IMG/VR virus record: IMGVR_UViG_3300047557_002611
Span: 1 to 47,514 of that record
Strand: one strand, 5' to 3'
DNA from: a virus
Length of the DNA stretch: 47,514 nucleotides
Part shown: positions 1 to 47,514 of the stretch, piece by piece
Layout: every line of letters begins with the position of its first letter
Position numbering within the stretch: the first letter of the stretch is position 1
Position numbers and translations under genes: made by a program
The notes under the pieces: model-generated
Told to the model about the DNA's origin: nothing
What the model saw: only the letters and a program-made list of their open reading frames with translations
The model's database searches: none

Positions 1-39
1 TCATGGAGAATTTGCAAAAATAAATCAAATTCCGGCGCT

Positions 40-165
40 ATGAAATACAGCTTCAAAATAGACCAAATCAACTCAATTGAATGGGGATTCAACCCATCAG
101 AAGCACTTCTTTTTGCCTATCTTTTTGAACTTCCATCATGGGCCGAATACTGGATTAGTAACGGC
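40..165 (+). repeat. Left copy of 126-bp terminal duplication
   Basis: These 126 bases, the first 42 codons of the replication initiator, are identical to 47389-47514 at the other end of the window. This is what a circular or circularly permuted genome gives when linearised with an overlap. The identity begins exactly at the ATG: bases 1-39 do not match 47350-47388, although they share short blocks (GAGAATTTGC, CCGGCGCT) with 47319-47338. So this is not a clean circular overlap; see findings. Confidence 0.9.
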
Positions 166-1011
166 AAAATCTTCTACCACGCAAGTCGAAACAAGGTCGT
201 TTTGGATGCCCCATTGGTGTCCGATAAACCCGATACGATTTACCGATTGTTCATCTCTTTAGAGAAAAAAGGAGTGCTTGAATATGAGAAGAACGGGCGC
301 AAAGATGGCATCTGTTTTACCGATAAAGGGAAGCTCTGGAACTCGGAAAAAAATCCGACTTTGATAGAAAACTCGGAAAATTTTCCGACTGAACTCGGAA
401 AAAAATCCGAGAAAACTCGGAAAAAAATCCGAGAAAACTCGGAAAATTTTCCGACAAATAATCTAATTAGTAATAATAGTATTAATACTATCTCATTAAA
501 AGATAATTCCGAAAATGAATTTTCGACTGTCCTGGTTGAAGAAGATGAAGAATTGAAAATTGAAGTCCACCACATTGATGATTATTTCGATGACGAACCA
601 AAAGAAAAAGAAAAAAAAGTTGCGCCAAAAAAAGAAAAAGAAACCCCGGCGCAAGACTTCGACTTCGTGCATGAGGTAGTCACTTACCTGAACGAAAAAA
701 ACAAATTCCAAGGCTTGAGCTTCAGACCAAATGGGAAACAAACTCAGGCGGTGATTTTTGCCCGAAAGAACTTAGACAAATGGACCTTGGATGATTTCAA
801 AACCGTGATTGATTTCAAAGTGCATGAGTGGGCCAAATCTGACAAAATGAGGCACCTGCTTTGCCCCTCTACCCTATTCCGGGCCTGTTATGCAGAAACT
901 TACCTGACGACGGCAAAAGCCTGGAAAGACAAACCGAACGTGACAGCTCAAAAAACCATCATTCCCCTTTACCGGGAAGAGGGTTATTCCAAATCAAATG
1001 TTTTATTTTAA
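40..1011 (+). CDS. Replication initiator / replisome organizer with internal origin
   Basis: The 323-aa protein starts with a winged-helix-like domain (about residues 1-105) of the kind found in phage replisome organizers. A low-complexity, charged linker (105-210) follows, then a C-terminal domain (about 210-300) resembling the conserved phage C-terminal domain Phg_2220_C (motifs VVTYLNEK, FRPNGK, FKTVIDFKVHEWA, LCPSTLF). The repeated linker peptide NSENFPT is encoded by DNA iterons, as in lambda O-type proteins whose genes contain the origin they bind. A DnaC-like loader lies downstream at 1927, supporting a role in recruiting the replicative helicase. Seen: domain order and iterons. Inferred: origin binding. 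The 5' end is duplicated at the right end of the window, where a structured leader precedes it. Confidence 0.8.
   Translation: MKYSFKIDQINSIEWGFNPSEALLFAYLFELPSWAEYWISNGKIFYHASRNKVVLDAPLVSDKPDTIYRLFISLEKKGVLEYEKNGRKDGICFTDKGKLWNSEKNPTLIENSENFPTELGKKSEKTRKKIRENSENFPTNNLISNNSINTISLKDNSENEFSTVLVEEDEELKIEVHHIDDYFDDEPKEKEKKVAPKKEKETPAQDFDFVHEVVTYLNEKNKFQGLSFRPNGKQTQAVIFARKNLDKWTLDDFKTVIDFKVHEWAKSDKMRHLLCPSTLFRACYAETYLTTAKAWKDKPNVTAQKTIIPLYREEGYSKSNVLF
340..454 (+). repeat. Five 19-bp iterons, likely replication origin
   Basis: Five copies of AACTCGGAAAAAAATCCGA, or its variant with AAAATTTT in the middle, start at 340, 370, 392, 414 and 436. The last four are spaced exactly 22 bp apart, about two helical turns. 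Copies 2 and 5 contain the perfect palindrome TCGGAAAATTTTCCGA; the other three are near-palindromic. They lie inside the initiator reading frame. Iterons within the initiator gene are the classic layout of theta-type phage origins. Confidence 0.8.
455..512. other. AT-rich putative DNA unwinding element
   Basis: Directly after the last iteron is a strongly AT-rich run containing the 16-bp perfect palindrome ATAGTATTAATACTAT at 476-491. An AT-rich element beside iterons is the expected melting site for helicase loading. The function is inferred from position and composition. Confidence 0.55.
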
Positions 1012-1021
1012 AATCCATAGC

Positions 1022-1384
1022 ATGAAAAAGAAGAAAAAGCCAGTGAAAACGGCAAAGCCAACAATTAACCAACTGATCACAAAGAAGTACAACGAACTTC
1101 TGGAGGATGTTGCGACAAATGACTTTTACAAAAAGGATTTGACCAACAATGTCAATGTCTACACTTGCCCAGATGGGCACATTACCAAAACCGTAGATGT
1201 AGACGCTGGAGTTACACCGTTCATGCACAAATGCAGCAAGTGCGATAAATGGGCAAGTAGTTCTTTTTGTAGGGACATTGCGCCAAACGAGGAGCCAGTT
1301 GAGGAATGGTACCGGCTAACCCTGGAAGAGACGTTAAAGCGCTTGCTTTGTCGGAAGATTGTTAAAACTGAAAAACCCGTATAG
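1022..1384 (+). CDS. Small zinc-ribbon protein
   Basis: A 120-aa basic protein. I use the ATG at 1022 because an earlier start at 998 would run back into the initiator gene. After a lysine-rich N-terminus it has a zinc-ribbon-like half-motif pair: a Cys-Pro-Asp-Gly-His knuckle near residue 50 and CSKC near residue 72, with an aromatic/serine stretch after it. No family recognised. It sits 10 bp after the initiator in the replication operon, so a DNA-binding or adaptor role is plausible but unproven. The leader AAAATCCATAGCATG resembles that of several other genes in this window. Confidence 0.7.
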   Translation: MKKKKKPVKTAKPTINQLITKKYNELLEDVATNDFYKKDLTNNVNVYTCPDGHITKTVDVDAGVTPFMHKCSKCDKWASSSFCRDIAPNEEPVEEWYRLTLEETLKRLLCRKIVKTEKPV

Positions 1385-1385
1385 T

Positions 1386-1715
1386 ATGAGACAATTAAAA
1401 ATCAAAATGTTTCGGCTTGGCAAAGAGCCAGAAACCAGAAAAGTCAACAACCCTGAATACGAAACAAGGGTTGCACTTTCAACTGGAGCTGTAGACAAAA
1501 ACGGGGCTGAAATCTTTGAAGGCGACATTACCTCCAGCGGCTACATCGTGACCTGGAACCAATGGCACTTTGCTTTCATGTTGAAGGGAATTGACGACCA
1601 CGACTGGAAAGAAATGCTACTTGATGAGACCGATGAAAACGGGAAACCATATCCAGTGCCAACAGACTCTTCCATCGAGGTGGTTGGTAACATCTACGAA
1701 TATCCAAGGCTATGA
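1386..1715 (+). CDS. YopX-like phage protein
   Basis: The 109-aa product resembles the YopX family of small phage proteins. It has the N-terminal basic strand, then ALSTGAVDKNGAEIFEGDI near residues 30-50 (family pattern TGL.DKNG.EI.EGDI), a central WNQWHF element and a C-terminal VVGNIYEYP motif (family pattern VIGNIYENP). Family function is unknown; members are usually accessory genes in phage early operons. The start at 1386 follows the upstream stop by one base, and the gene overlaps the next by 4 bp (ATGA), indicating translational coupling. Confidence 0.75.
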   Translation: MRQLKIKMFRLGKEPETRKVNNPEYETRVALSTGAVDKNGAEIFEGDITSSGYIVTWNQWHFAFMLKGIDDHDWKEMLLDETDENGKPYPVPTDSSIEVVGNIYEYPRL

Positions 1716-1939
1716 AAACCAACAACGATTTCAAAGAAGTTGACCAGCAAGCATCAAAATATTTTGCGGTTAAAGAGTGGACTGAAACCTGTCAAACCTG
1801 CAACGGTCACGGCACAATTATGAGAATGAAAAGTGCGGATGTCGGGTTTGTGTACACGCCTGAAACTTGTTCCAATTGCAATGGGGTTGGTGAGATCGAT
1901 TACGAAAAAGAAAGTAAGCAACGAGTATGGAAAAAATAA
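1712..1939 (+). CDS. DnaJ-type CxxCxGxG zinc-finger protein
   Basis: A 75-aa protein dominated by two DnaJ-like zinc-binding repeats: CQTCNGHG around residue 28 and CSNCNGVG around residue 50. There is no J domain, so it is not a co-chaperone by itself; small stand-alone proteins of this type are common next to phage replication genes. It overlaps its neighbours on both sides (4 bp upstream, 13 bp into the helicase loader), so it is part of the replication operon. Confidence 0.7.
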   Translation: MKTNNDFKEVDQQASKYFAVKEWTETCQTCNGHGTIMRMKSADVGFVYTPETCSNCNGVGEIDYEKESKQRVWKK

Positions 1940-2784
1940 TTGACACCACAACCACAATGGAAGAGATTTTGGAGAAAACCGAACTCTCCAAGAATCATGG
2001 CCGGGGGTTCCTTGGAAAGAATTCCGACTTTGGAAAACCAGTGGAGGACGTTGGTCAAGTCTTGCAGCGCCTGGATAAATTCGAGTGGAAGGAAATAGAA
2101 AAGACGGATCCGCTTTCCAGTGCTTTGATCTGGCATAAAAGACGGATCAATTCAGGAAAGATTGAACAGGTAATGAGCTATGAGGATGCAAGGAAACTTT
2201 TTGCTGACTTTTGGGCCGACTACATTCCAGAGGGTGATAAGTTCTTTGTGCATCCGCAAAATGTGAGCAGCGTACAGAACATTTTGAAGTGGGCTATCGG
2301 CGATCCTGAATCTACGATCCCACTCCACAAGTCGATTTGGTTATGGGGGAATGTTGGTGCCGGGAAGTCGATCTTCGCTACCGCTCTCCACGACCTGTTC
2401 ATGTACCTATACGAATCACCTGGAGATGTGAAGTTCAACGGGAAACCCTGGGAATTTGCAGATATGAACTTGCTTTTTGTGAAGGCGAAGTTTGATCCCA
2501 CAGCTTTCAAGGTATTGAACACTGATTACTGCCTGATCCTGGATGAATTGAAAGAAACTCATTTTATCTACCGTCACTTTGGGCAGGATCAAAAGATCAT
2601 TGGTGATCTTCTTTCTGCTCGATATTCGGCCTGGAAAAAGAACAACGTCCGAACTTTGATTACCACCAATCTTTCACCCGGAAGCGAACCTTTGAAAGAG
2701 ATTTTAGACCACCGTGAAATTGACCGGGTTGTTGAAATGTTCAAGTCAATCCAGTGGCACGGAGAAAGTTTGAGAAAAAACTGA
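1927..2784 (+). CDS. DnaC-like AAA+ helicase loader
   Basis: This 285-aa protein has the P-loop WGNVGAGKS (about residues 140-148), a Walker B strand LILDEL (about 202-207) and a sensor-1-like TTN (about 245). This is the DnaC/IstB-type AAA+ layout, and the length suits a loader. The N-terminal 130 residues are charged and probably contact the replicative helicase. No replicative helicase of the DnaB type is visible in the window, so the loader presumably delivers the host helicase to the origin marked by the upstream iterons. Overlap with the preceding gene suggests coupling. Confidence 0.8.
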   Translation: MEKIIDTTTTMEEILEKTELSKNHGRGFLGKNSDFGKPVEDVGQVLQRLDKFEWKEIEKTDPLSSALIWHKRRINSGKIEQVMSYEDARKLFADFWADYIPEGDKFFVHPQNVSSVQNILKWAIGDPESTIPLHKSIWLWGNVGAGKSIFATALHDLFMYLYESPGDVKFNGKPWEFADMNLLFVKAKFDPTAFKVLNTDYCLILDELKETHFIYRHFGQDQKIIGDLLSARYSAWKKNNVRTLITTNLSPGSEPLKEILDHREIDRVVEMFKSIQWHGESLRKN

Positions 2785-2791
2785 TTTTATG

Positions 2792-2834
2792 CTTGGAATT
2801 ATGCATAATATTAGTAAATTTGCATAAAATGAAT
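2792..2834 (+). promoter_or_regulatory. Promoter with embedded operator module
   Basis: CTTG at 2792-2795, 19 bp, then TAAATTTG at 2815-2822 fits the Bacteroidota TTTG-N19-TAnnTTTG promoter. The 34-bp operator-like module spans 2801-2834: left half ATGCATAA, right half AAATGAAT, 18 bp between the 8-bp outer halves, with the -7 box in the middle. It is a degenerate member of the genome-wide family and drives the helicase/methyltransferase gene. Confidence 0.65.
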
Positions 2835-2850
2835 AATCAAACGTTGGTGC

Positions 2851-5379
2851 ATGAAAACTTACAATGAATTTATTTCTTCTAAAGTAGTCCAGGCGCACAA
2901 GTCTGGATTTTCGGTCAACCCTGACCAGCTCCATCCTTCTTTGTATCCACATCAGCGGGACACGGTTCTTTGGGCCTTAGACGGTGGATGCCGTGCAATC
3001 TTTTCATCTTTTGGACTGGGTAAAACACGGGTCAACATAGAAATATGTCGGCAGGTCCTTCTGCATGAAGGTGGTTTGGCTCTGATCATTGCCCCGCTTG
3101 GAGTTCGCCAGGAATTCACCCGTAAAGATGGACCTGAAATGGGGGTGGATATTCAATACTGCCGCAACATGGAAGAAGTTGCAGGTGCAATGACTCCGTT
3201 CATCATCACCAACTACGAACGAGTACGAGACGGCCACATTGACCCATCTCAATTTAAGGTAGTTTGCCTTGATGAAGCATCAATCTTGCGCTCCACAGGC
3301 TCCCTAACCTTTGACACATTTATGAACGTTTTCCAGGGTGTGAAATATCGGTTTGTTTTCACGGCAACCCCAAGCCCCAACCGATACATTGAACTGATCA
3401 ACTATGCCCATTTCCTTGGAGTGATGGACCGGGGCCAGGCTCTTACTCGTTTTTTCAAACGTGACTCCCAAAAAGCAGGTAACCTTAAAATTCACCCCCA
3501 CAAGGAACGTGAATTTTGGTATTGGGTTTGCTCTTGGGCTTTGATGCTTTACAAACCAAGCGATCTTGGATATAGTGATCAAGGATATGAATTACCTGAA
3601 ATGAAGGTGATCTTCCACGAAATCCCAACCGACCACACAAAAGCATGGGGTAAAACCGACCAAAACGGGCAAGCCTTCTTGCTTCAACATGAGGCTATGG
3701 GCCTTGTAGCTGGAGCACAAGAAAAACGAGAAAGTCAGGTTGAACGGATTGCCAAAGCCAAGGAGATTGTTTCGCAAGATGATACCTCTCACTGGTTGAT
3801 CTGGCACCATCTGGAATCAGAACGCGCAGGCCTGGAAAAAGCAATTCCAGAAAGCACTTCCGTTTATGGTTCTCTTGATCTTGAAACCCGTGAAGATCGG
3901 GTGATTGGATTTTCCAATGGAGAAATAAGAATCTTGAACACAAAACCCGAGCTGTCAGGATCAGGATGCAATTTCCAGCGCCATTGCCACAAAAACATCT
4001 TCCTTGGGATCAACTACGATTTCAATGATTTCATCCAGGCAATACACCGGACGCACCGCTTTTTGCAAAAAGAATCGGTTGAGGTCCATATCATCTACAC
4101 TGAAACTGAACGGGCAATCCTCAGTGAATTGAAAGCAAAGTGGAAACGCCACGAAGAGATGCAGGCCAACATGCGCGAAATCGTATCTGAGCACGGTTTG
4201 AGCCAACTTAGTATGGTCAAGGCCCTGCAAAGGTCTTCTACTGTGCAGCGCCAGGAAATGAACGGTAAAAGCTGGAAGTTCATCAACAACGATTGTGTGC
4301 AGGAATGTCAAACCCGTGAAGACAATTCTATTGATCTGATTGTGACTTCGATCCCCTTTTCCAATCATTACGAATACACCCCCAGCTACCTGGACTTTGG
4401 TCACACCGATAACGACGCGCATTTCTTTGCCCAAATGGACTACCTGATACCGGAATTGTTACGGATCACCAAGCCGGGACGGGTCGCTTGCGTCCATGTC
4501 AAAGATCGGATTTTCTATGGCTCCCAAACAGGTACTGGATTCTCCACGGTAAACCCATTCCATGCCAAAACAATGTTTGCATTCATGCAGCACGGCTGGG
4601 AATACATGGGCATGGCCATCATTCCTACAGATGTGGTGGCAGAGAATAACCAAACTTACCGCTTAACCTATGGTGAAATGGTCAAGGATGGAACCAAGAT
4701 GGGTTTTGGGTCACCCGAGTTCCTTTTGTGTTTCCGTAAACCGCAGTCTGATAAATCCAAGGCTTATGCAGATACTCCAGTGACCCACAGTAAAGATGAA
4801 TACGGGTTAGGCCGTTGGCAGGTTGACGCTGACGCAATTTGGAGATCATCCGGTAACCGACTACTGGACATTGACGAACTAGTAAGATGTGCCGGGGCTG
4901 AAAACGGATTGAAAGTAATCAAAAATAAGCTTCACGACTACTTCAATAAATCCGGTTACGACTACAAAACCCACATCGAGGTTGCCGAACGACTGAACGA
5001 AAAAGGAAAACTACCTAAAACATTCTCCCTGCTAACTCCACCAATGACCGATGAGGCAAAGGAATGGATTTGGGATGATGTAATCCGTATGCGTACCCTG
5101 AACCTGAACCAAGCCAACCGGAAAAAAGAGCAACATGTTTGCCCGCTCCAGTTGGATGTTGTGGAGCGTTGCATTGAAAGATTCTCCAACAAAGGTGAGG
5201 TGGTTTTTGATCCGTTCGGAGGTATTGGAACCGTACCATACAAAGCTGTTGAGATGGGCCGATATGGCCTGGGAACCGAATTGAATAGTGAATACTACAA
5301 AGATGCTTTGCATTACCTGAAGAGCATTGAGTTGAAGATAAGCGCACCAACGCTGTTTGATTTGATGGGGGCAGCCTAG
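2851..5379 (+). CDS. SF2 helicase-DNA methyltransferase fusion
   Basis: An 842-aa two-part protein. The first ~450 residues are an SF2/SNF2-like helicase: Walker A with GLGKT at 55-59, DEAS box at about 141-144, TATPSP motif near 170, and motif V/VI-like elements (SGSGCNFQ, QAIHRTHR) near 370-400. The second half is an amino-methyltransferase: the catalytic motif IV is TSIPF at about 499-503, and motif I is DPFGGIGT at about 787-794. Motif IV preceding motif I gives the beta-type circular order. The second motif IV residue is Ile instead of the usual Pro (TSPPY). Role inferred: phage DNA modification coupled to ATP-driven translocation, possibly protection from host restriction. It has its own promoter module upstream. 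Confidence 0.8.
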   Translation: MKTYNEFISSKVVQAHKSGFSVNPDQLHPSLYPHQRDTVLWALDGGCRAIFSSFGLGKTRVNIEICRQVLLHEGGLALIIAPLGVRQEFTRKDGPEMGVDIQYCRNMEEVAGAMTPFIITNYERVRDGHIDPSQFKVVCLDEASILRSTGSLTFDTFMNVFQGVKYRFVFTATPSPNRYIELINYAHFLGVMDRGQALTRFFKRDSQKAGNLKIHPHKEREFWYWVCSWALMLYKPSDLGYSDQGYELPEMKVIFHEIPTDHTKAWGKTDQNGQAFLLQHEAMGLVAGAQEKRESQVERIAKAKEIVSQDDTSHWLIWHHLESERAGLEKAIPESTSVYGSLDLETREDRVIGFSNGEIRILNTKPELSGSGCNFQRHCHKNIFLGINYDFNDFIQAIHRTHRFLQKESVEVHIIYTETERAILSELKAKWKRHEEMQANMREIVSEHGLSQLSMVKALQRSSTVQRQEMNGKSWKFINNDCVQECQTREDNSIDLIVTSIPFSNHYEYTPSYLDFGHTDNDAHFFAQMDYLIPELLRITKPGRVACVHVKDRIFYGSQTGTGFSTVNPFHAKTMFAFMQHGWEYMGMAIIPTDVVAENNQTYRLTYGEMVKDGTKMGFGSPEFLLCFRKPQSDKSKAYADTPVTHSKDEYGLGRWQVDADAIWRSSGNRLLDIDELVRCAGAENGLKVIKNKLHDYFNKSGYDYKTHIEVAERLNEKGKLPKTFSLLTPPMTDEAKEWIWDDVIRMRTLNLNQANRKKEQHVCPLQLDVVERCIERFSNKGEVVFDPFGGIGTVPYKAVEMGRYGLGTELNSEYYKDALHYLKSIELKISAPTLFDLMGAA

Positions 5380-5393
5380 TGTTGCTCCTTTTT

Positions 5394-5427
5394 ATTCAAA
5401 ACATTCAAATTCCCGTATAAAATGAGT
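5394..5427 (+). promoter_or_regulatory. Degenerate operator-like module
   Basis: ATTCAAAA and AAATGAGT are separated by 18 bp with CATTC and GTATA inside, matching the spacing of the operator family but with several mismatches. No clear TAnnTTTG is present. It lies at the start of a 265-bp gap after the helicase/methyltransferase gene and overlaps the start of a 30-codon reading frame. Weak support. Confidence 0.3.
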
Positions 5428-5514
5428 GAGGTTGAAATCCTTTTTGAAATACTATACGAGCTTGCCAAAGAGCAGGCTTCAAAAATTGAAACAGATGAAA
5501 AAGTGGGACAATGA
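5422..5514 (+). CDS. Possible 30-aa acidic peptide
   Basis: A short frame starting MSEVEILFEILYELAKEQ and continuing for 30 residues forms one amphipathic, acidic helix. It lies in an otherwise gene-poor gap just downstream of a degenerate operator-like module and overlaps the next mini-ORF by 20 bp. Coding status is uncertain: there is no homology that I recognise, and short frames arise by chance. Confidence 0.3.
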   Translation: MSEVEILFEILYELAKEQASKIETDEKVGQ

Positions 5515-5569
5515 CAGTTGGTTGGTCTTTGCCATATGTATGATTGTTTTGGCAGTGATCCTGTTTTAA
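5495..5569 (+). CDS. Possible 24-aa single-pass membrane peptide
   Basis: The 24-residue frame starts MKKWDNDSW and ends with a hydrophobic stretch of about 15 residues (LVFAICMIVLAVILF), a plausible minimal membrane helix with a positively charged N-terminus. Such microproteins are easily missed. Beyond 5569 the remaining ~75 bp to the next gene shows no clear feature. Coding status is inferred only from composition. Confidence 0.3.
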   Translation: MKKWDNDSWLVFAICMIVLAVILF

Positions 5570-5644
5570 GATACTTGTTTACCCGCTGGGAGGTTGAGGC
5601 ATTAGGTGCTTCCTTCCTGGCTCTTCACCTTTAAATCCGTAGTT

Positions 5645-6376
5645 ATGAAAAGCAGACCGATATTGTTTTCAAAAGATATGGTTGAGGCTATTTTGCAGGG
5701 GCGAAAGACTCAAACCAGGAGGATTATTAAAGACTCGTTTAATGGGTGTTGGACGGGCTCAAATGGTAGCATACAGGCCGGCGGTCATCCGTGTCCAAAT
5801 GATCCGGTGGTAATGCATCCTGGCGAGTTGATTATTGATTATGAAGGGCAGTACCACAAATATGAAGCAGAAGTTGTTGAAGCTTGGTTTCATTGCTCTA
5901 CAATGGATAAGTTGGCCAAATGCCCCTATGGAAAAAAAGGGGACATTATTTATGGTAAAGAAACCTTTGCGTATCTCATAGATGATGAGATTTTGTATAA
6001 AGCCTCTGAAGACGGGAATCTTTTTTCTAAAGACCCACTTTTTAAATGGAAGCCTTCTCTTTTCATGCCCAAAAAAGCGTCCCGAATTTGGCTCCAAATT
6101 ACCGACATCCGAGTTGAAAGGCTGCTGGATGTTTCGGAGAAGGACGCGATTGCAGAAGGGGTTGAAGAGTTTGGAGGTTTTTACAGAAACTATCAAACTC
6201 CAGATGTATTCCCTGGTTCATTTTCTGCTATGGATTCCTACTTCTCACTTTGGAACTCCATCAACGGCAAAGACTCCCACAGAATCAACCCGTGGGTGTG
6301 GGTCGTGGAATTTGAGAACATAGGATTTGAAAAGGCAATGATGCTCCTTACTCACGGTGAAAAAGCACTCAAATGA
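5645..6376 (+). CDS. ASCH-like phage protein
   Basis: The 243-aa product matches a widespread phage family often described as ASCH/PUA-like. N-terminal RPILFSKDMVEAILQGRKTQTRR, the central CPYGKKGDIIYGKETF, then RIWLQITDIRVERLLDVSEKDAIAEGVEEF and the terminal NPWVWVVEF are the family hallmarks. The function is unknown; an RNA- or modified-nucleotide-binding role is suggested by the fold. ATG 5645 follows the leader AAATCCGTAGTT, similar to other starts here; a GTG at 5606 would extend it but is less likely. The 3' end overlaps the next gene by 4 bp. Confidence 0.75.
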   Translation: MKSRPILFSKDMVEAILQGRKTQTRRIIKDSFNGCWTGSNGSIQAGGHPCPNDPVVMHPGELIIDYEGQYHKYEAEVVEAWFHCSTMDKLAKCPYGKKGDIIYGKETFAYLIDDEILYKASEDGNLFSKDPLFKWKPSLFMPKKASRIWLQITDIRVERLLDVSEKDAIAEGVEEFGGFYRNYQTPDVFPGSFSAMDSYFSLWNSINGKDSHRINPWVWVVEFENIGFEKAMMLLTHGEKALK

Positions 6377-6621
6377 AAAAGCGCCAGATAATTTACAAGT
6401 TCCTTCTTGAGTTTCCCGAAGGTGTGAAAAAGTCGGAAATCGTAAGTCAATTTGGACATTGGTATTATGCCAATGGAGCTTTTCATATTGGCAACCTACT
6501 GTCGACAATGGTCAAAAATGGCGAAGCTGAACGGGTGAATATTGGTGTTTATAAGGCTGGGAATGGATCGAAGAAGCTCAGTAAAGATTTTGTGGCCGAA
6601 AATCAGGCTTCGCTTTTTTAA
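6373..6621 (+). CDS. Small winged-helix-like protein
   Basis: An 82-aa basic protein with a helix-turn-helix-like layout: KRQIIYKFLLEFPEGVKKSEIV, then NGAFHIGNLLSTMVKNGEAERVNIGVYKAG, where the last part looks like a beta wing. It is translationally coupled to the ASCH-like gene by an ATGA overlap. DNA-binding is likely by fold impression; the target is unknown. Confidence 0.6.
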   Translation: MKKRQIIYKFLLEFPEGVKKSEIVSQFGHWYYANGAFHIGNLLSTMVKNGEAERVNIGVYKAGNGSKKLSKDFVAENQASLF

Positions 6622-6629
6622 ATCGCAAA

Positions 6630-7124
6630 ATGATGTCCAGTAAAAAATACTTTCGCCGCATCTCCCTTGAGCTAAATCGTTCACCGTATTACGTCCAAGA
6701 GGGCAAACCTAGCCTTTTGATCAACTTTTTGATCAATCAACGAAGTCACGCCGAATCACCTTTGAGTATGACGCGGACAGTTGCAAGACACCTGAAGGAT
6801 GTTGGTTTTTTTAAGTGGTATCCAGGTAGGCGCGTAAATGGGAAACTCATTCGCACTGCTCCATTGGATTCATTGATGTATCATGCTGAAGATTCTTTCA
6901 GAAACCCGATCAGAAGATCGTTAAGTCAGCCATGTTTTGAAAAACCGCCGTTGTTGGGACATTGGATAACAATATTTTGTGACAATCAATACCATAGTGG
7001 AAATGTCCGTTGGGGCTGGTGTTATGTAGATACGAAGGATGAAACGATAGTGTTTAAATTGAACAAAGGGAAGTGGGTCGAATCTCACCGGAACATTAAA
7101 AACGATCAAGATTTACCATTTTAA
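6630..7124 (+). CDS. Hypothetical protein, 164 aa
   Basis: Not recognised. The N-terminal ~95 residues are basic and helical; the C-terminal part (GHWITIFCDNQYHSGNVRWGWCYVDTKDE) looks like a small beta domain with aromatic residues. Start could be 6630 or 6633 (two adjacent ATGs). It lies 8 bp after the winged-helix gene in the same operon, upstream of the integrase. Confidence 0.55.
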   Translation: MMSSKKYFRRISLELNRSPYYVQEGKPSLLINFLINQRSHAESPLSMTRTVARHLKDVGFFKWYPGRRVNGKLIRTAPLDSLMYHAEDSFRNPIRRSLSQPCFEKPPLLGHWITIFCDNQYHSGNVRWGWCYVDTKDETIVFKLNKGKWVESHRNIKNDQDLPF

Positions 7125-7134
7125 AACCAACATC

Positions 7135-7434
7135 ATGAAAATATCAGCTATCTCAACTGTTGAATTTGAAATAGTCAATGGAGAACCAATAATGCACAGC
7201 ACATCCGTATCGATGAACATTCCCCCACCGCTTGACGAAAATCAATATTTTGACGGTGATGGGAATTTGAATAAATTTGGAGTACAGGCCGCAACTGCAA
7301 CGCTGATCCAAGGATTGATTGCCAACATGCATGGAGCACACCAAAACGGATTGAGAGATAGTGCAGAGCATTTGCGGTACATCATTTCTCAGCTTGAGCA
7401 GGGGTTTGTTGCCCTGGTGGAAGTTCAGCGTTAA
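7135..7434 (+). CDS. Hypothetical protein, 99 aa
   Basis: Not recognised. A beta-like N-terminus (ISTVEFEIVNGEPIMHSTSVSMNIPPP) is followed by an alpha-helical C-terminal half rich in Ala, His and Gln. It is preceded by AAAACCAACATC, a start context shared with other genes in the window, and ends 22 bp before the integrase start. Confidence 0.55.
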   Translation: MKISAISTVEFEIVNGEPIMHSTSVSMNIPPPLDENQYFDGDGNLNKFGVQAATATLIQGLIANMHGAHQNGLRDSAEHLRYIISQLEQGFVALVEVQR

Positions 7435-7456
7435 ATTGAAGTTCAAAACCATAGTC

Positions 7457-9058
7457 ATGAAAAAAGCCATCTCCTACGCCCGCGTGAGTACCGGAAAGCA
7501 AAAAGACGGTATCTCTACCGAATCGCAGCACGAACGGAACCGGAAAGACTGCCTTACCATCGGCTATGAAGTAGTAAAGGAATTCACGGAGGTGGAGTCT
7601 GGACAAGATGACAATAGGCCAGTTCTCCAAAAGATATTCCAAGAATGCCAACGCCGAGCCCGGGGCAAAGATAAGATTGAGCTTCTGGTTATTCACGACT
7701 GGGATCGATGGTTCAGAAATACGGTTCAATCAGCCATCTGGAGAAACAGGTTCCAAGAAATTGGAGTGATGGTCAACAGCCCGCAGCCTCACCTATGGTT
7801 AAACTCCGAGGACGGGGGAAGCATTGTCATGCATGCCCTCCGTTCTGGTATGGCTGAAGCAGAAAGCCGGGCCATCTCCAGTCGTACCCGCCGCTGTTTG
7901 TACCAATGGAAAATGGAAGGGTATTACCTGCACCAACCTCCACGGGGCTACATCCGGGCAGGTAAAGACGAACGTGGCAAGTGGATGATCAAGCCGGATC
8001 CTGAACTTCAGTCAATGTATGAACAGGTCTACAAGCTGATTGCCACCGGCACCCCGGCGCTACACGCCTACCAACAGCTTGGAGGCCGTAAAGTATTTGG
8101 AGCCAAACAAAGCTACCTGGACAACCTACGTAATCCGGTGTATGCTGGAATGGTGGTAGCCAAAACGTCATTAGCTGGATACGAAACTAAAACTGTACCA
8201 GGGAAATTTCAGGGGCTTGTAAGCTGGGAACTATTCAACCTAGCCATTGATGTAATGGATGGAAAAGTAAAGCCTGGGAAAACCAAAGAATCAGATTCTC
8301 TTTTCCCGGCCAAACGTTCACTACGCTGCCCAACGTGCCACGGTCATGTTTCATCCGACATGCCCCACAAAAGAAACGCTGGAGGTATTAAAGTGTACCA
8401 TTATTACAGGTGCATCCAAAACCAAAAGCATTTCCGTATTCCAAAGGAAAAGGTGGACATGGCCATCATAAACATGCTGGCTGATTTGAAATTTTCCGAA
8501 CCGACCAAAAAAGAACTGGTGGACATCCTTCGGGACCGGACCGACAAAGAACGCCGTAGCCTCACCTCCACCCTATCAAGCCTGAATGAAAAACTGCAAT
8601 TGGAGTCTGACCGAATGGCCCGGGCTTTAAAGCTGCTTGTGGACGGTACTTTGTCACGGACTGAGTACGACAGTCTACTCAAAGCAAAAAGTGAGATTGA
8701 AAACCAAATACGGAATACCGAAGCTCAAATCAAAAGAATGGATTTTGTGAGGTCGATCTTCACCTCATTTGTGGAAGACCTATCCAAGATCATTGATCAC
8801 CTGGACAGCCTAAAACTTCACAAGTTTCTAAGGATTTTATTCCCTGACGGTTTCCTTTTGGATGGGCAAATTTTCCGAACTAATAGAATCAATACTTTAT
8901 TCCTGTTAGTGCCTGAAAAACAAAGGCTTTGGAAAACCATTGAGGTAAACCAAAGCCTGTTTATGACTGAAAACGTCATGATGGGTGCATTACCGGATCA
9001 TTTCCGAACTGACCTGGAGCAATTCGCTCTGTTTATTCACCAATACAAGGCTGCATAA
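7457..9058 (+). CDS. int: Large serine recombinase (phage integrase)
   Basis: A 533-aa large serine recombinase. The catalytic serine is Ser11 in YARVSTGKQ; the resolvase domain continues to about residue 145 with the DR pair in HDWDRWFRN (83-84). A recombinase domain follows (about 160-275, RNPVYAG), a zinc ribbon (CPTC at 291-294, YYRC near 319), then a coiled coil (about 365-435) characteristic of directional integrases. It should integrate the phage genome between attP and attB, with excision needing a directionality factor; none is identified here. ATG 7457 is chosen because it puts the catalytic motif at the usual distance and has the AAAACCATAGTC leader. The att core cannot be fixed from one genome. 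Confidence 0.92.
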   Translation: MKKAISYARVSTGKQKDGISTESQHERNRKDCLTIGYEVVKEFTEVESGQDDNRPVLQKIFQECQRRARGKDKIELLVIHDWDRWFRNTVQSAIWRNRFQEIGVMVNSPQPHLWLNSEDGGSIVMHALRSGMAEAESRAISSRTRRCLYQWKMEGYYLHQPPRGYIRAGKDERGKWMIKPDPELQSMYEQVYKLIATGTPALHAYQQLGGRKVFGAKQSYLDNLRNPVYAGMVVAKTSLAGYETKTVPGKFQGLVSWELFNLAIDVMDGKVKPGKTKESDSLFPAKRSLRCPTCHGHVSSDMPHKRNAGGIKVYHYYRCIQNQKHFRIPKEKVDMAIINMLADLKFSEPTKKELVDILRDRTDKERRSLTSTLSSLNEKLQLESDRMARALKLLVDGTLSRTEYDSLLKAKSEIENQIRNTEAQIKRMDFVRSIFTSFVEDLSKIIDHLDSLKLHKFLRILFPDGFLLDGQIFRTNRINTLFLLVPEKQRLWKTIEVNQSLFMTENVMMGALPDHFRTDLEQFALFIHQYKAA

Positions 9059-9267
9059 TGGAATTACCTGGACTTGTTCAATTCAGGCTGTGTACCCTAT
9101 CTGATAGAGAGCTAGCTGAAGCAGTTGCCGAACAATTAAAAAAAATGTACGAGCCTACCGTATCTGTCCCGACAAGACACATTCCAGCTAGACCAAATCA
9201 AGATTTTGATTTGTTGGTTGCGGAATTGATTGTGAGATTTATAAAATCAATTGAAAAACCAGAATAG
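9058..9267 (+). CDS. Small hypothetical protein, 69 aa
   Basis: The start overlaps the integrase stop (TAATG), so translation is coupled. The sequence LSDRELAEAVAEQLKKMYEP looks like one amphipathic helix, followed by a Pro-rich turn and a second helix. No function is assigned. Its size and position immediately downstream of the integrase would also suit a recombination directionality factor, but nothing in the sequence proves it. Confidence 0.55.
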   Translation: MELPGLVQFRLCTLSDRELAEAVAEQLKKMYEPTVSVPTRHIPARPNQDFDLLVAELIVRFIKSIEKPE

Positions 9268-9268
9268 C

Positions 9269-10258
9269 ATGAAATACGCAATCTACCACAGCGCAGACCT
9301 CGACGGGATCACCTGCGGGGCGCTGGCAAAAATCGCACATCCTGACATAAACCTGATCGGTTACGACTACGGGCAACCGCTGGATGAAATTGAGGCCATA
9401 CCGGATGGATCGGAGGTGTATATGATGGATGTTTCCTTGAAAAAGGAGGAAATGCTTGCGTTGGCTGTTCGAACTAAGCTAACCTGGATTGATCATCACA
9501 AAAGTGCAATTAATGATCTTTTTGGATTTTGGTACGGAGGAGAAATTGAGGGTATTTACAATAAAAACTATCTTGATGAAGATGGAAAGGTAAATGTATG
9601 GTGCCATTGTTCAATCAAAAGAGCCGCCTGCGAGCTGGCACTGGAGTTCTTTAATCCAAGCCACTTTAATGCAAGTGCGTCAGTTGTGGAACTTGTCGGT
9701 AAATACGACACACGGAGAAAGGATGAGGAATGGAATAACTACACTCTGCCTTTTCAATTTGGATTGAGATCATTTGTAGGGCTTGATGTTGATAAAATGA
9801 TTGAAGTTTTGAGCTACGGATCAATTCAAGATAGTGTTCTTGAGGCAGGCTTAACAATCCTATCGTACCAACGCGAACAAGCCCGCATCATTATGAAAAA
9901 CTCATTTGAGTGTACATTGGCTGTTTCTGGAAGCGATTACGAAGAAGAAGAATTTGAGTGCATAGTTGTCAATACAATGGGCCTGAATACCGACATGCTG
10001 CCCCCTGAAATTGACCTTACCGGAAAGATTCTCCTGCAATTCATACTCCGTAAAGATGACCTTTGGCATATCTCAATGCGATCCGAGGGCGATCTGGACG
10101 TTGGAGCCATTTGTACCAAAATTGGAGGTGGTGGTCACAAGAACGCCGCTGGATGCATCCTGACCTTAAACGAAAAGATGGAACGGTTTTGGGAGTTCGG
10201 TAGTACCAACGATGATAAACCTGGGTTCCTTGTAATTGACCACACAATTGAAGATTGA
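9269..10258 (+). CDS. DHH/DHHA1 phosphoesterase (NrnA/B-like)
   Basis: A 329-aa DHH superfamily phosphoesterase. It shows the N-terminal HSADLDG metal motif (residues 7-13), a second aspartate motif MMDVS (about 52-56), the DHH signature IDHHKS (74-79), and the DHHA1 substrate-binding motif GGGGHKNAAG (286-295). The size fits nanoRNase/oligoribonuclease members rather than RecJ, so hydrolysis of short RNA or cyclic/linear dinucleotides is likely. In a phage it could recycle nano-RNA, or remove nucleotide signals used by host defence; the latter is speculation. It directly precedes the GIY-YIG gene, with stop/start overlap. Confidence 0.8.
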   Translation: MKYAIYHSADLDGITCGALAKIAHPDINLIGYDYGQPLDEIEAIPDGSEVYMMDVSLKKEEMLALAVRTKLTWIDHHKSAINDLFGFWYGGEIEGIYNKNYLDEDGKVNVWCHCSIKRAACELALEFFNPSHFNASASVVELVGKYDTRRKDEEWNNYTLPFQFGLRSFVGLDVDKMIEVLSYGSIQDSVLEAGLTILSYQREQARIIMKNSFECTLAVSGSDYEEEEFECIVVNTMGLNTDMLPPEIDLTGKILLQFILRKDDLWHISMRSEGDLDVGAICTKIGGGGHKNAAGCILTLNEKMERFWEFGSTNDDKPGFLVIDHTIED

Positions 10259-10608
10259 TGCTTGACGCTGGCTACATCTATTTCATGTTCTCCCCTCGTT
10301 CGTTCTTGTACAAGATCGGAAAGGGTAAGGACTTTAAACGACGCAAGCGGCAGATTGACGACTCAGTGCCAGGTGAATTGGTTTGTGTGTTCAAAGTTTT
10401 CCTGATTGGTATGTCTGGTTACGAAAAGGAGCTCCACCAGATTTACGACGACCGTCGAACGACCTGGAAGGGATCGGGCAAAACCGAATACTTTAGACTA
10501 TCCCCTATCGCAGTTTTGGCTGTCATTTTTCGGATGATTCGGTATCAAATCGGACAAATACTAATTTTTTTGATAATTATATACATTTTATTCGCTATTG
10601 TGCAATAA
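10258..10608 (+). CDS. GIY-YIG-like domain with C-terminal membrane helix
   Basis: A 116-aa protein. Residues 5-80 match the T5orf172/MUG113 branch of the GIY-YIG fold: GYIYF, then YKIGKGKDFKRRKRQ with the conserved arginine, and the Glu-containing YEKELHQIY. The last ~30 residues (about 85-116) are a hydrophobic helix, predicting a membrane anchor with the domain in the cytoplasm. A membrane-tethered nuclease-like domain is unusual and could act on incoming DNA. ATGA-type overlap couples it to the DHH gene. The next operator module begins within its last codons. Confidence 0.65.
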   Translation: MLDAGYIYFMFSPRSFLYKIGKGKDFKRRKRQIDDSVPGELVCVFKVFLIGMSGYEKELHQIYDDRRTTWKGSGKTEYFRLSPIAVLAVIFRMIRYQIGQILIFLIIIYILFAIVQ

Positions 10609-10622
10609 AGTGCATAAATTTG
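10581..10622 (+). promoter_or_regulatory. Operator-promoter module before VRR-NUC gene
   Basis: Outer halves ATACATTT (10581-10588) and AAGTGCAT (10608-10615) are 19 bp apart. TAAATTTG at 10615-10622 overlaps the right edge and is an exact match to TAnnTTTG, with TTCG 20 bp upstream. The ATG of the nuclease is at 10628, so the transcript would be nearly leaderless. The module overlaps the 3' end of the GIY-YIG gene. Confidence 0.55.
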
Positions 10623-10627
10623 GTAAG

Positions 10628-11128
10628 ATGAAAAAAAAGGCTGTTAAATGGCTGGATTTTATCAATCCGGGTAACGACATCGGGTTTAAATCAGCACCAA
10701 AGAAGAAAACAAAGGTGCAGCATGAAAGAATGTTGCAAGAGTCTTGTGTCACTTGGTTCAGATACCAATACCCCACTATCCCAATTGTAAGCTCAGTAAA
10801 TGGCACGGAGTTGTCAGGCACAAAAGAGCAACGGATAATTAAGTGGAAGGCCCTGGAAAGAGAGGGCGCGGTTGCCGGGGCTCCTGACTTGTTTGTTTTC
10901 TTCCCTGCTGTCGGATACCACGGGCTTTGTGTGGAGATGAAATTCAAGGATGGAAAGCAAGGCCCCAAGCAAAAGGAGTTTCAATCCAAGGTTGAGCCAA
11001 TGGGGTATAAATACGTTGTTATCCGTTCGCTTGATCAATTTCAAGAAGAAGTAAACGATTACCTGCATGGTAGGAATAGGACAGATAGTTCAATGGGTAA
11101 CGGGCAAATCTTCAACTCAAAACGTTGA
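10628..11128 (+). CDS. VRR-NUC domain nuclease
   Basis: A 166-aa protein of the phage VRR-NUC family (PD-(D/E)XK fold). Key elements: HERMLQESCVTWFRYQYP (about 33-50), NGTELSG, the catalytic GAPDLFVFFPA (about 86-96) and VEMKFKDGKQGPKQKEFQ (E-x-K motif near 106), and a final YKYVVIRSLDQFQ strand-helix. Stand-alone phage VRR-NUC proteins are thought to act on branched or flapped DNA during replication/recombination. ATG 10628 is used, immediately after the operator-promoter module. Confidence 0.85.
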   Translation: MKKKAVKWLDFINPGNDIGFKSAPKKKTKVQHERMLQESCVTWFRYQYPTIPIVSSVNGTELSGTKEQRIIKWKALEREGAVAGAPDLFVFFPAVGYHGLCVEMKFKDGKQGPKQKEFQSKVEPMGYKYVVIRSLDQFQEEVNDYLHGRNRTDSSMGNGQIFNSKR

Positions 11129-11132
11129 GCGA

Positions 11133-11312
11133 ATGCCCGTCACCCCTACTCCACCGCCAAGCCTTCCAGGGGTTGATACTTCCAAATTCAAAAGCCCTCA
11201 AGGGATGCCCACGTTTCGGTGTTACGAATACTGGGTGGACAACGTGAGGGAGTTTGACGAATATGGAGAGGTCAAGGAAAGGTTTATGGATTGGTTTAGA
11301 AGGGTAGCATGA
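11133..11312 (+). CDS. Small hypothetical protein, 59 aa
   Basis: The Pro-rich N-terminus (PVTPTPPPSLPG) is followed by a helical tail ending DWFRRVA. An upstream ATG at 11067 would lengthen it but overlap the nuclease gene by 62 bp, so 11133 is preferred. No function recognised. It is the last gene before a terminator. Confidence 0.45.
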   Translation: MPVTPTPPPSLPGVDTSKFKSPQGMPTFRCYEYWVDNVREFDEYGEVKERFMDWFRRVA

Positions 11313-11342
11313 TGCATTGAATATGGGTTTTAGGTGTTTTAT

Positions 11343-11373
11343 CCGGGTGTCCTTTGGGGCATCCGGTTTTTTT
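11343..11373 (+). terminator. Rho-independent terminator
   Basis: A 10-bp stem CCGGGTGTCC / GGGCATCCGG (two G-U pairs) with a TTTG loop is followed by seven Ts (11367-11373). It closes the early transcription unit that ends with the VRR-NUC and 59-aa genes, so the next gene must have its own promoter. Confidence 0.85.
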
Positions 11374-11390
11374 AGGTCGTGTGCAACCAC

Positions 11391-11447
11391 TTTGCAGATC
11401 AACGTTTTGTGATTTTTAAATCATTTGTAAGGCAACCAATCTGCAAA
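11391..11447. promoter_or_regulatory. Inverted-repeat regulatory region or possible att-like site
   Basis: TTTGCAGAT (11391-11399) and ATCTGCAAA (11439-11447) are perfect 9-bp inverted repeats. Between them is TGATTT-TT-AAATCA (11410-11423), plus a direct repeat GCAACCA beside each outer arm. This nested symmetry lies between a terminator and the membrane-protein gene at 11475. It may be an operator/promoter of that cassette; a recombinase site is less likely because the two symmetry centres do not coincide. No clean TAnnTTTG is visible. Confidence 0.4.
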
Positions 11448-11474
11448 TTTTCATAAAATTTTAATAGCCATAGT

Positions 11475-12500
11475 ATGGACATTTCAAAAAGCTTCAAAGG
11501 GTTGTTCCAAAAACCCAAATTCGACCCATCTGGCATGGATCGGAAGTTTGACAGTGTAATTACATCCCTGATCTTTGGGGCATCTTTGGCGGTGGCGGTC
11601 ATTAGTGGGGGCGGGGTATTCTATGCAAGCATGAAGACTTGCGCCGACACTGGACTTTCTTTCACTATGTCGGTTGTTCTGTCCTCAATCGTTGCCACGG
11701 CCATGTATTTTTTGACTGACAAGGGATTGAAGTTCCTTGTCACTAAATTCACCTTTGATCTTTTCCAGCTTTTCAGTGGCAGATTTTGGATGGACCTTTG
11801 GGCAATGGTCAGAAAGGACAATCCTAAATATAACCTTCAGGCTAGGATTGCCCAGGGCATTATCTTTGTTGGTATCGGAGCAACTATAGTAGCAGTATTA
11901 TTTGCTGACTACAAATCAATACAGATTGTACAAGACCCGGTGGCTGATTTGGTGCCAAAAGATTCAACCATTGACATAATTTCCCAGCGTCAGGCCATCA
12001 TCAACCAAAACAATCCGAAGTTTACCCGATTGCAAAACACAATCGCTTCACTGGAGGATGAAATCAAGGCAACTGAAAAAAGTGTTGAGCGTAAAAACCC
12101 AAAGCTCGATGGAATGGAAGGTGGTAAGCCAAACGGATGGGAAAAGAAAGAACTATCCAGGTTGAAGGCTTCTGCAACTTCATCCCTTCGCAAGAGATTG
12201 GACGAAACGAGGACTAGTTTAATGGAGGCAGAAAAGAACCAAGAAGGGTTGCTGGCTGTAATGGACACAAGCAGCGTAAAGAAAAACATCCTGATTGAAA
12301 ACAAGAACATCAGGGCTGCTTCAAGGGTTGCTGCTTTTATTATGGTCCTTGGATTTTGGGCAAAGGTAGCCTTGGTATTCTTCTATGCTCTACGGGTCTT
12401 TAACTGGTTTGCCCTTGGAGCTAAAGACACCAATGGGGACGGGAAGATTGATACTAAGGATGTTGAAGATTTCCACAAACCGGGTTTTCAGGCGGGGTAA
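11475..12500 (+). CDS. Four-helix membrane protein with coiled coil and EF-hand loop
   Basis: A 341-aa zero-frame product. Predicted membrane helices lie at about 30-52, 63-80, 126-146 and 283-315. Between helices 3 and 4 is a polar, helical, coiled-coil-like region (about 165-270). After helix 4 comes a canonical 12-residue EF-hand-type loop DTNGDGKIDTKD (318-329). The 3' end has a -1 frameshift signal (12482-12525), so a second, 408-aa form is expected. No family recognised. It is the first gene of a two-gene unit bounded by terminators on both sides, typical of a cargo (moron) cassette; a role in superinfection exclusion or membrane sensing is a guess. The start has the AGCCATAGTATG context. 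Confidence 0.75.
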   Translation: MDISKSFKGLFQKPKFDPSGMDRKFDSVITSLIFGASLAVAVISGGGVFYASMKTCADTGLSFTMSVVLSSIVATAMYFLTDKGLKFLVTKFTFDLFQLFSGRFWMDLWAMVRKDNPKYNLQARIAQGIIFVGIGATIVAVLFADYKSIQIVQDPVADLVPKDSTIDIISQRQAIINQNNPKFTRLQNTIASLEDEIKATEKSVERKNPKLDGMEGGKPNGWEKKELSRLKASATSSLRKRLDETRTSLMEAEKNQEGLLAVMDTSSVKKNILIENKNIRAASRVAAFIMVLGFWAKVALVFFYALRVFNWFALGAKDTNGDGKIDTKDVEDFHKPGFQAG

Positions 12501-12525
12501 CAGATAGGGCTAAATCTGTTACCCC
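12482..12525 (+). promoter_or_regulatory. Programmed -1 ribosomal frameshift signal
   Basis: The heptamer G GGT TTT (12482-12488) is in the correct zero-frame phase: codons GGT and TTT start at 12483 and 12486. A 5-nt spacer (CAGGC) leads to a perfect 12-bp hairpin, GGGGTAACAGAT (12494-12505) with ATCTGTTACCCC (12514-12525) and an 8-nt loop. The zero-frame TAA (12498-12500) lies within the stem. Slip site, spacer and stem meet the classical -1 requirements. Confidence 0.75.
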
Positions 12526-12700
12526 TGAACAGGAACAAACCGAAATTGAAAACGCAATTGAACGAGATTTAAACCTAGCAGAAATACAGGCAGTTATTGA
12601 CGCACTCGAAAGCTGTTTGCTTGTATTTGATGATGAACAGAGGGGAAAAACATTAAAAGTTATCGACGCTTTAGAGTCGCTTAAACCTATTGCAGTATGA
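12488..12700 (+). CDS. -1 frameshift extension of the membrane protein (70 aa)
   Basis: The -1 frame stays open for 70 codons from the slip site to TGA at 12698-12700 and has no ATG, GTG or TTG before codon 44, so it is not a normal independent gene. It encodes an acidic helical segment with two related stretches, VIDALESCL and VIDALESLK. Its stop overlaps the ATG of the next gene (ATGA at 12697), the coupling arrangement of a real coding end. Read through the frameshift it gives a 408-aa protein. A sequencing indel is the alternative, but the intact heptamer, spacer and hairpin argue for programming. Confidence 0.7.
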   Translation, partial: SGGVTDRAKSVTPEQEQTEIENAIERDLNLAEIQAVIDALESCLLVFDDEQRGKTLKVIDALESLKPIAV

Positions 12701-13386
12701 TGAATAAATCAGAAATTGAATTTCATATCAAGCGCCTACAAAATGGCAGAGCCGCAACTTCTGATCCACACCAAATTGAATTGATTGATTTGGGGTTGAA
12801 GAAATACCGGGAGATGTTATTGGAGCTTGAAAAAAAAAGAGAATCGCAACCAACCGGAAAAACGGGGCAGTTGCCGCAAAATACACAAACAAGTGCGCAG
12901 CCAAACCCAAAAATAGAAAAAAGGGAGATCGAAAAGCAGACTGTAAAGTGCCCAAATGATGAGCCAGGGGAAACTTTGTTTGCAAATACCTGCACTGAAA
13001 AAACGACGCTTGGCCGTCTGCCTGTTGCTACGAATAGCATAGAGGATGCAACTACCTTAGAGATCCCAATGGTAAACGGAACTATCCTGACGGCCACCTA
13101 CGGGATCGCCAAGGCCAGGGCAAGACAGTACTTTGACTCCATAATGACCACGGAAGACTTCCGGGAAAAACGATACGCTGCCGTTCTGAAATCAGCCATG
13201 TTTAAAAACCTCGTTCGATTGGTAAGAGGGTGGGGGGTATTGAAATCATTGGATGTCAAAAATCCAGAGTATCCAACCTTGGATAAAATATTCAAAATCC
13301 AACGGCAAACCCGTGAAGACCGGATAGTTTCTGCAAAGCTACTCCTGGAAATGGTCATGGAGACAATCAATAAAGCAGAAGAATAG
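12697..13386 (+). CDS. Hypothetical partner protein of the membrane cassette
   Basis: 229 aa, not recognised. The N-terminal ~50 residues form a helical hairpin or coiled coil. A Gln/Pro/Lys-rich flexible linker follows (about 50-85), then a C-terminal domain (about 115-229) with PMVNGTILTATYGIAKARARQYFDSIM and a basic helical region (VLKSAMFKNLVRLVRGW). No membrane helix. ATG 12697 overlaps the stop of the frameshift extension, so only ribosomes that shift (or reinitiate) would be delivered directly to it; this links its expression to frameshifting. A second ATG at 12700 is possible. A terminator follows. Confidence 0.65.
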   Translation: MMNKSEIEFHIKRLQNGRAATSDPHQIELIDLGLKKYREMLLELEKKRESQPTGKTGQLPQNTQTSAQPNPKIEKREIEKQTVKCPNDEPGETLFANTCTEKTTLGRLPVATNSIEDATTLEIPMVNGTILTATYGIAKARARQYFDSIMTTEDFREKRYAAVLKSAMFKNLVRLVRGWGVLKSLDVKNPEYPTLDKIFKIQRQTREDRIVSAKLLLEMVMETINKAEE

Positions 13387-13417
13387 AGTATATCAGTAAG
13401 TTTTTTCATCATGTAGA

Positions 13418-13447
13418 GGGAGTGGTAAAAGTACCATTCCCTTTTTT
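13418..13447 (+). terminator. Rho-independent terminator
   Basis: The stem GGGAGTGGTA / TACCATTCCC (10 bp, one G-U) with loop AAAG is followed by six Ts. It closes the membrane-protein cassette. Confidence 0.85.
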
Positions 13448-13545
13448 CGTCGTTAAAAAATGTCATTTCGTCTATGAAAAATAAAATTCAATAGATTTGA
13501 TTTGGATTTACCGGATAATATTAATATTTTTAAATCGTTAAATAA

Positions 13546-13579
13546 ATACATTTTATTCAATAAAACGAATACAATGTAT
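13546..13579 (+). promoter_or_regulatory. Operator module upstream of recombination operon (distal)
   Basis: ATACATTTTATTC, 8 bp, GAATACAATGTAT: the 13-bp arms match at 12 of 13 positions. This is the most symmetric long-form member of the operator family. A TATTTTG follows the right arm. Together with the copy at 13623 it makes a tandem pair in the ~290-bp gap 13387-13675, which otherwise holds only the terminator and AT-rich sequence. Confidence 0.7.
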
Positions 13580-13614
13580 TTTGACAACGGATGTAACAAT
13601 CTCTTTTTTTTTAT

Positions 13615-13656
13615 TTTGAACTATGCATTTTATTCATTATTTTGTATCAAATGCAT
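13615..13656 (+). promoter_or_regulatory. Promoter with operator module before recombination operon
   Basis: TTTG at 13615-13618, 18 bp, TTATTTTG at 13637-13644 (7 of 8 to TAnnTTTG). The promoter is embedded in the module ATGCATTTTATTC, 8 bp, GTATCAAATGCAT (13623-13656). Outer halves ATGCATTT and AAATGCAT are perfect inverted repeats. It serves the operon starting at 13676. Confidence 0.75.
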
Positions 13657-13675
13657 ATCAAATCAATGAAACAAC

Positions 13676-14053
13676 ATGACAGCAACTACTCAACTCATTC
13701 AATCCAATCCAGTCGAATTCCTTTCTTTCGACATTATAGAAATCAACAACGAGCCTTTCGTGGGCATTGACTTCAAAAAAACAGGTGATCAACTTTACCT
13801 GGAGATTCGGGCAATTGATGTCCTTGATCTTTTGAGGGCAGCAGGCAAATACACCTACGAGTCATTTGCAACCGACCTAGACGGCAACCACTTTGTTTAC
13901 GAAATCCAATTCCAGGGTGATCAGGATTTTGAAGTGAAGGTCAAAATAGAAGACCGGATCAATTCACTTCGTAAAAAAGATTTTGAGGCAGTCATTTTGG
14001 CTGCCTACAATGATCAGGATTACCGGAACCTCATTTGTGAAATACCTTTCTAA
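13676..14053 (+). CDS. Hypothetical protein, first gene of recombination operon
   Basis: A 125-aa acidic protein, not recognised. Mixed alpha/beta composition: FLSFDIIEINNEPFVGIDF at the start, a YEIQFQGDQDFEVKVKIEDR strand region, and helix at the end. It directly precedes the Bet annealing protein and is the first gene after the tandem operator region. A role in recombination is suggested by context only. Confidence 0.6.
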   Translation: MTATTQLIQSNPVEFLSFDIIEINNEPFVGIDFKKTGDQLYLEIRAIDVLDLLRAAGKYTYESFATDLDGNHFVYEIQFQGDQDFEVKVKIEDRINSLRKKDFEAVILAAYNDQDYRNLICEIPF

Positions 14054-14065
14054 AACCATAATCTC

Positions 14066-14857
14066 ATGTCTCAAGAAATCGCAATCCGCACCGTCACCGA
14101 AGAAGATATGAAAACCTTGGAGCAGGCTGGCATCATCCCCAAGAATACGCCTGTTTCACAGCTCAAGGTTTTCGCCAAATTCTGCCAAGAAATTGGACTT
14201 TCCCCATTCACCGGGGAAGTTCACTTGGTTGGATACAAAAACCAAAAAACAGGGGAGATGAAATACTCTCGTATCGTGGGGATCGATGGGTTCCGAAGAA
14301 AGGCGGGTGAAACAGGTGAACTGGCAGGCACTGAACCGCCACGGTACAATGTAACATCGGATGGAAGTTACCAAACGGCTTCCGACCTGTTGATCAAAAA
14401 AGAACTTCCGGTTACTTGTACAATGACAGTTTGGAGGTTCAGGAATGGGCAAAGGGTTCCATTCTCAGCCGAAGTGGTTTTCAACGAGTTCGCAAAACGG
14501 TACAACGGGGTATTGGCAGAGAAATGGAAGGACATGCCCTTTCAGATGATCGCCAAAGTCAGTGAAGCCTTCGCCCTCCGTAAAGGTTTTCCTGACCGTG
14601 TGGCAGGTCTATCTATTCCAGAAGAGGCAGCAGCATACGAAGGAACCAATGAAGGCCCTATTGCAGAGGATCAGGATGCTCGTAAAACCGCAATTGAGCA
14701 GATCACCTCTGATCTTACCCACGTAAAAGACATTAAGGAATTACAGGCAGTATGGACAAAATACCGCCCTTGGCAAAAGGACGAAGAGATTATTGAGTTG
14801 GTCAAAGCAAAGGGCCGTGAATTAGAAGAGATTCAAGTTGAAACCGAAGCCGTATGA
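14066..14857 (+). CDS. bet: Bet/RecT-type single-strand annealing protein
   Basis: A 263-aa Bet-family recombinase. Diagnostic stretches are FAKFCQEIGLSPFTGEVHLVGY (about 33-54), KYSRIVGIDGFRRKAGETGELAGTEPP (about 65-92), CTMTVWRFRNGQRVPFSAEVVFNEFA (about 118-143) and the KDMPFQMIAKVSEAFALRKGFP block (about 155-176). It should anneal complementary single strands made by the neighbouring exonuclease, promoting phage recombination and concatemer formation. The 3' end overlaps the exonuclease gene by 4 bp. The start is preceded by AAAACCATAATCTC. Confidence 0.9.
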   Translation: MSQEIAIRTVTEEDMKTLEQAGIIPKNTPVSQLKVFAKFCQEIGLSPFTGEVHLVGYKNQKTGEMKYSRIVGIDGFRRKAGETGELAGTEPPRYNVTSDGSYQTASDLLIKKELPVTCTMTVWRFRNGQRVPFSAEVVFNEFAKRYNGVLAEKWKDMPFQMIAKVSEAFALRKGFPDRVAGLSIPEEAAAYEGTNEGPIAEDQDARKTAIEQITSDLTHVKDIKELQAVWTKYRPWQKDEEIIELVKAKGRELEEIQVETEAV

Positions 14858-15822
14858 CCAACTACGAAATAGAACTGATCCAAGAACAAGGAGAGGCTGA
14901 TAAAATTCAGCCCTCCGAGTTTGAGAACTTCGTCACGATGATGAGGACCCGACAAACGCACCTGTCATTTTCCAGCATAAAGAATTTCATTCCGGTTACC
15001 GGGGGAACCCCTTACGGGTTTATGAAGTACAAGTTGAAAAAGACTGAAACCACAGATGCTATGAACTTGGGGAAACTGATTGATAAAATGCTACTCACAC
15101 CAGATACCGTGGCGGAGGATGTCGTAATTGCTCCGACTGGTGCTGCATTCAATTCGCTGGATGGAATTGGAATTTACGCCAAATGGTTAGGAGGTTTGGT
15201 TCCTGATTTTGACCCAAAAAGCATTGAGAGCCTGAAGGCACCTGCGCAAAAGAAAATAGTCGAATCAGTGTTGGAGGTTCTTGAAAGAACAAAGACTGTT
15301 GTTTCTACCAAGGACTACCAACTAGCCCAATACATAAGCAACCGAGTGCTCAAAAACGAGTATGTCCACGACATCATCAAATACCGGACGCCTGAAAGTG
15401 CCCAATCCAATGTGGAGTTCCACAAATGGGGTTGGAACTGGAGGGGGAAAACTGACCTGACTTTGGATTATGCTGGATACCGGTACAAAAACGGACTTGT
15501 GGTTGATATGAAACTGATGGTTGATGCTTCACCACGGGCCGCACAATGGACGATCAGAAGTGAATTTTACAGTGGACAGGGTGCCATTTATACCAAAGGC
15601 TCCGGTCTTGATGTGCCATTTATGAACATCTGCTACGACCGTAACGGTGGAGTGAGCATCATCGAGCATAGCGAACGAGCAATTGAAGGTGCCTGGAATG
15701 ACCTTGAAACCTACATGAAGGAGTTCAACTCAATGGTATCTATGTCTGAAATCTTACCCGGATGCTGGTTCCGTTCCCATGACTTTTGGGGGGATAGTGA
15801 CGGGATTCACCACATGCAATAA
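14854..15822 (+). CDS. RecE-like PD-(D/E)XK exonuclease (DUF3799 type)
   Basis: A 322-aa protein with the layout of the PDDEXK-like exonuclease-8/DUF3799 phage family: LSFSSIKNFIPVTGGTPYGFMKYKL near the N-terminus, the MNLGKLIDKMLLTPD helix, and the catalytic core WRGKTDLTLDYAGYRYKNGLVVDMKLMVDASP (D-x(n)-D-x-K pattern) at about 195-226. GQGAIYTKG follows. Expected role: 5'-3' resection to give substrate for Bet. It is translationally coupled to bet (ATGA). Confidence 0.85.
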   Translation: MTNYEIELIQEQGEADKIQPSEFENFVTMMRTRQTHLSFSSIKNFIPVTGGTPYGFMKYKLKKTETTDAMNLGKLIDKMLLTPDTVAEDVVIAPTGAAFNSLDGIGIYAKWLGGLVPDFDPKSIESLKAPAQKKIVESVLEVLERTKTVVSTKDYQLAQYISNRVLKNEYVHDIIKYRTPESAQSNVEFHKWGWNWRGKTDLTLDYAGYRYKNGLVVDMKLMVDASPRAAQWTIRSEFYSGQGAIYTKGSGLDVPFMNICYDRNGGVSIIEHSERAIEGAWNDLETYMKEFNSMVSMSEILPGCWFRSHDFWGDSDGIHHMQ

Positions 15823-15828
15823 AATAAC

Positions 15829-16083
15829 ATGCCAAAATTCTACTTCACCTGCGGCTCGGCCCATTGCCACGTTGTCGGCGGAAAGACTTGGGATAAAGAC
15901 AGCATTTTGGAAGTCAACTCAGTTGATTACGATACTGCGAGAAGGTTTGTTTTTGACCAATTCGGCGACAAATGGGCTTTTCAATACGAGGAATCTGACC
16001 TTGAAGATTTGCTTAAATTTTTCAAGGGAGGGATTGTGGCCACGATTACAGAAAAAGCAAATGGAACTAATCATCCAATTTGA
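15829..16083 (+). CDS. Small conserved phage protein, 84 aa
   Basis: The sequence begins PKFYFTCGSAHCHVVGG, with WDKDSILEV and ARRFVFDQFGDKWAFQYEE further on. This resembles a common small phage protein that carries the same FTCG, WDKD and KWAFQY elements. The function is unknown; Cys/His residues near the N-terminus could bind metal. It lies 6 bp after the exonuclease and overlaps the next gene by 23 bp. Confidence 0.6.
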   Translation: MPKFYFTCGSAHCHVVGGKTWDKDSILEVNSVDYDTARRFVFDQFGDKWAFQYEESDLEDLLKFFKGGIVATITEKANGTNHPI

Positions 16084-16567
16084 AAAGCCACACGGCCCGC
16101 TTCACCCTTTTTCTAAGGAAATCCTAAATGAATCCTTTGATAAGGCACGGGCAAAAGGTGGCCGATGGAACATCCGAATGACCCAGCGCCAATACACGCC
16201 GGGCAGGTACAAATACCTGTTCGATTGTGTGTACGGATTGGCTCTTCCATATGTCTCGCATAGGTTCCAGATTGTCCGTGGAGGAATAGCCCGCAGCATT
16301 GAAACCGTAGAAGAATTACACCTATGCATGAAGATGCTGTACTGCCGGGTTGAAATGGTGGACAGCGAAACGGGAGAAACATACAGCATACCAGCTACGA
16401 CGACCGAATTAGAAGACCGTGAATTTTACCAGGTCTTTGAAGAGCAGGTCATCGCTGACCTAACCGAACGTGGAGCGTATGGAGAAACAGGGTGCCCAAC
16501 CCGTGAAGAATGGGCCGAACTTAAAAAAGCAAACCAATTCATTAAACCTAAACTTGTAGAAGAATGA
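16061..16567 (+). CDS. Hypothetical recombination-region protein, 168 aa
   Basis: Start 16061 is chosen because the sequence upstream in this frame is out-of-frame translation of the preceding gene. The protein has a basic N-terminal half (GGRWNIRMTQRQYTPGRYKYLF) and an acidic C-terminal half ending with REEWAELKKANQF. Its place after the Bet/exonuclease pair recalls NinB/Orf-type recombination mediators, and the element HGPLHPFSKEIL is compatible, but I cannot confirm homology. It overlaps the next gene by 4 bp. Confidence 0.55.
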   Translation: MELIIQFEKPHGPLHPFSKEILNESFDKARAKGGRWNIRMTQRQYTPGRYKYLFDCVYGLALPYVSHRFQIVRGGIARSIETVEELHLCMKMLYCRVEMVDSETGETYSIPATTTELEDREFYQVFEEQVIADLTERGAYGETGCPTREEWAELKKANQFIKPKLVEE

Positions 16568-16989
16568 AAAGGATTTTTGTTGAATACCAGGATGATTTAA
16601 AGACTTTGATTGATCACTTGGAGGCTAATGCGGATAAGGTAGTTGAGGACTACCACTATATCCGGGAAATGACAATGGCCGAACGTGTAGAGCTCGAAGC
16701 TCGTTACATTGAACTGTCCAAAAAGGTCGACGCCCTAGCCGATGAATTCAAGGTAATCAAAGAGGAGTTTGACGGAAAAATAAACCCGCTTAAAAAACAA
16801 ATCACCCTTGACATCAAAACCTTGCGCCAAGGTAGAATCCACGAAAGCGGCACTGTTTACCTGATGGATAACCAAGAAGAACGTGTAACTGAAGTTTACA
16901 ACGAAAAAGGATACTTGGTCGAAGAACGGCCATTGAGAACCAAGCAGAAAACCATATTTTCCAACCAACGTGAAAGTGCAGAATACTAA
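16564..16989 (+). CDS. Coiled-coil hypothetical protein, 141 aa
   Basis: Residues ~35-85 form a predicted long helix or coiled coil (MAERVELEARYIELSKKVDALADEF and on). A small beta-rich C-terminus follows (GTVYLMDNQEERVTEVYNEKGYLVEERP). No family recognised. Start and stop overlap both neighbours, so it belongs to the recombination operon. Confidence 0.6.
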   Translation: MKRIFVEYQDDLKTLIDHLEANADKVVEDYHYIREMTMAERVELEARYIELSKKVDALADEFKVIKEEFDGKINPLKKQITLDIKTLRQGRIHESGTVYLMDNQEERVTEVYNEKGYLVEERPLRTKQKTIFSNQRESAEY

Positions 16990-17684
16990 TGACACCAACA
17001 ATTCAAAACATCCACCTGGAAGGCAACGAGCTGATCATCCGAACAGGATCCGCACCGGAGCCATTCAACCCAAAACCCATCTCCGTATCTGGCACTATTG
17101 AGTCATTGAAGAGTTATGTGGATAACAGGGACTTAGATGCCTATAACGTCAGAGTTGAGTATTCTCTTGAAAGTGGGTTTGTGAAGTTAGTTGATAACGA
17201 AGGGTTGTCGGATCAATACACTATACACGGTCAGCTTCAAATCTCCAAAGACTTCAAATCGATCCTTGGCACCCACAGCGACCCAACCCAATTGGGCGAC
17301 CTGTTACGCAAGAACCGCCGAATATTCACTGATCAGGCCGAAGGTGCAAAATTAGTCGCGGCTCTGAAGAATTTCAAGGCCAACGTTGAAAAGCAGCTTG
17401 ATAAAGTTGAAGATAAACGAGCTGGGCAATACAAGAATGCAGTCGAAAAGGTGGTGAGTTCAAACCTGCCTGAAACAATCACCCTGAAGATGGAAATTGT
17501 AAAGGGTCAAACTCCAGTAGAGTTTTTGACTGACATTTACGTGGACGTCCGTGACAATGGTGTATCGATCACACTGGAGTCCATAGAAGCAGAAGAATTT
17601 GCAGAAAAGATTAAGCAGGAGGTTATTTCCTACTGCATTGAAACGGTCATGAAACCAAAAGGATTTTTCTGCATTGAGGTGTAA
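16989..17684 (+). CDS. Hypothetical protein, possibly DUF2303-like
   Basis: A 231-aa protein at the end of the recombination operon. The middle (FKSILGTHSDPTQLGDLLRKNRRIF) and C-terminal part (LPETITLKMEIVKGQTPVEFLTDIYVDVRDNGVSITLES) recall phage DUF2303-type proteins found beside recombination genes. Similarity is by impression only. The start codon shares a base with the stop of the preceding gene (TAATG). Confidence 0.55.
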   Translation: MTPTIQNIHLEGNELIIRTGSAPEPFNPKPISVSGTIESLKSYVDNRDLDAYNVRVEYSLESGFVKLVDNEGLSDQYTIHGQLQISKDFKSILGTHSDPTQLGDLLRKNRRIFTDQAEGAKLVAALKNFKANVEKQLDKVEDKRAGQYKNAVEKVVSSNLPETITLKMEIVKGQTPVEFLTDIYVDVRDNGVSITLESIEAEEFAEKIKQEVISYCIETVMKPKGFFCIEV

Positions 17685-17706
17685 GCGTGTTGATGTTTGT
17701 TTGGTT

Positions 17707-17776
17707 TGTCCAGTAGCTCAATTGGTGGAGCAAGGCAATTTTGTCAGTGTTGTTGGTTCGAGTCCAACCTGGACAG
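17707..17776 (+). tRNA. tRNA-like element with defective anticodon arm
   Basis: The 70-nt element has a perfect 7-bp acceptor stem (TGTCCAG / CTGGACA), TA at positions 8-9, a 4-bp D stem GCTC/GAGC with the GG of the D-loop, and a 5-bp T stem GTTGG/CCAAC with loop TTCGAGT. The 20-nt region between them (AAGGCAATTTTGTCAGTGTT) does not form a 5-bp anticodon stem with a 7-nt loop, and the whole is about 3 nt short. It is a degenerate tRNA or tRNA mimic rather than a normal decoding tRNA; TTT or TTG could be remnant anticodons. It lies between the recombination operon and a terminator and would be co-transcribed. Confidence 0.5.
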
Positions 17777-17809
17777 CATTTTGTTTCATAAAGTTTCATT
17801 GATTTTGGT

Positions 17810-17837
17810 GGAGTGGTGAAAATCACTCCTCTTTTTG
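17810..17837 (+). terminator. Rho-independent terminator
   Basis: GGAGTG / CACTCC stem with an 8-nt loop (GTGAAAAT), followed by TCTTTTT. It ends the recombination operon and tRNA-like element. Confidence 0.7.
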
Positions 17838-17860
17838 TTTTGTTTTAAATTATTCGCTTT

Positions 17861-17891
17861 ATACATTTTTGACCAATAAAACGTATATTTG
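17861..17891 (+). promoter_or_regulatory. Short-spaced operator and promoter before terminase genes
   Basis: ATACATTT and AAACGTAT are separated by only 10 bp (17861-17886), the short form of the operator seen otherwise at 46347. TATATTTG at 17884-17891 is an exact TAnnTTTG match overlapping the right half. It begins the packaging/structural transcription unit. Confidence 0.65.
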
Positions 17892-17928
17892 TACAGAAAT
17901 CCGCGATTTTGCAAATCAACTCAAACCG

Positions 17929-18306
17929 ATGGCATACGATAAAGATGTGATTCTTGACAAGGCAATAAGCAATATCAATGAGCATAAACTGACCACCATT
18001 GAAGAGGTCGTTGCATTTCTTCCTATTTCTATGTCTACTTTTTACGAATGGGAATTGGAAAAATCGGAAGGCATAAAAGAAGCACTATATCGATCTCGGG
18101 TTTTATCAAAGAATAAGCTTAAAAAGAAGTGGGTCGATTCCGAAAATCCAACCCTCCAACTAGCATGGTTTAAACTACACGCCAATCCAGAAGAGCTGGC
18201 TGCCCTCAGCATGAACAAGGTCGAACACTCCGGTGAAGTCACCACAACGGTGATCTTCCAAGAGGTAGAAGTCAAGTCAAAACACGAAGATGACAGCGAC
18301 GATTAA
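17929..18306 (+). CDS. terS: Terminase small subunit-like protein
   Basis: A 125-aa protein immediately upstream of the large terminase. ATG 17929 is used because an upstream TTG start would lie inside the promoter. The N-terminal part carries a helix-turn-helix-like segment (TTIEEVVAFLPISMSTFYEWELEKSEGIKEAL) suited to recognising the packaging site; a basic RVLSKNKLKKKW and an acidic tail follow. Length and position fit TerS. It overlaps terL by 17 bp. Confidence 0.75.
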   Translation: MAYDKDVILDKAISNINEHKLTTIEEVVAFLPISMSTFYEWELEKSEGIKEALYRSRVLSKNKLKKKWVDSENPTLQLAWFKLHANPEELAALSMNKVEHSGEVTTTVIFQEVEVKSKHEDDSDD

Positions 18307-19630
18307 CCAAATACAATTATCCACAAAGCAGATCGAGGCTTTGCAGTACCTACGTAACCAGCACACGGTGGAGGTTCTGTTTGGTGGAGGGGCCGGGGGT
18401 GCAAAGTCCCGACTTGGAGCGTATTGGTTAATGAAAAACTGTATTGAATATCCTGGCAGTCGTTGGCTTATGGGCCGGGCTGTCAAAAAAACCCTAAAGG
18501 AAACTACCGTTAAAACCTTTTGGGAGTGTGTTTCAGAATACAAACTCAGAGGATCATTCAAGTTTCGGGAAAACTCCGACCAGATCACCCATTTGAACGG
18601 CTCTGAAATCATGCTCAAAGACCTGGACCTGTACCCGTCCGATCCTGAATTTGATGAGCTGGGGTCTTTGGAAATTACCGGAGCATTCATCGACGAGGTA
18701 AACCAGGTCACTAAAAAGGCTAAAAACATTGTCCGGTCCCGTATTCGTTACAAACTGGACCAAAACAACCTGATACCCAAAATACTAATGGCTTGCAACC
18801 CGGCCAAAAATTGGGTTTACCATGACTTTTACCTGCCCTGGAAGGAAAATAGGCTTGATTCCGATAAGAAGTTCGTCCAAGCCCTGGCAATCCACAATCC
18901 TTTCATCTCAAAGCACTACATTTCAAACCTCCGACAGCTCGACAACCATTCCCGGGAACGCCTGCTACATGGTAACTGGGAATATGACGATGACCCCGAT
19001 GCTCTTTTATCCTACGATGAGATAAAGGACATGTTCACCAACTCACATGTAACGCCACGACCAAACAAATACCTGACTGTTGACACCGCCTTGATGGGCT
19101 CCGACAGGTTCATCATTAAAGCCTGGCATGATTGGATTGTCATTGATCACAAGGTCATCTCAAAGTCCAATGGTAAAGACGTGGAGAATACTTGCCGGGA
19201 ATTCAAGAAAAAGCACAACATCCCCAATCGGCACATGATTTACGATGCCGATGGGGTAGGAGGGTTCTTGGGCGGGTACTTCCCCGGGGCCGTTGCCTTC
19301 AACGGTGGAGGTAAAACTTTCGATGATCCAGAAAACCCCAAAGGGTACGAGGATTTGAAAACCCAATGCGGGTACAAGTTCGCAGCCAACAAAAATAAAG
19401 TCTGGTTGAAGTCCATCGCGGATGATGACACGGCAAAGGAAATGCTGACGCAAGAATTGGAACAGCTTAAACGACGAGACAGTGACCAGGACGGAAAACT
19501 CAAGATGAAACGAAAGAAAGACATCAAGGCGGACATTGGCCGCTCTCCTGACTTTCTTGACAACTGTATTATGAGGGCATGGTTTGACCTGCCTAAAAAA
19601 CCGGGACTTAGAGTCCTCAATACAAACTGA
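18290..19630 (+). CDS. terL: Terminase large subunit
   Basis: A 446-aa packaging motor. The ATPase has Walker A GGGAGGAKS (32-40) and Walker B GAFIDEVNQV with D135-E136; a coupling-motif-like ILMACNPAKN is near 165-174. The RNase H-like nuclease has its acidic residues in YLTVDTA (D265), YDADG (D319) and the C-terminal SPDFLDN (about 422-428). Together with the portal it pumps phage DNA into proheads and cuts it. Length is typical for the family. Confidence 0.93.
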   Translation: MTATINQIQLSTKQIEALQYLRNQHTVEVLFGGGAGGAKSRLGAYWLMKNCIEYPGSRWLMGRAVKKTLKETTVKTFWECVSEYKLRGSFKFRENSDQITHLNGSEIMLKDLDLYPSDPEFDELGSLEITGAFIDEVNQVTKKAKNIVRSRIRYKLDQNNLIPKILMACNPAKNWVYHDFYLPWKENRLDSDKKFVQALAIHNPFISKHYISNLRQLDNHSRERLLHGNWEYDDDPDALLSYDEIKDMFTNSHVTPRPNKYLTVDTALMGSDRFIIKAWHDWIVIDHKVISKSNGKDVENTCREFKKKHNIPNRHMIYDADGVGGFLGGYFPGAVAFNGGGKTFDDPENPKGYEDLKTQCGYKFAANKNKVWLKSIADDDTAKEMLTQELEQLKRRDSDQDGKLKMKRKKDIKADIGRSPDFLDNCIMRAWFDLPKKPGLRVLNTN

Positions 19631-19631
19631 C

Positions 19632-21428
19632 ATGACACCTGAACAGGCTGTACCAATAATTGAAAAGACAATTGCCGGGGAGCGGCATGAGCACTACAAG
19701 TACACAATTGAAGTGGCTGACATGTGCTACCAAATGATGACGGGCGAGAATCAGCAAAGCGCCCTACGTAAATTCAGGAGTGAAGAAACTGAGGAGCAGA
19801 TAAAGCAACGTGAAAAACTGTTCTTATCTCCAACCAGAGGCTTTTTATCTCCCGTTAAAAACGTCTTTGAGAAAATCCGGTTCCTTGACTCTGAAGCCGT
19901 GAACCGTTGGAGCAAGCTGACCGATTTGAAAGAGCGAATGCTTGATAATGCACTCAAAAATACCTGGGAGAATCAGCGGTTGATTGACTACCTGTATGAC
20001 GTTGAATTATTTTACAATTTCTACGACCCTAACGCTTTCATCGTGTGCGAAGAGCGCCGGGAACGGGATGATGAGAACGCGGTCAAGGATGTCCAGATTT
20101 ACCCACTGGAGGTTACTTCCATTCAGGCAGTCAACTACAAAATCCAGCAGGGTAAAGTCATTTGGTTTGTGGCTGAATTCAAGGACTTTGAAGTATTAGT
20201 AAGCGATCCGAGCCAAAAAAAGGACATTTCAAAGTTCTACATGTACGCTCCTGGCACGGCCATTGCTTACATCGAGTACCACGAAACAATTCCAGATGGC
20301 ACCCAGCGACTCGCTCAAATCAAAGTCGGCTCAGATGTTCGCACATTTGCAGTTCAGCAGTTTGTAACTGGAACCGTTGAGACTCCAGTTATGCGGGTTG
20401 GTGCCTACCTTGACCCAAAGACCAAAAACGAGACGTTCATTCCTCCATATTGGGAAGCGATCCTTGATCTTGAAATGGGGATTCGCCTGAAGTCAATGCA
20501 TGACTGCAACATCGTGGAGCACTACTTCCCCCGTGAATTCCATCTGGCTCCAACCTGCGAGTATTACGATGAGGATTTGAACCTTAGATGTACCGATGGC
20601 CATATTGGTGATAAAATATGCCCAAATTGCAAAGGGACTGGAAAGAACATCCATATCTCTGAACAGGATGTGGTAATGATAGGAATGCCTGAAGAGGGAA
20701 CCGATCTACCTGACCTTTCCAAGCTGATCTACTGGCATCTTCCGCCTGAATGGCTGCCAAAGTACGCTGACGAAAGGCTGGCCATGCTTGAAAAGTCGGT
20801 GTATTGGCTTACATTCAACACCCAGCTCCTTGACAAGCCCACGGGCGACGCCACGGCCACGGGTGAGCACATTGACTACGAAAGCATCCAGCAGAAGTTG
20901 ACCCCTTACGCCAAAGTCATTTCTGACAACTGGCGCAAATACGTGCGGGTTTCTGTGCAATACCTGGAAGCCTGGACGGATGACTTTGTAGTGGAGCATT
21001 CATTCCCCAAAGACCACAAATTGCAGTCAGCCGGCGAGTTGATGAAGGATTACGGAGATGCCAAAACAAAGGGGCTTGCTTATCCAATCCTTGAAGCCAT
21101 TGAAGATCAAATCCTATCCAAAAAACGGGTAGATGATCCGATGAGGGTTGCCTTGTACCGCGCATTCAGAAACCACCTACCATTCAAAGACAAATCAGAG
21201 TCGACCGCTGCCCGGATCGTTTCAGAGCGTGACAAGTCCGACTTTGACCGATTACTTTGGGAGAACTCCGACAAGGTTTACCGCCTGATCATTGAAAAGC
21301 ATGGGGGCAATTTCACGGCTGCCAAAATGGAAGGCCAGCGGGAAATGATTCAGGCTATACTGACCGAGATTGAAGGGAAGATCAAGTATTTGGAGGTTCA
21401 GGAACCAACACAACCAAACTTCGCATAG
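19632..21428 (+). CDS. Portal protein
   Basis: A 598-aa protein directly after terL, the expected portal position and size. Seen: a long mixed alpha/beta N-terminal half, a zinc-knuckle-like insertion (cysteines in CEYY, LRC, CPNCKGTGK at about 310-340), a DKPTGDATATGEHIDYESIQQKL stretch and a helical C-terminus. The GDATATGEH region resembles the stem/clip area of Bacteroidota phage portals. It would form the dodecameric DNA channel at one capsid vertex. Start 19632 is 1 base after the terL stop; the Cys-rich insertion is uncommon. Confidence 0.75.
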   Translation: MTPEQAVPIIEKTIAGERHEHYKYTIEVADMCYQMMTGENQQSALRKFRSEETEEQIKQREKLFLSPTRGFLSPVKNVFEKIRFLDSEAVNRWSKLTDLKERMLDNALKNTWENQRLIDYLYDVELFYNFYDPNAFIVCEERRERDDENAVKDVQIYPLEVTSIQAVNYKIQQGKVIWFVAEFKDFEVLVSDPSQKKDISKFYMYAPGTAIAYIEYHETIPDGTQRLAQIKVGSDVRTFAVQQFVTGTVETPVMRVGAYLDPKTKNETFIPPYWEAILDLEMGIRLKSMHDCNIVEHYFPREFHLAPTCEYYDEDLNLRCTDGHIGDKICPNCKGTGKNIHISEQDVVMIGMPEEGTDLPDLSKLIYWHLPPEWLPKYADERLAMLEKSVYWLTFNTQLLDKPTGDATATGEHIDYESIQQKLTPYAKVISDNWRKYVRVSVQYLEAWTDDFVVEHSFPKDHKLQSAGELMKDYGDAKTKGLAYPILEAIEDQILSKKRVDDPMRVALYRAFRNHLPFKDKSESTAARIVSERDKSDFDRLLWENSDKVYRLIIEKHGGNFTAAKMEGQREMIQAILTEIEGKIKYLEVQEPTQPNFA

Positions 21429-21429
21429 T

Positions 21430-21972
21430 ATGGAAAGCATAAGTGTTGTTAAGCAAAAGATTGCTAAGTTTCGGGAATACCTTGATTACTTTGAACGTCA
21501 TTACGACAATGTTCAAAGGGCCTGGGCTTTGATCAATGAAAAGTGCCAAAATAATCAATTTAGATTCATTTATGATGATTTTGTTTGGCACAGTATTGAC
21601 ACTGCGATAAAGGGCCATGATGAAAGCAAACTATCGCCGCGCGAGTTTACTCAGTACAGACAATATTTTTTTTCTATTGACGGGGAAGAAAAAAACGAAA
21701 ATGCGTTTAATGCTGCTTGGAATCACCACTTAGAAAATAACGAGCATCACTGGGAGACATGGGTTAAAATGGCTGCAAGCCCATATGCTGATGTGTTTGT
21801 CGTACAGATGGTTTGTGATTGGGTTGCAATGGGCTTTGAATTTGGTGATACTGCACAAGAGTACTACGAAAAGAACAAGCATAAAATTCAAATACCGGAT
21901 TGGGCCGAAAAACTGATCTATCAGATTTTTGAATGCATTTATCCACTTGAAGGCAAATGGAAGATACAATAA
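21430..21972 (+). CDS. DUF5662-like protein
   Basis: A 180-aa protein resembling DUF5662: VWHSIDTAIKGHDESKLSPREFTQY, then FNAAWNHHLENNEHHWETW and VVQMVCDWVAMGFEF. The spaced His/Asp residues (HD near 61, HH near 102, HH near 109, D near 131) suggest a helical metal-dependent, HD-like phosphohydrolase fold. It is not a virion gene by family, yet it is inserted between portal and MuF and so looks like cargo. Its last 16 bp overlap the next gene. Confidence 0.65.
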   Translation: MESISVVKQKIAKFREYLDYFERHYDNVQRAWALINEKCQNNQFRFIYDDFVWHSIDTAIKGHDESKLSPREFTQYRQYFFSIDGEEKNENAFNAAWNHHLENNEHHWETWVKMAASPYADVFVVQMVCDWVAMGFEFGDTAQEYYEKNKHKIQIPDWAEKLIYQIFECIYPLEGKWKIQ

Positions 21973-22382
21973 AAGCAAGGATTTTATCCGCTTCAAAACA
22001 AACCATTTTTCACTTAGAGGAAGAGGGAATAAATGGAAACTGTTTCCCGGCCTGCATTGCCGCGATAACTGGAAAGTCAATCAATGAAATTCCAGATTTT
22101 CAAAACATGGCTCCAGATAAATGGGGGTTGGCTTTTATTGATTACATCCATTCAATTGGCTGGATTTTTCACGGATGCCCAAATTTTGATGAATTAAACG
22201 AAAGCGATTGGATTGAATTTCCTTTTTTGATTGTGGGTGGAGCAAGCACAAGAGGCATATCAAGAGGTCATGCTGTAATTTATCATAAAGGAAAGCCATT
22301 TTGGGACCCACACCCAAGCGGGGATTTTGTAACCAAAGAAGAAGAGGTTTATCTTTTATCCCCTTCAAAAGATGTGCAATAA
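21957..22382 (+). CDS. Papain-like cysteine peptidase-like protein
   Basis: 141 aa with a Cys-His-Asp arrangement: GNCFPACIAAITG (Cys near residue 29), RGHAVIYHKGKPFWDPHPSG (His near 105; Asp near 117). This is the order and context of C39/papain-fold peptidases and related transglutaminase-like domains. There is no signal peptide. It could process a capsid protein (no other prohead protease is seen here) or act on host proteins. Catalytic assignment is from motif reading only. Confidence 0.55.
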   Translation: MEDTIKARILSASKQTIFHLEEEGINGNCFPACIAAITGKSINEIPDFQNMAPDKWGLAFIDYIHSIGWIFHGCPNFDELNESDWIEFPFLIVGGASTRGISRGHAVIYHKGKPFWDPHPSGDFVTKEEEVYLLSPSKDVQ

Positions 22383-23255
22383 ATGGAACCTAAAGACCTC
22401 AAACGCAAAATCGAACGCCGCGTCAAAGTATCCTCCGACGCTGCCAAAGAAACCAGCATCTTGGTACGAGCTTTGCAGGCAGTAGCCTTTGCAAAAGCAA
22501 TTGAGTTTGCAGGTAGATTGGTAGTCGGAGACAATGGTAAATGGAAAGACAACATCAACAACACTAATACAGCCATTGCAGTGGGTTCGTTTTTCAACCG
22601 CTGGCTTTCGGTTCAGTTCTCCGACCTCATCCGCATCATTGTTGGTAAAATCAAGGATGTTGTTGGGGCCGGGGGTGAGTTTTACAGTGATACTGCCGGG
22701 GCTCCTGAAAGCATTGAAGACAAAGCAAAGAACCTGATCTTGCGCCGCCTTGGGTTCGACATCAACAAAGATGAGTTAATTGTTGGGGGTTGGTTGGATG
22801 GGTTGGTCAAAGATCATGGATTGGGCCGGGAATTAGGCCGACAGTTGGGGGATGCCATTGGCCAGGGCATGACACCTGAAGAATTCACCAAGAAGTTCAG
22901 AAAGGTTTTTGTAAATCCAAACGGGATTGGGTACCTGGATCGGTATTTCTCAACCTTCACCCATGACTTTTACATGCAGATTGACCGGGCCACTGCCAAC
23001 TTGTACCGCCAGGAACTTGGATTCACCAACGCGATATGGTCAGGAACCGTAATAGCTGAAAGTCGCCCACTGTGCGAGAAGAACACCAATAAAGTTTTTT
23101 CTGAAAAGGAACTGCTTGACATGCAGGAAACCGAGTTCCAAGGGAAGAAACCAAATCACAACATCTTTGTGGATTGTGGCGGGTACAATTGCAGGCATGT
23201 ATTGAGTTGGGTGAGTGACATGACCGCTGAGGCAATAAAAAGGGGTGATTTTTAA
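22383..23255 (+). CDS. MuF-like head morphogenesis protein
   Basis: A 290-aa minor head protein. The C-terminal domain has the Mu-F pattern: FTHDFYMQIDRATANLYRQELGF (about 198-220), then IAESRPLCEKNTNKVFSEKELLDM and FVDCGGYNCRHVLSWVSD (about 260-278), with conserved cysteines. MuF-type proteins sit inside the prohead next to the portal and may be co-injected. It starts directly after the stop of the cysteine-peptidase-like gene. Confidence 0.85.
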   Translation: MEPKDLKRKIERRVKVSSDAAKETSILVRALQAVAFAKAIEFAGRLVVGDNGKWKDNINNTNTAIAVGSFFNRWLSVQFSDLIRIIVGKIKDVVGAGGEFYSDTAGAPESIEDKAKNLILRRLGFDINKDELIVGGWLDGLVKDHGLGRELGRQLGDAIGQGMTPEEFTKKFRKVFVNPNGIGYLDRYFSTFTHDFYMQIDRATANLYRQELGFTNAIWSGTVIAESRPLCEKNTNKVFSEKELLDMQETEFQGKKPNHNIFVDCGGYNCRHVLSWVSDMTAEAIKRGDF

Positions 23256-23265
23256 ACGAAATAAA

Positions 23266-23541
23266 ATGGAAGTACCAAAACTAGAGTATGGGCCAAAAGC
23301 GGAGCTTGAAAGAAAGCACGAGGTCGAAGTTTATATCCATTGGAATAAAGTTCCAAATGGATTGATTACAAAAACGGATGCAGTTAAAAAGGGTTTATTT
23401 AAAGATGGATGCGTTCCGTCTGCGATAAAGCTGTCAATTGTCACTAAATCCGCCTACTATCTTTACGACTTTTCCAATCAATCTCAAATAAAAAAAGGGT
23501 CAGTTTTAACGCCGACCCTTGAAATTATTCAACCTGAGTAA
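23266..23541 (+). CDS. Hypothetical protein, 91 aa
   Basis: Not recognised. Begins MEVPKLEYGPKAELERKHEV, mixed alpha/beta, ending in a beta strand. A GTG at 23245 overlapping the previous gene is an alternative start, but ATG 23266 is preferred. A hairpin in its 3' end (23495-23520) has a T-run only on the minus strand. Confidence 0.5.
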   Translation: MEVPKLEYGPKAELERKHEVEVYIHWNKVPNGLITKTDAVKKGLFKDGCVPSAIKLSIVTKSAYYLYDFSNQSQIKKGSVLTPTLEIIQPE

Positions 23542-23581
23542 CAACCGTTCCTTGATTAAAAATGGTTATCAGGTCAAAAAT

Positions 23582-23615
23582 ATACATTTTATGCTTAAAA
23601 AAGCATATTTTGCAT
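23582..23615 (+). promoter_or_regulatory. Operator-like module before tail gene block
   Basis: ATACATTT and TTTTGCAT are 18 bp apart, with inner TATGC/GCATA in inverted orientation. The right half is degenerate. A TATTTTG lies at the right edge. It starts the unit that begins with the gene at 23628. Confidence 0.5.
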
Positions 23616-23627
23616 TAAATATTGAAC

Positions 23628-25358
23628 ATGAGTTTGGTTTTCCGTATCACCGATGAGTCAGCAAATGTTTACACGGTCACACCTGTGAACAGTGACATCA
23701 TTTTTACGGATACCAAAGAGAATGACCAAGTATTTTTTCGGCGCAAGATCAACGACTTGATTTTTATTGCCGAAGATTACAATACCCTAAAAGAATTTTT
23801 GGATTTAAACGACTGTGAGAACTACGAATTGAGCATCCTGCACCAATCAACTGAAAGGTGGTTAGGGGTGCTCAATCTCAGAAAGGGAGACTGGCAAGAC
23901 CGGATTTGCAGATTGGAGATTCCAGTTGAACCAAAAGACCCGGCTTCACGGGTTTTGTCAATGTGGGAATTGAAAGCTAATGTTTTTTCAGCGGCTTCAA
24001 CTATTACTGCTTACCCTTTCATCGGGGAAATTGAGTGCGAGGAGTGCGTTGATACAGCCGTAGCCTCACCTCCAGACTTCCCATTGTCGTCACCTCCAAC
24101 CGCTCAGTGCGATACACCTCTATTGACCGCGCAAGGCTGGACAATCACCCGAAATGAGGTGAACGGGGTAGTTCAAGTCTCCACATCACCCCCACTCTAT
24201 GAAGCACAGTTGAATGTAATAACTCGTTACTGCCGGGAGTTTGTAGCGGGGAGCCTTCCCCCGGGATCGGGTTGGGTAGCGGTAACAGGTGGTTATGCTC
24301 GAACAGTTGTCACGGTTCTTGACAATAACAAATCAGACTTTGATCCAGAAGATGGAAAATTATTACAGTATTACAACGTCGTTGGCCTTGACACCGAAAC
24401 AGGCGACCAGCAGCCCGTAGATAATGGTGTGTTGGTCGCTGACTTGCTCAACTATTTTGTGTTGGAGGCTGGGCTGACACAGGTTGTTTCAGACTTCCTG
24501 AACATCAACCCTGACATGACGGCCCCAACGAACAGCTCATACACTGCCGCAAATCCAAATATACACTACCTGGCTATTTTTCAGAACTCCGACGTGAAAC
24601 GACCCGGGGCTTATGAGAACGCAAGCCGTGGCGAAGTGTCTTTTAAGGAGTTGTTGGAAATGCTGCGTGAAGTATTCCAAATCTATTGGCGTGTAGAGGG
24701 TGATAACTTACGCCTGGAGCACATCAGCTACTTTGAGGCAAACAATGGGCTTGACCTTACTACTGATGCCCCCGTGCAGATCAACAACCTCAACAACTTC
24801 ACCTGGAAGGAAAACAAGTTGGCAGCCGTTGAGAAATTCCGCTGGGCCTATGACACTCAAATAAGGGATTTCGCAGGACTTCCAATCACTTATGACGACG
24901 GTTGTGCCGATTCTGAATTATCACCAGTCGACCACAACCCTGGACAGTTTTACACAGACATCCAGACGATGCAGCGGATGCCCGAATTGGTCGGAGATCA
25001 GGGGTTCACTTTGGCAAATCTGGCCTACTATTCCGGTAGGTACTACTTCATTCAGGAAACAGGGGTTTTGAGTAGTACCCGGTGGGTGAATGGTCACCTT
25101 TCCTGGGCCAATCTGCATTCAAACTACTGGAAATTTGGCCGTCCGTTCGCATCTGGCCAAATGAACGGATCAACGACAGCTTTCTTCTCAATTCAAAAAC
25201 TGAAGCAGCAAGAGCCGCTTAAAGTTCCGTTGTCTAATTCCGACTACTTCGACACGATACCTGAAGACAACATCCAATCTGAATTAGGTTGGGGCGCACC
25301 GGATAAGCTGGAGTATTCTACTAGAAAATGTTTGTTAACTGTAACATTGACACACTAA
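23628..25358 (+). CDS. Large virion (tail/baseplate-region) protein
   Basis: A 576-aa protein without membrane segments or signal peptide, not recognised to family. Mostly beta-strand composition, with a Pro/Cys-rich segment near residues 145-165 and an acidic, aromatic C-terminal half. Size, position among structural genes and the C-terminal IEHISYFEANNG-like strands are compatible with a tail hub or adaptor-type protein. It is separated from the MuF region by its own operator module, and its stop overlaps the next start (TAATG). Confidence 0.55.
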   Translation: MSLVFRITDESANVYTVTPVNSDIIFTDTKENDQVFFRRKINDLIFIAEDYNTLKEFLDLNDCENYELSILHQSTERWLGVLNLRKGDWQDRICRLEIPVEPKDPASRVLSMWELKANVFSAASTITAYPFIGEIECEECVDTAVASPPDFPLSSPPTAQCDTPLLTAQGWTITRNEVNGVVQVSTSPPLYEAQLNVITRYCREFVAGSLPPGSGWVAVTGGYARTVVTVLDNNKSDFDPEDGKLLQYYNVVGLDTETGDQQPVDNGVLVADLLNYFVLEAGLTQVVSDFLNINPDMTAPTNSSYTAANPNIHYLAIFQNSDVKRPGAYENASRGEVSFKELLEMLREVFQIYWRVEGDNLRLEHISYFEANNGLDLTTDAPVQINNLNNFTWKENKLAAVEKFRWAYDTQIRDFAGLPITYDDGCADSELSPVDHNPGQFYTDIQTMQRMPELVGDQGFTLANLAYYSGRYYFIQETGVLSSTRWVNGHLSWANLHSNYWKFGRPFASGQMNGSTTAFFSIQKLKQQEPLKVPLSNSDYFDTIPEDNIQSELGWGAPDKLEYSTRKCLLTVTLTH

Positions 25359-25870
25359 TGATCCTACACCACATAAGAATTCAGCAAACCAGAAACTCCA
25401 CCAGAGGGGTTTTGCTCATGCATGACCCAAAAGTTGAAGAGCGAATCATTTGGGTATGTGAGCTACTTGAGGATGGGTACAGGGAGGTAAAAGAAAAGGG
25501 AGTTACCCGAATTGACCCAAACATGTACGAAGTTCAACCGATCCAGTACGGGCGGTTTTATGAAAAATACCATGAGGAATTCGAGCACGAAGTTGCCTTT
25601 GCAATTGTAGACAAATTTGGAATAGATCGAGCGGGCCGTCATGGAAATGTCCGCGTTCACATGGGCAACTTTGTTGAGGACACTGACGGCTGCCCTTTGA
25701 CTGCCATTCGGGTTGACTATGATCCGGCAAAAAAGAAGTTCTTTGGAGTCCTGACATCTTCAAAGCCCGCATACCTGAGACTGTACGAAATCCTACATGC
25801 GATTTACGATCCCGAGACAAAGCGATTCAAGGAACCTGTTTTTTGGAGAGTATCTGAACAGTTTGTATAA
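25358..25870 (+). CDS. DUF5675-like protein, possible cell-wall enzyme
   Basis: A 170-aa protein of the DUF5675 type: RGVLLMHDPKVEERIIWVCELLED at the start and the signature NVRVHMGNFVEDTDGCPLTAI near residues 100-120. The H-x-G-N...D-x-x-G-C spacing is reminiscent of the active-site strand of L,D-transpeptidases, though I cannot establish homology. No muramidase or amidase is recognisable in the window, so a peptidoglycan role is worth considering. It overlaps both neighbours by a start/stop base. Confidence 0.6.
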   Translation: MILHHIRIQQTRNSTRGVLLMHDPKVEERIIWVCELLEDGYREVKEKGVTRIDPNMYEVQPIQYGRFYEKYHEEFEHEVAFAIVDKFGIDRAGRHGNVRVHMGNFVEDTDGCPLTAIRVDYDPAKKKFFGVLTSSKPAYLRLYEILHAIYDPETKRFKEPVFWRVSEQFV

Positions 25871-27018
25871 TGATCGGACAAATCAACACAGGCTGCGCAT
25901 TACCGTTTTTTGTCAGCACCAAGTATCAAACCAGATACCTGAATGACGAAGGATGCAGAATAATTGCATCAAACGTGTACTTGCTTCCATTTCAGTTTTG
26001 GGTTGATGAAGCTCCCGATACTGTAAACAAATTCCAGCTGGTCAACGTGGTCAGCGGCTACATGATTGATTTGGACACCTCATTGATCAAAAGGAAAAGA
26101 CTGGCCAGTGACGCGAAGGCTTGGTACTACTTTACGGGCGAAGACATCGACGAAATACTGGAATGCGGGAACTACTACATCATTGTCCAAGTCGGCACAA
26201 CAAACTACTACTCTGATGTGATTAACGTTCGGGTGATTGGGGTGCCTGAAACATTTGATTTGGAGATTGGAACCGTTGGAGTTTCCGAAATGGAGATTGT
26301 TGCAACGCATACCGTGAATACCATCATCACCAGTGCCAAAGTATCATACCAAATCAATGGGCTTGGAGATCACACGGTTGTTTCTACGGTCATCACAGGC
26401 GGGGATACTGTAACATGGGAGGTGCCTATTCCTATTCCAGACTTTGGAGCTTGGTACAAAATAAAGTACCTCACCCGGTCAAATTTCAACGTGGTATTTG
26501 AAAGGATTTTCACCCTGAAGTTTGACAACGGCGATCCAGCAGGCACCGCTCAGATTGAATACCTGAATGATAAAATCACCGGAGTAAATGACCTTTTCCT
26601 GATTGAGATTGACAATACGACCGACTACGGAAGCGTGATTTACTCAGTTACAGACGTGAATCAAAAGCTTTACCTGGAGGGTTCCTTTGGGTTCCCTGAA
26701 GTAGTCAGGAACGCAGAATTTGAGCAGAACGGGAACGGTGTAAGCTTTCCGGTATTCAGTCAAACCAGATTAAAGCAAACCCTAACCCTGATCAACATTC
26801 CAGATCAGTTCATCCAAATACTTTCTGACCTGAACGCGCACAGCTCCGTGGCCATCACGGACATGAAAACAGGAAAGGTATACACAAATGTCAATGAAAC
26901 AGAATTTGCCCTGGCTGATCAGGAGGATGGGTACTTCTCAAAGGGAGTGCTCAGGTTCCAGTCGGATTACTCCCAGCGGGGGGCTTGTGGGGAAAACATT
27001 GGAGTAGTTGACATTTGA
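25870..27018 (+). CDS. Virion-region beta-rich protein, 382 aa
   Basis: Not recognised. Beta-rich throughout, with two Ig-like-looking stretches (about 130-215 and 215-290) and many Asp/Asn/Thr residues; no signal peptide or membrane helix. Position between the DUF5675-like gene and the tail completion protein suggests a tail tip, baseplate or fibre-anchor component. Its ATG overlaps the upstream stop. Confidence 0.5.
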   Translation: MIGQINTGCALPFFVSTKYQTRYLNDEGCRIIASNVYLLPFQFWVDEAPDTVNKFQLVNVVSGYMIDLDTSLIKRKRLASDAKAWYYFTGEDIDEILECGNYYIIVQVGTTNYYSDVINVRVIGVPETFDLEIGTVGVSEMEIVATHTVNTIITSAKVSYQINGLGDHTVVSTVITGGDTVTWEVPIPIPDFGAWYKIKYLTRSNFNVVFERIFTLKFDNGDPAGTAQIEYLNDKITGVNDLFLIEIDNTTDYGSVIYSVTDVNQKLYLEGSFGFPEVVRNAEFEQNGNGVSFPVFSQTRLKQTLTLINIPDQFIQILSDLNAHSSVAITDMKTGKVYTNVNETEFALADQEDGYFSKGVLRFQSDYSQRGACGENIGVVDI

Positions 27019-27048
27019 CAAAGAAAAAGTGATTATGATTAATTCGGT

Positions 27049-27074
27049 GGCCCACGACGGTGGGCTGCCATTTT
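27049..27074 (+). terminator. Possible weak terminator
   Basis: GCCCAC / GTGGGC (27050-27065) with a 4-nt loop GACG is followed after a few bases by TTTT. It lies in the 133-bp gap 27019-27151, where no gene or clear promoter is visible. The T-tract is short, so attenuation rather than full termination is more likely. Confidence 0.35.
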
Positions 27075-27151
27075 CACAAGCATCTTTTCGATGGGATTAT
27101 AGTTAGTCTTCTGTGGCCCTGCTTTTGTGGGGTCACCTTAACAAACCAACA

Positions 27152-27604
27152 ATGGACGCTGAATTCTTCATTCGTGACCGTGAATACCGTATCAACCAGA
27201 TGGCAGCCGAACGTGTGCAGCTTATCCTGGGCATTGCTACGGACCTGATCGGATTGGAACGATTGAGGATTCAACGTAGTGGTTTGAATTCGGACGGGGT
27301 GCCATTTACGCCATACTCAAAGCAGTACGCCAAACGGCGCGAAGTGAAGGGTCTGCAAAGTGACAAGGTTGACTTTACTGTAACGGGCCGGATGCTAGGC
27401 AGTATTCGCCCTTTTGTATTGCGTCAACTGGAGGGAACCACTGAGGTGGTGATTAAGGCGAGCAATCAAACTGAACAGGATAAGTTGAACTGGCAAAAGA
27501 CCAAACCAGTGTCACGGCCCCGTGGAAACATCCTGATCCCAACCCAAAAAGAGATTGAGTTTTTGAAAACCACCTACTTCAAAGCAATTCAAAAATACCT
27601 CTGA
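27152..27604 (+). CDS. Tail completion / virion morphogenesis protein
   Basis: A 150-aa protein with the features of phage virion-morphogenesis (tail completion) proteins: ERLRIQRSGLNSDGVPFTPYSKQYAKRREVKG, then FTVTGRMLGSIRPF and a lysine-rich end. In this family the F-x-P-Y/L-S...L...TG-x-M/L-x-x-S-I pattern is typical. Expected at the head-tail interface. ATG 27152 fits that family start; the stop overlaps the next ATG. Confidence 0.65.
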   Translation: MDAEFFIRDREYRINQMAAERVQLILGIATDLIGLERLRIQRSGLNSDGVPFTPYSKQYAKRREVKGLQSDKVDFTVTGRMLGSIRPFVLRQLEGTTEVVIKASNQTEQDKLNWQKTKPVSRPRGNILIPTQKEIEFLKTTYFKAIQKYL

Positions 27605-28278
27605 TGATAAAAACCATAGTTACACAAATAAAAAACCACCTTGTAGCTGAAACAGGTGGAGTATCCTGGGCTGAACGGGTTGCAGGCCTGGCCATTCAGG
27701 CAGAACGGCCCATCATGGATACGTTTGAAGGTAGGCAGGTAAAGCTTGGGTCTGAATTCTACCCAATCACCGACGACCTGGAGGGCAAAGCCTGCTATGA
27801 AAATGGCAGGTACTATGACCTTTTACCATCGTCAGCTTACAAGTCTGTGATCTACTTTGAACAAACGGCCCCGCTATTGTACCAAGGGTCAAAAGACATT
27901 AAGGGGAAAATTTGGGTATTTGAAGGGAATATCCGGCTTGTGTGCTGGTTGAACCTCAAAAAGTTTGGTGAAGAAAACCATGGATTATCTGACCGGGCTA
28001 TGCTCACAATCATCAAAAGGCTGAGGGCAAATAAAGGGCAAGGAGTTGGCACTGGAAGCATTCCAGTCAACGACGACAACTATACCGATGCCCGACTTGA
28101 TGTGACAATCATAGGTTCCCCAATCACCGACAGACTGATCTTTGGGCGGTACACCATTGCGCAAATTGCCGAAAATCTACTATACCCGTTCGAGTTCTTT
28201 GCCATCGACATGAAAGTGAGATTTGAGGTTGGAAAGGAATGTGTTTCTGAAATCCTTGAAGCCGATCCGGTATGTTAG
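27604..28278 (+). CDS. Neck/tail-region hypothetical protein, 224 aa
   Basis: Not recognised. The N-terminal helical segment and central beta-rich region (GKIWVFEGNIRLVCWLNLKKFG) resemble the general build of tail terminator or neck proteins. Tight overlap with the tail completion gene upstream and the small membrane protein downstream supports membership of the virion block. Confidence 0.5.
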   Translation: MIKTIVTQIKNHLVAETGGVSWAERVAGLAIQAERPIMDTFEGRQVKLGSEFYPITDDLEGKACYENGRYYDLLPSSAYKSVIYFEQTAPLLYQGSKDIKGKIWVFEGNIRLVCWLNLKKFGEENHGLSDRAMLTIIKRLRANKGQGVGTGSIPVNDDNYTDARLDVTIIGSPITDRLIFGRYTIAQIAENLLYPFEFFAIDMKVRFEVGKECVSEILEADPVC

Positions 28279-28601
28279 AGCAGTACCTAATCCAGATCAT
28301 TGAGGCCATCATACTTGGCCTATGGGGGTTCCTTTGGATTGAGATTCTGGTTACTCCATCCGGGATATTCTCTTTTCTTCCAAGGTGGTATTTCAGGTTG
28401 TTTGACAGAGAAAACCCAAAGCATTTTGTGATTGCAAGTGCATTGGCCAAACCCCTGTTTGAATGTGCAACCTGCCATGCTGGATGGATTGCACTAATTA
28501 CGAATTGCATTTTAGCTGAGTTTTTTTCATACTATGGTTTTATGTCCGTGACTGTTTCGATGGTCACGGCCTTTTTTGTTTCACAATGGGCAAACAGATA
28601 A
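28272..28601 (+). CDS. Small membrane protein with CxxCHAGW motif
   Basis: 109 aa with hydrophobic segments at about 5-25 and 68-105. Between them is a basic loop and the motif FECATCHAGWIALI, recalling DUF1360-like phage/bacterial membrane proteins that carry CxxC near a Trp. It overlaps the previous gene by 7 bp. The function is unknown; the CxxC could bind metal or form a disulfide. Confidence 0.55.
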   Translation: MLEQYLIQIIEAIILGLWGFLWIEILVTPSGIFSFLPRWYFRLFDRENPKHFVIASALAKPLFECATCHAGWIALITNCILAEFFSYYGFMSVTVSMVTAFFVSQWANR

Positions 28602-28604
28602 CAA

Positions 28605-29129
28605 ATGCAACTTAAAAAACTACCACGGGACGAAAACGGACACTACCTGCGGCACTTTACCGCCAACGGCCATAAATACATCATCCGTTCCCGGGAAGAT
28701 GGCCTAGGCATCCACCGTACCTCCGAATTCCTAAAAATGGAACTGGTAAACGGGATTGGGATGGGCGTTGGTGAGATTGACGAACGGTTGAAGGACATTC
28801 AATTTGAAATCAATCAATTTGGTAAGGGTAAGGGAGACTTTGCCAAATGCGGACTACTGATCAAAGTCCTACGTGAAGAGATACTGAAGGTCACAAGTGC
28901 CAGGTATCCGGTGAATTTCCTTTTCTGTACGCTGTTCATTGTACGCGAAGGTGAGGACATGACCAAATGGATCATTGACGAGCAGAATGAGAAGATTGAC
29001 GACTGGAACCAGGAAGGCTACAATGAGATTGATTTTTTAGAATTGGGGCTGAGTATGGTGAGAGGCTTCGCCGAGACCTCCGCAAAGTATTCCCAACAGC
29101 CGGGAAGTCAAACAAAGGAGGCGGTGTAA
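28605..29129 (+). CDS. Tail assembly chaperone, zero-frame form
   Basis: A 174-aa protein immediately upstream of the tape measure, the standard place for the gpG/gpT-type tail assembly chaperone. It is mostly helical, begins MQLKKLPRDENGHYLRHF and contains an EIDERLKDIQFEIN helix. A T TTT TTA slip sequence at 29033-29039 allows a longer -1 product. These chaperones coat the tape measure during tail assembly and are absent from virions. Confidence 0.7.
   Translation: MQLKKLPRDENGHYLRHFTANGHKYIIRSREDGLGIHRTSEFLKMELVNGIGMGVGEIDERLKDIQFEINQFGKGKGDFAKCGLLIKVLREEILKVTSARYPVNFLFCTLFIVREGEDMTKWIIDEQNEKIDDWNQEGYNEIDFLELGLSMVRGFAETSAKYSQQPGSQTKEAV
29033..29039 (+). promoter_or_regulatory. -1 frameshift slip site T TTT TTA
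   Basis: The heptamer is in the correct phase of the 28605 frame (codons TTT 29034, TTA 29037). The -1 frame has a stop (TGA 29030-29032) directly before it and is open afterwards, so the alternative frame opens exactly at the slip. A modest stem GAGGCTT / GAG(A)CCTC at 29062-29080 lies rather far downstream. Confidence 0.65.
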
Positions 29130-29341
29130 AAAATATTTACAGGTACAGGCTTGAAAATGGTAAAACCATTGACATTTTTGAGGAAACAGATAACAACCGT
29201 ATCGACATGATTGATTTCATCATGTCTTATTCACCCTTCACCCTGGCCGATCTGCTTAGTGTACACGAGTTGGAGTTTTTCAAACTGTACGCCAAAGCTC
29301 AGGTCAAGATGAGGGAAAAAATGAAGGCTGGAAAGCTTTAA
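29039..29341 (+). CDS. -1 frame extension of tail assembly chaperone
   Basis: After the slip, the -1 frame runs 100 codons to TAA at 29339-29341, giving a 245-aa long form. No good start codon precedes the first ~60 codons of this frame. The sequence includes KNIYRYRLENGKTIDIFEE and a helical, lysine-rich end (KMREKMKAGKL). The pair of long and short forms before the tape measure matches the lambda gpG/gpGT arrangement. A slip nearer the zero-frame stop is possible, but no standard heptamer is seen there. Confidence 0.65.
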   Translation, partial: RIGAEYGERLRRDLRKVFPTAGKSNKGGGVKNIYRYRLENGKTIDIFEETDNNRIDMIDFIMSYSPFTLADLLSVHELEFFKLYAKAQVKMREKMKAGKL

Positions 29342-29352
29342 AATAAGTTACT

Positions 29353-31851
29353 ATGGCGGTTGAAAATGTAGTTGACCTGAAGTTGAATTTTGATGATAAT
29401 GGGGTTGTCAAGATTCAGGAAAAACAAATTGAGCTTGTCAAGCAACAGGTGAAGGCATTCTCCGATATGGAGAAAGCTATAAATTCTGTCTACGATGATT
29501 CTGTTACACAATCAAAAATGTACAACGATGCAATCAGGCAGAATCTACAGGAGTTAAAAGCTCAAGACCTCCAGCTCAAAAAGACATCGACAGCAGCGGA
29601 TTTGTACAATAAGGCTTTAGACAGAGCCACTGATATATTTGGTCAGTTCAAAGATCAAGCCACAGGGGCAATAAATGGCCTAAAAAACTACGCCAGCGGT
29701 TTGGTCGCAAGTGCCAGGAGTGCAACCGGGTTTGTCAAGGTCCTTAAACTGGTTAGAGTCGCATTGATTTCTACTGGCATAGGTGCCATTGTCATTGCGT
29801 TGGTCGGATTGGTTGCAGCATTTGGCCGAACAGCAGCAGGCGCCGAGAAGATGGCACAAATATTCAAAGGATTGACCGCAACGGTTGATGTTGTGATTGG
29901 CAGATTCGCCACGGTGGGCAATGCCATAATTGGCCTGTTCAATGGCACTAAAACACTTTCCCAGGCGACAAAAGAAGCAGCCGGTGCATTCAATGGACTT
30001 GGTAAGGAAATGAAGGCAGCATTCACCGAGGGTCAACGGATTGAAAAGATTTATCAGCAGCTCGAAAAATCAGCGCGGCAATTGTCGGTAGACGAAAGCC
30101 AGGTTGCTAAAAGAGTGGCCTATCTTCAGTCGGTTGCAGAAAAAGAGGGTATATCCGCAGGTAAAGCTATCAACGCAATATCCGCAGCTCGAAAAGCCGA
30201 AATTGACATCACCGACCGGAAGATTGAGCAACAGGAGTTTCTTTTGAAGAATATTCAAGCCGAAATCAAACTTTCAGGCAGATTAGGGGCGACTAAAGAG
30301 CAGCTTGACAAAGAAGCTGAAGCCCGAGTTGAGTTGAATGCCCTGGAGACTGACCGTATCAATTTGGCGGCTGAATACTCCTCACGGGTTGAACAGATCA
30401 GGGAGCAACAAAGACAGGAGGCTAAAGAACGAGCCGACCAACTTAAAAAGCTCCGTGAAGATTACCAAAAACTCCTTGGAGACCTGGAGAAAAGACTGGA
30501 TAAAGCAACGCTGGGTTCATTGGATGGATTGGACAGGATTTTGGCTGAAAAAGATGCTGCCATTTTAGAAATCATTGAACTCCAATCATCAATTGAAAAC
30601 GCTGCTAAAATTGCAGGTGTAGCGATACCGCAGGCTGTTCGTGATCAGGTTTCTTCCCTATTGGGTCTTGTTGATTCAGAGTTTAAAAAAGCAGTCCAGG
30701 AATACAAGGAGAAAAACGGGATTGAGAACTTTGAGTTGCTGCCTGGATTGCAGGACAGGCAAAGGGCAAAGGAGCTTGAAAAGATAGTCAAGGAGAATGC
30801 ATTCAACGTTGTAGATGCTGCTGGACAGGGAGCAGGTGAGGCACTGTCTGTATTTGACAACATCAAACAAAAAATACTTGATTCCCTCAATTTAAGTGAA
30901 GAGCAACTTGGTTTCATCACCGACCAGATCAGCAGTACAATAGCCTCAATTGATAGTATCATTAGCTCAGGAATTGAACGACAGATCGCAGATAACGAAC
31001 GACTGATCAAATCAATTGAGGATCGGGTAAAGGCTGCTGAAGACGCTTACAATGAGGAACTGAAGTTGCAGGAGGATGGTTTTGCCAATTCTGCCAAGCT
31101 CAAAGAAGATGATCTGAAGAAAGAACAGGCGAGGTTACAGGCGGCTCAACAGAAGAAAGAAGAGTTGGAGAAACGGGCGCTACGTCAACAACTCATCGCA
31201 GACTCACTTGCACAGGCTTCACAGTTAGCCCTTGGTGCCGCAAAGGTCTTGACCGCAGAATCATCCAAGGGTTTGGTTGGTATCGTCACCGCGGCGGCAG
31301 GTATCGCCTTGTTGTTCCGTATCATTGCACAGGCACGGGCCAATGCAGCCAAGTTTTCCACACCTACAAAGTTCCGTGGTGGTGGTCAACTCCTGGAAGG
31401 TCCATCCCACGAGCAGGGGGGTATTCCCATTGTCATTGGAAACAGCCGGGTAGTTGAAGCCGAGGGAGGCGAGTTTGTCATTCGTAAAAAATCCAGCATC
31501 GTAAACGAGGAGTTTTTCCACCGGGTGAACCGTGGAGAATACGACCACCTTGACCTTACCAAAACCATTGAACAGGCCAACCAGGGGCGGGAGCTTGCCA
31601 GACGTTTCAATGCGATGGGTGAAACCGGTAGCCGTATGGCCGCACAATACAGAGCCAGGGACAATTCAAACCAAAATAGAGCCGATGACAAAGCGATCTC
31701 AGATAGACTGGATAGATTGACCTACGTTGTGGAGAATGTTCTTGATACCTTACAGGAGCGACCCGTGATCACTCCCATTGACACCGGATACCGGAAGGAA
31801 TACCGCAAGGGCCGCACCAGATACAAAGAAACGTTCCGGCCAAAAGATTGA
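29353..31851 (+). CDS. Tape measure protein
   Basis: 832 aa with a long helical/coiled-coil N-terminus, hydrophobic segments (about 130-160 and near 640-665), and long charged coiled coils (about 230-400 and 530-630). The glycine-rich C-terminal motif FRGGGQLLEGPSHEQGGIPIV, followed by EAEGGEFVIRKKS, is characteristic of Bacteroidota and other siphophage tape measures. Taking about 1.5 A per residue, the tail would be roughly 125 nm. It sits right after the tail assembly chaperone. Confidence 0.88.
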   Translation: MAVENVVDLKLNFDDNGVVKIQEKQIELVKQQVKAFSDMEKAINSVYDDSVTQSKMYNDAIRQNLQELKAQDLQLKKTSTAADLYNKALDRATDIFGQFKDQATGAINGLKNYASGLVASARSATGFVKVLKLVRVALISTGIGAIVIALVGLVAAFGRTAAGAEKMAQIFKGLTATVDVVIGRFATVGNAIIGLFNGTKTLSQATKEAAGAFNGLGKEMKAAFTEGQRIEKIYQQLEKSARQLSVDESQVAKRVAYLQSVAEKEGISAGKAINAISAARKAEIDITDRKIEQQEFLLKNIQAEIKLSGRLGATKEQLDKEAEARVELNALETDRINLAAEYSSRVEQIREQQRQEAKERADQLKKLREDYQKLLGDLEKRLDKATLGSLDGLDRILAEKDAAILEIIELQSSIENAAKIAGVAIPQAVRDQVSSLLGLVDSEFKKAVQEYKEKNGIENFELLPGLQDRQRAKELEKIVKENAFNVVDAAGQGAGEALSVFDNIKQKILDSLNLSEEQLGFITDQISSTIASIDSIISSGIERQIADNERLIKSIEDRVKAAEDAYNEELKLQEDGFANSAKLKEDDLKKEQARLQAAQQKKEELEKRALRQQLIADSLAQASQLALGAAKVLTAESSKGLVGIVTAAAGIALLFRIIAQARANAAKFSTPTKFRGGGQLLEGPSHEQGGIPIVIGNSRVVEAEGGEFVIRKKSSIVNEEFFHRVNRGEYDHLDLTKTIEQANQGRELARRFNAMGETGSRMAAQYRARDNSNQNRADDKAISDRLDRLTYVVENVLDTLQERPVITPIDTGYRKEYRKGRTRYKETFRPKD

Positions 31852-31897
31852 TACTTTAGAAATAATCCTGCAAATTGTGGGTATAAAACAACACGAT

Positions 31898-32098
31898 ATG
31901 CTACACTTTTTCAGAAGATTCAATCTATTTGGTAAAACGGGAGTGAATGTCGGGAAGACTGGCGCATCTGTTTCAAGCCGTGGAAAACGTGGTTCAATTG
32001 GAACATCTGGATTTTCAATCAAGACTCCAGTCAAAGGATTGGGTTTTAGGTTCAAATGGAGCAGTTTATTTTCGTTGCTTTTGGGAGGTAAGAGGTAA
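31898..32098 (+). CDS. DUF4236-like small protein
   Basis: A 66-aa basic protein whose centre (GVNVGKTGASVSSRGKRGSIGTSGFSI) follows the DUF4236 pattern of short Gly-Lys/Arg-Gly repeats (Gs-g-vsv..GkrG..g.s-G). A basic N-terminus and hydrophobic C-terminal end (FSLLLGG) flank it. In other bacteria this domain occurs in small, often membrane-associated proteins of unknown function. ATG 31898 is preferred, 46 bp after the tape measure. Confidence 0.55.
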   Translation: MLHFFRRFNLFGKTGVNVGKTGASVSSRGKRGSIGTSGFSIKTPVKGLGFRFKWSSLFSLLLGGKR

Positions 32099-32132
32099 AA
32101 TTTTTACACTATAAATAAAAAGGGTTTTTTGG

Positions 32133-32175
32133 TTTGTAATTATTCAAATTATTCGTATAATTGCATAAAATGAAT
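32133..32175 (+). promoter_or_regulatory. Promoter with embedded operator, cassette B
   Basis: TTTG at 32133-32136, 19 bp, TATAATTG at 32156-32163 (7 of 8). The operator module 32142-32175 has right half AAATGAAT and inner TATTC/GCATA with 18-bp spacing; the left half (ATTCAAAT) is degenerate. It drives the two-gene cassette 32199-33303. Confidence 0.7.
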
Positions 32176-32198
32176 TTTTCACACAAAAAAACCATCGT

Positions 32199-32825
32199 AT
32201 GGAAAAGATTTCAGCTCCTAATTTTGGAACTCTTATTCTCCAAGTAAATGGCACTTCGCCGTTGGTTCAGAACCGTTTTCCGGCAAAAGTTCAAGTTATG
32301 CTGGAAGAGAAAATGAAAGCTGGTAGCACCGCTTCATCAAAAAAAACCAGAAAAGCAAGAGATTTCGACTCTGACTTTGAAGAAGCGCAACACAAAAGTG
32401 ATGAGGGTTGGGTTGGGGTTCCTGCATCTGCATTCAGAAACGCTTGTATTGATGCTTGTCGAATGGTCGGTTTCAAGATGACGCATGCAAAAATGTCCAT
32501 CTTCTTTGAGGCAGACGGTTATGATGCTCAGGATGGCACTCCATTGGTTAAGATCATTGCAGATGAGCCAGAAAAAGTAACTCACCCAGTGAGAAATGCG
32601 ACTGGCGTCGTTGATCTTCGGGCGCGGCCAATGTGGCGCAAATGGAGTATCAATCTCAGGGTCAAGTTTGACCAAGATCAATTCACTCAAAACGACGTAC
32701 TTAATTTGCTGCTCAGAGCCGGGCAACAGGTGGGTATTGGCGAAGGTAGACCATACTCCAAATCATCCAACGGGATGGGGTGGGGTACTTTCTTAATCAA
32801 CGAAGAAGCATACCATGAAGTGTGA
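32199..32825 (+). CDS. Phage protein with RAMP/Cas7-like features
   Basis: 208 aa. It begins with a beta strand and NGTSPLVQNRF. It then has GVPASAFRNACIDACRMVGF (about 67-86), corresponding in kind to the P-x-S-x-x-R/K-x-A helix of RAMP proteins, a second half with WSINLRVKF strands, and ends with VGIGEGRPYSKSSNGMGWGTF, like the glycine-rich loop closing many RAMP/Cas7 folds. The Gly-rich loop plus Phe, and the helix after the first strand, prompted the comparison. It might equally be a phage family of unrelated fold. No cas genes or CRISPR array are nearby. First gene of a self-contained unit; leader AAAAACCATCGT. Confidence 0.6.
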   Translation: MEKISAPNFGTLILQVNGTSPLVQNRFPAKVQVMLEEKMKAGSTASSKKTRKARDFDSDFEEAQHKSDEGWVGVPASAFRNACIDACRMVGFKMTHAKMSIFFEADGYDAQDGTPLVKIIADEPEKVTHPVRNATGVVDLRARPMWRKWSINLRVKFDQDQFTQNDVLNLLLRAGQQVGIGEGRPYSKSSNGMGWGTFLINEEAYHEV

Positions 32826-33303
32826 GTACAAATTTGCTGAAGGGTTTCGGGCAAATGGACTTGATCCAGAAACAACCTACAAAGAGCTTGAGAAGATTTC
32901 AGAATCATCTGGGCTTACTCCGAATGCTGTTCTTGAGTCGGCAAAATCACCTACAAGTCCATTGCATGGATACTTTGATTGGGATGATGATTCCGCTGCA
33001 AATAAATTCAGAATCGGACAGGCTCAAACCCTCATTCGCTCTATAAAGATTGAGGTTATAGGGGTTGAAAGAAAGGAATATAAACCTTATGTTCGGGTTG
33101 TTCAATGCAACCAACCCTCTGTTTACCTAAACCTAAGCAAGCTCAACGAGGATCAATACAAGCAGGTATTGAATGATTTTAGACGGAAAATAGATTCTGC
33201 TCAAAAATCCCTTGATGAACTGCTTGCTTTTGGTGAGTCTACTTTCAAGAATGCGAAGAAAGCCAAAAGGCTGATGTCTCAATTGAAAGAAGCTGTTGCT
33301 TGA
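32815..33303 (+). CDS. Partner protein of the RAMP-like gene
   Basis: 162 aa, overlapping the preceding gene by 11 bp. The N-terminal half contains ESAKSPTSPLHGYFDWDDDSAANKFRIGQAQTLIRSI, a conserved-looking stretch that I associate with phage hypothetical proteins, followed by a beta strand and a helical basic C-terminus. No enzymatic motif. The overlap implies co-translation with the RAMP-like protein, so the two probably work together. Confidence 0.6.
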   Translation: MKCEYKFAEGFRANGLDPETTYKELEKISESSGLTPNAVLESAKSPTSPLHGYFDWDDDSAANKFRIGQAQTLIRSIKIEVIGVERKEYKPYVRVVQCNQPSVYLNLSKLNEDQYKQVLNDFRRKIDSAQKSLDELLAFGESTFKNAKKAKRLMSQLKEAVA

Positions 33304-33306
33304 TTC

Positions 33307-33640
33307 GGCAGGCCAGTCCAGGAGAGGCAAGGCACGGCGAGGCACGGCTTGTCGCGGCGAGGTGTGACGAGGCAGGCGCGACAAGGCATGAAGTGGCACG
33401 TTGAGGCGTGGACGGGTAAGGCATGGCAGGTAAGGCGAGGCGCGGATTGGCGAGCCAAGGCAAGGTGCGGATTGGACGGGCAAGGCAGGCACGGTTATTT
33501 TTAGCGGCACGGCATGGCAAGCCAAGGTAAGTCGATGCGTAGCAGGCCAGGCATGGCGAGGACGGGCGAGGCGCGGATATGCAGGCACGGGATGTCGCGG
33601 ACAGGAGAGGACTGGCGGGGTCAGACCTGGTTATTCAAGG
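33307..33640 (+). repeat. Degenerate pentamer repeat array (GGCRN), GC-rich
   Basis: About 335 bp without a gene. The sequence is a degenerate tandem 5-bp repeat, mostly GGCAN/GGCGN (for example GGCAAGGCACGGCGAGGC), much more GC-rich than the rest of the genome, with a few interruptions (TTATTTTTAG near 33500). A 5-bp period cannot preserve one codon pattern. The repeated GG every 5 nt matches a two-quartet G-quadruplex pattern (GG-N3)n. It lies in the same transcription unit as the two genes upstream, ahead of a terminator, so it should be present in their mRNA 3' end. Confidence 0.85.
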
Positions 33641-33644
33641 CCAC

Positions 33645-33682
33645 AGGGCGGTACATGAAGATTGTGCCGCCCTTTCTTTTTT
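33645..33682 (+). terminator. Rho-independent terminator
   Basis: AGGGCGGTAC / GTGCCGCCCT (10 bp, one G-U), 9-nt loop, then TTTCTTTTTT. It ends the cassette with the pentamer repeat. Confidence 0.88.
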
Positions 33683-33713
33683 AATTATACATAATCAAAA
33701 TATATTTTCCCAT

Positions 33714-33757
33714 ATTGTAAACTATGCGTTTTATTCATAAATTTGCATAAAACGTAT
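33714..33757 (+). promoter_or_regulatory. Promoter with embedded operator, head operon
   Basis: ATTG at 33714-33717, 20 bp, TAAATTTG at 33738-33745 (exact TAnnTTTG). The operator module 33724-33757 is ATGCGTTTTATTC, 8 bp, GCATAAAACGTAT, 11 of 13 arm matches. The ATG follows at 33761, so the mRNA leader is very short. It drives the scaffold/capsid genes. Confidence 0.8.
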
Positions 33758-33760
33758 TTT

Positions 33761-34030
33761 ATGGCAATTTCTAACGCGGATTTCCCGCAATACAAGGAAA
33801 GTTTTTTGAAGGATAACACCATCCACAGGGGATGGGTTTTGGTTCGACGTGTGAGTGACAACATCCTTTCCGTTTGCCGTAAAGATCACGTTGACCAATA
33901 CAATGATCATGTCATTGAACCTTTTGAAGCCAAAGAAACCGCTCCCACGAAATCGAAACCGGGACCTAAAGCCAAAGCCAAGGAAACCCTTGGAGCAGGC
34001 GAAGTTGATCCAAACGCTGAAGAAGCCTAA
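33761..34030 (+). CDS. Small head-operon protein with basic tail, 89 aa
   Basis: The N-terminal 60 residues form a small mixed domain (HRGWVLVRRVSDNILSVCRKDHV). The C-terminal tail is Lys/Pro/Ala-rich (TKSKPGPKAKAKETLG). No family. First gene of the scaffold-capsid operon, immediately downstream of its promoter. Confidence 0.6.
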   Translation: MAISNADFPQYKESFLKDNTIHRGWVLVRRVSDNILSVCRKDHVDQYNDHVIEPFEAKETAPTKSKPGPKAKAKETLGAGEVDPNAEEA

Positions 34031-34041
34031 AGCAAAAGAAA

Positions 34042-34305
34042 ATGCTGTACATACCAACTCACAAACGAACTGGCCGTGAATACTCACCCGTAACTGAGGC
34101 GAGAATGAATGAATTGAAGAGTCACCCCGCAACGGCTGATTCTTTCCGTTTTAAGGCCATCGAAGAGCAGTTTGTACCGCAGCCTCCAATAGAACCTGGC
34201 GCGACTTCCGCTAAGAAGTCAAAGAAAATACAAGCAGACAACGCAGATAACAATGAGCAAAACATTGATTCAGGGGATAGCTCAGAACCTCTTCAACAAA
34301 ACTGA
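34042..34305 (+). CDS. Small head-operon protein, 87 aa
   Basis: Not recognised. A short N-terminal element (YIPTHKRTGREYSPVTEARMNELKSHP) followed by a low-complexity tail rich in Lys, Asn, Asp and Ser. It overlaps the scaffold gene by 53 bp in another frame, an unusually long overlap here; both frames look coding by composition. Confidence 0.5.
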   Translation: MLYIPTHKRTGREYSPVTEARMNELKSHPATADSFRFKAIEEQFVPQPPIEPGATSAKKSKKIQADNADNNEQNIDSGDSSEPLQQN

Positions 34306-35161
34306 CGACGAGCTGGCCGGGCTTTTCGGCGAAACAGAAGATGCGCAGATTGACGAAAGCAAAGCCATTGAGTTTTTCAAAAACGAATTGGCCGCAAAAG
34401 TCAAAAGTGTGACCGACAACCAGCTTTTGCGCGGCAGAAAAGAGGCCCACAAAAGCTGGGAGGATACTTTGAAGTCTCGGGCAACGGCTCGCGAAATTCA
34501 ATTGTCGTCAGATTTGAAAGGAGAGGCACTGTTTGATGCTTTTTTAGAATCCATCACGCCACAATCCGGCGTAAAGGTTGATGAATTGACCCCTGAGGAG
34601 CTAAAAAAACACAAAGCATTTCAATCTGTCCTGGATGGAGAAGTAAAGAGCCTGAAGCAGCTACTAACTGAAAAAGAGCAGGCACTTGAAACGGAAAGGA
34701 ATTCAAACCTGATTCGACAAAACAAGGATGTTACCGTCAAATCCGTATTTACTGCCTTGGAGGCAGCAAAGTGGAAGAAGGGTGAAACGGATGATGAGAT
34801 CGGTAAGCGAGAAGCTGTAATCAACGATCTCCTTATCCTTTACACTGGCAATTTTTCCCAGGTCAAACCAAGCCCTGACGGTAAAAAAATCTACTTCATT
34901 GATCAGGATGGGGAGTACAAAAAAGACGACCTACAGGAACCTATCGATGTGGTAAAATTCATCCTTGAAAAGCAGCCTTTCGGTACACATACTTTCGACC
35001 CTCAAAGGGGGTCATCTGGTGCAAATTCTGGACAAAACCAATCCGGCAGTGGCGACTACAAAGTTGTTGACGGGGTTAGTCTGGAAAGCGCTCTCAAAGG
35101 CATTACTGATCCATTGCAAAAAGCAAAGATCATCCGGGCTTATTCCGCGACCATGAAATAA
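34253..35161 (+). CDS. Scaffolding protein
   Basis: A 302-aa acidic, helical protein immediately before the major capsid gene, as expected for a scaffold. It has a coiled-coil-rich middle (GEVKSLKQLLTEKEQALETERNSN, about 125-150) and a Gly/Ser/Asn-rich linker near 255-270. No protease motif, so cleavage, if any, would need another enzyme. It would shape the prohead and leave or be digested before packaging. Confidence 0.7.
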   Translation: MSKTLIQGIAQNLFNKTDDELAGLFGETEDAQIDESKAIEFFKNELAAKVKSVTDNQLLRGRKEAHKSWEDTLKSRATAREIQLSSDLKGEALFDAFLESITPQSGVKVDELTPEELKKHKAFQSVLDGEVKSLKQLLTEKEQALETERNSNLIRQNKDVTVKSVFTALEAAKWKKGETDDEIGKREAVINDLLILYTGNFSQVKPSPDGKKIYFIDQDGEYKKDDLQEPIDVVKFILEKQPFGTHTFDPQRGSSGANSGQNQSGSGDYKVVDGVSLESALKGITDPLQKAKIIRAYSATMK

Positions 35162-35198
35162 AGTGCTACTGCCATCACTGTAAAATCAATTTACAAAC

Positions 35199-36299
35199 AT
35201 GGCAGCAGGAGATTTTTCCGCAAGTCAAATCCTCGACGCACAAGCCAAAGTGCAAGAGTACTGGAGATCGCCCGGCCCCTGGAACGCTGAATTCTCGCAT
35301 CCAGTGGATACAGTCCGGGCCTTGTTTTCCAAACAAACCGCAAGTGCATCCGATGTGCAAAACGGTGGCCGGGTAATTGGTCAGCGTGTGTATTGGCCTA
35401 AATCCGGGGTAGACTCAATTACCCACAACGGTACAGCTGCTCCATCCCTGGACTGTACCCTTGAAAACGGTACGCAGCTCGAAACTGACGACAAAACCTA
35501 CACTGACAACGTTTTTGTTTTCAGTAATGTGGCCTTGACTGAAACCGATCTGCGTCAAAAAAACATGTACTCGCCTGAAGAGTTGATTGCCCAAACGCTT
35601 ATCAAGGGCATGAACGACATCCGTAAAAAGCTGAACGTTCTTGGGATCAACTTTTTGAACTCCAACAAACAAGCCAACCTGGATACTCTGGTGACAAGTA
35701 GCGACCTGGGCAATGGTAACTGGGCTGTGAATGCAGACTTGGCAACCATTGAGATTCCAGTTGACGACGCCAAGAATGAAGATGCTATCGTGGAATGGGA
35801 AACCGTTCTGCGTAACAACGATTTCAACGGCAGCTACTTCATCATCTCAGGCCGCAAAAACTGGCGTTTGGCTTTTGATACCTCCATGTACAAGGCCCGT
35901 AATGACGACCAACGCAGCATCATGGCCACTTTTGGGGCTTATGATATGTTTTGGGATGTCCGTGACCTTGACCAGACGCTCACCGGATTCAACTCCTTCG
36001 CGGTTGATCCAAATGCTTACCTGTTTGTCAACAAGTCGTATTCTTCATTGGTGCCCGTTCAAAAGAGTGAAACACTGTGGGAGTACTACATTGAGGATCC
36101 TGACCTGATGATCATGGAGAATGGTGTAATGCGCCCAGTTCGTTACGAGGTAGTGATGCAACGTAAGTGTAGCACCCGTAACTCCGACACCTCCATTGCA
36201 CTGGATCACCAATTTGAGATCAAGTTTTTGGGCCAAAAGAACGTCGCACCTGCGGGTATTGATGGCCAGACTGGTATCCAGAAGCTGAAAGCGGTTTAA
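35199..36299 (+). CDS. Major capsid protein
   Basis: A 366-aa protein after the scaffold. Features fit an HK97-fold capsid protein of Bacteroidota phages: N-terminal helix (SASQILDAQAKVQEYW), an E-loop-like region (YWPKSGVDSITHNGTAAPSL), helix ELIAQTLIKGMNDIRKKLN (about 128-148), and a C-terminal beta-rich part with MRPVRYEVVMQRK. No N-terminal delta domain is obvious, consistent with the separate scaffold. Call depends on context and fold impression. Confidence 0.8.
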   Translation: MAAGDFSASQILDAQAKVQEYWRSPGPWNAEFSHPVDTVRALFSKQTASASDVQNGGRVIGQRVYWPKSGVDSITHNGTAAPSLDCTLENGTQLETDDKTYTDNVFVFSNVALTETDLRQKNMYSPEELIAQTLIKGMNDIRKKLNVLGINFLNSNKQANLDTLVTSSDLGNGNWAVNADLATIEIPVDDAKNEDAIVEWETVLRNNDFNGSYFIISGRKNWRLAFDTSMYKARNDDQRSIMATFGAYDMFWDVRDLDQTLTGFNSFAVDPNAYLFVNKSYSSLVPVQKSETLWEYYIEDPDLMIMENGVMRPVRYEVVMQRKCSTRNSDTSIALDHQFEIKFLGQKNVAPAGIDGQTGIQKLKAV

Positions 36300-36332
36300 C
36301 CAATTTTCATTCACATTTTTCAAACTGAAAAA

Positions 36333-36791
36333 ATGAAACCACAAAATATCGGCTTTGCACTTTTCGCAATGCTTTGTATCGCTCTTTCTTTTGCCTTCTC
36401 TTCGGACAATCCGCAGAGTTTTGGGGCCACAAATACAACCTCCAATTCGGTGATTTTTGCCCCCACGGCATCCACTGGAACTTCCACCAACACCGAGCTG
36501 GATACCATCACTTTGGCATCTGCCTTGACTAGCAAGTGGACGGGGTGCGTACAATTATCCACCACCTCCACTTCTGGAACACGAAGCCAAAAGGTTTTGA
36601 TTTACGAAACCAATGTGCGGGCTGGAACGGGCTGGATTTTGATCGATTCCACGAGTTCGACTTCAGCTACCGTATCGAACGTCAGAAAAGCCGGAATTGA
36701 AGTAGGCGGCCAACGGCAAATGTTCGTTGTGAAGTCAACGGGTACGCAAGTATCCCCGTATTCATTGCAGTTGGTCTACAAAAAATACTGA
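36333..36791 (+). CDS. Signal-peptide-like small virion-region protein
   Basis: 152 aa with an N-terminal hydrophobic stretch (IGFALFAMLCIALSFAFSS) that looks like a Sec signal or anchor, then a Ser/Thr-rich beta domain (about 40-152). In head regions such Ser/Thr-rich proteins can be decoration or head-fibre proteins, but a signal peptide would export it from the cytoplasm where virions assemble. This conflict is unresolved; it may be an outer-membrane or surface factor. Confidence 0.55.
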   Translation: MKPQNIGFALFAMLCIALSFAFSSDNPQSFGATNTTSNSVIFAPTASTGTSTNTELDTITLASALTSKWTGCVQLSTTSTSGTRSQKVLIYETNVRAGTGWILIDSTSSTSATVSNVRKAGIEVGGQRQMFVVKSTGTQVSPYSLQLVYKKY

Positions 36792-36793
36792 TC

Positions 36794-37870
36794 ATGGCAG
36801 AGTGCTTGGAAAACCTAGTAGGGCTGACAGATATTGATTGCGAGTGTTTTTCTGACTTGCAACCTGAAGGATGGGACACATCCGAATCGGGGCGGTATCT
36901 GACTGATCCCGAAGTAGGTTTTCCAACACTTGAAGCCGTGTTTCAATCAGTTGATTGTGGGAATGAGTTTTGGGCCATGATGACCAAGGCGCGAACGGAT
37001 GCCATTCGGGAATTCCGTCACGAGCTGGGGATTATGATGAAAAAGTACAACAACCCACGGGTTCCAGCTTTTCGGGGCTTGATCGGTGAAGTAAAGTACC
37101 GTTCAAGATTCACGACCAACAACACGTATTTGGGGGTTCTTTTCAAGTTCCCATGGTGGCGCGACGCTGAACTGAAGATTACCAGGATTGGCCTGAACAT
37201 TTCGGTTGCTGCAACGGTGGAGGTTCATTTCATTTCCAATGATCCTGATAACTTCCCGGCAAAGACTGTGGAGATTGAAACCGTGGCCAATCAAACCACA
37301 TTCGTGGATATTCCAGAAGAAGATTCCCCCTACATCCTGCCCTTTCACTCTGAAAACAGAGACGATCTGATTTACGCGGTCTATTACACCTTACCTGAAG
37401 GTGCCAGGGCGAACGAGAATAAGATCACCTGCGGGTGCAAGGGTGATGATCCAATCCGGCGCGGGACTTTCCTGACAGGAGGATTCACCTCTGACACACT
37501 TGACGAACTGGAAGACATCACACCGGGCCACAGTGCAAACGGGCTTTCGGTTGGGTGTTACCTGGATTGCGACTACACCAACTTTCTGTGTAACCTGGCT
37601 GAACTATCCGGTCAAGACCTTTTGGATGATGCAGCGGCGGCCATACAGGCCAAAGGAGCCGCCAAACTCATTTCAATGGTTCTTGATACAGGCAGGATCA
37701 ACAGGTACACACTCAAACCGATTGAGGAGCTGTACGGACGTCGCACACGGTTACAAAACAACTTTGTTGAGTATGTAACCGCGATTTCAAAAAACTACCG
37801 ACCTGAATTATCAGGCTGCTGGAAATGCAAATCCAGCGATACCTGGCAACGTCGGGCAATAAAAGCTTGA
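36794..37870 (+). CDS. Cysteine-rich neck/connector-region protein, 358 aa
   Basis: Not recognised. Cysteines cluster near the N-terminus (DIDCECFSD), in the middle (ITCGCKGDD) and at the C-terminus (SGCWKCKSSDTW), suggesting metal binding or disulfides. A jelly-roll-like beta region occupies about 95-200. It lies between capsid and tail tube and so is a candidate neck, fibre-base or host-adhesion protein. Starts 2 bp after the previous stop. Confidence 0.5.
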   Translation: MAECLENLVGLTDIDCECFSDLQPEGWDTSESGRYLTDPEVGFPTLEAVFQSVDCGNEFWAMMTKARTDAIREFRHELGIMMKKYNNPRVPAFRGLIGEVKYRSRFTTNNTYLGVLFKFPWWRDAELKITRIGLNISVAATVEVHFISNDPDNFPAKTVEIETVANQTTFVDIPEEDSPYILPFHSENRDDLIYAVYYTLPEGARANENKITCGCKGDDPIRRGTFLTGGFTSDTLDELEDITPGHSANGLSVGCYLDCDYTNFLCNLAELSGQDLLDDAAAAIQAKGAAKLISMVLDTGRINRYTLKPIEELYGRRTRLQNNFVEYVTAISKNYRPELSGCWKCKSSDTWQRRAIKA

Positions 37871-37875
37871 AAACA

Positions 37876-38466
37876 ATGGCTATAAATCAATTTTTAACGT
37901 GCCCGGCAGATTGCAACGATGATTTGAATTTGGGCGCATTGGACATTGATCAGGACTGTACGAATTATGACTTATACGACAGTCAGATTTGCGATGTTCT
38001 GATTAAACCAGACTCGGCTCTGGTTGATCCGATTACCTGGGGAACAATCTCCCCAAAGACAGCCGAAGTTGACTTGGAGCAAATTGACAACAGCAGTATT
38101 GATGGCACCCTTTCCAAGTTACTTTCGGGTATTGGTGGAATTGCGGAGCCTGAAGAGGTTATTGCCAATTATCCCAAGCTCAAAACCAAGGTTACTAAGT
38201 ACATCTACACAATGAACTTCCGTATCCTGAACTTGTCCGAAGATCAGTACGATACCTTGCGGCAGTTCCAATGTGGATGGACTTCTTTCACCTTCCGTTA
38301 CGTTTCACTTGGTGGTTTCATCTACGGCGGCGAAAACGGGATTGTTCCAAAGTCAGCCCGCACCATCTTCCCAAAAGGAGAAGGTGATACAGACAAAGAC
38401 GAATGTATCCTGCGAATTACCTGGGAGGCCAACGGTGATCCAGACCGTAATATTTCGCCTTTCTAA
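37876..38466 (+). CDS. Tail tube-like protein
   Basis: A 196-aa protein (ATG 37876) with the general build of a major tail protein: N-terminal acidic region, central beta strands (KVTKYIYTMNFRILNLSEDQYDTLRQF) and a terminal strand RITWEANGDPDRNISPF. Size suits a tail tube subunit, and it is the only candidate in the window. It is far from the tape measure, separated by the head operon, so the order is unusual. Confidence 0.5.
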   Translation: MAINQFLTCPADCNDDLNLGALDIDQDCTNYDLYDSQICDVLIKPDSALVDPITWGTISPKTAEVDLEQIDNSSIDGTLSKLLSGIGGIAEPEEVIANYPKLKTKVTKYIYTMNFRILNLSEDQYDTLRQFQCGWTSFTFRYVSLGGFIYGGENGIVPKSARTIFPKGEGDTDKDECILRITWEANGDPDRNISPF

Positions 38467-38467
38467 T

Positions 38468-38502
38468 ATGCATTTTATTCAATCTCTTGCAATCAAATGC
38501 AT
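38468..38502 (+). promoter_or_regulatory. Operator module abutting tail fibre start
   Basis: ATGCATTTTATTC, 9 bp, CAATCAAATGCAT: perfect outer halves ATGCATTT / AAATGCAT (19 bp apart). The right half ends right at the ATG (38503). No good TAnnTTTG is present in the middle, so the promoter is weak or differs. Confidence 0.65.
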
Positions 38503-41500
38503 ATGAAAAAGCTACTACTAGCACTGATCGTTTTTTGTAATGGGATTATCCTCAATGCGCAGTCCACTGATCCGGCGGGCTGCGTATTTGAGGGCTCATT
38601 GTATTCGGATAGCTCAGAGGTAGTCATTGGACTACCTTTTGTTTTGTGGATTCGTGACAATGGCACGGGCTGCCAATTGGCCGTACAGTACGCCACTCAG
38701 ACCGGGAACCCATTTCCAGTAAAGCCATCGACTATCATTCGACTTCTTGATGACTACAATGACATCATTGATCAGGCCGGAGCTGGAGTAGTAGAATTCA
38801 CTCAAAACAGTGTGAATTTTGCGGTGAACAGGGATTGGGTCGAAGCGGTATACGAGGGAAGTTCTGGCGGGGCTATTATCGTAATCCGCGACGGTCGTAC
38901 CCGGTTTTTGACAGATGAATCATACGCCATCATCAGGGCCCGGTTTATTGTGTGCCCTCCAACAGGCCCCCCCTCCTACCTGATCGATGCAGAAAATGGT
39001 TTGTATGTAGCCAATGATACGACCGTGCGCATGGGGGGCTTTTTGATTGAAAATACACGGGTGCAGCTCGAAGGCTACCCGCTAACTTTTATTGATACGA
39101 CGGCCAAGCAAAGTTTTGGCGTTGGTGCTGGTACTTTGCCGGGTTATTTAGGGGACACGGTAGGATATTTCGCCAGGCGTTCAGGTGGATTTAGGCAGTT
39201 TATTTTACAGGGAAATAGATACAATCAAATTGTAATCCGGGACACTTCAAGCGTTTTTGGGGATTACGCTGAAATTTACCAGGGGCTTTATTTTGGGGAC
39301 AAACCATTCATGTATTTTGATGTGACCGACAGAGAATTTGATGGTAAGATTTCGAGAATTTCAATTGACGCTGACAGCGTATCGTTTAGGAATAGCCCTT
39401 ATTTATCGTCGATCGATGCTTACATAAGGTATTTCACTGCCAAGGCTGGGCGTATTTCCATGGGCGCAATTGAGGGTGAATTAGGGATAACAGGCACCGG
39501 GGTCGAAATGGGCGCTTATGGGTATGGCGTTGGAGGTGGCGCAAGTGAGTACCTGTTTATGAAAACCAAGGCTGTTGATAATGGTACCGCCAGCGTTGGG
39601 CAATACCTCAAACTTTTAAATACTAGTACGGGTGAAGTAGAATTTGCAACAATCGACCTTTCAGGATACCTTCAAACTTCTGACACCGCCGCAATGCTTG
39701 ACCCATACATCCAAGGCGCTGGATCGGTGAACAGCTTGGCAAAATTCACGGCTGGGCGGGTAATTGGAAATGCTGCAATAACGGAAAACGGGAGTCGGGT
39801 GGTGATGGGGCTGCCGATGCAGTTGAAGGAATATTCTTTAGTGGGCCTGCCAACCGGGGTAACAAAGGACATGTACTGGATTACGGGTGAGGGGCCTGCT
39901 TGGTATCAGGGGGCGAGGTTGGCGTATGGGCTGGAAAGTACGTTTAACCGGGGGACAAGCACACGGATTCCTTTTTTTGATGCGAATGGACAACTTACAC
40001 AGAGTATAAATCATGCGTATAATGTTTCAAATGGTGCATTTTCAGTAGGTACACCGATACTAGCAAACATCGGATCAAGTTTTTTATCTGAGTTACCCAT
40101 TACTGCGGCTTTTTATGGTACGGTTAATAATGGAGTAAGGTCTAGTTTTACTATTTCTACAGCGGGGTGGGGAAGACCCGGTGCGACGACAATTTCCGTT
40201 AATGGATCACAGATACACGGATATGACGGATTCCTTCACTTTATAAATAATGGTTTTGCTGGAGGAAGTGTTTCAGGTAGCGGATTTTTCACTTCGAAAA
40301 ACTATATACTAGGATATACACCGGGCCCATCAAACACTTCGAATCTATTTATAAATTCTACGAACATAAATGAGTACACGCAAGGTGCGAATTACCCGTC
40401 AGGATCGAATTATTACAATATAGAAGCATCTCTTCAATCAGTCATAGCAGCAAACAATACAGGCCAAACAGCAGTTCGAGCAGGACTACAAGTATCTGGC
40501 AGGTATCTAAATTTTAAAAACGATCAAGGGGTTGTAATTGGTTCGACTAATGCAACGACATCAGTGCCAAACTCTTCTGCGGCATTAGACATAAACTATT
40601 CAACAAGAGGACTTTTACCCCCACGTGGTAGTGCGACAAGTAATATTACAAGAGGAATTGGTTCGCTGACAATTGTGAGTGGTGGGAGTGGATACGGAAC
40701 TGGAACTGGAGTAGTAATTACTATATCAGGGGGAGGGGGTAATGGTGCAGCTATCTCGTTAACATATACAGCAGGAGTGATTACAGGCGCTACTTTAATT
40801 TTACGAGGTACTTCATATACTTCTGCTCCTACAATAACTATATCCGGTGGAACTGGAACTGGTGCGGTGATTACGTGTGCTTTAGACCCATATCCCGATG
40901 GTCTTATGTATTACAATACAACTACTAAAACACATCAATACTACCAAACTACAAATAACCGATTTCAAGATTTTGGAAGTTATCAATCAGATAACTTACA
41001 TGTTGTTGATTCTTTTAGACTGCAAAACACTCCATCGTTAAGCAGTATCACAGGACTACTCACACGCGATGCAAACGGGTGGGTCGGGCTCGCTAGTGTT
41101 GGAACGGGGTTAAGTTATGCAGCGGGGGTATTGTCCGTAACGGGGGGCACCGGGGGTGGAGGCAGTTCGATCCTTGATAGCTTGGGCAACGGTTCAATCA
41201 CAATCGACGCAAACACCCATGATCTTTTGTTCGACGATTTGGGCACATTCAGGGTCACCCAAACGGGGGGCAATGAAATCAAAGTCAATAGCACTGAGGT
41301 ATCAATTTTGGGTAAGGTGAAGGCAAAACAGGAAGGTTATTACACCATAACCAGTACGTCAAGCCCGCAAACCCTAAGCAACGATTATTCAGACAATCTC
41401 ATAAACCAGGGGGGCACCCAAGCAAGTTTTACATTCCAATTCCCTGCAAGCCCAGCAGACGGGCAAATCCTTACGCTTACCTACAACAATGCAATTAGCA

Positions 41501-41619
41501 CATTGACTCTCGACGGGAATGGGAATACAATCGTGGGTTCAGCCGTAACAACTGCGGTAGCTGGAAGCCAACGAAAGTTCAAGTTTTACTCAGGAATTGG
41601 CTGGGTCAAGATTTATTAA
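38503..41619 (+). CDS. Large tail fibre / receptor-binding protein with signal peptide
   Basis: 1038 aa. The N-terminus MKKLLLALIVFCNGIILNAQ is a textbook signal peptide, odd for a virion protein. The body is a long mostly beta region with many Gly, Ser, Thr, Asp. Around residues 715-790 there are repeats of the GSGYGTGTGVVITISGGG / GTSYTSAPTITISGGTGTG type, known from beta-rich adhesins and tail fibres. Base composition changes within the gene, and the part around 39990-41060 is more AT-rich, suggesting domain exchange. Probable role: host binding. An ATG 6 bp upstream (38497) is also possible. Confidence 0.65.
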   Translation: MKKLLLALIVFCNGIILNAQSTDPAGCVFEGSLYSDSSEVVIGLPFVLWIRDNGTGCQLAVQYATQTGNPFPVKPSTIIRLLDDYNDIIDQAGAGVVEFTQNSVNFAVNRDWVEAVYEGSSGGAIIVIRDGRTRFLTDESYAIIRARFIVCPPTGPPSYLIDAENGLYVANDTTVRMGGFLIENTRVQLEGYPLTFIDTTAKQSFGVGAGTLPGYLGDTVGYFARRSGGFRQFILQGNRYNQIVIRDTSSVFGDYAEIYQGLYFGDKPFMYFDVTDREFDGKISRISIDADSVSFRNSPYLSSIDAYIRYFTAKAGRISMGAIEGELGITGTGVEMGAYGYGVGGGASEYLFMKTKAVDNGTASVGQYLKLLNTSTGEVEFATIDLSGYLQTSDTAAMLDPYIQGAGSVNSLAKFTAGRVIGNAAITENGSRVVMGLPMQLKEYSLVGLPTGVTKDMYWITGEGPAWYQGARLAYGLESTFNRGTSTRIPFFDANGQLTQSINHAYNVSNGAFSVGTPILANIGSSFLSELPITAAFYGTVNNGVRSSFTISTAGWGRPGATTISVNGSQIHGYDGFLHFINNGFAGGSVSGSGFFTSKNYILGYTPGPSNTSNLFINSTNINEYTQGANYPSGSNYYNIEASLQSVIAANNTGQTAVRAGLQVSGRYLNFKNDQGVVIGSTNATTSVPNSSAALDINYSTRGLLPPRGSATSNITRGIGSLTIVSGGSGYGTGTGVVITISGGGGNGAAISLTYTAGVITGATLILRGTSYTSAPTITISGGTGTGAVITCALDPYPDGLMYYNTTTKTHQYYQTTNNRFQDFGSYQSDNLHVVDSFRLQNTPSLSSITGLLTRDANGWVGLASVGTGLSYAAGVLSVTGGTGGGGSSILDSLGNGSITIDANTHDLLFDDLGTFRVTQTGGNEIKVNSTEVSILGKVKAKQEGYYTITSTSSPQTLSNDYSDNLINQGGTQASFTFQFPASPADGQILTLTYNNAISTLTLDGNGNTIVGSAVTTAVAGSQRKFKFYSGIGWVKIY

Positions 41620-41635
41620 TCACAACACAGATAAC

Positions 41636-42364
41636 ATGAAAAACATCATCTTTTTGTTGCTTTTTGCACCACTTTTTGTTTTTGGTCAATACTCCGAAAA
41701 GGATGTAAAGTCCGATTCAAGTTGGTACTTCATCCAAAAAAATGCGTGCGACACCCTTGTTTGGTGGGAGGGCCACGAAATCACACTGAAGGACGGGCGC
41801 AAATTCCAGCCACTCCCAGCCCCCATTGGATGGAGCGATAAAATTGATTGCTCTACAATGCCTGATGCTTTTATCAAGGGCCGTGACACCGCGCAGCTTT
41901 ACGCTTATTTTGCCAATACCAGAATCATTGATCCAGGTAGGCAGCAAGCCAGAGCGGCGCAATTTATGATCTTTGAAAACCTATACAAACGCCAATTAAA
42001 AACCCTTGATAAAACGTTCCTCAATTCTGGTTTACCCGGGCTGTTTAAGTTTGTGGAAAAAACCTACGGGGAGCAAATGCTGGGTGCTTACAAATACGTA
42101 GCCATTGCCACCGATGGGAAACAAAGTATCAATGCCGCCGAAATCATCAAGCGCCAAAATGGAAACTATGCTTTAAAGGTAGGTCAAAACACCTTCGCAT
42201 TAAACATCTACGGCGACGAGTGGATTGAATTGGTCGGCTTACCTGGCTCCAAATCCGTTTCACTATTTAAAGTCGGAACAAAAGATCGATGGTCAAGCCC
42301 CAACCTTGAGCACCAGCTGGTGAGCAATGACAAATTCATTATCGATGCAAAAACGGTGAAATGA
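41636..42364 (+). CDS. Exported hypothetical protein, 242 aa
   Basis: The first 18 residues (MKNIIFLLLFAPLFVFGQ) form a signal peptide, likely cleaved before or after Gln. The mature protein is mixed alpha/beta with no recognised domain; the RQQARAAQFMIFENLYKRQLKTLDKTF helix is prominent and the C-terminal half is beta-rich. It lies between the fibre and a lipoprotein. A lytic or envelope role is possible. ATGA-type overlap with the next gene. Confidence 0.6.
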   Translation: MKNIIFLLLFAPLFVFGQYSEKDVKSDSSWYFIQKNACDTLVWWEGHEITLKDGRKFQPLPAPIGWSDKIDCSTMPDAFIKGRDTAQLYAYFANTRIIDPGRQQARAAQFMIFENLYKRQLKTLDKTFLNSGLPGLFKFVEKTYGEQMLGAYKYVAIATDGKQSINAAEIIKRQNGNYALKVGQNTFALNIYGDEWIELVGLPGSKSVSLFKVGTKDRWSSPNLEHQLVSNDKFIIDAKTVK

Positions 42365-43008
42365 AAATCCTGAAATCGAATTGGACATGGGTGGTTTTAT
42401 GGGCACTTGTCATCTTGTGGGCATCATCATGTGATCCAGAACCCCTACCATTCCCAACGGATTTTCAAACCGTAAAAAAGGGTAATAACTACGCCACACC
42501 CCGCCAGGTTAAACCAAGAATTGCCCCCGATTCTGTGGGCTGGATTATACGTTTTATGCCAAATTGCGCATACATACTATACTCCACAGACGGCACGGTT
42601 TCGGTAGATCAGCATGACTGGAATAAAACCTGCGGGCTCATGTTTCACCCCTACGACCCGCATGTAAACACGGCCATGTTGGGATGGCGGCATAACATTG
42701 AAGCCCGGAAGATTGAAGTGAATTTTTACCACCACATCAGCAAAGAACGAGACTACACACCACCACTACACGCCTTTGACTTTGAAGATGGCTTTGAATA
42801 CCGGATAGTACCACGATACAGCGACGGAACGATTACGGAAACACTGTGGACATTGGATGGAAAACTGATCAAGTGTATCCAGTTCCAGTTTCCAGACTTG
42901 AAAGACAAATGGAAGATACTTACGCATGAGATAAACCTGTATTTCGGAGGCAACCGTAAAGCCCCGCAGGATGTGACGGTCTACAAACGACTTGTAAAAT
43001 ATTATTAA
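42361..43008 (+). CDS. Putative lipoprotein, 215 aa
   Basis: N-terminal hydrophobic helix ending in ILWASSCDPEPLPF. The WASSC segment is a plausible Bacteroidota lipobox, with Cys24 as lipid attachment. The mature protein is beta-rich with conserved-looking aromatics. Phage lipoproteins often block receptors against superinfection or act as outer spanins; both are only options here. Overlaps the upstream gene by 4 bp. Confidence 0.6.
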   Translation: MKILKSNWTWVVLWALVILWASSCDPEPLPFPTDFQTVKKGNNYATPRQVKPRIAPDSVGWIIRFMPNCAYILYSTDGTVSVDQHDWNKTCGLMFHPYDPHVNTAMLGWRHNIEARKIEVNFYHHISKERDYTPPLHAFDFEDGFEYRIVPRYSDGTITETLWTLDGKLIKCIQFQFPDLKDKWKILTHEINLYFGGNRKAPQDVTVYKRLVKYY

Positions 43009-43035
43009 CCAGCCAGTCCCCCGACGAACACTGTA

Positions 43036-43473
43036 ATGAAATACAAACAACTACTTGATGAAATCGGAATGTCAGCACCCGCCATTTTTGCCGGGATCGC
43101 TGGAGGGTCGGTGATTGTGATGAAATACCGGGACATATCCTTACGCCGGGCTATGGCCATTGTAGTGGCGTCAGGAGTTGCAGCAGGGTATTTGACACCG
43201 TTGGTCATTCACGAAACAGGTATGAATGAAAAGTTGATGGGGGCCGTTGGGTTTTGCATTGGACTGCTTTTTATCTTGATCCTAGATGTGGTGATCGCCT
43301 ATGTCAAATACTCCTCACTGCACCCCAAAGAAATGCTTGGGATTCTGATTTCAATTATTCCATTTCGTAAAACCAAAACGCAAAATGAAGAGACTTTTAT
43401 TGATGACAATGACCCTGTTACTGAGCTTGACGGCGGTCCTGAGTCAGAGTCGGATCAACAAGGACAGCCTTAA
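43036..43473 (+). CDS. Holin-like membrane protein
   Basis: 145 aa with three predicted membrane helices (about 13-32, 38-57, 68-90) and a polar acidic C-terminal tail. Size, hydrophobic profile and location next to late secreted proteins suit a holin. The 3' end overlaps the subtilase gene by 89 bp in a different frame. Confidence 0.6.
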   Translation: MKYKQLLDEIGMSAPAIFAGIAGGSVIVMKYRDISLRRAMAIVVASGVAAGYLTPLVIHETGMNEKLMGAVGFCIGLLFILILDVVIAYVKYSSLHPKEMLGILISIIPFRKTKTQNEETFIDDNDPVTELDGGPESESDQQGQP

Positions 43474-45244
43474 ACGGTACGAAAAGCTACTGAGGCAAGA
43501 AAAAAAGGAATTCAAATACAACCTTGGAAAAGGCGGGTACGATGTAGGCATTTTCCCGGGCGAAAGCCCAGCTTTCCAAGTTCGCACGACATCACAACCA
43601 TTGGCGGCGGTATCCTGGGGGGCAACTTTGGTAGGTGGTGGTGAATATCGATCTGCGATTGCGGCCAAGGCTAAACGCTTGGTTATTGTTGATGTATTTG
43701 ACACCGGGGAACCTGACCATGCAGACCTACAAGGCACCAAGCTTTTTGCAAAATCCTACACCGGAGAACCAACGGCAGATGGCCACGGCCACAGCACCCA
43801 CGTAGGTGGTACCATCGCGGGCAATCCTTCAGGTGGGCTTATCTCACCAGCAGCAGGATTGGTTGACGCTGGGAAGATCAAAGTAGTTTACCGAAAGGTT
43901 TTGTCCAACGGGGGGTCAGGGTCATTTACCTGGATTGAGAATGCAGCCCGTGAAGCCCTGGCAGATGCAAAAGCCAATATTGCCAAAGGTTATTTCTGTA
44001 TTTGGAATTTCTCATTGGGCGGAGGCTCCAGCGGTTACGCTCCATTAGACGCACTTTTCACTGAAGCCCGTAAAGCTGGAGTGTTGGTTTTTTGTGCTAC
44101 CGGGAACAGTTACAACCGGGGGGTGAGCTACCCTGGCAACTACAAAGACAACATCGGGATCGCAGCTGGTAAGCAGGCCGGACAAACCATCGAGCGGGAC
44201 AGCTATTCGACCTTTGGGCCTGAGACGTTCTTTATTGAACCAGGCTCCCAAATCATGTCCACCATCACCGGGCAGCAATACGCCGCATGGAGTGGTACCA
44301 GCATGGCCACGCCACACGCATGTGCAATAGCCGCGGTGGTAGCCTCCGTAAATCCGACCTGGGCAAGTGAAACCGTTTTAGAGTTCATGCGATCCAAAGC
44401 CTACGATCTACCACCGACTGGCCGGGATGAAAACAATGGTTGGGGATGGCATCGGTTTGTTAACCTACTGGACGGGGGCACCCCTCCTCCCCCACCACCT
44501 ACGCCCTGCACCGCTCCACTACCTTCGCAGATCACAGCGACGGCCATAACGAGCACTTCGGCTCAATTGGTGTGTAATGCTACTGGAACAGTGTATTTGT
44601 GGCGCTGGCGACCACAAGGAACAGCCACATGGGCAAATTCGGAAACAGGGAAAGGAGCTTTGCAGGTGAACGGATTGCAGGCGAACACCACCTACGAGGT
44701 ACAGGTTGCAATCAAGTGTAGCACGGGCCAATCCATCTACTCCAGCTCAGTTCTTTTTAAAACAATTGGTAGTACTCCGATCCTACCTGTAAAACCTGAA
44801 GTGTGGACTGCAAATCTGGCCATTCCACCAGGAGATGTTTTTTATCAGTCGTGGAAAACTCAAGGTCAAACCCAAAGCCAACAGCTCAAAATCCGGGCCC
44901 TGGCATTTGAGGTGACTACCAACCTTTACGGGGACGCGATTTACGACTTGGTACAAAAAACGGTTTCCAAGTTTTTCCAAAACTCCATGTTGATTGTCCG
45001 AGACAAAGACGACTACGTGACCACGACTAGCTGGACGGCTCATTTTCTTAGGATGCACCTGGAGCGGGAACTGGCGACTTACAATGTGAAGGTCAAGGTG
45101 ACCCACATCACCGGAGAGGATGCAATGGCTCGATACTGCGAGTTTACAAACCCTACTATGCCGCTTGTACTTGACACAGAAACTTTCAGCGCAGAATTGA
45201 AGGAGGTACAGCCCGGCACGGTCCGGTGGTGGTACGAATATTAA
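43385..45244 (+). CDS. Secreted subtilisin-like (S8) protease with FN3-like domain
   Basis: 619 aa. Signal peptide (about 1-20, TLLLSLTAVLSQ). The subtilase domain has the full triad: Asp106 in VFDTGEPDH, His136 in GHGHSTHVGG, Ser306 in SGTSMATPHA, plus the oxyanion Asn241 in CATGNS. A Pro-rich linker (TPPPPPPTP, about 362) leads to an FN3-like domain (about 375-465), then an unknown C-terminal domain (about 480-619). The start lies inside the holin-like gene, 89 bp overlap. A phage-encoded exported protease could digest outer-membrane/surface proteins at lysis or on virions. It may substitute for, or act with, a missing classical endolysin. Confidence 0.88.
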   Translation: MKRLLLMTMTLLLSLTAVLSQSRINKDSLKRYEKLLRQEKKEFKYNLGKGGYDVGIFPGESPAFQVRTTSQPLAAVSWGATLVGGGEYRSAIAAKAKRLVIVDVFDTGEPDHADLQGTKLFAKSYTGEPTADGHGHSTHVGGTIAGNPSGGLISPAAGLVDAGKIKVVYRKVLSNGGSGSFTWIENAAREALADAKANIAKGYFCIWNFSLGGGSSGYAPLDALFTEARKAGVLVFCATGNSYNRGVSYPGNYKDNIGIAAGKQAGQTIERDSYSTFGPETFFIEPGSQIMSTITGQQYAAWSGTSMATPHACAIAAVVASVNPTWASETVLEFMRSKAYDLPPTGRDENNGWGWHRFVNLLDGGTPPPPPPTPCTAPLPSQITATAITSTSAQLVCNATGTVYLWRWRPQGTATWANSETGKGALQVNGLQANTTYEVQVAIKCSTGQSIYSSSVLFKTIGSTPILPVKPEVWTANLAIPPGDVFYQSWKTQGQTQSQQLKIRALAFEVTTNLYGDAIYDLVQKTVSKFFQNSMLIVRDKDDYVTTTSWTAHFLRMHLERELATYNVKVKVTHITGEDAMARYCEFTNPTMPLVLDTETFSAELKEVQPGTVRWWYEY

Positions 45245-45268
45245 ATCACAACCAAATAATTTTTAACG

Positions 45269-45943
45269 ATGATTTTCTCAAAACAAATTCAAGAACTAAA
45301 GGAAAAGGCTTGGCCTTTTTGGTTGACCTTATTGGCCAACTTGGGTATCAATACGACCAAAAACGCATTGGCAAAACGACTGCCAGATAACTCACCTGAA
45401 GAGATTTTGACTGTGAACCTGGCGTCCATCATGCTGGCCATTGTCAAATTCATGTCGGATGAAATCACTGACAATGCAAAACAGGTACGGGAAGGGTTAT
45501 TGAAGTGGCTCAATGAGTTCATGACCCCATTTGTTTTCAACCTGTTTCAGCCAACGGTCGAAAAGATCAAGCAGGCCTACAACCGGGCAATGGTGCAATA
45601 CCTGAAGGATACCACGGAAGAAATAGCATCACTGCTCACCGATTCGATTACGCCAAACAATGAACAGATTTCAGAATACCTCGATGGGGAGTTCCGAAAA
45701 CCAGAAACCAAAGATTTGGTGATCAATCAATTTGCCAAAGGAAATCTGGACAGCTCTGGTCTTGACGGGGATTTGGTGACGTTTTTGACTGAGGCTCTGG
45801 GTATTGGATGGGATGCATTGCTTGGAACCGACGCAAACGCACTGTCTGTGATCAACGTCCAGGAATTGCCAGACGTGAAGATTGTTACCCTGAACATGAA
45901 GAATGGAATGGTTGCAACCTTGACTTTTGCACAGGCTGCATAA
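45269..45943 (+). CDS. Hypothetical helical protein, 224 aa
   Basis: Not recognised. Mostly helical with moderately hydrophobic segments (FWLTLLANLGI; LASIMLAIVKFM), followed by a beta-like C-terminal end (VKIVTLNMKNGMVATLTF). No signal peptide. It is the last late gene before the convergent repressor. Confidence 0.5.
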   Translation: MIFSKQIQELKEKAWPFWLTLLANLGINTTKNALAKRLPDNSPEEILTVNLASIMLAIVKFMSDEITDNAKQVREGLLKWLNEFMTPFVFNLFQPTVEKIKQAYNRAMVQYLKDTTEEIASLLTDSITPNNEQISEYLDGEFRKPETKDLVINQFAKGNLDSSGLDGDLVTFLTEALGIGWDALLGTDANALSVINVQELPDVKIVTLNMKNGMVATLTFAQAA

Positions 45944-45970
45944 GAATTTGTTATCTGTGTCCTTGTAATG

Positions 45971-45998
45971 AAGGGGGTCAATTTGTTTTGGCTCCCTT
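45971..45998. terminator. Hairpin between convergent genes
   Basis: AAGGGGGTC / GGCTCCCTT with a 10-nt loop lies where the rightward late transcription unit meets the leftward repressor gene, overlapping the repressor's last codons. There is no long T-run on either side, so termination strength is doubtful. Confidence 0.35.
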
Positions 45999-46307
45999 TC
46001 TGCATTCCTCTAATTCCTTTTCAAGCACCTTTAATTTCCCCTGCAATTCCTTAACTTTTTTATTGGCTTCTCTCAACTCCAAAACCCGATCCCTCAAAAG
46101 CATCGGTTCATCGTTTTGCAGGAAATATTGGATGTTGATTCCTTTTACCTCTAACGGTGCCATCTTCGCCACCTCCGACTTACTAAATGCCTCCTTTTGG
46201 GTTTTTCTGGATACACTGGCCTGTGTAGAATTTATCAACTCAGCCAGCTCAACTTGTGTTACTTTCAAGTATTCCATTACTGCCAAAAGTCGCATTCCAG
46301 CGTGCAT
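45978..46307 (-). CDS. XRE-like phage repressor
   Basis: 109 aa, the only minus-strand gene. The N-terminal helix-turn-helix is RLLAVMEYLKVTQVELAELINSTQASVSRKTQ (about 6-37). A short linker follows and a C-terminal coiled coil from about residue 68 to 105 (LRDRVLELREANKKVKELQGKL and on) suited to dimer or higher-order assembly. It faces the rightward early genes across a region containing a perfect 10-bp inverted repeat (46347-46375). It is the best candidate to bind the dispersed operator modules and keep lysogeny. ATG at 46307; a second Met at residue 5 is possible. Confidence 0.75.
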   Translation of the reverse strand: MHAGMRLLAVMEYLKVTQVELAELINSTQASVSRKTQKEAFSKSEVAKMAPLEVKGINIQYFLQNDEPMLLRDRVLELREANKKVKELQGKLKVLEKELEECRKGAKTN

Positions 46308-46346
46308 CTAAAATATTTTTGGTGAAAAACTTGTTTTTAAGTTGCA

Positions 46347-46375
46347 ATATGCGTTTTTTTACATGAAACGCATAT
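46347..46375. promoter_or_regulatory. Short-spaced operator between repressor and early gene
   Basis: ATATGCGTTT (46347-46356) and AAACGCATAT (46366-46375) are perfect inverted repeats with a 9-bp spacer. The half-site ATGCGTTT is that of the long modules (for example 33724), but the halves are one helical turn closer. It sits between divergent genes at 46307 and 46410. Confidence 0.75.
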
Positions 46376-46409
46376 TTCATCGCGTTCAACATAATTAAAA
46401 TTTTAGTAA

Positions 46410-46673
46410 ATGACAACTGTTTTGGAAAAAAAACGGAAAAAGAAATCTGGACAGCCTAGAAAAATGGCTGATACTCATACAAATATGACGGTGGCGGTCT
46501 CCGACTTTCTTCTGATCAGGGATGTTCAGGAGATCACAGCGGGGGTTGACATTCCGGTTACGATGACCGCAGCCGTCCGCTTAAGCCTTAGATTTTTCAA
46601 GCAAGCTATGGATGAAGGATATTTCAACGACCTAGAGCTTGCTGATTTTATCCAAAAAAACAAAAAGGCATAA
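46410..46673 (+). CDS. Small early regulatory-type protein, 87 aa
   Basis: Basic N-terminus (EKKRKKKSGQPRK), then NMTVAVSDFLLIRDVQEITAGVDIPVTMTAAVRLSLRFFKQAM, which could be a ribbon-helix-helix-type fold (strand, helix, helix). Divergent from the repressor across the shared operator, the place of Cro or antirepressor genes. Not recognised as a family. Confidence 0.55.
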   Translation: MTTVLEKKRKKKSGQPRKMADTHTNMTVAVSDFLLIRDVQEITAGVDIPVTMTAAVRLSLRFFKQAMDEGYFNDLELADFIQKNKKA

Positions 46674-46746
46674 TCCATTCTTCCTGTTTCACCCCCCCTG
46701 GCTTTTTGCTATTTCCAATAAATAACCTACTAACACTGACACTGTA

Positions 46747-46992
46747 ATGGGGAATGTGAACCTTGGTATTGAAACGGAGCTGAAACGCTCTACGCCAGAA
46801 CAAACCGAATCGGTCATTCTGGATGTAATTTTACTACTGGTCGAGTCTGAGAATTTTAACGAATTACCACTCCGACAACGATCAAACATCACCACCGAAT
46901 TGGCCGAGCTTGGCCGATTCAAAAAACGATTGGCCAATGATTATGTCGCCCAAGGACAGCAAACTCATTCTGGTTTACCTGGAACAACCTGA
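46747..46992 (+). CDS. Hypothetical early protein, 81 aa
   Basis: Helical, with IETELKRSTPEQTESVILDVILLLVESENF and a second helix ITTELAELGRFKKRLANDY. No family. Overlaps the next gene by 56 bp in another frame. Confidence 0.5.
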   Translation: MGNVNLGIETELKRSTPEQTESVILDVILLLVESENFNELPLRQRSNITTELAELGRFKKRLANDYVAQGQQTHSGLPGTT

Positions 46993-47203
46993 GTTTAAAA
47001 CACTGAAGTTTAAAATGAGTCAGGCGATAAAATCAAATGACTCAGATTCGCCAATCACCAATGAGATGATTTTAGGATTTAAGGCTTGCGTTGGGTTATT
47101 CCGGCGCAAGCTCACATCTCAAACCATTGATATTCCAGCAGGGCAAAAGATTGTAAACCAGCATCTTAAAAATTTGGACAGACTGGAGCTTATTTTTTTG
47201 TGA
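46937..47203 (+). CDS. Hypothetical early protein, 88 aa
   Basis: Starts MIMSPKDSKLILVYLEQPEF (ATG 46937; a second ATG at 46943 is equally possible). Mixed alpha/beta, with NEMILGFKACVGLFRRKL and a C-terminal KNLDRLELIFL. No family. Last gene before the initiator promoter. Confidence 0.5.
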   Translation: MIMSPKDSKLILVYLEQPEFKTLKFKMSQAIKSNDSDSPITNEMILGFKACVGLFRRKLTSQTIDIPAGQKIVNQHLKNLDRLELIFL

Positions 47204-47211
47204 AAATAATT

Positions 47212-47252
47212 ATGCATTTTATTCGTTTTAATGAATAATGTGTATATATTTG
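47212..47252 (+). promoter_or_regulatory. Promoter-operator of the replication operon
   Basis: ATGCATTTTATTC (47212-47224), 8 bp, GAATAATGTGTAT (47233-47245): 10 of 13 arm matches. TATATTTG at 47245-47252 is an exact TAnnTTTG box at the right edge. In the circular genome this is the promoter of the initiator gene at 47389/40, with a leader of roughly 130 nt. Confidence 0.75.
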
Positions 47253-47257
47253 CACAA

Positions 47258-47387
47258 GCAATACGCCCAGATTGGAAGCCTGACCGTATTGCAAGGTTTT
47301 TTCATGAGACTATGATTTTGAGAATTTGCCCGGCGCTTCCACTCGTAGCTGGGCATTTTCTTTTTTATCACCTTCCAATCTTGCAAT
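47258..47387 (+). ncRNA. Structured 5' leader of the replication initiator
   Basis: Several exact complementary pairs compete. GCAATACG (47258-47265) with CGTATTGC (47285-47292); AGATTGGAAG (47269-47278) with CTTCCAATCT (47372-47381); ATTGCAAG (47288-47295) with CTTGCAAT (47380-47387), which ends one base before the ATG; GCCCAG/GGAAGC (47265-47279) with GCTTCC/CTGGGC (47335-47354). The last is incompatible with the terminator-like hairpin at 47327. This looks like an attenuator or copy-control leader. The ligand or trans-acting factor is unknown. Confidence 0.6.
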
Positions 47388-47392
47388 CATGA
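47312..47392 (+). CDS. Leader peptide coupled to the initiator, 26 aa
   Basis: A frame MILRICPALPLVAGHFLFYH and on, 26 codons, stops with TGA (47390-47392) overlapping the initiator ATG (ATGA). It runs through the terminator-like hairpin and the distal pairing arms, so its translation would reshape the leader. The layout recalls leader-peptide coupling in plasmid replication control (tap/repA, repY/repZ). Confidence 0.5.
   Translation: MILRICPALPLVAGHFLFYHLPILQS
47327..47366 (+). terminator. Terminator-like hairpin inside the initiator leader
   Basis: TGCCC (47327-47331) with GGGCA (47351-47355), plus inner GCT/AGC, followed by TTTTCTTTTTT. It lies between promoter and initiator start, so it would act as a conditional (attenuator) terminator. 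Confidence 0.55.
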
Positions 47393-47514
47393 AATACAGC
47401 TTCAAAATAGACCAAATCAACTCAATTGAATGGGGATTCAACCCATCAGAAGCACTTCTTTTTGCCTATCTTTTTGAACTTCCATCATGGGCCGAATACT
47501 GGATTAGTAACGGC
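47389..47514 (+). CDS. Replication initiator, 5' part (second copy, cut by window end)
   Basis: The first 42 codons of the initiator, identical to 40-165. It is truncated by the end of the window. In the circular molecule this is the same gene as at 40-1011. Confidence 0.85.
   Translation, partial: MKYSFKIDQINSIEWGFNPSEALLFAYLFELPSWAEYWISNG
47389..47514 (+). repeat. Right copy of 126-bp terminal duplication
   Basis: Exact match to 40-165. Homology stops at the ATG: base 47388 is C while base 39 is T, and further upstream the sequences diverge. Confidence 0.9.

Follow-up and report, generated by a model that had tools for sequence, protein, structure and literature searches.

The membrane-protein gene at positions 11475 to 12500 (plus strand) of the phage genome analyzed here ends in a sequence that raises the question of whether all ribosomes stop at its stop codon or some of them continue in the -1 frame. 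The window, by which we mean the whole stretch of DNA under analysis, is a 47,514-base virus record classed as linear (IMGVR_UViG_3300047557_002611), with genes for a serine integrase, RecT, terminase, and portal. Its terminase is nearest to those of Flavobacterium phage 11b, Cellulophaga phage phi10:1, and Bacteroides phages, which makes a Bacteroidota host likely. The gene is located in the early/recombination region beside recT, which lies approximately 1.6 kb downstream; the terminase gene lies approximately 6 kb downstream. The evidence, which comes from sequence, makes it very probable that an accessory membrane-protein gene of a temperate phage is here subject to programmed -1 ribosomal frameshifting.

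The zero-frame product has 341 amino acids and four hydrophobic helices, the third and fourth of which are separated by a coiled-coil loop. An AlphaFold2 model of the protein was of too low quality for use (mean pLDDT, 47), and only the coiled coil (residues ~178 to 260) was predicted with confidence. The 3' end of the gene reads CCG GGT TTT CAG GCG GGG TAA, with the stop codon at 12498 to 12500. Within this region, a slippery heptamer, G_GGU_UUU, is present in the zero-frame phase (12482 to 12488, plus strand) and is followed by a 5-nt spacer, CAGGC (12489 to 12493), and a hairpin at 12494 to 12525 with 12 perfect pairs and an 8-nt loop. The arms of the stem are formed by 12494 to 12505 and 12514 to 12525, and the TAA lies inside the 5' arm. 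These are the elements that an earlier note on this DNA had reported, and each of them was found where it had been placed. With mammalian ribosomes, G_GGU_UUU has been measured as one of the heptamers most prone to shifting, a ranking that may not hold for the ribosomes of Bacteroidota, and the usual spacer between a slip site and its stimulatory structure is 5 to 9 nt (PMC5009743). The window presents an in-phase heptamer, a structure at 5 nt, and an open coding -1 frame, as looked for in -1 frameshifting. A 72-nt segment folds with -22.5 kcal/mol (z = -5.1), and none of 200 shuffled sequences folded as well. The hairpin is also the longest perfect one in the 47.5-kb window, and perfect hairpins of at least 12 bp were absent from 20 first-order Markov sequences. 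The larger genes of the window contain 35 in-phase heptamers of the strict type; the one at 12482 is followed by the strongest structure and lies near a stop codon. No Rfam family fits the signal region, and no pseudoknot is evident at the signal. Two further candidate sites were rejected: at 2775 a stop codon ends the -1 frame no more than 16 codons downstream, and at 37789 the frame upstream of 37825 opens only at 37807, beyond the slip site. Elsewhere in the window, very stable RNA structures are predicted at 38545 to 38600 (in or near the gene starting at 38497) and at 24397 to 24445 (in the gene at 23622); at -25 and -24 kcal/mol per 45 nt, respectively, they exceed the frameshift hairpin.

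The -1 frame is open from 12467 to a TGA at 12698 to 12700, so a ribosome that shifts at the heptamer would add 70 residues after Phe338 (tail, 12485 to 12700, plus strand) and produce a protein of 408 rather than 341 amino acids. The codon-usage score of the tail, 0.163 per codon, matches that of real genes (0.161 ± 0.072) as opposed to off-frame sequence (-0.336 ± 0.177), and the two alternative forward frames of this stretch lack such gene-like usage. With 15 D/E against 7 K/R residues, the tail is acidic; AlphaFold2 modeled it on its own as three helices (mean pLDDT, 78), and a structure search with this predicted domain returned no significant match. The description in the earlier note of an acidic helical tail in a 70-codon frame with no early start codon is thus borne out, the first ATG, GTG, or TTG after the slip site being a TTG near codon 45, and so is its reading of the junction, where the TGA overlaps the ATG at 12697 of the next gene (ATGATGA). 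The same note had placed an EF-hand-like loop directly before the tail. A weak Pfam score (E = 0.094) can be obtained for this loop in the window protein, but the loop is lacking in the relative described below, and this detail is probably incidental.

One relative of the locus was found, on contig IMGVR_UViG_3300020044_010107 (47,596 bases; here referred to as L002), which shares with the window the portal, at 96%, and most of the structural region. Both flanks of the cassette align well between the two DNAs, but the cassette itself does not. L002 encodes a membrane protein of 270 amino acids with four hydrophobic helices, whose similarity to the window protein is weak and local (26%; E = 8e-4 in a single comparison), and a next gene of 247 amino acids that is a homologue of the window next gene (24%; E = 2e-9). 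Between them lies a -1-frame tail of 69 codons that ends in ATGA, so the junction with the homologous next gene is kept as well; its codon-usage score, 0.102 per codon, is within the range of real genes. The slip site, T_CCT_TTT at 1919 to 1925, is read TCT CCT TTT TAA, and a spacer of equal length, 5 nt (1926 to 1930), separates it from a hairpin at 1931 to 1959. This hairpin is the most stable 45-nt structure within the 21.8 kb of the contig that was examined; it is ordinary for its local GC content (z = -0.39) and strong in absolute terms. Heptamer, stem, and open -1 frame, which the earlier note had named as features to check in homologues, are therefore all retained in diverged sequence at the sole homologous locus found, and here, too, membrane protein and tail are not joined in a single uninterrupted frame. 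It is of note that L002 has an in-phase A_AAA_AAA followed by G at 1886 to 1892, 33 nt upstream of T_CCT_TTT, which enters the same -1 tail and could serve instead. In addition, the annealing protein at 14066 to 14857 is RecT in the window and ERF-like in L002, a module swap amid ~90% identical DNA, and the terminases (18290 to 19630 in the window) share only ~36% over the C-terminal part in equally similar surroundings.

When the two signals are aligned, they have in common TTTT, five bases, and GGGGT, and the remainder differs. All 10 of the 10 shared hairpin pairs are kept between the phages (5 unchanged, 3 with changes on one side, and 2 compensated on both sides), whereas slid controls keep 50 to 64% of pairs. 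The two-sequence covariation beats column shuffles only weakly, being reached by 136 of 500 shuffles. The tails have no significant local similarity, and their global alignment is better than that of shuffled sequences (P ~0.005); they seem too diverged for homology to be proven. The comparison draws on two metagenome assemblies, those of the window and one independent relative. The signal, the open coding -1 frame, the junction, and their conservation in this diverged relative can be read directly from the two sequences, and since the arrangement persists in a relative despite extensive sequence divergence, the signal gives the impression of being under selection and not a product of chance. 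A blind ranking of slip-like candidates with a long -1 extension, covering 4,992 open reading frames (ORFs) in 82 loci, placed the L002 site 2nd and the window site 9th of 385, each at the top of its own record. Furthermore, among 409 membrane-like ORFs from control loci and phages, compared by eye from a table, only those of the window and L002 have a strong hairpin together with a plausible -1 tail and a junction at an ATG.

This conserved arrangement bears on two explanations that invoke an altered template. An indel introduced by sequencing or assembly, or a recently broken gene, would mean that the true protein lies in one frame, and both sequences are indeed metagenome assemblies with short T runs in their slip sites. 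However, two phages whose proteins are ~25% identical would need a frame change in the same direction at the same place, and each change would have to adjoin a slip site and an unusually strong hairpin; the arrangement in L002 thus argues against such an error, which we regard as very unlikely. Alternatively, RNA polymerase might slip on a homopolymeric run and produce a subset of mRNAs in which the tail is in frame. The A7 at 1886 to 1892 in the overlap of L002 and the T5 at its slip site would suit this mechanism, but the window site offers only GGG and TTTT, which are short for a polymerase, and an RNA hairpin at 5 nt is better suited to ribosomal slippage. Transcriptional slippage is accordingly given almost no weight here.

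Hairpins near stop codons can stabilize upstream mRNA. The hairpin of the window, located at a stop codon, might therefore be an mRNA-processing or decay barrier between two genes, with the -1 overlap being incidental. It is embedded, however, in a stretch whose -1 frame is coding in both phages, lacks a T run, and stands at the spacing expected of a frameshift stimulator, and we consider a barrier function of this kind to be extremely improbable. A more serious alternative is that the tail is a separate small gene, translationally coupled by re-initiation in the -1 frame after the stop codon, and that the hairpin only tunes this re-initiation. Coupled gene pairs are commonly taken for frameshifts (PMC3711429), and a -1-frame GTG lies six bases beyond the stop codon of the membrane-protein gene in L002. 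For the window copy this explanation fails because there is no early start codon before that near codon 45, and no tail ORF of at least 50 amino acids is listed. Moreover, coupling needs neither a slip heptamer nor a 5-nt spacing, yet both phages carry them. Re-initiation would explain L002 only, whereas frameshifting explains both phages; a separate coupled gene is in our judgment unlikely.

Under programmed frameshifting, most ribosomes would stop at the TAA at 12498 to 12500 and release the four-helix protein of 341 amino acids. The hairpin five bases downstream of the heptamer would stall a ribosome with Gly-tRNA on GGU and Phe-tRNA on UUU, and both tRNAs could then slip back by one base, from GGU to GGG and from UUU to UUU. 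A fraction of ribosomes would thereby read 70 more codons, and the resulting isoform would carry the acidic helical domain, most likely cytoplasmic, past its last membrane helix. Shifted ribosomes would end at the TGA that overlaps the next ATG and could start the next gene by termination-reinitiation; because they terminate on its ATG, we propose that the output of this gene is tied to the frameshift rate. From the features described above we infer the slippage itself and its rate, the active isoform, its topology, the coupling, and the role of the products.

With regard to this role, the cassette is a two-gene unit between terminators that is strongly diverged inside well-conserved flanks. 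Upstream, an intrinsic terminator at 11343 to 11373 (plus strand) consists of a 10-pair stem followed by T7, and a similar stem with a T run is found at approximately 985 to 1019 in L002. The next gene (12697 to 13386, plus strand) encodes 229 amino acids and has its remote homologue after the tail in L002; downstream of it, a terminator-like hairpin, GGGAGTGGTAAAAGTACCATTCCC, followed by T6 (13415 to 13445, plus strand), contains a 30-mer that is identical in the L002 contig. L002 has an extra cassette gene before this shared terminator, at 2861 to 3460, that by eye resembles T5orf172/GIY-YIG-like proteins. By its sequence organization, the two-gene unit may be a phage accessory ("moron") cassette. 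The membrane proteins of the window and L002 have no Pfam match, PADLOC profiles match neither these proteins nor the tails, and the L002 next gene gave only weak PADLOC matches (best E, 0.0023) and no known anti-phage or superinfection-exclusion component. None of the known families fits the cassette proteins. That the cassette acts at the cell envelope, perhaps in superinfection exclusion, is a guess based on membrane topology and on its swappable layout between terminators. We tentatively propose, at somewhat less than even odds, a swappable accessory cassette in which frameshifting sets the ratio of short to tailed membrane protein and, via the ATGA, the output of the partner, in which selection keeps the decoding signal while protein, tail, and hairpin sequences diverge, and which could act at the envelope of the lysogen. 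Outside the cassette, an ~40-base element at 13580 to 13640, just upstream of the gene at 13676, is repeated at 38467 to 38508 and 47212 to 47251 with ~85% identity, one copy being inverted; it is present in L002 as well and is possibly a promoter or regulatory repeat. A perfect 11-bp inverted repeat, AATATGCGTTTTTTTACATGAAACGCATATT, at 46346 to 46376 is apparently intergenic and possibly an operator.

Searches for further relatives gave none with tblastn in phages (queried with the membrane protein, next gene, and portal) or in plasmids (queried with the membrane protein only), and scans of viral contigs found the cassette in the L002 contig only. In genome contigs, alignment of the portal yielded no loci, and alignment of the terminase yielded 80 loci, mostly from Bacteroidota, all without the cassette. 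Profiles of the membrane proteins and portal found nothing in 395 sampled Bacteroidota genomes, which is weak evidence of absence. A weak tblastn match at two loci (L074 and L078) was rejected, as it sits opposite a real gene. Two short viral contigs (L003 and L008) have portals 27% identical to that of the window, a hint of a wider uncharacterized phage group.

If frameshifting occurs here as proposed, the use of decoding to control isoform ratios would extend to temperate-phage genes that are probably expressed at the host envelope, and the locus would offer a small cassette with which -1 frameshifting in Bacteroidota could be measured. It would also be a warning that annotation truncates genes of this kind and overlooks their tails.

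The mechanism would be standard -1 frameshifting, and it is the gene that appears unusual. The phage cases reviewed mostly extend virion or tail-assembly proteins (PMC5009743). As in the lambda-type G/GT system, a -1 slip late in the gene would yield a minor isoform with an extended C terminus; however, G and GT are two small, soluble tail chaperones whose genes directly precede the tape measure gene, whereas the product of 11475 to 12500 is a four-helix membrane protein encoded near recT. A -1 slip is also known from T7 gene 10 and from Lactobacillus phage A2, in their case extending virion proteins; T7 gene 10 has a G_GU-type P-site slip as in the window (PMC5009743), but its stimulator lies far downstream, in contrast to the window hairpin at 5 nt. 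The L002 signal, with UCCUUUU, a 5-nt spacer, and an 11-pair stem, has its counterpart in NS1' of Japanese-encephalitis-group flaviviruses, where this heptamer, a 5-nt spacer, and an 11-bp stem 1 are listed for Murray Valley encephalitis, Usutu, and West Nile-Kunjin viruses (PMC3835772); those are animal RNA viruses with a pseudoknot, none being evident here, and the likeness is one of convergent use only. DUF4407 (PF14362) membrane proteins of Bacteroidota share the topology of three helices, a long coiled coil, a fourth helix, and a C-terminal tail, but this family was rejected on sequence (no Pfam match and an hhalign probability of 2.6% against two DUF4407 proteins). Similar to the tail proposed here, the hydrophilic end of alphavirus 6K/TF (TransFrame) results from a -1 slip late in a small membrane protein (PMC5009743); the proteins and hosts are unrelated, and TF replaces a hydrophobic end, whereas the phage tail would be added past the last membrane helix.
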